Shown here piece after piece: positions 1-64,000 of a DNA stretch of 64,000 nucleotides. Numbering within the stretch: position 1 is the stretch's first letter; each line of letters begins with the position of its first letter. This stretch comes from Lampris incognitus. Taxonomy: Eukaryota > Chordata > Actinopteri > Lampriformes > Lampridae. The translations under genes and the position numbers were made by a program. Below the pieces are notes generated by a model. The model was not told the DNA's origin and searched no databases. It saw only the letters and a program-made list of their open reading frames with translations. The stretch is taken from NCBI RefSeq assembly GCF_029633865.1, contig NC_079212.1:83809172-83873171 (forward strand). Reading direction: 5' to 3'.

Positions 1-1409
1 GCATTGCCTCTTGAGTGATGGCCTTTAGGCTGAAGACTGCACAGAGACTGCTTTATCACTATGGTGTGCGGTGGCTAGACACAGGCAAGCTCATCATGCA
101 GACACAATAAAAACTGAGTGTTTAACTCTCGGAGTTAAATTAACACTCAGGAAGTTAAATTAACACTCAGGATTTTACTGTGCAGCTGGTCTTCTAGGGT
201 ACAGTAAGCAACTGTTTCTGCTGAGGCTGGAGGACAAACCTCTCACAGGCCTGTTGCCTTTCTATACATCTGTTCTGGATGCATGGAAGATCCTGAAGGC
301 CTCCAGGGAGCCTGCTGCTATGGCTGGTCTGTGGCTGTTTGAGGAGCCACTGTTTTGCAACAACTTCATTAAGGCCTGGATCCGGTCCTCAGCCAGCATA
401 AGATCTTCTCTGAAGGAGGCCAAATGTATAAAGCTGGGACATCTGCTGCCGCTCACGGGGACCCTGCAGCAACGCACCAAAGTCAGACCCAGGTTTTTGA
501 GTCATATTATTGAGGAGGTGTTTGCGTCGCTTCCAGAATACCTGGGGGCATTTATGATGGAGAACCGTGAGCTAGCTGGCCATTGGGAGGACTGATGTGG
601 ATTATAGCTTTCCACAGTTGACTGTCTCTCCTAATGTGGGGGAGTGGCAGGAGGTGGAGGGCCAACTCCTTTCTTTCATGACCCTATGGCTGGACAACTT
701 TGAGAACCTGGGGAAAAAAAGTCAACTTACATCCTGTGTGTGAAGGTGAGGCACTTTCAGCCTCTGCAGGCCATGAAAGCGTTGAGATGGTCAGAGTTTT
801 TTGGCCCAGGCTCTTCCGCAAAAGGCTGCTGACGGTCCCTGTACAACCTACCTGTTGAAAATTTGTTAGTTAACGTCCAGTGGAGGATTGTTCACAGAGC
901 GATAGCCACGAACAGACACAGAGCACACCTGGATCCTGATCACAGGAAGGCGTGTCTCTTTTGTTCACAGTGTGAAACTGAATGCATTTATTTGCCCGGT
1001 GTCCTAGGTTGCTGAGTGTGTTTGATTTGTTAAGGGGCTCATTATGGGGCTCGGGGGAGGCTTTTTCTTTTCAGTTGTTTGTGTATGGTTCCAAATACCT
1101 AGCCAGGAAGAAAGGTATGCACACAATTATAAATTTTATATCAGCAACTGCCAAATTAGCTATCTGGCTGAGCCGTAAGAACCGGGCCCGGGCGGTGGGC
1201 TGTGTAGACCCTGTGCTCGTTTTTAAAGAACCTGCTGAAGGCTCGGCTCAGGGTGGGGAGTATGCCTACTACAAAATGGTGGACAATTAAGAGGCTTTCA
1301 GCCTTACATGGCAACAGGGGGAGTATTGTGCTCAGTGGGAGATGATGAAGACCTGGTTTTATTTCTAATTTGTGTAACTAGGGTGAGTCCTGGCTGTATT
1401 GTTGGCTTA

Positions 1410-1441
<32 letters not shown>

Positions 1442-1685
1442 ATTTTATGTAAGTTGTGTAAACACAACATCCATTGCATGTTGTCCGACTTGGGAGAGAG
1501 ATCCTCCTCTGTTGCTCTCGCTGAGGTTTCTTCCTATTTTTTCTCCGTTAAAGGTTTTTTTAGGGCGTTGTTCCTTATCCGATGCGAGGGTCTAAGGACA
1601 GGATGTTGTGTTGCTGTAAAGCCCCTTGAGGCAAATTTGTGTTTGTGATGTTGGGCTATACAAGTAGTGTTGACTTGAGTTTAAA
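1..1685 (+). mobile_element. Tx1-type LINE, degraded 3' half with 3' UTR
   Basis: Broken reading frames read like the C-terminal third of the ORF2 protein of Tx1-type fish LINEs. The stretch at 254-595 contains FYTSVLDAWKIL and GLWLFEEPLFCN, and the one at 982-1290 contains KYLARKK, TAKLAIWLSRKNR and EYAYYKMV. Stops and frameshifts separate them, so no protein is made. About 1480-1685 is a 3' UTR ending in GATGTTGGGCTATACAAG, and the same tail recurs inverted at 54803-54985. A short AT-rich tandem doublet (about 135-175) lies upstream of the coding remnant. The 5' part lies outside the window or is lost. Family assignment rests on recalled motifs. Confidence 0.75.
1414..1446. repeat. (ATTT)n microsatellite
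   Basis: About eight ATTT units lie inside the LINE 3' region. Confidence 0.9.
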
Positions 1686-3148
1686 ACCTGTTTGTTGTTA
1701 TAAATCTACTCAGTGAGACTTCTTCTGCTTTTCTTTTTTTTCCCCATTTTATGAGCTGGATTACAATACGATGAATACGTTTGAATAGCAGCTGTTGGAC
1801 TGGAATGTAAACTGAATAAATGTGCTTTTGAAAAATCAAAAAAATCTGCCTCGCTCTCGCTCTCTCTCTGTCTTGCTCTCTCCCTCCCTCCCTCCTAGGG
1901 GGTGGTGGGGGAGATGGTGTCCCTGCTCTGGTAGAATTACCATGGTATCCAGAGCCGTCTCTGTGCTGTCATTCTTCATTATCCTTCAGCAGGGAGAGCC
2001 TCTCAAGAAGTCTTCCAGGAGGGTGCGAGCGGGGTCAGAGGGGATAAATCGATCAGTATCTTATGAACCCGCTCACTGTTCCAGTCGAGGGGCAGAATTC
2101 ACCATCCAGACGGACACTGGTGTTTAGTAAGACTGTTTGATGGTCCCAGGCTGTTCTTTCTTCAGCTCCTGGTGGTAATGCCTCTTTTTAGTTGCAGCCT
2201 GTTTGCAGCGAGCAATGAATACAGAGTCACCATAGACCATTATCTGTTAAAAACCGGGCTGTGTGAAGGAAAATTATATTTTCATTCATGCTTATTCCTT
2301 TTTTGCTACCTCAATGCCAACTCGATTTTTTGTCGAACGTGTAGACCTTTGCTTTGTTCCATTACGACATAATTACATTATCTCAGTTATATTTTCTTCT
2401 GATGTTCTCTGGATTTCCTTCAGTTTGCAACTACACTTCATTATTTATTTTAAAAAAAAATTTTTGAATTCATATTTTGTTTTTATTAGTTGACATTTCG
2501 TCTAGGCAAAGGCTGTGGGTTGGTTGCGCAGTGGCCTTTTGGTAAGCTGGACTCGATACCTTGTAAGTGGTTGTTGTAATCTCATATTTTATAATAAAGG
2601 GACCACCTGAGAAACGTTGCACCACCTCTGCAGTTGATGCTGGCTTGTGACATCCCAGAAACCAACATCACCCAGCCAGTGGCCTTGGAGAAAAAAACCT
2701 GACGCTAAAATGGAAATCGAATGATGATGCAACAAGTTCCAAGTCAGCAGTACCTGACAAAACAGACGGCGGTTAGAGGTCTGAGGCTGGACACCACCAG
2801 TCCATGTTACTCCACACTTGTTGAGAAGAACACCAACGCCATGCATCAAACGTCACAGCACCTCTGTTGAGTTTTCCTCTAGGAAAAAACAAATCTTTAA
2901 GGCTTGACAATATAAAAGATGGACTTTGCTTGAGTAAAGGTAAAGCTTTACGCACACGTGTAACATGAGCAGATTATATCATCATATTAATCATTATACC
3001 ACCACCATCATTACGTCATACTGAACGCGACACACTCAGAACCAAACTCTAATTGGTCCAAATTGATTGCCTGACAAACCAGCGTCCCCGTGGGCCTAGC
3101 TCCAGAATAAATCACTGAGCTGGGCGTCACACATTCACTTAACATAGG
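1686..3148. other. Gene-free stretch
   Basis: No convincing coding region is seen. A CT-rich low-complexity run sits at about 1848-1900 and an A/T run at about 2450-2470. The short open frames here have no recognisable protein features. Confidence 0.5.
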
Positions 3149-3966
3149 AAAAGGTGGGTGGAGAGAGCAGATCAGAGAGAAAAGGTGGGTGGAGAGAGAA
3201 GAGCTGAGAGAAAAGGTGGGTGGAGAGAGCAGAGAGAAAAGGTGGGTGGAGAGAGCAGATCAGAGAGAAAAGGTGGGTGGAGAGAGCAGAACAGAGAGAA
3301 AAGGTGGGTGGAGAGAGCAGCGCAGAGAGAAAAGGTGGGTGGAGAGAGCACAACAGAGAGAAAAGGTGGGTGGAGAGAGCAGAGAACAGAGAGAAAAGGT
3401 GGGTGGAGAGAGCACAACAGAGAGAAAAGGTGGATGGAGAGAGCAGAACAGAGAAAAGGTGGGTGGAGAGAGCAGAGCAGAGAGAAAAGGTGGGTGGAGA
3501 GAGCAGAACAGAGAGAAAAGGTGGGTGGAGAGAGCACAACAGAGAGAAAAGGTGGATGGAGAGAGCAGAACAGAGAAAAGGTGGGTGGAGAGAGCAGATC
3601 AGAGAGAAAAGGTGGGTGGAGAGAGCAGAACAGAGAGAAAAGGTGGGTGGAGAGAGCAGCGCAGAGAGAAAAGGTGGGTGGAGAGAGCACAACAGAGAGA
3701 AAAGGTGGGTGGAGAGAGCAGAGAACAGAGAGAAAAGGTGGGTGGAGAGAGCACAACAGAGAGAAAAGGTGGATGGAGAGAGCAGAACAGAGAAAAGGTG
3801 GGTGGAGAGAGCAGAGCAGAGAGAAAAGGTAGGTGGAGAGAGCAGAGCAGAGGGAAAACGTGGGTGGAGAGAGCTGAAAAGGTGGGTAGAGAGAGCAGAG
3901 AAGAGGGAAAAGGTGGTGGAGAGAGCAGAGCAGTGAGAAAGGGTGGGTGGAGAGAGCCGAGAGAGC
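3149..3966. repeat. Purine-rich minisatellite, 31-34 bp unit
   Basis: About 26 tandem copies of a unit of the type GAGAGAAAAGGTGGGTGGA followed by GAGAGCAGAACA. The last few copies are more diverged. Variant units (CAGCGCAG, CACAACAG, GAACAG, GGATGGAG) recur in the same order about 340 bp apart (for example at 3318 and 3658), so an 8-10-unit block was itself duplicated. The array is open in several frames on both strands, but those frames only reflect the repeat. Confidence 0.95.
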
Positions 3967-4675
3967 TACCGTCAGGCCATAGAAACAAGCCAACACCTCT
4001 AGAGAGATGGGACCGTTTGGTGGTTTCTGATAATGACACTAATGAAACTATGTGGGCTTTGTGGAATATTCGGGGCTCGTGGCAATACCATCAGCATGTG
4101 AGGAAAATATTTTATATTAAACAAAAAAAGACGAAAACAAAATTAAACAAAAAGACTATTCGATCCAAGTCCACTTGAATTAATGCCCTCACTAAAAACG
4201 AATGCTGATACGGAAGACAAGACAGTGGAGCACCATGGCTTGCTTCGCATGAATTAGTAGTGGTCCATAATCACAACAGTTCTCCGTATTATTGTTTTTA
4301 AACTTATGATCACTTAAGACTGAAACACGTTCTGCTAGAACGCTACCTGACGCAGACATGGAACACAATCTAGAAGTGGACCTTTTCTGCCCTCTGGTGG
4401 TTGGAGGTGTTCAACGCACAGAAAGACGAGCGCCACGGCTCAGCACGTACATATACATCTACTCCTAGAACCATGACTTCATACTATTATCCACACCACA
4501 GACCGGTGTCCCGTCAGAAATCACGCCTTCAAACTGGCAACAGGAAAACTGACTGAAAAAAAATTCAAAGCCTACCGGAGTGACTTCTGTATATAACTAG
4601 ATATGACTCTAACTAGAACGACCAAGACGGTCGTTATGACCGTTTTTGGATTTTCAAAGTTTAATAATTTAGTGC

Positions 4676-4706
<31 letters not shown>

Positions 4707-4807
4707 GACCTGCCGCTCCCTGAATTCTCCTAAAATTGCATATATTTGTATTAAAATTAGTTTTAGATCAATCATACAAAAGAGTTACGATAAGATCTAC
4801 CTAAAAC
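3967..4807. other. Gene-free stretch
   Basis: No coding region is supported. A GT run followed by a 10-12 nt G tract lies at about 4674-4700. Confidence 0.5.
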
Positions 4808-4940
4808 GACCATGGACTCGTCTGTGAATGTTCTCATTCATTCAGGTCATGGTTATCCAAAGGAGTTGAATCAAATGCAACTGGACTTGGTATAGTCCAG
4901 TTGCACTTGATTCAACTCCTTTGGATGACCATGGACTCGT
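4808..4940. repeat. Hairpin insert flanked by a 14-bp direct repeat
   Basis: Arms at 4848-4886 and 4895-4933 are complementary at 37 of 39 positions around an 8-nt loop. The segment is bracketed by two copies of GACCATGGACTCGT (4808-4821 and 4927-4940), though the second overlaps the right arm. The arm text resembles fish interspersed repeats. It may be a foldback element or two inverted copies of a repeat tail. Confidence 0.75.
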
Positions 4941-5639
4941 AATTTGGGCGTGATCGTGCGCGCGTAATGTCAGTATTTATGACGTGTAGGTCGCGTCATT
5001 TCCTTCGTGAAGTTCATTGCGCTGTCCTAGAAACACACTAGTATTCAGGGGGCAAAGGGGTTTTACAGAGACGGAATGTTGTAAAAGGTTGTGCACCAGA
5101 AATGATATCTAGGACCTTCTAGGATCCTACCCTGGGTGGACAACCTGGTCAGCTAGCTACAGGAAAGCTACAGGCAGCGAACATTGCCGATCGCCGCCAC
5201 GGTTTCTGCGCCACCCTTTAATTGAAGGTATTATGTGTTATAGATCAAACCAAACTGAGTTAAACTTATCTGGGAATTTAAGTATTAAGCTGTTACTGGC
5301 AAATTAATACGCTGCTATTATTTGTGCAAATCAATGTCTCTTTTTTTACGAAAAATATCCTATTTTGATAATGAAAGAAACAAAATTCCTGGCAGCAAAA
5401 CATTTCACTTTGATACTTTCTTCGTGGTTATTAACTACAGGTTGACATTGCCCATCAGCAGATATGACACAGAATTAACAGAAGTTGAACACAAAATAAT
5501 CCTTCACTTGGCCAGAACTAGAAAACGGGATTGCCATTTTAAACACGTAACCTACACTGAATATAAACGTCCAATATTACAACAAATTCTGGTATCCGTG
5601 GTAGTGCCATAGCAGCTTTTCTGTGCAAGTTTTTGCTTT
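4941..5639. other. Gene-free stretch
   Basis: Only a 96-codon open frame at 5322-5612 without recognisable motifs. I see no supported feature. Confidence 0.4.
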
Positions 5640-8600
5640 CTAGTCATTTTCTGAGTCACTCCTGCTGTCACTGCTCTCAACTGTTGCAGTGTGTATCCTG
5701 CTGCATTTGGTTGCCAGTCCCTGGCAACGGCACCCTACGTAGCATGGAACTGCCTTCTTTGCACAGGAGCAGTTCTTCTGGCAGCCTTTGGCACATCCAC
5801 ATGAGATTGTCTTGTTCATCGACACAGGCCGGGCTGGCTGTATAGATGGAACCGGAACTGCATTTCCATTATCCAGAGACCATACAAATTCTGTGCATGA
5901 GGGAATTTCTGGTTTGGCGGTGTGTGCATTCTTCTTAATGATGGTTGCCAGAGCAGCCCTTTTCAGGTACAGGAGAAAGTCGTTCTCTGTTGGGTCGTAG
6001 TAGCTTTAAGAGCGTTGATCTGTTGTTCACGAACTTGTATGTTCTCAGTTTGCCCAGATCAGAATCCTCAAAGTGATCAGCTGTGGTTGTGTACACAGCT
6101 ATAGTGAGGTCTCGTGCCTGGTTGAGGAGGTCATCTGTTATGGCATCAGCGGGGTTCTCACCAAACTCTTCAAGTGCAGCTGTGTTCAGACTCATGCTGC
6201 TCTTGAACCATGCCTTCTTTCCAGTGAAATATGAGTAACTAGTGGTATCTCTACCACTCAGACTGTGAAGGTCCCAGTGCCACAACCATGTCATGTATAG
6301 GCAGGTATGCATTCTGGGCTGTTCTGACCCACAGCTCTGGTAGATTGCTGAGGTGCATTGCACCATAATACAGGCACATGGTAATGATATCGGTGTCATT
6401 GGCATGGATGACAACTCTGTCAACTCCTTCATTCTGGACACTGTAGAGGGTGTGGAGTATCATCCTAGTATCAGCCTCCAGAGCAGGAACATCCATAACA
6501 GACCCCTCTGTGAGTACCATACTCTTCGTCTCTTCTTTGAATCCACCACCCAGGTAGAGATGAGTTGGGCCAAGAGCAGGCTCCAGTTGCACATTCTCAT
6601 ACCATTTCTCACAAAGGAATCTCAGAAGGTTTGTTTTGTTAGCTGACACGGCAAAAAAAAAAAACTCCTTTGGATCAGAAGCTGTGTACTGCTCACTGAC
6701 TTCATATACTTTGGCTGGTTTTGATCAGGCAAATCTCTGTCCCTGCTCAGTTGACTTAAAGCTGGGTCCATTGTACCTGTCACAACAGAAGAGTATGATC
6801 TCAGTTCCGGCAGGCACATCATTCAACAGCAGGTTTTAGTATCACTCAGTGATGGTTCCAAATCTTTCACCTTTGTGAAAAGACCAGTGTCGTATGGCGC
6901 ACATAGCATCAATGACTGCTGCTGTCTTTTTGTCATCTTGAGGCAGATCGGGGTTGCTGGTCACTTTGGTCTCCTCTTTCAGGATCTTCACTAGGCATGC
7001 CTTGGTACCAGTTCTCATACTGCCATCTTCCTGGAAGAGGGATGGTGGAAAGTCTTTGCACTCGTGGTTGCCCCTGAAGTCAACAATGTTGAGTTCTCCA
7101 CCACTGGCAATGATCTGTGTCATACACAGAAGGGCAGTAACTTCATTGCTCTTGCCAGGTGCAGAAATTTTCCCTCCGGACTTCTTTGGTTTTGTGTTTT
7201 GTGTGTGGAAGGTGATAAGCTTCACAACACTTACCTTCTTCTGATCACTGGACAGTGACTCAGACAGTGCCTTCAGAACCAGTACTTTCACGCTCGTCAG
7301 GTTGTCCTTGACTGTGGAATCTGCACACTGTCCAGTTGATATGTTGATCAGGGATGGTGTGGCTGCTGTGAACGGGTTGGTCTCTACTGCTGTCATGACC
7401 TTGACTACCATCTCTGCATCCCTGGTGACACGACTCCAACCAGATTCATGGTGTGGGTTGGAGGAATGGAGGTGCAGCATAGACTTGAGCTCTGCAGAGA
7501 TAGCTACAGTGAGTGGTTTTGTGTAGGCCCACTTCATTCAGGCAGCAGGGTTGAGTGTAATGCCATCCAGACCACTTGCCTCCTTGACATCGGCATTATA
7601 AGTCTGCTCCAGAAGCATGTCAGGAGAGACACCATTGTGATTGCCATCTGCTCTCCTCCCAACAAATCCACTCGCCATCAGTGCTTCATGTACCTCTGGG
7701 GCTGTTTCTGGCAGTTTCTTCATCTCAGCCAAATACAGAGGCAAAGACTGCTGTCCGTATTTGTAGTGGCCTGCTGCAGTGAGGTAGGGTAGCATTCGTG
7801 CTGATTCACAGAGATGTCCTACCCAGTCACCTTCTCGCTGGTAGTAGATAAACCTGTGGAGAATGTTTGACATCTCCAGGAAGATTGACCAGAAAACTGC
7901 TGTTGGTTGCTCATTCAGTGATTCCTGGAAAAGCAACATCTGCTCTCACAGGACTGATAACTGTGGACGTGTCATCTGGATGATCTCTAACTTCTGAGTG
8001 GCAGTGGTGTGTTTGTCAAACAACATCTTCAAGATATTTTCTACCTGTGACTGCCAGTGTTCTGTTTCTCTGTCTGCTGCCCATGCCTCAAATGCTTCCC
8101 AGTACAGGCTTCACATGGCCTCACTGAGGATCTTGAGGGCATGTATCGTTTGGTAATAGTTAGCCTTCTTACTAAAAATCTTCTTGGCAGTCCCTTCCTG
8201 ACACAGACCAGCTGCAACAAGAAGATCCTCTGCACCTGCATCCCTGATGATCTTGAATTCATATGTAGCCTGATCTCCAGTGATGATAGTATATTTGTCT
8301 CCCCGTGCATGCAATGTCTTGACCAGCCATTTGGTCTCTTCTTTCGGGACAGCAGGATCAGTTGGAGATGCTGGGATGAGAGGAAGATAGCCAATGATGC
8401 TGACCTGTCTATGTGAGTGGAGGTCTGCACAGAAGGCAGAAAAGCCAGACAGTCCTGCTTCTGCATCTGGAGGCGCATCCAACGACTGTGAAGTTGTAAC
8501 CATTCTTGCTTGGTACCACACAGGCAACAGGTCTTCAGCCGTACCATCTGAGGAAGTCACCAGACTCTCCAGCTTCTCAATGTGCTCAAGTGACCTGGAC

Positions 8601-10240
8601 CTTTGCCTGTCTTTAGCTGAAATATGACACATGGGAGCAGGTGGGTCAGCAACACCAGAGAGAGACTTTCTTCTGTCAGAAGTGGAAGTGGGGAGGCTGG
8701 CGCCCTCCCGCACTCTCTCGGTCTCTTGGTTTTCAATTGTGATTGCAGTGGTGGCATTGAAACTCCCACCTCTAGTGTCTTCTTCCAGTTCAGATTGTCC
8801 ATGGCAAACCATGGGGAATCTTGCAGTTTTTCGTTATGATCTCTGGGACGTAAACACCATCAGTTTCAACCTGCTGCATGACCTTCTCACTCTGTGCTGT
8901 CAGCTGACGCTGCAGACATTCATAACTGATCCCAAGACCCAGCCTGTTGTCCAGCATAATTAGTGATTTACTACGTGTCTGCCTGAATATGTGGTAGGAA
9001 GTGGCTATGCCCATAGGTGTTGGTACCCCAGAAACATGCTGTAGGATATGCTGTGACATAATGATAGCTTTCTCTGCTGTTGGCTGATCAACAGTGACTC
9101 TTCCATCTTCACTGAGTTACGTCATTAAGCAGCATGGCTGTGAAGTTTAAAGAGTGAGTCAGGAACCATGTCATTAGCAGATGTGGAGGATATCTCAATT
9201 AAATACTTCTCACGAGTTTGCCTCTTGCAATTCACACAATCTGCTCAAAGAATCTTTGCCGTTTGCTGCAGTGCATGGTATTTCTCATCCATATGATCTG
9301 CTTCTAGTCACCTCAGCTTCTCTAGGGCATCACCCAGGGGTACGCCTGATACATATGAAACCTGAACCACGTGTCTGGTTAAGGATTGAAACACGTGAAC
9401 CAAAGTGTTGCTGTAGCTTCAGTGTCGGTGTAATCGATTGGTGCTGATCTGCAGTTTTGATGCCAAGCTCCCTCAGAATTTCTCGGTAATGGTCATGCAA
9501 TTATTTCATTAGGAATCCTGACAGGTCATGGAAAAGAGGAGCCTCCAGCTCTTCCACGAGGCGACTAAATGCAACAGTATACAGGTTCAGCCTTGGCTTT
9601 CCAGAATGAACATGCTGAGCCTTGAAGTTGTTCATGCATGGTTTGTGGTAGGCTATATTATTGGCAACCATGTCATGACCTTGCCCAATCAGTCTCAGCG
9701 ATACGTCATCTCTGCCCAGCTTCTTTGCTTTCTCCTCAATGGCCTTTTGATTGTTTTTTTGTGGAGACCTTGGAGGTTGGCTCCTTTCCCCGCAGCCACT
9801 GCTTATTGCAAATGACACAACACCTCTTCTTGGCTTCAAAATTTCAGTGTTCCACATGGTGTGAGGAGCTGCATCCTGGATCAAGCCAAATCTGCTGCTC
9901 TTGCACTCACATCAGCAAGACGTTTCTTCTCAGCATACTGGTAGCCCTTCTCATTTATATACCAGTTCCTACATTTCGGGTGCCACTTTGATGCACTGTC
10001 TTCCAATCATTTTTCTGACGCAGACTCATGGTGCAGTCTCTGGAAGACCTCATCTTGACGAGCATTCATGGCTTGTATAAACTGGGATTTTGTTGTGGGA
10101 TGAATGAAGTTCAGGTCTTTAGCAGACTGTCCTTAACATATGATGCACTTTGTGTAGTAAGTGCTTTTCTCTTCTCAACTCTTCTCGCCAGGCTCATGAA
10201 CTCAAGACACCTCCTCAGTCTGATTAGGCTGATGTGCTGC
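5640..10240 (-). pseudogene. Broken multi-domain coding unit of unknown function (PIN-like and CXC-like motifs), probably a multicopy or mobile gene
   Basis: A consecutive set of minus-strand frames forms one long former coding region. From the N-terminal side these are 9501-9884, 8790-9059, 8111-8812, 7538-7939, 6842-7537, 6251-6649, 5935-6441 and 5640-5825, and degraded sequence continues up to about 10240. The frames at 7538-7939 and 6842-7537 are the same phase split by one in-frame TGA; the others are offset by frameshifts. The 6251-6649 segment has ALEADTRMILH and HANDTDI, spaced acidic residues that recall PIN/FEN-like nuclease folds, and the next has SGRDTTSYSYFTGKKAW. The C-terminal 5640-5825 piece is Cys-rich (CGCAKGCQKNCSC), like a tesmin/TSO1 CXC motif. 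The N-terminal piece has a paired Cys/His region. I do not recognise the family by name. Its size, decay and surroundings suggest a high-copy or transposon-carried gene, which is inference. Confidence 0.6.
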
Positions 10241-10422
10241 CACCATTAGGCATGTGCAATATTTGCATATATTTACTCACACGTCACTTTAAACCACTTC
10301 ATTTTTGTCCACCACACCTTCACTGCATTTTTGCTGATGTTTTTGCACCTCGTAAATTGTATTTTATCGTTAACTGTATTGTATTGTATATCTTATACTG
10401 CTTATATTTTTCACTTATATTT

Positions 10423-10814
10423 AGACTGTACTTTTTTTCTGATTTTTCCCCTTTTCTCCCAATTTAGTGGCCAATCTATCCCTATTTTTTTTAGTTCAAA
10501 CACCCACGCCTCGTACTGCATGCGTTCGCCAACTGCATCTCTCCGGCCGGCAGTCTGGAAGGAAACGCCTCGCCACTTCCGAGACAAGGCGACTCCAGGC
10601 CGAACTACTGCTTTTCCCCACACACAGACGAACACAAGCCGACTCCACCCCCCTCCCGAAGACAGCGCTGCCAATTATTGCTGCTTCATCGAATCCGGCC
10701 ATAGTAGGATCTGACGAGACCGGGGCGCGAACCCTTGTACCCAGTGGGCAACTGTATCAACACAAAGCCGAGGCTTAGACCGCTACACCACCGCGGACCC
10801 GAGACTGTACTTTT
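10423..10814 (-). mobile_element. tRNA-derived SINE with 13-bp target-site duplication
   Basis: A 366-bp insert (10436-10801) is bounded by direct repeats AGACTGTACTTTT at 10423-10435 and 10802-10814. Read on the minus strand it begins with a tRNA-like head. The A-box-like GGTGTAGCGGTCTAAGC is followed by a B-box-like GGGTTCGCGCCCCGG. It ends in a tail containing TTGGCCACTAAATTGGGAG and an A-rich end. The head orientation and the target-site duplication agree with LINE-driven retroposition. Confidence 0.85.
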
Positions 10815-11835
10815 GTATTTCTTATCTCTGTTATGTATGCACCATTTTGAGGTCGACATACCTGCAATGTCGTTGTGCTTGACACGATGTCAATGAAGTT
10901 GAGTCTTGAATCGGTAAAAGGATAAAGGTAATTTAGAGGAATATTGGGTTTCATATGTAAGGTGTACATGCACAAGATTAAAATGTGGATGAATAAAAGA
11001 GGCATTAGCCAAGATGTTGATAAAACATTAACAATGTTGGTCTCCACCGTCCAGTCTGCCCAGTAGCACATGTGCACGTGTGGGTAATGTTGCTGTGCAG
11101 GAGATATGAATATAGCACAAGTTAGTGTACTTTTACTATTCCTTGTGCTCTTCATTTAGAATGTCTGTGAATTAAGCTAAGATTTTTATGTTTGTTTTGC
11201 AAACAGTGCAAAGAAATGCACACATGTAACTGTTCTTCTATTTTAACTATTTATTGAAATTCTGCAATTTCCAAAAAGTGCAAAGGCGTCAGTGTTTTCA
11301 GACTGTAGTGCACATGTAATTCTATTCTCGTCGTACATACTGAATATTTCTCAGTCCTGCACATTTCTGTTGATTTTTCTTACGAGCACGGTCGTCATGT
11401 CATGTCCAGTCACATTACTGTCATGTCAGTACTGGAAACCCACTATCTGCAATCCTAAATTCCAAACATTTTTGTTTTTGCACTGTACAGAAGAATTATT
11501 CTTGCGTACACTCCTTTTCTTACTTGGCCAAACTTAACAGTATGTCATTTTGTCGTGTGATTTATTCCAATAAACTCTCATATTGTTCCACTATACGAAC
11601 TTCCTTGGCAGATGGAGTCCTTCAGTTTTACTGACTGGTCAGCTTATGCCGCGTTCCTTGCTCAAACTGAACTGTGAATTCTAACTTAATGAGCTCAAAC
11701 CTGTGGTAACGGGCAGCAGCCCTCATTCTCACTTTTATTTAATTTTTTATTTAATTTTATTTTTATTTCATTACAAAACTACCACCTTAACTTGACCCTA
11801 CAAATGAATCAAACAAAACACAGGGAATTGAAAAA
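10815..11835. other. Gene-free stretch downstream of cdk2
   Basis: AT-rich sequence without a supported coding region. It contains AATAAA-type hexamers on both strands near 11560-11575. Confidence 0.4.
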
Positions 11836-11839
11836 AAAC

Positions 11840-11845
11840 TTTAAT
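11840..11845 (-). promoter_or_regulatory. Candidate cdk2 poly(A) signal (ATTAAA)
   Basis: Read on the minus strand, ATTAAA is followed by a run of Ts, about 0.93 kb beyond the cdk2 stop codon. This would give a 3' UTR of about 0.95 kb (11825-12778). Other hexamers further downstream could also be used. Confidence 0.45.
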
Positions 11846-12778
11846 GTGTAAAGACTGCATTTATAAAAACAGCTGAACAAGTTTTACATAAAATGTAGTG
11901 TAAGAACAATATGAAAGCAAATATTTTCTAAAATCTGCATTAACATGAATCAAATACTTCTCATTTCACAACAAAGCTGAATAACAATAATAACAATAAT
12001 AACATGACCCTTAGTTTATAGGGTAACCCTATAAAGACTAACGAGAACGTTGAATGTTCGAGGTCTTACCGGTCCTGCATCTTCCCCCTTCGTCTGTCTC
12101 ACACCACCAGAACAAAAACCCCACTTTAAGAAAGAGTCAAACACTTTAAGAGTTTTCAGTCTAAATAGAAGATACACAACTTACAAACACTGAATTAACT
12201 TTTTACATTTGTAGCACTAATCTCACATGCGTTTGACAATACAACTGTATATGTCATGTTGACTAGACCTCGCTACTCCCTGTGCCGCTGCAGCCCCGCC
12301 TATCACAAAGTACCAGCAAGCAGAGGACCATCACACAGGATGCCGCACATTCACACTTCCCCAGAAAGCTGTGTGATTGGTCATACTTCGTTTAAAAGCC
12401 AATTAAAAGTTACTTGTGTTCAGACACCCTAAAATCAACATAGATAAGATTGAACTAAACTCTGGAACGCGCTCCATCTCATCTTCCAGCCACAACACAA
12501 CCGCTTCTGGAGTACAAGCAAGCAGAACTATAATGCTGAAGAATTCCAGGCCAGTATCCATTACTAGCACGACATCGGGGATGAAAACACCAGAACTTGC
12601 AGGACATCTAACTTCTTACATGTTGACCTAAGCATTTGAGATGATCTACTGAAAGACACAACGTGTCCAGTAGTGTCTCTGATCCCTGTCCATTATAATA
12701 ATGGAAACCGAGTGAGGCTTGGGACATCCTTTGTTCTTTGAGATCGTTTACAGAAACTGAAAAAATCATTTTGTATTC

Positions 12779-18982
<6,204 letters not shown>

Positions 18983-19831
18983 GTCCCGCAGCTGCCGGGC
19001 GGCGGCCGGGCTCCTTTGTGCTGAACCGAGTCAACTCACTCGCCGACAGCACGAGCGTTATCTGGGGCGCGCGTCCCTGTGGGATGTACCAGAAGAAGAA
19101 ACGCGAACTAAGCACAGAACAAAGCGGGGCAACCGTCCCCGAGTCCCGAAAGGCTCAGCTTCAAACCGGCTGGTCCGGCAGCGGCAGCAAGACCCCGCCA
19201 CCTCTAACGCTACGCTGGCTCCGAACAGATTCCCGCCTTACCGGCGGGGCATTCGCTTTCGGGTCGAGCGACACGGGCACTCCTAAGCGGGCGGAACTCT
19301 TCTCTGTTGAGTCTGGATTTTCTCGTCATCTCCGGTAGCATGTCGTCCAACCCACCGGGCTGCCATTGTACGTACAGACACGGTGTCCGTCTAGCAGCGT
19401 GTCCTATGGACAGTTGTCCAAGTGTGTAATGTTTTGTGTTTTAACTGTAACGCCACAACGCGCCATACAGCGGTACGTCCCGGGCTTAGAAACAGGCGCC
19501 CAATAACACTGACGCTGCCATGTGTTGTGACGTCACTGCGCATAGGACGTGCGTCCCCGGCTTGGAGATGCGGGACGCGCGGCAACGTCACGCTGCGCGA
19601 TTCCGTTTCTGCTGAATTTCACAGCGGCAGATCAAAATGGTCCGAGCCCAAACCTGCTCTCGTCGATGTCTTGCTGAACCCCAGCAGTATGGCACCTTCA
19701 TTGAAAATGCGACGAACAAAAAAGCTATAAAGTCTTTCGATATTTTAAATAAAGTACATTTTATTTGAACTCTGAAAATACTTAAAACGAATGGAATTTG
19801 AACTCCACTGTGCTGTACTCTCCCCCTGTAT

Positions 19832-20012
19832 GACAATATACCGTAACGTGCATGCATAAGAAGAAACGCTGGCCGCTGGCTGGCTGGCGGGTCTGACCCT
19901 TTAGTCGAGCGGTTAGCGATGCCTCCTGCGGTGCGGGCGATACGGGTTCGCTTCCCGGCCGCGGCAGTTCCTGTAGTTGCGTTGTCCCCCGAATTCGCTA
20001 CAATACAATGGT
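19832..20012 (+). mobile_element. tRNA-like module repeat, copy 1 (left end missing)
   Basis: Contains an A-box-like TAGTCGAGCGGTTAGCGATG and a T-arm/B-box-like ACGGGTTCGCTTCCCGG, then ends in GTTGTCCCCCGAATTCGC. It matches the right half of the element at 29288-29570, including the shared start GTAACGTGCATG. The left terminal inverted repeat is absent here. Confidence 0.7.
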
Positions 20013-20252
20013 GGTAAATAAAAGTTTTTGGAGAGATAAAAACTTCGGAGACTGGGTGGACGCATTTCCGCACGTGCGTCGAGCTGACCGGGTTTCCGGT
20101 GCGGATCGGACACCGACTTGTCGAGCACAAATCGTGAGAAAGAGCAGTGAACAGAATGACCTGGAGACCACCACGGATCGGATCCCGGACCGGACTGCTT
20201 AGCCCGGACCCCAGGTCGGATTCTGGACCGGACCCCGCTGCGTGTTCTTGTC

Positions 20253-20445
20253 CAGTGTCGGCGCAAGAACAAATCTGACGGCCGGGCCTACGGTTTTCAC
20301 GGGGGGGGGGCATGAGCATTAGGGCTGTCAAATTTACATTCTATATTTTCACATCATCACTGGGTAATTGGCAGGGGGGGCACAACTTTCATTTGGGGGG
20401 GCGAGGCCCGGCCAATGCCCCCCCCCCCCCGTAGCGCCGACACTA
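20253..20445. mobile_element. hAT-type MITE with 8-bp target-site duplication
   Basis: The ends are AGTGTCGGCGC and its inverse GCGCCGACACT, with one extra imperfect base on each side. TTCTTGTC flanks both ends (20245-20252 and 20446-20453). The 193-bp interior has long G and C runs and no coding capacity. An 8-bp duplication points to the hAT superfamily. Confidence 0.75.
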
Positions 20446-20714
20446 TTCTTGTCGCAGTATTCGGCGTTAGTCCGCCCAGTGTAGTTTAAACGAGGTTCCT
20501 TTCTGAAGTAGGGTAACAACGGGTTTTCATTCTAACATCATGTTTAACCAACCCTAGGGTTTCTCTACCCTTTACACTGAAATTTGAATTTCAAATGTCT
20601 TACATTTTGATCTAACATTTTACATTTTACTGAGACGTCGATATGTCAGGTGCAGAATGAAATACTGAAGTCATATTGTGATGGTGTCACACCTGGCTTG
20701 GATCAGCTGAGAGG

Positions 20715-20759
20715 ACAATGTGATGTTGGGCTACACAAATAAAACTGACTTGACTTGAC
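20715..20759 (+). mobile_element. LINE 3'-tail fragment
   Basis: GTGATGTTGGGCTACACAAA followed by TAAAACTGACTTGACTTGA is the same 3' end as the LINE tails at about 1650-1685 and, inverted, at 54803-54985. Confidence 0.65.
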
Positions 20760-21608
20760 AACGTTGTGAGTATGAGCGTCACGTGATTTCCTTCCTAGAA
20801 GTGGTTTGCAAAGGCTGAAACAGAGACATCGCCTCTCCCAGTGGAGGCTGTCTGGACGATGTGAAGCTTTGTCTTTGCCTTGCTTTCGTCTCTACATGGC
20901 AGTGGGAATGTGGCGTTCCGGCTGCCTGGCCGTGGGAAGGGCCCCCTTTGCAGCCCTGTTTGCAGCTGGGTTGACCTTTCCACCCCGCGTGTGAAAAGCC
21001 ACCTGCAGTTTGATTTATTTGTACCTTTAATGTTTTGCGGAGCCTGTCCTGTCCGTGTTTTACGTGTCCTCGGCAGGAGTTTTATGACCTCGTCCTCTTG
21101 CAATACACGTATTAATGTTTAAATCGTGTAACTGACAATGTGTGTGTGTGCAGGCAAGGCCACACTTGGTGTTTTGCTGGGGATGTCCGACATTGCCACC
21201 AGCAGCGATGGTGTACAAAGTCCACTGTAAACACTGGGGACTCAAAGACCCCGCTTTTCTCCCCGGTCCCCGGTGCGCATGAGGGTGGGGATCAGTGACC
21301 ACTCAGTTTAACATGACGGGGACTTTAAAGTAGTGTTGCTCACTGACGACGGCAGAGGTCAGTTAATCTGCAGAGCTGAGACGCACTCTCCGGCAGAGGA
21401 ATGAGAGGCAGTGGTTTTCATAATCCTGCTTCAAGCCCACACTGCTGCCATTAAGTGTACGTGCCAGAGCTGCACACTAGCATGTAACGCGTCCACCTTC
21501 ATGCTCAGGTGGAACCGGGAGCACATCGGTGAAATGCTTTTTGCTGGGAGTAAATCATTTTCAGACACTGAACATTTTCTCATTAGGCTTCAAATAAAAT
21601 GTCCCGTT
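20760..21608. other. Gene-free intergenic stretch
   Basis: No coding region with recognisable features. The 80-100 codon frames at 20795-21302 look fortuitous. Confidence 0.4.
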
Positions 21609-21616
21609 ATTATGCT

Positions 21617-21966
21617 CAGTGGCGCCCCCAAGGGGTGGCCAGGGGTGGCCACGGCCATCCTGATATTATCCCTGCCCCCCCCCGCTGGCCCCCCCAGCCA
21701 CGACTCGCATATGCAGAATATGCTTCTGATTATGCATAATATGCTTCTATCTGATATCTTACATTAGGTGTTGTTCATTTAAATCAATAATGTATATTTT
21801 TCTTAACTCTCATATTGACAGTTTTCCACTAGCCTATACAGTATACTACAACAGCAGCATAAAATTCCCCAAATTCAGTCATGGCTTTTGGTTTTGGTGT
21901 GCCACCCCAAGATTTTCAGTGGCCCCATTTGGCCACCCCTATGAAACATTTCTGGGGGCGCCACTG
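21617..21966 (+). mobile_element. hAT-type MITE, copy A
   Basis: A 350-bp element begins CAGTGGCGCCCCCA and ends in the inverse TGGGGGCGCCACTG. It is flanked by ATTATGCT (21609-21616) and ATTATGCA (21967-21974), an 8-bp duplication with one mismatch. It has no coding capacity. A close relative in the opposite orientation is at 27895-28231. Confidence 0.9.
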
Positions 21967-22380
21967 ATTATGCAAGCTCAACGGTTAATAAACCCGCTTC
22001 TAGTGGATGCCTGCCACAGCAAGGCCCATGAAGAAGTTGGAGGGTGAGTATATACAAAGCTATGCTGAAGCTTTGTGCGGTGCTGGGTCAGGTGCTGTGT
22101 GCAGGGATTTCCTCAGCAGCTCTGCTGGGAGCACACGAGGCATCACATGCGCTTCAGCTTGGACGGTCTCACAAACAGAAGACATTTTCAGTCAAATATA
22201 ATAACTTGACGGTATTTTTTTTTCAAATAGAAAATATAGTTTATCGTCCAGCATCATTATCATCGTGCGGACAGTTTTGGGGCAGAATTATAAAAAATCA
22301 TTGGAACCTGATTGAATCTTTTACAGCAGAGCTTTTTTTTTTCTTAGTATTTTTTTTATTAATACATGGACGCTACATCA

Positions 22381-22446
22381 CCTCTTCAGTCTGATGAAAT
22401 GTTTCTCTCAGTATGAACTGATTCAACTTTCTTTGATTTCTTTACC
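22381..22446 (+). mobile_element. Penelope-type tail fragment
   Basis: CTTCAGTCTGATGAAATGTT and GAACTGATTCAACTTTCTTT match the tails of the Penelope-like pieces in cdk2 intron 3 (about 16540-16620 and 17240-17320). Confidence 0.6.
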
Positions 22447-22547
22447 TGGATTACTGAGCATGCATCAGGACTTCGATACTATATGTAGTATAACTACACA
22501 GGGTTTGAATTAAAGACAGCCCCTCTCCAGGAATTTAGTACCAGAAC

Positions 22548-22812
22548 CATGTTACGTGCCAAGGTGAGCCCAACTAGATCTAGTTGGTACCATGTTACGT
22601 GTAGAGGTGAGCCCAACTAGATCTAGTTGGTACCGCTCCACCTCCCACACCAGCTCAGGCTCCTTCCCTGCCAGAGAGGTGCCATTCCACGTCCCGAGGA
22701 CCAGTCTGCGATGCCGGAAGTCGGCACGCCTTGGTCCTCGCCTTTGCCTGCCGCCCGGCCTGCATTACACCCTACCCCAATGCTCATCCCAACGGGTGGT
22801 GGGTCCATGGGG
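22548..22812 (-). mobile_element. LINE endonuclease-start fragment, inverted
   Basis: The minus strand from about 22770 reads LGTWNGTSLAGKEPELVWEV, the start of the apurinic-type endonuclease of RTE-like fish LINEs. It is preceded (22700-22812) by the usual upstream sequence. At its end a block of about 43 bp, containing GTGAGCCCAACTAGATCTAG, is tandemly repeated twice (22548-22633). Its orientation is opposite to the adjacent reverse-transcriptase piece. Confidence 0.65.
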
Positions 22813-23476
22813 TAAAGGATGAGGATGCCTGGGATGAGAGTCACTACCTCTAAGTCTGAGGCCATGTTTCTCTACCGAAAATTGGTGGATTGCTCCATCT
22901 GGGTTGAGGATGAGTTGTTGCCTCAAGTGAAGGAGTTCAAGTATCTCGGGGTCTTGTTAACGAGTGAGGGTAAGATTGACAGGGGTGAAGAGGGAGCTGA
23001 GCCGGAAGGCAAAGCTCTCAATTTACCCGTCAGTCTTCGTTCCAACCCTCACCTATGGTCATGAGCTTTGGGTAGTGACCAAAAGGGTGAGATGGCAGAT
23101 ACAAGCGGCTGAAATGAGTTTGCTCTGTAGGTTTCTGGGCTCAGCCTTAGAGATAGGGTGAGGAGCTCGGACATCCGGAGGGAACTTGGAGTACAGCCGC
23201 TGCTCCTTCGCGTTGAAGGGAGCCAGTAGTTGAGGTGGTTCGGGCATCTGATCAGGATGCCTCCTGGGTGCCTTCCTTTGGAGGTTTACCGGGCATGGCC
23301 AACTGGGAGGAGACCCCGGGGTAGACCCAGAACTCGCTGGAGGGACTACATATCCAATGTGGCCTGGGAATGCCTTGGGATCCCCCAGGAGGAGCTGGAG
23401 AGCGTTGCTGGGGAGAGAGACGTCTGGAGTGCCCTACTTAGCTTGCTGCCACCACAACCTGACCCCGGAAAAGTGG
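22813..23476 (+). mobile_element. RTE-like LINE reverse-transcriptase C-terminal fragment
   Basis: Frames at 22819-23064, 22964-23161 and 23230-23496 read LPQVKEFKYLGVLLTSEGK, ELSRKAKLSIYPSVFVPTLT, YGHELWVVTKR, LRWFGHLIRMPPGCLP and RRPRGRPRTRWRDYISNVAW in order. This is the C-terminal third of an RTE/Rex3-like reverse transcriptase, broken by several frameshifts. The coding remnant runs into a GATGA microsatellite, as expected at a LINE 3' end. Confidence 0.8.
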
Positions 23477-23479
23477 CTG

Positions 23480-23528
23480 ATGATGAGATGAGATGAGATG
23501 AGATGAGATGAGATGAGATGAGATGAGG
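23480..23528. repeat. (GATGA)n microsatellite
   Basis: About nine pentanucleotide units directly follow the LINE fragment and were probably seeded by its 3' tail. Confidence 0.9.
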
Positions 23529-23884
23529 GTCTGCATTATGGGGTGGCTGAGACCCCCAATATCCAGCCATAGCCCCTCTAGATCTGCCCAAAATGAATGG
23601 GGGGGGGTGTCTCAGGGTCATTGTGTTGGGGAAAGGTACTCAGACACTTCTGATTCAGAAGTGTATTGCTAAAGTACAGTCTGTGTGATTTATGCCAGAG
23701 GTGTAACTTTGTAGTCAGTATAGCACAGGCCAGGTTGGTGCTGCACGTGGCAACTTTAAATGGTCTCGAGTTGCTTTAGCTTCTGTTATTCTGAGTAGTC
23801 ATGTTTCAAACGTGGGGAAAGTTTTTGGTGCGTAATAGTCAAGCATTCACATCCTTAGTGATGCCATGCTTGCATCACAGACTA

Positions 23885-24018
23885 GGATCCATCCATCCAT
23901 CCATCCATTATCCAAACTGCTTTTCCTGTTCTCAGGGTCATGAAGATGCTGGAGCCTATCTCAGCAGTCATGGGGTGGCAGGCTGGGAGACACCCTGGAC
24001 AGGCCACCTGACCATCTC

Positions 24019-24085
<67 letters not shown>

Positions 24086-24096
24086 CACACACACAC

Positions 24097-24148
<52 letters not shown>

Positions 24149-24362
24149 GAACAATTTAGTACGGCTGATTCACCTGACCTACATGTCTTTGAGTCACCTG
24201 ACCTACATGTGTTTGGACTGTGGGAGGAAACCGGAGCCCCCGGAGGAAACCCAAGCAGACACGGGGAGAACATGCAAACTCCACACAGAGGACGACCCGG
24301 GGCTCGTACCCAGGACCTTCTTGCTGTGAGGCGGCCACACTAACCACTGCGCCACCGTGTCA
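23885..24362 (-). mobile_element. LINE/SINE 3' region interrupted by a CA array
   Basis: A GATCCATCCATCCATCC tail, then CAGGGTCATGAAGATGCTGG and GGACAGGCCACCTGACC. After the CA run come TTTGGACTGTGGGAGGAAAC and GGGGAGAACATGCAAACTCC. This is the common fish non-LTR 3' module, also seen in part at 44930-45035 (plus) and 55360-55530. Confidence 0.75.
24021..24144. repeat. (CA)n microsatellite
   Basis: About 124 nt of CA with scattered G interruptions, lying inside the LINE 3' module. Confidence 0.97.
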
Positions 24363-25740
24363 CCAGGAATGAATTAAAAATAAATAAATATGGATAAAGG
24401 TTTCTTGATTACATTTCTTTCTGATTTTTACCCTTCCTCACAGAGGAGATTCTTTTTTAAGTAGTTTGGACTCAAACGTTTTTTCCCACAGGAGTTGGGA
24501 TTGTTTTATAGTTAATTGGCACGTTGAGAAGTTTCCCCTTCTGGAGGGTAGGCAAACACTCTGTAGATGTAAATGGACTTTCAGTAACCGCTGAAGTATG
24601 AAGCCCCAGCCGCACCAGGAAGGGTGGGAGAAATGAAGGAGTCTGGCTGGGATTCTGAGTACTAGTGGGGCCGCTGACATGTTCCTCATGGTGTGACGAG
24701 TTACCTGATTCTCTCGTCACTATCACTGTCAAATCTGCTGTGAAATACATTTTAAAGATAGACTGATATGTGTTTAATTAATATATTACTAATCATGAAT
24801 ATTCACAGTTTCTGATACTTCAGCTGAGCAACGTGAGCAGAGTCGTGCTCTGTTTCTTTGTTGTTGTTTTCTTTGTTTCCAGAAAAGTAAATTAACTCAT
24901 TAGTTTGAAAGCAGTTCTGTTCTCATCTAGTTGCACTCTGGGGATTTGAGGAGGGAACAATGAACACCCACAGACCCACAAAGGCAGCACGGGCGTATCT
25001 CCCTGCGCTGATCGCTCAGAGCAAACATTTTTAGACTTATTGTACAGCCTTGGGTAGAGAGCGGGACGTCGAGGAAAGGATGAGAAATAAAAGGATGCTA
25101 TTGATTTGCCACCCACCAACTCATCTTGTGACCCCCATGCACACATAGCTGTAAGGTCAGACAGCAAAACACACATGACTCCAGCTTTACTCCCACGTTG
25201 ACTTGCCCATGTCCCTGCTGGCAGCCAGCCCCACGCCCCACATGAAGCAAGCGTTCACTTGCCCTGCATCAGGCACAGTTACTCGGCTGCAACCGGTTAC
25301 ATTACACGGTCATGAAGTGTTCCCCAAACCACAAATCGACATGTTGATTTGAATCATATATAGACCATTTACATAATTCTGCTTTGGAAATCATCTCACC
25401 GGTTGTTTTCTGCTTAAGCAAGCGACTTATATGCATTCTTTCTGTCTTCTGGGGACCCATTTTCTGTTAGAGGTCACCACTGGTGTTCAGAGGAGCTCCA
25501 TTTTCTTACCTACACGAATGTCGTGTCACAAGACTAGACTACTGGTATAAAGAAATACACTATTCTACAGTCATAAAGAACTTTGGTCCTGTGATTGTGT
25601 TGCTTGTCCCAGCAGGAATCCTGCAGTCCATACAGAGTCTAAACCAACACATCACTACAGGGGGAGGTTCCCATTTGTACACCTCTAATGATGTCAAAGT
25701 AGAGGGGTGTTTATTCAAGATCCAAGACTCTTAAAGCGTG
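24363..25740. other. Intergenic stretch upstream of pmel
   Basis: No coding region is supported. The pmel promoter and 5' UTR probably lie in the last few hundred bases. Confidence 0.5.
25170..25180 (-). promoter_or_regulatory. Candidate MITF M-box upstream of pmel
   Basis: The minus strand reads AGTCATGTGTG, close to the melanocyte M-box AGTCATGTGCT, about 650 bp before the pmel start codon. MITF is the known master regulator of PMEL. The match is short and could be chance. Confidence 0.4.
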
Positions 25741-25824
25741 TCACAATCCCATTCTCACTTCTCTGGAGGAGTTGTGTGGGGGTGCAGACTGGGGGTGAGG
25801 AAAAGGGTACAACTAATCTTCACT

Positions 25825-28800
25825 ATGAGCACGTTAACACTGCTGCTGCTGCTGCTCGTCTTGGCTGTTGCTTCTGAAACTGCAGCGAGTGAGTACATCT
25901 TCCAACTGTTTGCCAAACTTGGATCAAACTTGTGGTTGTGTGTTTGCTTTGCTTATTGTCCAATTCTGTGACAATTTCCTCAATTTCAGTTTTCTAAATG
26001 CAATTATGTCCGATAAGCCCACGTCAGAAGAGTCATGCTCTCGTTGCACTTCCATTCTGAGCATGCCTTCTGAGGCCAGCACCGCAGCTCGGCACATTTC
26101 TGCCAGAGGCTGCGTGGCAGATTGCTTTTAAGTGCTGTGACTGATGGGAACAAACTCTGCAACATCACAATCGCTCCTCATTTGCAATGGTGCATAGGAA
26201 TCTTCATCTTCGTGTTTCTTTGTGTGATGTTTTTGTACTCAAGTAATTGAACTGTAAATGAATTGATCTGTGATTTTACGTTAATTTCACGGCCAAAAAA
26301 AATCTATTTGCTGCAATAAATCAGTTTTTGAAAAAAATCTACACCAGCCAAATATTTGCTTGGTCATATAATTCAAAGTTCATTGCATTTGTTTCCCTTT
26401 TTGCCGATGATGTGGGACTATGTGGCTTTTAGCTTATTGCTCAGTGGGATGTGGAGTGATGGAATGTAAAGAAAGTACTCTGACATAACTGTCACAAGTT
26501 CCCAAATCACTGGCTGAGTGAGAGACTCCCCCAACGCGTGAGAGCTCTTATTCATCCAGTTGGGATTACTGGTGTTGGTGCTCAGCTGATAGTCACATGA
26601 AAAGGATTGAGGGAGATTTTAGAGATCGTGTGACTCACCCTGCCTAGAACCCCAACATTCCTTACAACCTCTTGTCTCCACAGAAAAAATGGATCTGCTA
26701 TAACTTCCATCATTATACTCATCAAAGCAGTCCTCTTGATGGTTATGCATAAAATCTGACTCTATTTTTGTAAATTCTTACATCTTTACTTCTACCAGAT
26801 TGCAACTTCAGGTGTCGTTTGGCAGACTGGAACATGGTCTGGAACTGGAATAGGGGGGAAGTCCTGTTAAGTACATCAGCAAAGACAGCTTGAGTAAATC
26901 TCGCAGCTGATGGATGTGATTTTGAGGGAAATATATAGGAATACAAATTTTAACAACTTTTGATGCTTTTTTTATGCAACTTTTAATACTGAATATGCAA
27001 AGAAAATCTGTCTCGTCGTTAAATCAAATTACCCGTTGTTGTTTCACTGGAAACAGAAAACCTAATTTTCACTCACCGTTGGAAGTTTAGGAGGATATAA
27101 AGAATAATAGGATGTTTCTGATGTTTGTAGTGCTTTATTTTTTGCAGAACCTAAAAGCCAGTTCACACACTACCGTTCATGGAACTCACGTATGTATCCT
27201 GTGTGGAAAGATGGAGATTCCAGATTCAGGGACTGCTGGTCTGGTGAGTTTCTACAACTCTCACTTGCTGCAGGTGTGACATTAACTTGGTAGCAAACTC
27301 CCCAAACTCACACAGTGTGCAACCTTGTCTCCAGGTGGGCAAGTGACCTTTGACATCAGAAACGATGCACCTGTTCTGACTGGAGCCAAAGCCACCTTCA
27401 ACATTGACCTTCGTTTCCCACCAAACCAGACAGTGCTGGCTGATGGGCAGGTGGTCTGGGCCCGTAACTGCAGTGTTGATGGTACCCCAACTTCTCAAAC
27501 CGTTTTACCCCACTGACCCTTCTTAACAGCTGTGCTCGTCCCGTGTTTAATTGTAAAAGGCTGACGCATGTTCCCCGGCCCTGCTGGTTTTCAGGGAGAC
27601 GGTATCAAGAGGGTCAGGCTGTCTACCAGGACGCTGACTGGAATGGAGTCTTCCCCGATGGCTCATCATTCAACAGGGGGCAGAACAAGAAGCCCCAGTA
27701 CGTGTTCGTCTGGAAGACATGGGGTAATTATTCTTTTGAGATTTTTGAGTCTCTTTGAAACTCAGGTTGCCCCTCTATTACATTATCGCATTCTTATCAT
27801 TATCGCATTACAGTTGGTTTGTTTTTGGCTTTTTGTAACATACAATGAGTTGTAATGAATTTTGTGTGCATTTTAAGTTTTTTGTCCTCTCTGGCAGTGG
27901 CGCCCCCAGAAATGTTTCATAGGGGGGGCCAAATGGGGCCACTGAAAATCTTGGGGTGGCACACCAAAACCAAAAGCCATGACTGAATTTCAGGAATTCT
28001 ATGCTGCTGTTGTAGTATACTGTATAGGCTAGTTGAAAACTGTCAACATGAGAGTTAAGAAACATATACATTATGATTTAAATGAACAGCACCTAATGTA
28101 AGATATCAGAGAGAAGCATATTATGCATAATCAGATGCATATGCGATTCGTGGCTGGGGGGGCAGCGGGGGGGCAGGGATAGTATCGGGGTGGCCGTGGC
28201 CACCCCTGGCCACCCCTTGGGGGCGCCACTGCTCTCTGGTGTCTAATATAAAATTCGTGTTAGATGAGGTGGTGGTTTATATCACATTATGCCTCACCGT
28301 CTTCCATGTTTTACTCTGAGTGGGTCATTCCCAATCACGTGACTTTTCATGGCCAACGAACAGCGCCGCCATGTTGGAGAGCAGCCAGGCCTTAGCGACC
28401 ACCGCTAAACTGGAGTTCTCACCGTCGAGCTGCGTTTACAAGAACGACCTTTTAAGGGAAAGTGGGACAAACGTAGGGGAATAAAACACGGCCGTTGTGA
28501 CCCACTCTGCGAAAAGCAGTTTGCGAAATACATTTGACAAAGTTCTGGCCTAACAGAAATTAACCACAGTAAACATGGACCCACGACAGCTGTAGTGTAC
28601 GACTCAAGCCGCGGGACACGTTCTGCCCCTCTGACTGTCCAGAACACGTCCAGCGACACGGATCCATATGCCGCCGCCCCCCAACATGGCGGCTGCGCTG
28701 CCGTCACGTCATATGTGACGTAACATGAGACTAACCCCATACCTTCCAGTTAAGATCCATATTAATAAAAGCAAGAATGGCAATGTAACCGGTTATTTTC

Positions 28801-31800
28801 TTGCCCGGTGCGGGATTCGATACGAGGTGTACTGCACCACAAGGCGACATCACTAACTGCACCACAAAGCGACGTCACTAACTGCTCGGCTAAAGAGTCA
28901 GGCCCGTTAGCTAGGGACTAACGTGTCATATTAGTAGTTTACAGTAATAATCAAAATATCATCATGAACTTACTACTACTACTGTATTCATCATCACCAT
29001 CATCATCATCATCACCACCACCACCACGTTTTTTATTAGCACTATTGTATTTGTAGTGTCATGTTTTATGCAGTTTACATTGAGATTGGTTGGATGTTTC
29101 CATAATAGCTTCCCAAAAACCCTTCAGTGTTGACAAAGTCCATCCTGCATGTATTTACCCAACTTCCCCTCGGGGATGAATAAAGTATTCTGATTCTGGT
29201 TTAGGTCGATATCGATAAAGATGATGTGGGCTTTTCGAAGGTGATCATCTAAGTTTCCACCCATTTTGTACTTTTAGTTTCAATCATACTGTAGCGAATT
29301 CGGGGGACAACGGAGCGACCGTAAGGCCATCGGAAGCGTAGGCGCCCTGAGGCGTGAAGGAGCTGATATGCTTAAGCGCGGGGTTCGCTTCCCGAAGGAG
29401 GGGGGGTAGTGTAACGTGCATGGATAACAAGACACGCTGGCTCGCGGGTCTGACCTTTTAGTCGAGCGGTTAGCGATGTCTCCTGCGGTGCGGCGATACG
29501 GGTTCGCTTCCCGGCCGCGGCAGTTCCTGTGGTTGCGTTGTCCCCCGAATTCGCTACAATACTGTCTAAAGTGAATTTGACCGTGTGGCAGTTTTGTTGT
29601 GTGACGTCTCACCCATGATGACGAGGCAAAAAATAAATGAATAAACCACTGTTCGGTAAGTGAGGAACTTGAGTATGAGACTGTGCATAAGGCACAGTGG
29701 CTGATATTGCCGGATATTGACAATACCTTTACCAAACTACAGACACAAACAGAAAAATCAACATGTTTTTTCGGTTAACCATCTGTTGTCTTACGGGTCG
29801 AAATGACCCATAAGAGTGTGTAACGGCAGGGAAAAGACTCTAAATGATCTTTATTCAACCTGAAATGTGATGACGTTTCCTAGAGGGACCCCAAATTTAG
29901 CAACAGTGAAACACTGTTTTGTTCATATTTCCACGAAAGCCGTACACCAATAGGGTACTAAGATTGTCTTAGGGTCACGTGTGACCCTAAGACATGTGTG
30001 GGTCATGTGACCCTATAAAAACGAGGGGTGTCCACTGATTAAATGCAGTCTTTCTGCACCGTGAATAGGGAAAATCCAGATAGTCACACAGTTTGTGATG
30101 AATGACAGGTTGTTTCTTCGTGCAAAATAGAGTTGGGGTTTAAAATTAAATTACGTGGCTTTAATGTAGAGGTTTAATGAAGGCGGGTCATAGATGACAC
30201 TTAAGACAAGGGCAGTATACACAATGTATGGACAACACAAGGGTTAACGCAACTGAAATTCACTTCAAAAACTGTGAAAATGTTATTGCTCTATCCAAGG
30301 TCGTTACTGGCAGGTGGCAGACGGGCCCTCCTCCTCGCTCACTATCGGTACAGACAACGTCCCCCTGGGCTCCTACAACATGGAGGTGGTCATCTACCAC
30401 TGCCGTGGCCAGGACAAGTTCATTCCTCTTGGCTACGCGTCCACAGTGTTCTCGATCACAGGTGACCACATCAAACCATTCTTTGACTGGAGTATTAAAA
30501 TAAGAATAAATGATTCTGATTCTGATCTGATGATATCAGCTAAACATCTGTTGTCTCTACCATCAGACCAAATTCCTTTCACTATATTACTTGCCCAAGT
30601 CAACGATGTCAACCAGAATGACCAGAGCTTCATCCAGAACCGAGCTATAGCTTTCAGTGTCAAGCTACACGACCCCAGCCAGTACCTAAGTGACTCAGAT
30701 ATCACCTTCAACTGGGACTTCGGCGACAACAGTGGAACTTTGATCTCAAGGGAGCATACTGTCACACACACATACCTCTCACTGGGCACCTACAAGCCTC
30801 AGGTGGTCCTAACGGCAAGCATCCCGAATGGCTGTGCAAACCCCACTGCTGGTGAGATTTGATTTTCTTTTGTTTTGTTTTGTTCATACATTATCATATT
30901 ACATCTGCTTGATTACTATCTATCAAAGGCTACAAAGATGCTAAACATCTACAGATGCTGAAAAGACCGAAAAGATGCTAGCAATTCTTCTTACCTATCT
31001 CCAGTTGTTCCAGTGGACGCCTCTGCTGTTCCAGAGGTAGTTGTGATTGCCTCCACCCCGGGAGCAGCCCTGACAGCCGACCCACCGGCACCAAACCAGG
31101 AGGGAGGTACCACTGCTCCTGATGTGCCTGTTTCTGAATCTGTTCCAATTGATGACCTCTCACTTGCTGCTTCTGTGCAGCCTGCCAAGGGAGCAGCAGG
31201 CGTGGATGATGGAGCTGCAGTAGCTAATCTGGATGCGGAGGGGGTGGAAGTGGCTTCGGTGGCCCCTGCGGTAGAGGATGCAGCAGCTGTTACAGTGGCA
31301 GTGGTCCCTGCCATCGTCGCCACCGTGGCAGACACAGCTGCTGCGCCAGGGGAGTTAGATGTTATTGCAGACGAGCCCAGCACAGCAGTGGCAGATTCGG
31401 CCACTGCCGCTTCTGTTATCCCTGCAACCGAAGAGCCAGCTGAGGTCAACGAAGCTGCTACAGACGCAAATGTGGCTGTTATCGACACTGCTGTTTCAGG
31501 CAACCCTGTTGCAGATGCGGAGGAAGCCACAGTTGACCTTGGAGCCACAGCCTCTCCGGAGGTCCCCGATGCTGCCACTGTTGCTCCCTCAGCAGAGGTC
31601 GCTGTAGTGCAGGAGCTTGATGCTGCTGCAGAGGTTGTCCAGGCTGAGGCAGAAGTTCCAGTTGAGAATACTGTTGTTCCTGCTTCCACCGAGAACGCAG
31701 CTGTTGCCGAGGCAGCCGCTGCTGACCCTGCTGCTGATGCTGAAACAGAAGTGGTGGAAACAGTCAACGAGGTTCCACCTGCTGCAGGTTGACCTTTGAT

Positions 31801-33543
31801 GATCTCTAAAATGCCGCCGTCATTTTGAGGATCTCAGACTACGTCTTGATCCATTTAGTTTTGCTTTAGAGTTCTATGTTGTTGAAGGTACAATATCAAT
31901 TGAAATGTAATGAAAATGGTTGCGCTGCCAGCAAAACGCAAACCACAGGATTGGAAGGTGCTCTCACTCTCAAATTAATCGAGAGGTATTTCAATACAAG
32001 TACGAACATCAAAAACAGCCAAATTCGAATGTCTAACGTTTCCTGAGGCTGTAAAAGGTAAAGATCTGAGTAAAACAAGCCCATATTTTTAGATGCCATC
32101 GGTTGAGAAAGACACAAAATGCTTATTTTCAATCTAAAGCTCAAACTCTTCAATTATACGGTCAAATAAATCACGGGTTGGGCCTTTAAATTGGCTAATC
32201 TCACACCTTTGATGGAATGTTATCTGAGGATGTATTTGTGGAATGATCTTAACAGCAGTCTTGGTGCTGATACACCATGCTGTAATTGGTTGTCTCTTCC
32301 TCGTTCAGGAGAACCTGCAGCCGCTGAGGAGACGGTTGCGGCTGAAGGGGAAACAGAAGCAGCAGTGGAAGTTGAGGCAAATACCAACCCGGCGCAGGTT
32401 GCTCTGGTTTTGGTAAAAAGACAAGCTCCAGCGTTGACGGCTGACTGCATGGTGTACCGTTACGGCTCGCTGGCCACCTCCGTGGAAATTGTCCGTGAGT
32501 CATGACAGTTTGTTCGCAATACATGATAGGCCTACTCTGATAACCCGCCCGCCACAATTCCGTTATGATAGAAAGTGTGGTTTCAACAGTGACCAGCCCG
32601 TCCCTCTTCTCTTGAATTTACCATGCAGAGGGTATCGAGAGTGCAGAAATTGTTCAGGTGGCCAGTGTCGTGTCTCTGACAACTGAAGTGGAGCAAAATG
32701 CTGTGGACCTCACCATCACCTGTCAAGGGAGGTAAGAAGACTGACCACAGCCATATGTAGTGTATCCGCAGGAGCGTTTTAGCTTTAGACCATAATAACA
32801 TGCATGCAAGCGTAATTCTTTTATTATGCACAGCTAGCAAACTCCTGTTCATATCTGGCCAGGACTCTGCTCATTATCTCAATACATTTGCATCCTTCAG
32901 TCTGCCAAATGAAGTTTGCACTGTCATTTCGGATGCTGACTGTATCACACCCATGGAGACAGTGTGCAACGCTGCCATTCCATCTCCAGACTGCCAAATG
33001 ATCCTCCGCCAGTTCTTCAACGACTCGGGAGTATTCTGCATCAACGTCTCTCTGACCAATGACGTCAGCCTCGCTGTGGCAAGTGCCAGAGTCAGCGTGA
33101 CAGTAGGTGGGCAAGAGATCTGTCTTACAAGTCCGCAAGATTCACTGATCTGAGATCTCTGCTACTACTTTTCGTCACGTGTGTGCTACGTTTACAGGTC
33201 CGAGTGGTTCCCCAGCCGGCACTGTAGCTGCAGTCTTGGGCGTCTCTGCTCTCGCGTTTCTTGTTGGTGCTATTGCTCTGATGTACAGGTGAGTGTAGAA
33301 CGCACCCCTGTGTGTTAATACAGCAGGACAGTAACACGTTTTGACTTGTAGGGAAGGCAGGTGAGCTGAACTGAGGTCCTCTCGTTCGTATTTCTAAACA
33401 GGCGATTTAAGCAGTACCAGCCCCTGAGAGAAGACCACCAGGGCGGCTCCACAGTCACATCAGTGCCTCTGTTGTTGTGGAACCTGCTGAGCCGACAGTC
33501 ACCGGGGGAGAGCCGCCCGCTGCTGCAGGGGCGAGTTGTGTAA
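25825..33543 (+). CDS. pmel: Premelanosome protein (PMEL/Silver/gp100)
   Basis: Melanosome matrix protein whose lumenal part forms amyloid fibrils on which melanin is laid down. Twelve coding exons: 25825-25888, 27148-27243, 27335-27481, 27595-27723, 30300-30461, 30567-30851, 31005-31787, 32309-32494, 32629-32731, 32901-33106, 33198-33288 and 33402-33543. Total 2394 nt, 797 aa plus stop, all GT-AG with consistent phase. Order: signal peptide with a run of eight hydrophobic residues (exon 1); N-terminal region with RSWNSRMYPVWK and DGQVVWARNCSVDG (exons 2-4); PKD domain with ITFNWDFGDNSG (exons 5-6); a 261-residue Ala/Val/acidic repeat-type region (exon 7); convertase site LVKRQ (exon 8); QGIESAEI (exon 9); Cys-rich kringle-like domain (exon 10); transmembrane helix AAVLGVSALAFLVGAIALMY (exon 11); tail ESRPLL, an acidic dileucine sorting signal (exon 12). 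It is divergent from cdk2. Which teleost pmel paralogue it is cannot be told here. Confidence 0.97.
26593..26600 (+). promoter_or_regulatory. Candidate MITF/TFE motif in pmel intron 1
   Basis: TCACATGA is the palindrome-like 8-mer bound by MITF/TFE factors, here about 0.7 kb inside intron 1. It is a single short match. Confidence 0.35.
27895..28231 (-). mobile_element. hAT-type MITE, copy B, in pmel intron 4
   Basis: A 337-bp element with ends CAGTGGCGCCCCCAG and CTTGGGGGCGCCACTG and a perfect 8-bp duplication CTCTCTGG (27887-27894 and 28232-28239). It is close in sequence to copy A at 21617-21966 but inverted relative to it. Confidence 0.92.
28795..28912 (-). mobile_element. tRNA-like SINE fragment with internal duplication
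   Basis: The minus strand reads TTTAGCCGAGCAGTTAGTGA (A-box-like) and later TATCGAATCCCGCACC (B-box-like). About 28 bp containing GCAGTTAGTGA and GTCGC is tandemly doubled between them. Confidence 0.55.
28985..29027. repeat. (ATC)n/(ACC)n microsatellite
   Basis: Trinucleotide run of ATC units passing into ACC units, in pmel intron 4. Confidence 0.85.
29288..29570. mobile_element. Small element with 22-bp inverted ends and internal tRNA-like module
   Basis: The left end begins TGTAGCGAATTCGGGGG and the right end is its exact inverse over 22 bp (GTTGTCCCCCGAATTCGC continuing to CTACA). Between them is a tRNA-like module with TAGTCGAGCGGTTAGCGATG and ACGGGTTCGCTTCCCGG. A second B-box-like GGGGTTCGCTTCCCG lies near 29380. 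The flanks read ATAC on both sides, which may be a 4-bp duplication. There is no protein-coding capacity. A half copy is at 19832-20012. I do not know a named family with this design. Confidence 0.7.
29775..30247. mobile_element. piggyBac-like MITE in pmel intron 4
   Basis: A 473-bp segment is bounded by TTAA at both ends (29775-29778 and 30244-30247), with similar inverted ends (TTAACCATCTGTTGTC and, inverted, TTAACCCTTGTGTTGTCC). TTAA flanks are the piggyBac signature. It contains GGGTCGAAATGACCC and a perfect 13-bp-arm palindrome at 29966-29993. Its right end lies about 50 bp before the exon 5 acceptor of pmel. Confidence 0.65.
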
Positions 33544-33784
33544 CCGTTACAGCCAGCATCAGCATCACCGACGAGCACGTTGGCTTTACACACTCATCTA
33601 AATACTCCACCAACCGGTCCCCGGCGTCCAAGGACCAGGAGGATGCTGTTTCCATTGCAACCAGACTCAACAGCACGCGCTCACCCACGGGCTCCTGAAA
33701 ATCTTCTGCTCGTTGTGTTTAATTGGAATGAAATCCTGTATACTCCTGTACAAGCAGCTGGAAACCACCCCTGTAACCCATGTC

Positions 33785-36105
33785 ATGTTACACAACGATG
33801 ACACCTCCCAGTAGACACACCACCACTCCATGTCATGTTACACAACAGTGACACCTCCCAGTAGACACACCACCACTCCATGCCATGTTACACAACAGTG
33901 ACACCTCCCAGTAGACACACCACCACTCCATGCCATGTTACACAACGGTGACACCTCCCAGTAGACACACCACCACTCCATGTCATGTTACACAACGGTG
34001 ACACCTCCCAGTAGACACACCACCACTCCATGTCATGTTACACAATAGTGACACCTCTCAGTAGACACACCACCACTCCATGTAATGTTACACAATAGTG
34101 ACACCTCCCAGTAGACACACCACCACTCCATGTCATGTTACACAACAGTGACACCTACCAGTAGACACACCACCACTCCATGTAATGTTACACAACAGTG
34201 ACACCTCCCAGTAGACACACCACCACTCCATGTCATGTTACACAATAGTGACACCTCCCAGTAGACACACCACCACTCCATGTAATGTTACACAATAGTG
34301 ACACCTCCCAGTAGACACACCACCACTCCATGTCATGTTACACAATAGTGACACACCGCCACTCCATGTCATGCTACACAATAGTGACACACCTCCCAGT
34401 AGACACACCACCACTCTATATAATGTTACACAATAGTGACACCTCCCAGTAGACACACCACCACTCCATGTCATGTTACACAACGGTGACACCTCCCAGT
34501 AGACACACCACCACTCCATGTCATGTTACACAATAGTGACACCTCCCAGTAGACACACCACCACTCTATGTAATGTTACACAATAGTGACACCTCCCAGT
34601 AGACACACCACCACTCTATGTAATGTTACACAATAGTGACACCTCCCAGTAGACACACCACCACTCCATGTAATGTTACACCATAGTGACAAACCTTCCA
34701 GTAGACACACCACCACTCCATGTCATGTTACACAATAGTGACACCTCCCAGTAGACATACCACGACTCCATGTCATATTACACAATAGTGACACCTCCCA
34801 GTAGACACACCACCACTCCATGTCATGTTACACAATAGTGACACCTCCCAGTAGACACACCCCCACTCCATGTCATGTTACACAATAGTGACACCTCCCA
34901 GTAGACACACCACCACTCCATGTCATGTTACACAATAGTGACACACCACCACTCCATGTAATGTTACACAACGGTGACACCTCCCAGTAGACACACCACC
35001 ACTCCATGTCATGTTACACAATAGTGACACCTCCCAGTAGACACACCACCACTCCATGTCATGTTACACAACGGTGACACCTCCCAGTAGACACACCACC
35101 ACTCCATGTCATGTTACACAATAGTGACACCTCCCAGTAGACACACCACCACTCTATGTAATGTTACAAAATAGTGACACCTCCCAGTAGACACACCACC
35201 ACTCCATGTAATGTTACACAATAGTGACACCTCCCAGTAGACATACCACGACTCCATGTCATGTTACACAATAGTGACACCTCCCAGTAGACACACCACC
35301 ACTCCATGTCATGTTACACAATAGTGACACCTCCCAGTAGACACACCCCCACTCCATGTCATGTTACACAATAGTGACACCTCCCAGTAGACACACCACC
35401 ACTCCATGTCATGTTACACAATAGTGACACACCACCACTCCATGTAATGTTACACAACGGTGACACCTCCCAGTAGACACACCACCACTCCATGTCATGT
35501 TACACAATAGTGACACCTCCCAGTAGACACACCACCACTCCATGTCATGTTACACAATAGTGACACCTCCCAGTAGACACACCACCACTCCATGTAATGT
35601 TACACAATAGTGACACCTCTCAGTAGACACACCACCACTCCATGTAATGTTACACAATCGTGACACCTCCCACTAGACACACCACCACTCCATGTAATGT
35701 TACACAACAGTAACACACCTCCCAGTAGATACACCACCACTCCATGTCATGTTACACAATAGTGACACCTCCCAGTAGACACACCACCACTCCATGTAAT
35801 GTTACACAATAGTGACACACCTCCCAGTAGACACACCACCACTCCATGTCATGTTACACAATAGTGACACCTCCCAGTAGACACACCACCACTCCATGTA
35901 ATGTTACACAATAGTGACACCTCCCAGTAGACACACCACCACTCCATGTAATGTTACACAATAGTGACACACCTCCCAGTAGACACACCACCACTCCATG
36001 TCATGTTACACAATAGTGACACACCTCCCAGTAGACACACCACCACTCCATGCCATGTTACACAATAGTGACACACCTCCCAGTAGACACACCACCACTC
36101 CATTC
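33785..36105. repeat. 50-bp minisatellite in the pmel 3' UTR
   Basis: About 46 copies of a 50-bp unit containing ACACCACCACTCCATGTCAT and GACACCTCCCAGTAG. Marker variants (ACACACCCCC at 34855 and 35341; GACATACCACGACT at about 34754 and 35240) recur exactly 486 bp apart, so a block of several units was duplicated. The array lies between the pmel stop codon (33543) and the only good poly(A) signal (36433). It is therefore probably transcribed as part of the 3' UTR. Confidence 0.95.
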
Positions 36106-36432
36106 TTCAGCTAAACAGAACCAAGAACTCCCCTGTTGAATGAAGTATACAGTACGAGTGGAAGTAACCGCAGTGAAATGAAAGGGGCCAGGTCACCTGA
36201 CGACTCTCGTGTATCTTACACTGTCTCACTTGTTACTCGAGTGTATTTATTTTGACCTTTGTTACTTGGCAGCACTTGTGGACTATAGGAACCATAGTAA
36301 TTTATTTCATCTTTTTTGGCCTTTTGAAGAATCAACTGTAACATCTTGTGGCAACATTTATAATTTCAATTACTAGCCCGGTGTAAATCTGAAGGACTAA
36401 CATCACTGCTCTTCCTGTGTGTGGAAAAGTGG

Positions 36433-36438
36433 AATAAA
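36433..36438 (+). promoter_or_regulatory. pmel poly(A) signal (AATAAA)
   Basis: AATAAAGTGGAGTC lies 2.9 kb after the pmel stop, beyond the minisatellite, and is followed by T-rich sequence. An earlier signal before the array was not seen. Confidence 0.6.
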
Positions 36439-36559
36439 GTGGAGTCTTAACCACCCTGTTTTTTACCAGCCTTCATTTCCTTGTCTTTTCTTTTTTGATA
36501 TATTTTATTAACGCCTGTGGGGCAATTCTTCTCTGCATGTAACCCATGCTAGCTGTGCA

Positions 36560-36670
36560 GCATCCAGGGACCAACTCCAGTTCATCTTGCCATGCCTTGC
36601 TCAGGGGCACAGACAGGAGTATTAACCCTAACATGCATGGGTTTTTGATGGTGATTTTTTTAATGTGATA
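36560..36670. mobile_element. Non-LTR 3' module fragment
   Basis: GCCTTGCTCAGGGGCACAGA, then CAGGAGTATTAACCCTAACA and TGCATGGGTTTTTGATGG. The same string occurs at 49495-49540 and 55360-55420. Confidence 0.55.
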
Positions 36671-36943
36671 TTCAAATGGTGCCACGAGCATTTGTACTCT
36701 TTCACATTTAATATCCCCTAAACATCATTGATTTAGGTAAACAGCTCACAATTCCTTACTTTGTTATAATAAAGTCATGAAAAAACGTTTTTTTAACTTC
36801 AGTAACATGTACTATATCAAGTATTCTGTAGCATGTACTATATCAAGTCATACTGCAAAGGAATTTTACTACTAGTATTAAAATACCTTTTTTTTGTCCG
36901 GATTAGAGGCACAGAGGCAACAGTGGTGAAGATTCTCAAATCA

Positions 36944-36949
36944 TTTATT
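36944..36949 (-). promoter_or_regulatory. Alpha-tubulin poly(A) signal (AATAAA)
   Basis: On the minus strand AATAAA lies about 350 nt after the tubulin stop codon. Together with 36433-36438 it places the two convergent 3' ends about 0.5 kb apart. Confidence 0.6.
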
Positions 36950-37090
36950 GCATATTACAGAAGATGTCCAACACTGTACGATAACCAAGTCATGACATGA
37001 ATATTATAACATGACACGGATGTGATCACCGCCCATTAGTCACCTACTGGTTGTAAATGTCTAGGAAGTCTAATGTTACTTTACTGGCCA

Positions 37091-42368
<5,278 letters not shown>

Positions 42369-42479
42369 TTTGAACACAGCAGGTTAAGAAAGGTGCGGGG
42401 GGGGGGATAAATTCAAGTTACCCTGTCCGACGGTTAAGGGTCGATGTAGTAACTACTGATGAACGGAGAGCTGCGTCAG

Positions 42480-42487
42480 TATTTATA
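42480..42487 (-). promoter_or_regulatory. TATA box of the alpha-tubulin gene
   Basis: TATAAATA on the minus strand, about 110 bp before the ATG-only exon. This places the transcription start near 42450-42457 and gives a 5' UTR of about 85 nt. Confidence 0.7.
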
Positions 42488-42684
42488 GTCACAGCGAGTC
42501 GGGTTGCCAGGTCGGACACCCCGTTTCCAGCACACTCGGTACAAAGTGCAACTGAATTAGGAATTTTGTCAGGAAACTAAGAAATTTAATCAATGGCAGC
42601 TTCATCTAACGTAAGAGCAAAACAGATCCTTCTGTGTATATAGATTCATGTGCGGATAAAATGGGTTCTGTCCGAACGCTGTAG

Positions 42685-42764
42685 TGTGTACTGTATATAG
42701 TACACACTTCTATATTAAAATGTTAGTAAGCAGTACACACTTCTATATTAAAATGTTAGAAGTT
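42685..42764. repeat. Small palindrome and 33-bp tandem doublet
   Basis: AGTGTGTACT and AGTACACACT form a 10-bp-arm palindrome at about 42683-42708. TACACACTTCTATATTAAAA is repeated at 42701 and 42734. Confidence 0.6.
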
Positions 42765-43024
42765 TGGAAAAAATAATATATGCTACAAATGCCTAGATGT
42801 ATGCTATTGTCGCCCAAAAATATCTAATATGGATCAACTGGGCACAACTCCGGAAGAAAAATGGCGACTTTATGTGGTTACCATGGCGATACGGAGGACA
42901 GCCCAAAATTTCTCTACCAAGATGGCGGACATTGAACTGATTCAACAGCCTTTGAAATGCAAGTTTGTTCTACAAGGTTTGTTTCTGGTTGTGGTATACT
43001 GACTACCTGTTCATATTATACTTA

Positions 43025-44648
43025 CAGTGGCTTGCAAAAGTATTCATACCCCTTGAACTTTTCCACATTTTGTCACATTTCGACCACAAACATAAATATA
43101 TTTTATTGGAATTTTATGTGAAAGACCAACACAAAGTGGCACACAATTGTGAAGTACAAAGAAAATTATACATGATTTAAAAAAAAAAAAAATTAAAACT
43201 GAAAAGTGCGGTATGCAAAAGTATTCAGCCCCCCTGAGTCAATACTTTGTGGAACCGCCTTTTGCTGCAATTACAGCTGCAAGTCTTTTGGGGTATGTCT
43301 CTACCAGCTTTGCACATCTAGAGACTGAAATTTTTGCCCATTCTTCTTTGCAAAACAGCTCAAGCTCAGTCAGATTAGATGGAGAGCGTTTGTGAGCGGC
43401 AGTTTTCAGATCTTGCCACAGATTCTCAGTTGGATTTAGGTCTGGACTTTGACTGGGCCATTCTAACACATGAATATTTTTTGTTTTAAACCTTTCCATT
43501 GTAGCCCGGGCTTTATGTTTAGGGTCGTTTTCCTGCTGGAAGGTGAACCTCCGCCCCAGTCTCAAGTCTTTTGCAGACTCCAACAGGTTTTCTTCCAAGA
43601 TTGCACTGTATTTGGCTCCATCCATCTTCCCATCAACTCTGACCATCTTCCCTGTCCCTGCTGAAGAGAAGCACCACCAGAGCATGATGCTGCCACCACC
43701 ATGTTTGACAGTGGGGATGGTGTGTTCAGAGTGATGTGCAGTGTTAGTTTCCCGCCACACATAGCGTTTTGCATTTAGGCCAAAAAGTTGAATTTTGGTC
43801 TCATCTGACCAGAGCACCTTCTTCCACATGTTTGCTGTGTCCCCACATGGCTTCTGGCAAACTGCAAACGGGACTTCTTATGGTTTTCTTTTAACAATGG
43901 CTTTCTTCTTGCCACTCTTCCATAAAGGCCAGATTTGTGCAGTGCACGGCCAATAGTTGTCCTGTGGACAGATTCCCCCACCTGAGCTGTGGATCTCTGC
44001 AGTTCGTCCAGAGTCACCATGGGCCTCTTGGCTGCATCTCTGATCAGTGCTCTCCTTGTTCGACCTGTAAGTTTAGGTGGACGGCCGTGTCTTGGTAGGT
44101 TTGCGGTTGTGCCATACTCTTTCCATTTCCGGATGATGGATTGAACAGTGCTCCGTGAGATGTTCAAAGCTTGGGTAATCTTTTTATAGCCTAACCCTGC
44201 TTTAAACTTCTCCACAACTTTATCCCTGACCTGTCTGGTGTGTTCCTTGGACTTCATGATGCTGTTTGCACCCCAATATTCTCTTAACAAACCTCTGAGG
44301 CCGTCACAGAACAGCTGTATTTGTACTGAGATTGGATTACACACAGGTTGATTCTATTTAGTCATTAGGTCAACATTCGATCATTCAGCAATCATCAGGC
44401 AACTTCTGAAGGCAGTTGGTTGCACTCAGAGAAAAGGGGGCTGAATACTTTTGCACACCGCACTTTTCCTTTTTTTATTTGTAAAATTTTTTTTAAATCA
44501 TGTATAATTTTCTTTGTACTTCACAATTGTGTGCCACTTTGTGTTGGTCTTTCACATAAAATTCCAATAAAATATATTTATGTTTGTGGTCATAACATGA
44601 CAAAATGTGGAAAAGTTCAAGGGGTATGAATACTTTTGCAAGCCACTG
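43025..44648 (-). mobile_element. Tc1-type transposon, full length
   Basis: A 1624-bp element is bounded by TA dinucleotides (43023-43024 and 44649-44650). It has inverted ends of about 155 bp, starting CAGTGGCTTGCAAAAGTATT. One transposase region lies inside. Both ends are complete, so it inserted as a whole element. Confidence 0.95.
43239..44344 (-). pseudogene. Tc1 transposase, single frameshift
   Basis: Cut-and-paste DD34E transposase of the Tc1/mariner superfamily. The N-terminal frame (43775-44344) holds the paired DNA-binding domain, with KITQALNISRSTVQSIIRKW and the GRPPKL linker. The C-terminal frame (43239-43829) holds the catalytic motifs VLWSDET, QENDPKHKA and SPDLNPTENLW. The two frames overlap and meet near 43837-43850, where one base appears lost. 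Otherwise the gene looks complete (roughly 340 aa). The reading frame starts inside the left end of the element, upstream of the usual MKSKE-like Met. Confidence 0.9.
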
Positions 44649-44929
44649 TACCTGCAGTACCACCCCACACCCTAAGAAGGTACAGTTGACCCCTAGGGTT
44701 ATCAAGTTGATGAGTTGAGACATACACAGATTAAGTAGTGATAACTGAAATGACAACATGTGAATCTGTAGGCTGTTCCATGAGACTGAGTAAAATCAGT
44801 AAACCCGAATCGGGTGAAACTACATCTTTTCATAAAGAACACGTTATCACACTGGTGTATATGAAGAGCAATTGGGTATGTACCAATGAATACAAGCAAC
44901 TGTATTTGGCCCTGTGATGGCCTGGCGGC

Positions 44930-45035
44930 CTGTCCAGGGTGTCTCCCTGCATGCCGCCCAATGACTGCTGGGATAGGCTCCAGCATCCCCGCGACCCTGA
45001 GAGCAGGATAAGCGGTTCGGAAAATGGATGGATGG
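44930..45035 (+). mobile_element. Non-LTR 3' module fragment
   Basis: CTGTCCAGGGTGTCTCCCTG, GGGATAGGCTCCAGCATCCC and GCAGGATAAGCGGTTCGGAA followed by ATGGATGGATGG. This is the common fish LINE 3' end in the direct orientation. Confidence 0.75.
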
Positions 45036-47757
45036 ACCAAGAAGAAGAGAAAAAAAAACATTTGCCACGTGTCTGTAGGTTTCATTTTTCAACCCAACGT
45101 TAACTGATTTCACCACAGTTCTCCTGTGTGTGGTTGAAGGCTTGCTGAGTTGGCTGGTGTAGTGCTGAGTTGGAATGGTAATCTGTCCTTCCATGGGGCA
45201 TGGTGAAATACCACTGTCACAGATATAGAAGACAGGTAAAAAGATCCCCTGGCTTTGTACTCACAAGTCTCACCAGTAAGAGAATAATTACTCTTAAAAT
45301 ATCAACCACATTTATAAAGCATCGGCCACGGACAGCAAAACCTTCACAGCTCATCAGTGACCTCAAATCACAAGGTGTCAAGTTAGAGATGCTCGACTGT
45401 TATTGTCAGTCAGGTACATAACACCTGGGGATCCAATGCTTAGGACACGGTCACATCAACAACCACAGAAATGTAAAGAATAAAAAGTAACAACAGGTAA
45501 AGTCACTTTCCCCTCTCACTCTCTCTCTCTGTCTCCATTAACACTCACATTACAAGCACTGGGGTGAAGCTGTAACCCTCAATCATATTACAATCATTTA
45601 CATTTCCGGGTACTTCTGCCTAATTCGGTACTGTCACTTTAAGAGACCGTGATCTACGTCAGGTTTCTGGGCGGTACTCTTCTGCATTACTTCTATGCGA
45701 GCTGGCAGGTCGCCAGTCGTTTCCATGATTGCAAGCCTGAACATTTTTATTTCTTATATTAGGTAAGCATGTGTAAACCTATCAGTACCATGTGTAACAT
45801 ATGTTGTGTTGAATATCTTAAGTACCCTGCAAAGTAAAAGTTTAAATGTCGTGGTTCATAAATATATTTGCAATGTTGATGTGACTAGCCTATGGTTGCT
45901 AGCCTTCGCCACACTATGTGTAGCTAGCTAGCGTTAGCCACAGCATGTGAATGTAAGTCTTTGCTATGCTGTGGTTTTAGTATCTTCTAGAGGTTGATGT
46001 ATTTCGGAAATGTTTACAAATGTTCACATTAGGTTTGTTTCGTTTTGTTCAGTGAGTAGAAAATATTGTTGGTGGTAATTTTCTTAATGTTAATTTCAGT
46101 CGTAGTGTGTATTTTGCAATAGCAGTTAAACTGGTGCTCTTCTGCATTACATTCTGTGCAGCTGGCAGGTTACCAGTCGTTACCCTGATTGCGAGCCAGG
46201 ACATTTTTATTTCTTATATTAGCAAACTGGTGTTTGGACACGGCCCACAACCTAGCCATTAAGGTTGTGTTTTCCCGCCATTCTACGTTGGGACCGGATG
46301 TGGCCAGCAGATTCATCCGTCCTAAATCGTCCATCATTGACTGCGTAGCGCCTCCTGTTGGCGAACTGGATAAACTGTGAGCCAGGAAACACTTCACGGG
46401 TTTATTCAATTAAGACTGTTCCAGTAGCCAGCCACTTCCTGGATTTATTCATGTAAAACTTCCAGTTAAGGGCCCCAACGAGATATCCTTTTGTTTATTG
46501 TCTTGTTTATTTGGGTGTTGTGCACAACAGGGGTATTGCAGCGCTGCAACTTATCAGTGTATAATTCATACTGGTATTTTGCATTTTTTTTGTGTATTTG
46601 CGAACCATCATATGAATATTGGTACATACTGGTATTCCCTATCTACATCTATCTAAAGTATAATTCCATGCAACTCTACTTACCTTGTGCCCCGTCCAGA
46701 TTATTCACACACAGTCAACTCATACTATACCTGACCTTGAGGTAAAATTCTATCCTTATTAAAGAAGGGTTACAGAACCACCAGCTGTTATCTGTCAGCT
46801 GGTATTTTTATGCTACATAGAATAGGCTGCACTTTAAATGATTAAGCCACGATGCAAATCACGTGTAGAAAATCTATTTTCTCAAGGGGTGTTTTACCCA
46901 ATATTCTTGGGAAAAAAATCTTTGAAAAATGAACATATCCTTAGGAAAATAAACTAGAAAACAAATAACACATGACAATGGATTAATCAAAATCAAGAAT
47001 AAATCATGTCTCAAGATAAATAAATAAAAATGTTCTCGTAGTTGACAGGAAAGAATTAAAGAAACTATATTCTTGGTTATTCAAATGTTTTGTAGAGTTT
47101 GCAGGGCTTCAGACCTCCTTTAGGGACTGTGATCGACCTGAAGACACACATCGGGCCCAGTCGGTCATTATTTCTACTCATTTTCTTGCTTTCCCCTATT
47201 TAACCAAAACCACTATGTTCAGGGCGGTCAGCTAAGTAACAAGCCCCCGAGCTGCCAACTCACTCCGTTTCTTGCAAACACAATCACAACAGATCAGAAT
47301 TGCTTGAATTTGCCAGGTACAGTAGGTGCACAGTGAATCTGATATGATTGATGAGTGCGTGCACATTACAAGAGAGTTATACGAGACCACATCACGAGGT
47401 TCAGGACAAAATGTGACAAGTCTCCATCGTGTATCGTGCAAACAAACATAAAGACTTATAGTTTCTAGAGCCTGAAGTTATGACAAGGCCGTGATGGGAA
47501 GTGGCATGGTGGATGATACCAACCCCTCACTCCAAAACAATCAATATGTGATTAATAATTCACATTATTTAAACAGATTTTTCAGACTTAGAGAGCTGGT
47601 GCATTATCAGTAGATCCGCATCGCATATGCTGACACTCGTGTCTACTTTGGACCTTAAAGTGAAATGTGATCTAGGATCAACAGTCACCTTAGAGTTTAT
47701 CTACCCGAAGTGTATTATTCCTGTTCACTATAATTACATCAGAAAAAGCATGTACAG
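45036..47757. other. Gene-free stretch
   Basis: No coding region with recognisable features. It includes the 85-bp direct repeat described separately and AT-rich sequence. Confidence 0.45.
45677..46221. repeat. 85-bp direct repeat, copies about 460 bp apart
   Basis: CTCTTCTGCATTAC, GCTGGCAGGT, CCAGTCGTT and ACATTTTTATTTCTTATATT occur in order at about 45677-45763 and again at about 46137-46221, with roughly 10 differences. The first copy ends ATTAGGTAAGC, a good splice-donor sequence; the second ends ATTAGCAAAC. Confidence 0.75.
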
Positions 47758-48480
47758 TTTATTCAAATTCAATTCAAATCTTACTTTATTCAGACACATA
47801 GGTAGGTCCATATTTAAAAAAACAACAACAAAAAACAAAATAAAAACACAACACAGGACAACAACACAAAAATATAGCTAATAGCAGCTCTCAAGCCCAC
47901 AGTGATTAAAAGCTGTACAGGCATTTGTTCCAGTGTTTCCAGAAACAAGAGCCGTACCTTGTGTCACCTTGTGTAGGCTCAGGTAACAGCATTATCATTA
48001 CGTTCTTGGAATCAATTAATCGGCACATAAATTCCTCAACAAAGCATGAAAAGTGGGAACATTACTAGTCTCAAACACATGACCTGCACTTGTCCATCTT
48101 GGAAGCTTGAGCAAGACTCTGAAGGCATCATTATGTGCTGCCTGCAGCTTTTTCGTTGTTGCTTTGCTATAATTGCACCACAAGTGGGCAGTATAGAGTG
48201 CGGTACAGTAGGCCCTCAAAAGAGCAGTTTTAACATCATCTGTACACATATGACACGTGCGTGCCAGCATATTGGCTTGTGCATACAGTCTGCAACACTG
48301 GCGCTGCACATCATCGTCATCACATGAATCATTCCTGATGATGTGAGCCAGATATCTTACTGTGTTCACCATGGTTACTGCTTGTTCTGCCAAGAACAAT
48401 GAAGGAACAGTTTAGTTGTCCAGGACAGACTCTTTTCAGAAGGAGAAACTAATCTTGAACCTGTTGGCTTTCCTTTTGTC
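47758..48480 (-). mobile_element. 5'-truncated LINE (reverse-transcriptase C-terminus plus 3' UTR)
   Basis: The minus-strand frame 48016-48399 reads VRYLAHIIRNDSCDDDDVQR, LYAQANMLARTCHMC and LLRAYCTALYTAHLW, then LLKLPRW. This is the C-terminal region of a jockey-like fish reverse transcriptase. Downstream is a 3' UTR ending in GTCTGAATAAAGTAAGATTT with an A-rich tract. The 5' portion is missing. Confidence 0.7.
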
Positions 48481-48685
48481 TAGTTTCGCTTCACTTCTGC
48501 TCGATGTAAGAGGAGGTGGCGCAGATCTTACTAATGCTCCTCCTTGACCTGGAGTAACAGAGGTGTTAGAAGAAGGGCATCTGACAGTGTTGTCCTCGAG
48601 ACTGGCAGATGCAGAGAAATATATCCCAAAAAAGGTGGTAAACTGCCAAATCTGGCAACACTGCAAAGACAGCAGCTGAATGCAT

Positions 48686-49262
48686 AAATGAAAAAAATAC
48701 ATAGATGCATTACTACATGAAAAAATACACATTCATTATTACATGAAAATATACATAGATTCAATACTACATGAAAATACATATTCATTATTCCGTGAAA
48801 AAAATACATAGATTCATCATTACATGAAAAAAATACATAGATTCATTATTACATGAAACTACATAGATTCATTATTACATGAAAATACATAGATTCATTA
48901 CTACATGAAAAAAATATAGATTCATTATTACATGAAAATACATAGATTCATTACATGAAACTACATAGATTCATTATTACATGAAAATATATAGATTCAT
49001 TACTACATCAAAATACATAGATTCATTACTACATGAAAATACATAGATTCATTACATGAAAAAAATACATATTCATTACATGAAACTACATAGATTCATT
49101 ATTACATGAAAATACATAGATTCATTACTACATGAAAATACACAGATTCATTACTACATGAAAATACAGATTCGTCATTACATGAAAATACATAGATTCA
49201 TTATTACATGAAAATACATAGATTCGTTACTACATGAACAAATACGGATTCACTATTACATG
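48686..49262. repeat. 26-bp AT-rich minisatellite
   Basis: About 22 degenerate copies of ATTCATTATTACATGAAA followed by ATACATAG. Several units have lost 6-10 nt. Confidence 0.93.
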
Positions 49263-49439
49263 TAAAAGGCTGCTTGTTCACCTCCCCTGCTTATAGCAGA
49301 ACTCACATGTACTTAGTGGCTAACTCCACCCTGAGCACTGGTTAACAATAAAATGCCGTTTCTATTCTTCAAACATGACTAATATAGAATACTCTTTAGT
49401 AGTCATTTTGTACATACATACAAATGAAATGTACTCTGC

Positions 49440-49560
49440 ATTTAAGCCATGCTAGCCATGTAGCACCTGGGTACGAACACCAGTTATTTCTTGCTGTTGC
49501 CTTGCTCAGGGACACAGGCAGGAGTATCAACCCTAACAGATCATCAGCAACCACATCAAA
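49440..49560. mobile_element. Non-LTR 3' module fragment
   Basis: TTGCCTTGCTCAGGGACACA and GGCAGGAGTATCAACCCTAA match the fragments at 36560-36670 and 55360-55420. Confidence 0.55.
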
Positions 49561-49857
49561 AAGAATGTATAAACATTTATTGAGAAGGTATCACATATCA
49601 TATCTCATGGTGCTAAGCTTTAGGCTAAACAATGCCATATATTTTTACTAAACATGTTGACATGAGTAGTAAACCATTTCTTTGTTTGCTGAATTGAAAT
49701 CTAGCTTTTTAAAATGATCAGAGTGTCAAACCAGACTGGACAAAGTGGGTGAGGACACATCATTTGTCCCATCATCAGTCTCAAATCACTTGCAGGTGTT
49801 GGCTTTCCCTGCCGGTGCTGCAGCCTGAACTCAGCTGCTGCTGATCATCTGCAAGCG

Positions 49858-50556
49858 AGTATAAACGCAGTAGTTGTGGGGTATAAAAGCAGTAGCTATG
49901 GACTATAAACGCAGTAGCTGTGGAGTATAAAAGCAGTAGTTGTGGAGTATAAAAGTAGTAGCTGTGGAGTATAAAAGCAGTAGCTGTGAAGTATAAAGGC
50001 AGTAGTTGTGGGTATAAAAACAGTAGTTTTGGAGTATAAAAGCAGTAGTTGTGGGTATAAAAGCAGTAGCTGTTGAGTATAAAAGCAGTAGCTGTGGAGT
50101 ATAAAAGCAGTAGTTGTGGGGTATAAAGCAGTAGCTGTGGAGTATAAAAGCAGTAGCTGTCGAGTATAAAAGCAGTAGCTGTCGAGTATAAAAGCAGTAG
50201 CTGTGGAGTATAAAAGCAGTAGCTGTGGAGTATAAAAGCAGTAGTTGTGGAGTATAAAGCAGTAGCTGTGGGATATGAAAGCAGTAGCTGTGGGGTATAA
50301 AGCAGTAGCTGTGGGATATGAAAGCAGTAGCTGTGGGGTATAAAGGCAGTAGTTGTGGGTATAAAAACAGTAGTTTTGGAGTATAAAAGCAGTAGCTGTG
50401 GGTATAAAAGCTGTAGCTGTGGAATATAAAAGCAGTAGTTGTGGAGTATAAAAGCAATAGTTGTGGAATATAAAAGCAGTTGTTGTGGAGTATAAAAGCA
50501 GTTGTTGTGGACTATAAAAGCAGTAGCTGTGGAGTATAAAAGCAGTAGCTGTAGAG
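49858..50556. repeat. 22-bp minisatellite, left part
   Basis: About 32 copies of GTATAAAAGCAGTAGCTGTG plus GA, with small indels. The array is interrupted at 50557 by a hAT transposon and resumes at 53090. Confidence 0.97.
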
Positions 50557-53089
50557 CAGGGGTGCCCACAATTTTTTGACTCGTGAGCTACTTTTAAAAT
50601 GACCAGGTAAAATGATCTACTCATATTAAAAATAATAATAAAAATACTCAATACATGTTTTACATATATATGAACATTTATATGCAGTGTGTGTATTTAT
50701 ATACATGTTGTGTTACATATACAGTATTGCAATGGATTTGCATTTATATTGAACCTTACACAGGCAATAATCATACCAAGCATTTGCTACTACACTATGT
50801 TGAAATTGCATCACTGCAAGAACCTTTACAGCTGTGGTAAATAGATTTGTGATCTCTACCTCTCTACTCTGAGGATGACCTGCACTGGAGGGAGTCAGAC
50901 AGGGTTGCACAGTTCGGACAGTAGCTGCTGTTAGCCAACCTCAAGCAGGCCTCCAAATGATCATCTGTCATGGTGGAACGGTATTTGGACTTGACAATCT
51001 TCATGTGAGAAAAGGCTGACTCACACAAATAAGTAGAGCCGAATAATGCCGTCAAGGAGGTTGCGCATTTCCTCATGTTTGGGTACTTGTCCTCTGTAAG
51101 TAAGTTCCAAAACTCTCCATGCGCCCTGGACTTAAGCTGAATGTCAGCCTGTACTGTCAGCATCTCATCCTCCACTGCAGACAAGTTCAGGTGAAACAGT
51201 GTTGCCATTTTTGAGGCGAGGGAATCCACCTCTGTATCTTCCCCAAATGGGTAGCACATAAATGTAGCGATTGGCTCAAGCAAAGCAAAGTCTTGAAACC
51301 GTTTGTCAAAGTCTGACCAGACATTTTCAATCTGCTCTGTGTAGCGTGCACTGTCAAGTTGTGCACACGCCCTCCCTTGCTTCTCCAGCTCTGCTGCGAG
51401 GTTTCGCAAGTTTCCCAAATCACGGCGCTGCAACTTTGAGGACAGAAGTTGCATTTTCCGTTTGAAAGCGTTAACTGAGCTGATCATGTTTACCACGCTT
51501 TTGTCTTTTCCTTGCAGCTCTAAATTAAGCTCGTTCAACATGTTGGTTAAATCAGTTAAAAACGCCAAGTCTAGCAGCCACTGATTGTCATTAAGTTGCT
51601 TGTGTTCCGCATGTTTAGTGATAAGGAGAAACTCCTTAATCTCCGGACAGAGCTCTCGAAATCTCTGCAAGAATCTCCCTCTACTAAGCCATCTCACGTC
51701 AGTGTGTAGCAAGAGGTCAGAGTATTTACAGTCGGCCTCTTCCAAATGTGTACCAAACAACTGTCTTTGAACAGACCTCGCTCGAGTAGAACAGGCGATT
51801 TTGGTTGCCACATCCATGATCTCTTTCATGTTTAGCATTTTTGCGCATAATGCTTGTTGGTGTATTATGCAATGGTAATTAAGGAAGTCAGGGAAATCAT
51901 CGTCCTCCCTGCACTTGGCAATAAATCCATTCGAGCGGCCCACCATAGCAGGCGCACCGTCCGTGGCGATTGACACCAGTTTACACACTGGGAGCTGGAT
52001 TTTATCCATAACGTTTTTGAAGATCTGAAAAATGTCCTCTCCCCACGTGTGTTCCTTCATGGGTAGTATTGTTAACAACTCCTCTTTTGCGGTCATATCT
52101 TGAAACACCACCCAAATGAAAATGCACAATTGGGCCATATCACTTATGTCCGTAGACTCGTCCAATTGTAGTGAGAAACACTCGCAGTCCATGATGTCCC
52201 TCCAAAGCTGCTGTGTCAAATCATCGCCCATCACTTCACAGCGCCTTGTGATGGAATTGCTTGATAACTGGGGAGCTTTGATTGAAGATATTATTTCTGA
52301 TTTGTTTTTAAAGTCCCGAAACAACGAATCTGCTGCCTGAAGGAAGGCCTCTTTTATCATCTCTCCATCTTGGAAGGCTTTCTTATGCTTAATGATGGAG
52401 TGACTCACCCGTAAAGATGCTTCGGTGGCTGCCTTTGCCTTTGAATGCGGCTGCGTGAAAAGTGACTGCTGGGCAATTAACTGCGATTTTAGTTCCCTCA
52501 CCTTTCCCTTTCTCAGCTCGCTTTTCGGAGGGAAGTCATTGTCACAGTTTTTATGAACAGTTCGAAAGTGCCTCTCCACATTTCCTTTCTTTGGGATAGC
52601 AATGCTAGACTGACAGAGGAGACAAACGCATTTGGAATAAGACATGGTGAAAAAAAAGTCCTCCTCCCATTCCACATGGAAATGGTACGTTTTTTGTTTC
52701 TTGCTAGGTCCGGCTCCCCCACGCATTTTTGTTTTGTTTAACTTTTTAGTAGAATTTTTTTTTAGAGAGTTGAACTAGCTAGCTCGATACAGTTCTGCAT
52801 TAGCTCACGTTGTGGGCATGTGAACTTCAAGGTACGTTAGAGAAGGGCTCTGGTTGTTATGGTAACCTAATGTAACAAAGTTTTAGGTTCCGCTCTAGAA
52901 TCTTTGGTTTTAGGCAACAGCAGACTGGCCGTCCTTTACGTCAATCAAAAGGCAAATGCCAAATGGAGGACAGATGATAGGCTAATGTCTTGGGAAAAAA
53001 AAGAAGTTTTTTTGGAATGTCATGGAGATCTACCAGCACTGCCTTCACGATCTACTGGTCGATCGCGATCGACGTAGTGGGCACCCCTG
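50557..53089 (-). mobile_element. Complete hAT transposon inside a minisatellite
   Basis: A 2533-bp element with perfect 13-bp inverted ends CAGGGGTGCCCAC / GTGGGCACCCCTG and a perfect 8-bp target-site duplication CTGTAGAG (50549-50556 and 53090-53097). The duplication is itself part of the host minisatellite. The right subterminal region has the palindrome GGTCGATCGCGATCGAC. It carries one long uninterrupted transposase gene on the minus strand. Confidence 0.97.
50864..52726 (-). CDS. hAT-family transposase, intact 620-aa open frame
   Basis: Cut-and-paste transposase of the hAT superfamily, of the kind from which vertebrate ZBED/SCAND3/GTF2IRD2-like genes arose. A single open frame without stops or frameshifts starts at ATG 52724-52726, which is followed by a short basic stretch (SKKQK). 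N-terminal BED-type zinc finger at residues about 34-61 (CLLC, then HFRTVH). Catalytic core with FSLQLDESTD and IATDGAPAMVGRSNG (candidate acidic residues), an IHQQALCAK motif, and an RWLSRGRFLQRF stretch. The C-terminal hAT dimerisation region reads LFGSTYLCESAFSHMKIVKS followed by YRSTMTDDHLEACLRLA. It lies wholly between the inverted ends, about 310 bp from the left end and 360 bp from the right. The complete ends, exact duplication and open frame suggest recent insertion. Activity is not shown. Confidence 0.93.
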   Translation of the reverse strand: MRGGAGPSKKQKTYHFHVEWEEDFFFTMSYSKCVCLLCQSSIAIPKKGNVERHFRTVHKNCDNDFPPKSELRKGKVRELKSQLIAQQSLFTQPHSKAKAATEASLRVSHSIIKHKKAFQDGEMIKEAFLQAADSLFRDFKNKSEIISSIKAPQLSSNSITRRCEVMGDDLTQQLWRDIMDCECFSLQLDESTDISDMAQLCIFIWVVFQDMTAKEELLTILPMKEHTWGEDIFQIFKNVMDKIQLPVCKLVSIATDGAPAMVGRSNGFIAKCREDDDFPDFLNYHCIIHQQALCAKMLNMKEIMDVATKIACSTRARSVQRQLFGTHLEEADCKYSDLLLHTDVRWLSRGRFLQRFRELCPEIKEFLLITKHAEHKQLNDNQWLLDLAFLTDLTNMLNELNLELQGKDKSVVNMISSVNAFKRKMQLLSSKLQRRDLGNLRNLAAELEKQGRACAQLDSARYTEQIENVWSDFDKRFQDFALLEPIATFMCYPFGEDTEVDSLASKMATLFHLNLSAVEDEMLTVQADIQLKSRAHGEFWNLLTEDKYPNMRKCATSLTALFGSTYLCESAFSHMKIVKSKYRSTMTDDHLEACLRLANSSYCPNCATLSDSLQCRSSSE

Positions 53090-53487
53090 CTGTAGAGTAT
53101 AAAAGCAGTAGTTGTGGGGTATAAAGCAGTAGCTGTGGGATATGAAAGCAGTAGCTGTGGGGTATAAAGCAGTAGTTGTGGGGTATAAAGCAGTAGCTGT
53201 GGGATATGAAAGCAGTAGCTGTGGGGTATAACAGCAGTAGCTGTGGGGTATAAAGCAGTAGCTGTGGGGTATAACAGCAGTAGCTGTGGGATATAACAGC
53301 AGTAGCTGTGGGGTATAAAGCAGTAGCTGTGGGGTATAAAGCAGTAGCTGTGAGATATGAAAGCAGTAGCTGTGGGGTATAAAGCAGTAGCTCTGGGGTA
53401 TAACAGCAGTAACTCTGGGGTATAAAGCAGTAGCTGTGGGGTATAACAGCAGTAGCTCTGGGGTATAAAGCAGTAGCTGTGGGGTTG
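53090..53487. repeat. 22-bp minisatellite, right part
   Basis: Continuation of the array at 49858-50556, with units such as GTATAAAGCAGTAGCTGTGG and GTATAACAGCAGTAGC. Units here are shorter (20-21 bp) than in the left part. Confidence 0.95.
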
Positions 53488-53629
53488 TTCGCTGGCTGTA
53501 GGGCATCAGGGTGTATATGTGTGCACGACACGTTCATTCATTTGTTAGTTCAAGCTCAATTGTCATCAGTTGAGTTTTTGTCAGTTACTAACGGTTTGTT
53601 TTTTTGTTTGCTTTGTTCATTCTTACATG

Positions 53630-54115
53630 TTACATGTAGCTCCACACTGTAAATAATTTGTATTATATGGAAACAGTTTGAGTTTACATGTAGCTCCACG
53701 CTGTAAATAATTTGTATTATATGGAAACAGTTTGAGTTTACATGTAGCCCCACGCTGTAAATAATTTGTATTATATGGAAGCAGTTTGAGTTTACATGTA
53801 GCCCCACGCTGTAAATAATTTGTATTATATGGAAACAGTTTGAGTTGACATGTAGCTCCACGCTGTAAATAATTTGTATTATATGGAAACAGTTTGAGTT
53901 TGCATGTAGCTCCACGCTGTAAATAATTTGTATTATATGGAAACAGTTTGAGTTTACATGTAGCTCCACGCTGTAAATAATTTGTATTATATGGAAACAG
54001 TTTTTAGTTTACATGTAGCCCCACGCTGTAAATAATTTGTATTATATGGAAACAGTTTGAGTTTACATGTAGCGCCATGCTGTAAATAATTTGTATTATA
54101 TAGAAGCATTTTGAA
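53630..54115. repeat. 54-bp minisatellite
   Basis: Nine copies of a 54-bp unit with TACATGTAGCTCCACGCTGT and AAATAATTTGTATTATATGG. An exact multiple of three leaves it open on the minus strand. I treat that frame as fortuitous. Confidence 0.95.
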
Positions 54116-54629
54116 TTCGCCTCCTACATTTTAGCCACTCAGGCCAGGTTTCCCCACACAGACTTCACATTACGCTCCAAACAGCTTTCTTCACCTGGTT
54201 CTAGACGAGACAGATAACCACATCCTTCCATAGATGTACTTCAATAGTACTTCAGGAGGCTGGGGTACCCATGTTGTCAGGTACTCCATAGATGTACTGC
54301 ATTAGTACTCCAGGAGACTGGGGTACTCATGTTGTCAGGTACTTCAGTTTCCACTCAGGCAGGTCTGAGACCTGGAATAACAGGTGCATTTGCAGAACAG
54401 AAAACCAGCAGGACAGATGGATCCTGAGGACCGGACTGAGAACCACTGATGTATTCCACAACTCTTGGTCTTACATGGATAATCACAACAGTCCTGCCTC
54501 ATCAGCAGCCACCAACATCATATATCATTTCTGGTCATAGACCTCTGACTGCTCGGTGCTTGTTGCTTCAGCAGTACTGGGAGGGAGCAGACAGAACTTG
54601 TGCAGGAGTAAGTCACAACACAGACTGAC

Positions 54630-54732
<103 letters not shown>

Positions 54733-54802
54733 CATGAACACAGAAATTTTCACAATCAACCACTGTTGTCCATTCAAAGAGGGAGGTTGCTATCAGGTAT
54801 GT

Positions 54803-54985
54803 CAAATCAAAATCAAATCAAATCAATTTTATTTGTATAGCCCAATATCACAAATTACAAATTTGCCTCAGTGGGCTTAACAGCAACACAACATCCTGTC
54901 CTTAGACCCTCTCATCGGATAAGGAACAACTCCCTAAAAAACCCTTTAACATGGAGAAACAATAGGAAGAAACCTCATGTTGCAG
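54803..54985 (-). mobile_element. LINE 3' UTR fragment
   Basis: The minus strand repeats the 3' UTR at about 1490-1685: AACACAACATCCTGTCCTTA, CTCATCGGATAAGGAACAAC and a terminal TTATTTGTATAGCCCAATAT on the plus strand. It shows the same LINE family left at least three tails in the window. Confidence 0.8.
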
Positions 54986-55359
54986 TGGTCACATGATGCA
55001 CTGCAGTGCAGAGGAGAGGCTGACATCACTGCAGCAAAACCCCACATGGCAGCAGCCTAATGGGCAGGAAGGAGAGGGAGGGCGGAGGAGCAGGGAATGA
55101 AGGATGGAGAAAGCTGTTTCTGAAAGAAGCATGAGCGTTAAATCAACTCTCAGTGGTAAACAGTAGTACATGAAGTTCATGGATGACAACTGCCTCTTCC
55201 CAAAAGCTCTGTGTTGCATTACGTAGTGTAAAGCAGGAAGCCCCTTGCTCTGTCATTGTGTTCTGACATGGAATGTGTTGTCAGCATGGAACCATCCTAT
55301 TGTCCAGGAGCAGAGGGCAGCTGCAGCACCCGGCACCAACTCCACCTCTTCTTTCCCCT

Positions 55360-55530
55360 GCCTTGCTCAGGGGCACAGGCAGGAGTATTAACCCTAACAT
55401 GCATGTCTTTTTGATGGTGGGAGGAAACCCATGCAGACACGGGGAGAACATGCAAACTCCACACAGAAAGGACCTGGGACAGCCTGGGGTTGGAACCCGG
55501 GAATGTCTTGCCACTGTGCCACCATATATA
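55360..55530 (-). mobile_element. Non-LTR 3' module fragment
   Basis: CTTGCTCAGGGGCACAGGCA, TTTTTGATGGTGGGAGGAAA, GGGGAGAACATGCAAACTCC and GCCACTGTGCCACC. It runs directly into the TATC microsatellite. Confidence 0.7.
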
Positions 55531-55556
55531 CCTATCTATATCTATCTATCTATCTA

Positions 55557-55651
<95 letters not shown>

Positions 55652-55730
55652 ATCTATCTATCTATGTCTATATCTATCTATATTTATCTATCTATAGCTA
55701 TCTATCTATATCTATCTATCTATCTATCTA

Positions 55731-55806
<76 letters not shown>
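55528..55806. repeat. (TATC)n-(TA)n-(GT)n compound microsatellite
   Basis: About 200 nt of mainly TATC units pass into TA and then GT dinucleotides. Confidence 0.97.
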
Positions 55807-55808
<2 letters not shown>

Positions 55809-55899
55809 AAACTGTGTTAAATGAAACCGTCAACGGAAGGGAAAGTGCTCAACAAACAAGGAGCAACATGATCCAGTGATTCAAGTAATTTATTTAAAT

Positions 55900-57095
55900 C
55901 AGGAACACTTGTCCTTTCACTTCATACACTGGTGTAGGTGAAATGATACGAAATGCTGTTTCCCCCAACTCACAACAACACAACACAAACACAACAACAC
56001 ACCCAAAAACTACGAGAACGCACACACCCAAACCAACACACACCCAAACCAGCACACACCAACACACATACCCAAACTAACGCACATACCCAAACCAACA
56101 CACATACCCCAACTAACGCACACACCCAAACTAACACACACATTCAAACTAACACACATATCCAAACTAACACACATACACAAACTAACACACATACCCA
56201 AACCAACACACACACCCAAACCAACACACACCAACACACACACCCAAACTAACACACATACCCAAACTAACACACATACCCAAAACTAACACACATACCC
56301 AAAACTAACACACACACCCAAAACTAACACACACACCCAAACTAACACGCATACCCAAACTAACACACACATCCAAGCTAACACACACACCCATCCAAGC
56401 TAACACACACACCCAAACTAACACACATATCCAAACTAACACACATCCAAAACTAACACACATATATTCAAACTAACACACACATCCTAACTAACACACA
56501 TATCCAAACTAACACACATACCCAAAACTTACACACATACCCAAAACTAACACACATACCCAAACTTAACACACATACCCAAACTTAACACACATACCCA
56601 AAACTAACACACATACCCAAAACTAACACACACACCAAACTAACACCCATACCCAAACTAACACCCATACCCAAAACTAACACACATACCCAAAACTAGC
56701 ACACATATCCAAACTAACACACATACCCAAAACTAACACACATATCTACACTAACACACATACCCAAACTAACACACATATCCAAACTAACACACATACC
56801 CAAACTAACACACATATCCAAACTAACACACATACCCAAACTAACACACACATCCAAACTAACACACATATCCAAACTAAACAAAAAAACACTGTCCAAG
56901 GGAACGAACGCCAGCCAGGACGACTGTGGGAACCAGCGGTCTACATGGGCTAGCAGTTAGCTTAGCCTGCCCCGCTGTCAGACCGCCCACGGCGTTTTCT
57001 CCTCGGGCGCAGCTCAAGGCAGGGGCCATGGTCCCCGGGCCGACCGGACGAAGCAGACCGAGCTGTCCAAGCCGACACAGACGGCACAAGCCTGT
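55900..57095 (-). mobile_element. Interspersed repeat, copy 2, expanded internally
   Basis: Same repeat as in the cdk2 intron 3 insert, here on the minus strand. The shared right part (56890-57095) has CTGTCCAAGGGAACGAACGC and GCTAGCAGTTAGCTTAGCCT. The shared left part (about 55900-55980) has TGAAATGATACGAAATGCTG. Between them the 18-bp doublet of copy 1 has become a long tandem array. Confidence 0.75.
56010..56880. repeat. 18-19 bp minisatellite inside an interspersed repeat
   Basis: About 48 degenerate copies of ACTAACACACATACCCAA. On the minus strand the unit reads TAGTTTGGGTATGTGTGT. The copy of the host repeat in cdk2 intron 3 has only two such units, at 16114-16149. Confidence 0.92.
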
Positions 57096-57227
57096 TTCAT
57101 GCTACATGCAAACATCAGCGGTCAATAGAGCTAAACGGCAAAGATTATAACACATCTATAACTGTCTCTCCATGCACATCACGTGAACAGCGTCCAGTGG
57201 GGATGGAGGAGGTGCCTACGCTGTGGA

Positions 57228-57430
57228 TGTGATGTTCAGACTTTAATAGAGAATACCTCTTTAAGAGACGCAAGGGGTTATGGGGCAAGTAGGAGGAGGA
57301 ACAAGCATGTATGCAGGACACACAGCATGGCTGTATGAACGACAGAACGAGAGTGGTAAAGTAAAGCCCCAGTTATTCGTTCACATAATCGTCCCGTGTA
57401 TTTGTGGACATTACAATGGCGACAAGGATT
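57228..57430 (+). mobile_element. Putative 5' LTR end and primer-binding site of a Ty3/Gypsy element
   Basis: Sequence beginning TGTGATGTTCAGACTTTAAT and ending TTACA at 57415 is followed by TGGCGACAAGGAT, a typical primer-binding-site position just before the gag region. The left limit could instead be 57163. No 3' LTR was found, so the boundaries rest on sequence style only. Confidence 0.45.
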
Positions 57431-57513
57431 TTGTGGATTAAAAGGAGCTACCTTGCCATGGACCGAAAGGATTGTTGAGTAGCCTAATAGTGATCAGTGA
57501 TGGCTGCTAACTA

Positions 57514-60310
57514 ATGTTTAGCATCCCGGCGTGTAAACGGATTAGCTCGCAGCTCAGACCAGAACGTAGCCTACACTCACCGCATCTAACCATCGCCAGC
57601 ATGCTCTCTGCTACAACTGATTCATTCTCCGTTTTTGACGTTCAGGGTGGAGCACCTGGATCATCAGGATCAAGATGGGGAAGATGGAGGGCTCGGTTTG
57701 AAAATTTCCTACGCACCATGGACATCAAGGAGGACACTCGAAAACGTGCCAAGTTACTTCACTACGCCGGGGAACAGGTATACGACATTTCTGTCACATT
57801 TCCTGATAGAGGAGAGGATAAGGACTTTAATAAAGCCAAACAGGCTCTTGCTGCTTATTTCTCACCAAAGAAAAATGTGGACTTCGAAGTTTACAAATTC
57901 AGACAATCTACTCAATCCGAAAATGAAACAGCTGGGGAATACTACGTTTGCATATGCACACTGGCTGCATCCTGTGAGTTCCCTGCTGCTGATGCAGAAA
58001 TCAGACGGCGCATCATACAAAGCTGCAGACCACACAAGCTGAGAAGGCAAGCTCTCGCCGATCCCACAATGACACTGACAAAACTCCTGGAAATAGCCAG
58101 GCTGAATGAAGCATCTGAACAACAAGCACTTGAAATGGAAAAACAAATAGACACTGGTTTAGATGGTGTTTTAGCATTGCGCCATCAACAGCGAAAGAGC
58201 CAGCAGTGAGCCCGGCAACCAACATCAACAGCCCGAAGTGCACGCACACATGAGTGTTTCAGTTGCAGTGGACCATTCCCTCACCAAGACGAGTGCCCAG
58301 CATATGGATATGCATGTTGCAACTGTGGTAAAAGAAATCAATTTTTGAAAGTGTGCCAGTCACAACCGAGACAAAATGTTAACTCGCTCTCGTCAGACGG
58401 CCCCTCAAACTCTGCCTACTCACCTCATCCCAATGAAGACGGGAAAGGCTCCTCCTCCGTGTACCTCTTCACACTGGGGGACCCAGCCGTCGCAGCGCCA
58501 AAACGGACCATTTAGGTAAATGGGTCCTCACTCGAAGTGCTAGTGGATACTGGAGTCTCTGTCAATGTAATGGATTTTAGCACTTTTCAGTCACTACCTA
58601 ACCCTGCCGTATTGCAGAGCACGTCAGTCAGGATTTTTGCATACAGCTCACACATGCCTTTGCCAGTGCGTGGGCAATTCCGCTCACAGCTCAGCTCCTG
58701 AGACAGGGTGGTCTCAGAGACATTCTATGTGGTTGACAAGTCAGCGATTCCTGTTTTGAGTTGTCAGACTCCGATTGCCCTCGACCTAGTCCGCCTGGTC
58801 AACAGTGTAGACATGCCAATAAGGCCTCAGGAGAGGTACTATGAAGTTTTCCAAGGCATTGGGAAACTCAAGAACCACCAGGTAAAGATCCACATCGACA
58901 CGACTGTACAACCAGTAGCTCAGCCACACAGACGCATCCCGTTCCACATGAGGTTGCTAGTTGAACAAGAGTTGGAGAAACTAACGGCGATGGACATCAT
59001 TGAACGTGTTGAGGGCCCAACACCCTGGGTCTCACCTGTGGTAGTAGCCCCTAAGCCTAAACAACCAGGAAAAATCAGACTGCGTTTTGACATGAGATGT
59101 CCGAACGAGGCCATCAAGCACGAAAGACACCTCACTCCCACTGTGGATGATATCCTAGCAGACCTGAATGGTGCAAAAGTGTTCTCCAAACTCAATCTAA
59201 CTTGAACTCCACCCTCACTCCCGCTACATAACGACCTTCACTACACACATGGGCCTGCAACACTACAAGCGTCTCAACCTCAGGATATCCTCAGCTGCGG
59301 AGATTTTCCAAAACACCATCAGAGAGGCACTATCTGGCATCCCAGGTGTTTTGAATGTCAGTGATGACATGCTGTGCCAGCCAACAGGAGCACGATGAGA
59401 ACCTGGAGAAGGTCATCACACGCCTCAGAGACTGCAACCTGACACTAAAAGCTGACAAGTGTGAATTCAACAAAAACAAGCTGGAGTTCTTTGGCTGTGT
59501 TCTCAGACCAAGGCATTTCAGTGGACCCCAAGGGAGCTGCAGCAGTCAAAGAGACCACAGCCCCACAAAATCCAGGAGAGGTCCGCAGTTTCCTGGGCCT
59601 TGTCACATACTGTGGTCGCTTCACTCCAGATCTAGCTACCCTGACACAGCCCCTCATAGAGCTCACAAAGAAGGACCAACTGTGGAACTGGTCCCCTGCA
59701 CACCAGGCCGCATTCGACACACTCAAAAGTACCCTGAGCAGCGACACAGTCTTGGCCTGCTTTGACCAATCAAAACACACAGAGGTTGTCGTGGACACAA
59801 GCCCTGTAGGCCTTGGGGCTATTCTAACCCAAACTGACTCTGATGGTAGACTACACACACTCGCTTACGCCAGCAAAACGTTGTCACCTGTGGAACAGAG
59901 ATACTCACAGACTGAGAGGGAGGCCCTAGCTGTGCACTTTCACAGTCGTTACAGACCACAAGCCGCTCGTGTCCATGTTCAACAAGCCATCGTCCTCCCC
60001 TCCTCCCAGAATCGAAAGCTGGTTGCTGAAACTGCAAAACTTCAGCTTCTCTGTGGTCTACAGGGCAGGTGCCGGTAACCCAGCAGACTATTTCTCCAGG
60101 CACCCCGTTTCCACACCTGAGTCCAAGGACACACATGCCACTGAGCTGGCTGAAGCCCATGTGCGCTTCATCATCAACCACAATGTGCCCCGTGCAATGA
60201 CACTACAGGAGATTCATGCTGCCACACAATCTGACCCATGTGTTATGCTCGCGCACCAGAACCTGACCCGTGTGGCGAAACCCAAGACAGACAGACACGA
60301 GATGACTTGA
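57514..60310 (+). pseudogene. Ty3/Gypsy-type gag-pol remnant
   Basis: Old LTR-retrotransposon coding region with several breaks. A gag-like frame at 57514-58209 contains a capsid-type helical region. It is followed by a Cys-rich patch (about 58255-58370, CFSCSGPFP and CNCG-like) and a protease-like LVDTG near 58540. The reverse-transcriptase frame at 58708-59205 includes LEKLTAMDIIERVEGPTPWV and ends in a stop after VFSKLNLT. RT continues in other frames to an SDD-type site near 59365. The RNase H-like part (59461-60078) has VDTSPVGLGAIL and YSQTEREALAVHF. The element is cut off near 60420, just before the Tc1 insertion site. No working protein is encoded. Confidence 0.8.
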
Positions 60311-60426
60311 ACATCTACAAAGGGGGGTTTTATTGTGGGAGGGAAATTTATAGTGAAAAAAGCGTTCTGTTAGTGGGATGTGTGAATAAACTATGTGTGG
60401 TGTCCCATGGTTTGCGTGTATAACTA

Positions 60427-62043
60427 CACTACCGTTCAAAAGTTTGGGATCACCCAAACAATTTTGTGTTTTCCATGAAAAGTCACACTTATTCACCACC
60501 ATATGTTGTGAAATGAATAGAAAATAGAGTCAAGACATTGACAAGGTTAGAAATAATGATTCGTATTTGAAATAAGATTTTTTTTACATCAAACTTTGCT
60601 TTTGTCAAAGAATCCTCCATTTGCAGCAATTACAGCATTGCAGACCTTTGGCATTCTAGCTGTTAATTTGTTGAGGTAATCTGGAGAAATTGCACCCCAC
60701 GCTTCCAGAAGCAGCTCCCACAAGTTGGATTGGTTGGATGGGCACTTCTTGCGTACCATACGGTCAAGCTGCTCCCACAACAGCTCAATGGGGTTCAGAT
60801 CTGGTGACTGTGCTGGCCACTCCATTACCGATAGAATACCAGCTGCCTGCTTCTGCTCTAAATAGTTCTTGCACAATTTGGAGGTGTGTTTAGGGTCATT
60901 GTCCTGTTGTAGGATGAAATTGGCTCCAATCAAGCGCTGTCCACTGGGTATGGCATGGCGTTGCAAAATGGAGTGATAGCCTTCCTTATTCAGAATCCCT
61001 TTTACCCTGTACAAATCTCCCACCTTACCAGCACCAAAGCAACCCCAGACCATCACATTACCTCCACCATGCTTAACAGATGGCGTCAGGCATTCTTCCA
61101 GCATCTTTTCATTTGTTCTGCGTCTCACAAACGTTCTTCTTTGTGATCCAAACACCTCAAACTTGGATTCATCCGTCCACAACACTTTTTCCAGTCTTCC
61201 TCTGTCCAATGTCTGTGTTCTTTTGCCCATCTTAATCTTTTTCTTTTATTGGTCAGTCTCAGATATGGCTTTTTCTTTGCCACTCTGCCCTGAAGCCCAG
61301 AATCCCGCAGCCGCCTCTTCACTGTAGATGTTGACACTGGTGTTTTGCGGGTACTATTTAATGAAGATGCCAGTTGGGGACCCGTGAGGCGTCTGTTTCT
61401 CAAACTAGAGACTCTAATGTACTTATCTTCTTGCTCAGTTGTGCAACGCGGCCTCCCACTTCTTTTTCTACTCTGGTTAGAGCCTGTTTGTGCTGTCCTC
61501 TGAAGGGAGTAGTACACACCGGTGTAGGAAATCTTCAATTTCTTAGCAATTTCTCGCATGGAATAGCCTTCATTTCTAAGAACAAGAATAGATTGTCGAG
61601 TTTCAGATGAACGTTCTCTTTTTCTGGCCATTTTGAGCGTTTAATTGACCCCACAAATGTGATGCTCCAGAAACTCAATCTGCTCAAAGGAAGGTCAGTT
61701 TTGTAGCTTCTGTAACGAGCTAAACTGTTTTCAGATGTGTGAACATGATTGCACAAGGGTTTTCTAATCATCAATTAGCCTTCTGAGCCAATGAGCAAAC
61801 ACATTGTACCATTAGAACACTGGAGTGATAGTTGCTTGAAATGGGCCTCTATACACCTATGTAGATATTGCACCAAAAACCAGACATTTGCAGCTAGAAT
61901 AGTCATTTACCACATTAGCAATGTAAAGAGTGTATTTCTTTAAAGTTAAGACTAGTTTAAAGTTATCTTCATTGAAAAGTACAGTGCTTTTCCTTCAAAA
62001 ATATGGACATTTCAATGTGATCCCAAACTTTTGAACGGTAGTG
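60427..62043 (-). mobile_element. Tc1-type transposon, second family, full length
   Basis: A 1617-bp element flanked by TA (60425-60426 and 62044-62045), with ends CACTACCGTTCAAAAGTTTG and the inverse CAAACTTTTGAACGGTAGTG. It differs clearly from the Tc1 element at 43025-44648. It sits at the broken right end of the Gypsy remnant. Confidence 0.95.
60589..61631 (-). pseudogene. Tc1 transposase, single frameshift
   Basis: DD34E transposase. The N-terminal frame (61125-61631) begins MARKRERSSETRQSILVLRN and holds the helix-turn-helix MREIAKKLKISYTGVYYSL and the GRPRCTTEQED linker. The C-terminal frame (60589-61230) holds VLWTDES, QQDNDPKHTS and SPDLNPIELLW. The frames meet at an A run (T run on the plus strand, about 61185-61190), consistent with loss of one base. 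Length is otherwise normal (about 340 aa). Confidence 0.9.
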
Positions 62044-62045
62044 TA

Positions 62046-62430
62046 TGTGTGAGTGTTTTTAGCCTATGTGTGGTGCGGTATGTAAATGACCAGGAGGTGT
62101 TGAAAAAATGTGCGTGCACCTGGCGAGAAAGTCCAGTCCGTGATCCAAGAGGGGTTATCCGAGAAAGTCCAGGTCCAAGATCCGGGAGGTCGAGTCCGAA
62201 AGGAGGGGTCCAGATAGAGGGACAAGGGGGGAGATCGCAGGAGAGGTCCGGGGAGAAACGTGAAGGTCGCTGGGGACGAGGGAGACGCGGGGAGCCGTGG
62301 AAATCGCGGAGGGAGAGTCTTGGGAGGCAACAGAGACACGAAGATAAGACACTGGGGAATAAACAGAATGCAAGGAACGCTGGAGGGCTTGTCAGAACTT
62401 CACCGCAGGGTTCAGTACGTCGAAGCACAG
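62046..62430 (-). other. Probable non-coding 3' end of the chromovirus-type element
   Basis: CT/AG-rich sequence lies between the Tc1 right end and the chromodomain frame, in the position expected for the 3' UTR or LTR. I could not delimit an LTR. Confidence 0.35.
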
Positions 62431-62530
62431 AGAGACGTTCTGGGAGGCTTCTTGTAGAAGGCTGCCTGATTGCCACAGGTGTGCCTGATGGATGATGGCA
62501 AACACCTGGTGCAGTGCAGCGCTCGTCTCC

Positions 62531-63969
62531 TCAGAGCGCGAGCCGAGCGCTCGGATGTTTCCGGCACGTCCGAGCTGGGGGAGTGGCTTGAACGTGCCGG
62601 GGAGGCAGCTCGGGGCGGTGTAACCACAACAGGACCCCCCCTCCTACGGGAGACACCGGGCGACCGTCCGATGGCGTTGGGGTGGGCCCGATAGAACTCC
62701 TCCAGGAGTGCGGGGTCGGCCAGGTAGGACCGGGGAACCCAGCTGCGGTCCTCGGGCCTATAGCCAACCCAGTCCACCAGGTATTGGTACCCACGCCCCC
62801 GACGGCGTACGGCGAGCAGCTGGTCGACATCCCAGACCATGTCACCACCGTCGAGGACCCTGGGGGGTGGAGGAGCTTGGACAGGGGGCTGGTGGCTACC
62901 GGTTTGAGGCGCGAGACATGGAAGACGGGATGGATCTTGAGTGAGGTAGGGAGATGGAGACGCACCGCCGAAGGGTTGATGATGCGGTCGATGGTGTAGG
63001 GACCGACGTAGCGGGGAGCCAGCTTCCGGTTGAGGGTAGGGAAGGGCAGGTCCCGGGCCTGGAGCCGTACCTTCTGGCCAGGTCGATAAGCTGGAGCTGG
63101 CACTCTCCGCCAGTTGGCGCTGCGCCGGGCCCGCTCTGTAGCTCGCAACATAGCGGCCCGGGCGGTCTTCCAAACGCGCCGACATCGGCGGAGATGGGCC
63201 CTCGTGGACGGGACTGCCACCTCCAACTCCTGATGGGGGAACAGAGGGGGTTGATAGCCAAGAGAACACTCGAAGGGGGACAAACCGGTAGCCGAACTCT
63301 CAATGGAGTTGAGCGAGTACTCCACCCAGAGCAGGTACTTGCTCCAGGAGGCGGGGTTGCTGGTGGTAACGCAACGCAAAGCCACCTCCAGGGCTTGATT
63401 GGCCCGCTCTGCCTGCCCATTGGTCTGGGGGTGATACCCGGAGGAGAGGCTGACCGTGGCCCCAATCCCCTTACAGAAGGCCTGCCATACCTTAGAAGTG
63501 AACTGGGGACCACGGTCAGAGACAATGTCCAGGGGAATCCCATGGGGTCGGACGACGTGGGAGACGAGAAGGTCCGCCGTCTCGGCTGCAGAGGGGAGTT
63601 TGGTGAGGGCAACAAAGTGGACGGCCTTGGAAAACCGGTCGACAATGGTCAGAATGGTGTCATTGCCTTGGGACACGGGGAGGCCAGTTACAAAGTCCAA
63701 GGCAATGTGGGACCAAGGTCGGCCGGGGACAGGAAGGGGGCGCAGGAGACCTGCTGGAGGGCGATGGAAAGCCTTGCTGCGGGCGCAGGTGGTGCAGGCC
63801 GCCACGAACTCTCTGGTGTCTGCCTCCATGGTGGGCCACCAGAAACCCCTGCGGATAAAGGCCACCGTTCGGTGGACACCGGGGTGGCAGGCAAGACGGC
63901 TGGAGTGGCCCCACTCCAGCACCTGGGGCCAGACAGAGGGAGGCACAAATAGCCGGTTCCGGGGTCCAT
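62531..63969 (-). pseudogene. Ty3/Gypsy chromovirus-type integrase with chromodomain, 3' end
   Basis: The open minus-strand frame at 62531-63946 carries an integrase: HPGVH and CTTC zinc-binding pairs, then a catalytic core with [19 protein letters not shown] and [11 protein letters not shown] giving the D, D and E residues. It continues through PRYVGPYTI and [11 protein letters not shown]. The frame then shifts. A chromodomain ([20 protein letters not shown], about 62679-62843) is found in the neighbouring frame (62412-63269), so at least one frameshift separates the two. The element enters from beyond the right edge of the window. It is a different, younger-looking element than the plus-strand Gypsy remnant. 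Annotated as broken, but most of the integrase is open. Confidence 0.85.
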
Positions 63970-64000
63970 TGCCTGGGTCGGGCTGGGCGCGCTGGGTCCT

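Follow-up and report, generated by a model that had tools for sequence, protein, structure and literature searches.

A complete hAT-type transposon with an intact transposase frame within a minisatellite of Lampris incognitus

A minisatellite of Lampris incognitus is split into two parts by a stretch of DNA that carries a long open reading frame between inverted ends. The question raised by this locus is whether the stretch is a single transposon that landed in the array and, if so, of what kind it is, how recently it arrived and whether it may still be active. The locus was analysed within a window of 64,000 nucleotides, that is, the whole stretch of DNA under analysis, to which all positions refer. 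The features at the locus are as follows.

49857..50556, no strand assigned: minisatellite, left-hand part, with a 22-bp unit (32.1 copies) and some 21-bp units; its last 8 bp are the target duplicate
50549..50556, plus strand: target-site duplication, left copy, CTGTAGAG
50557..50569, plus strand: terminal inverted repeat CAGGGGTGCCCAC, from end comparison
50570..50863: non-coding stretch from the left end to the stop-codon side of the transposase frame
50864..52726, minus strand: transposase, 620 aa, one unbroken open reading frame
52727..53076: non-coding stretch 5′ of the transposase start codon, presumably with the promoter
53077..53089, minus strand: terminal inverted repeat, second copy, from end comparison
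53090..53097, plus strand: target-site duplication, right copy, CTGTAGAG
53098..53485, no strand assigned: minisatellite, right-hand part, with units of 21 and 22 bp, from the unit listing

The element itself spans 50557-53089 (2,533 bp). Comparison of its ends showed that the inverted repeats at 50557-50569 and 53077-53089 are the same at 13/13 bp and diverge from base 14, and that the identity of the flanking CTGTAGAG copies ends at 8 bp. The perfect 13-bp inverted ends reported in the preliminary description were recovered at these positions, and its extent of 50549..53097, duplications included, proved exact. No evidence against completeness of the element was found, and no second copy of it was found within the 64-kb window.

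As the array is tandem and its 8-mers recur, the match between the two flanks might reflect nothing but the periodicity of the array, and the element might have arrived differently, such as within a block that was duplicated. Of the pairs formed by same-phase 8-mers from the left (31) and the right (17) of the element, 4.9% do match. However, one base of the matching 8-mer is absent from all the other units among the 50 listed, and the unit end GTAGAG was seen in the left-junction unit only (1/50; 32 units on the left and 18 on the right, the latter counted without the right-hand CTGTAGAG duplicate). Two further CTGTAGAG matches occur in the 64-kb window, at 6441 and 18763, neither within the two half-arrays. 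In addition, when the flanks were joined by removing the element and one CTGTAGAG, the array ran on as 22-bp units in register, the reconstructed empty site consisting of the unit CTGTAGAG followed directly by TATAAAAG. Because the distinguishing base is absent from all other listed units and the joined flanks restore the register, the 8-bp repeat is a true target-site duplication, as had been claimed, and an origin by array periodicity is extremely improbable.

The earlier view that the insertion took place after the array had formed is upheld. The same view held that the unit is 22 bp on the left and 20-21 bp on the right and that the two half-arrays drift separately. The unit listing showed instead that the right-hand part consists of 21- and 22-bp units and that the left-hand part is not purely 22 bp, the 21-bp units making up 7/32 on the left and 8/18 on the right, with no significant difference between the two sides (Fisher p = 0.12). 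A 57-bp exact run is common to both half-arrays (50252-50308 = 53119-53175), and the pair of 21- and 22-bp units seen on the right is also present on the left, twice in succession, at 50253-50338. Since 21-bp units and the 57-bp run are found on both sides, the heterogeneity can be older than the insertion, and the claim of separate drift is unsupported. Units starting with TATAACAG were found in 5/18 cases on the right and 0/32 on the left; such one-sided variants are compatible with later drift and are accounted for equally well by a gradient that ran along a single array before the element landed. Landing inside an array is unsurprising, because the larger tandem arrays occupy about 11% of the window when the element is left aside, and it provides a before-and-after record of repeat evolution. 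Several tandem arrays, with units of 26, 22, 54, 58 and 18 bp, are clustered together with simple repeats over about 8 kb around the element (48694-56880).

Several other features were observed in the window. Two short elements in opposite orientation, 21617-21966 (350 bp) and 27895-28231 (337 bp), are 92.6% identical and both bear the inverted ends CAGTGGCGCCCCC; the second has CCAGAGAG on either flank (minus-strand reading), and the flanks of the first, ATTATGCT and ATTATGCA, match at 7/8 positions. The two look like members of a hAT-type MITE family. Two Tc1-like transposase copies (43239-44344 and 60589-61631) are each broken into two frames; in both, the C-terminal piece carries a DDE_3 domain. 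At 30314-31792, PKD-domain frames precede a frame that is rich in Ala, Val, Pro and Glu and has no Pfam match; they may resemble PMEL (premelanosome protein). A tubulin-like coding frame with Tubulin and Tubulin_C domains, presumably of the alpha type, lies at 37297-38244.

The intact 620-codon frame with a catalytic core and dimerisation region, as first described, was confirmed by motifs, domain matches and the predicted fold. Pfam placed the dimerisation region at residues 537-595 (PF05699, 30 bits, cut-off 21.4), and a DUF4371 match scored under its cut-off. The motifs comprise D189, D256 and E569, a CxxH motif (CIIH, 286-289) and RW at 345-346; the CxxH motif and the choice of residues for the triad are, we assume, those of Hermes. 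The best structural match of the predicted model was the Hermes transposase, with an RNase H-like core and a helical insertion, so that a Hermes-like fold is predicted. The finger had been called a BED finger. A zinc finger is indeed present at residues 19-60, with the spacing C-x2-C-x14-H-x4-H (C35, C38, H53, H58), which we take to be BED-like, but Pfam scored it as a Spin-doc zinc finger (29.9 bits, cut-off 27.3) and reported no BED model in the transposase at E up to 1.

Membership of the element in the hAT superfamily is settled: the 8-bp duplication, short inverted repeats, dimerisation region, DDE/CxxH/RW residues and Hermes-like predicted core are all present. Transposons of this type are common in fish. 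The DDE and RW residues are as named for hAT elements in PMC10641963. With the ends, the duplication, the register of the empty site, the intact frame and the motifs observed at the locus, we are highly confident that it holds a single full-length hAT of autonomous type (hAT-6/Charlie/Buster-like, from the animal group often misnamed GTF2IRD2-like) that was inserted by cut-and-paste at a CTGTAGAG unit. A transposase encoded by the element itself or by a sister copy would have excised the element from another site; the excised element would then have been joined to staggered cuts 8 bp apart within the repeat unit, and gap repair at these cuts would have yielded the 8-bp duplication. A cut-and-paste chemistry like that of known hAT elements is presumed, as are the source copy and a functional protein.

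A protein search, in which only the 7989 candidates with the most words in common were scored, returned 1464 proteins matching the transposase at E up to 0.001, of which the best 120 were listed. The three best listed matches showed 82, 79 and 77% identity across 99-100% of the length. Among these 120 of 1464 matches, none was closer than 82% and none was marked as the window's own protein. The nearest listed match with an organism name was from sea bass (77%). Six of the best 14 listed rows carry an organism name, all six being ray-finned fish, and three of these six are named GTF2IRD2-like or 2A-like. Sixty-one of the 120 homologues listed, out of 1464 matches, were aligned; they were chosen by hand for being close to full length (591-637 aa, with one of 690 aa), and shorter rows and some full-length ones were not included. 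In a tree built by a quick method, with SH-aLRT as the only branch support, the transposase fell in an 11-row set with support 100 that also holds the proteins of sea bass and stickleback. These relatives alone would make a bony fish the most likely host. In the same tree, a protein recorded under the bryozoan name Watersipora subatra (P0019; 64% identity) is nested among fish proteins inside a supported set; either horizontal transfer or contamination is possible.

Several of the listed relatives bear the gene names GTF2IRD2-like or ZBED5-like, and the transposase frame is intact; both would be in line with a hAT transposase that was domesticated into a host gene. However, the loss of inverted ends and target duplication expected of a domesticated hAT gene was not found; both ends and the perfect duplication are kept, within a minisatellite, and no GTF2I repeat was reported in the transposase. 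According to PMC10641963, hAT elements are widely misannotated with the GTF2IRD2-like name, a known error that arises because the C-terminus of the mammalian gene is itself derived from a hAT, and 28 sequences from reptiles, fish and amphibians are classed there as autonomous hATs. Moreover, all ten lgn-marked rows among the best 20 listed lie on contigs of 2339-2532 bp, about the size of the element, which fits collapsed repeats, though transcripts could also give such contigs. Domestication is therefore very unlikely, and the element is better read as a transposon.

The insertion is recent enough for the frame to have neither a stop nor a frameshift. Decay was simulated with an assumed transition bias of 4 and CpG transitions five times faster. 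With one indel per 10 substitutions, the chance of an intact frame was 0.34, 0.12, 0.04 and 0.01 at 0.5, 1, 1.5 and 2% neutral divergence, respectively; with no indels it was 0.69, 0.49, 0.36 and 0.26. If indels arise at the simulated rate, the age is probably under about 1-1.5% neutral divergence, a rough upper bound to be read with caution because the element was chosen for its intact frame.

That the element is young and perhaps active, as first argued from its intactness, is plausible. The sharper form of the transposon reading, in which the element is young and still active, its protein is functional and the host has other, almost identical copies flanked by different sequences, is a serious but tentative possibility. 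It is favoured by the intact frame, by the perfect ends and duplication, by the intact-frame chances given above for 0.5, 1 and 1.5% divergence when indels are included, and by the better preservation of the element compared to the two split Tc1-like copies in the window. Against it, five of 116 highly conserved residues are altered (R205W, M206V, L319V, R322Q, F440L), compared to 0/112 in the nearest relative, and the share of such changes is equal or lower in 42/61 relatives. The transposase also differs at 25 residues where the ten nearest rows agree, each of those rows differing at 1 to 16. However, its conserved-site changes per unit of branch length are similar to those of the ten nearest relatives (39 versus 30, p = 0.58), and the deviations are thus no proof of decay. 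The CpG observed/expected ratio of the element (0.60) gives no sign of youth, because it lies within the range of the window, being equalled or exceeded in 14/62 sliding stretches (some of them overlapping the element).

Among vertebrate hATs, intact and complete copies are potential living transposons and potential tools; this use, like the record of repeat evolution kept by the split array, calls for further copies or further individuals. The boldest reading, an active autonomous Buster-like vertebrate hAT that spread recently in its fish host, possibly with a past transfer between distant animals as hinted at by the place of the bryozoan protein in the tree, seems rather unlikely; if true, the copy could be used as a transposition vector, and within the minisatellite it would form a landmark that can be dated.

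Compared to known systems, the element is well preserved and ordinary, and no departure from known hAT features was found. It shares its annotation name with hAT-6 and the fish GTF2IRD2/2A-like hATs described in PMC10641963, and like them has complete ends, a target duplication, the DDE/RW residues and an intact frame. Its transposase is homologous to fish GTF2IRD2-like entries, with no GTF2I repeats reported in it; it is, however, at most 82% identical to any match listed. For the Buster family (TcBuster, Mar, Myotis-hAT1, hAT5_DR), PMC3517528 and PMC3499496 give the target consensus nnnTAnnn, and the former places Mar close to a GTF2IRD2-like protein of Xenopus. CTGTAGAG fits this consensus, but it is one site, and since a central TA is found in 13% of array 8-mers the fit is weak evidence of family. 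CTGTAGAG also fits nTnnnnAn, which we take to be the Ac-family consensus. The Hermes transposase, of the Ac family of hAT, is the closest in predicted fold, yet shares 14% identity, and the finger of the element scored as Spin-doc type. The C-terminal part of mammalian GTF2IRD2 is a Charlie8-like hAT transposase, according to PMC10641963, whereas the element has no reported GTF2I repeat and has inverted ends of its own; as a single copy, it mainly adds a further clear case of the kind of hAT that annotation pipelines label as a transcription factor.
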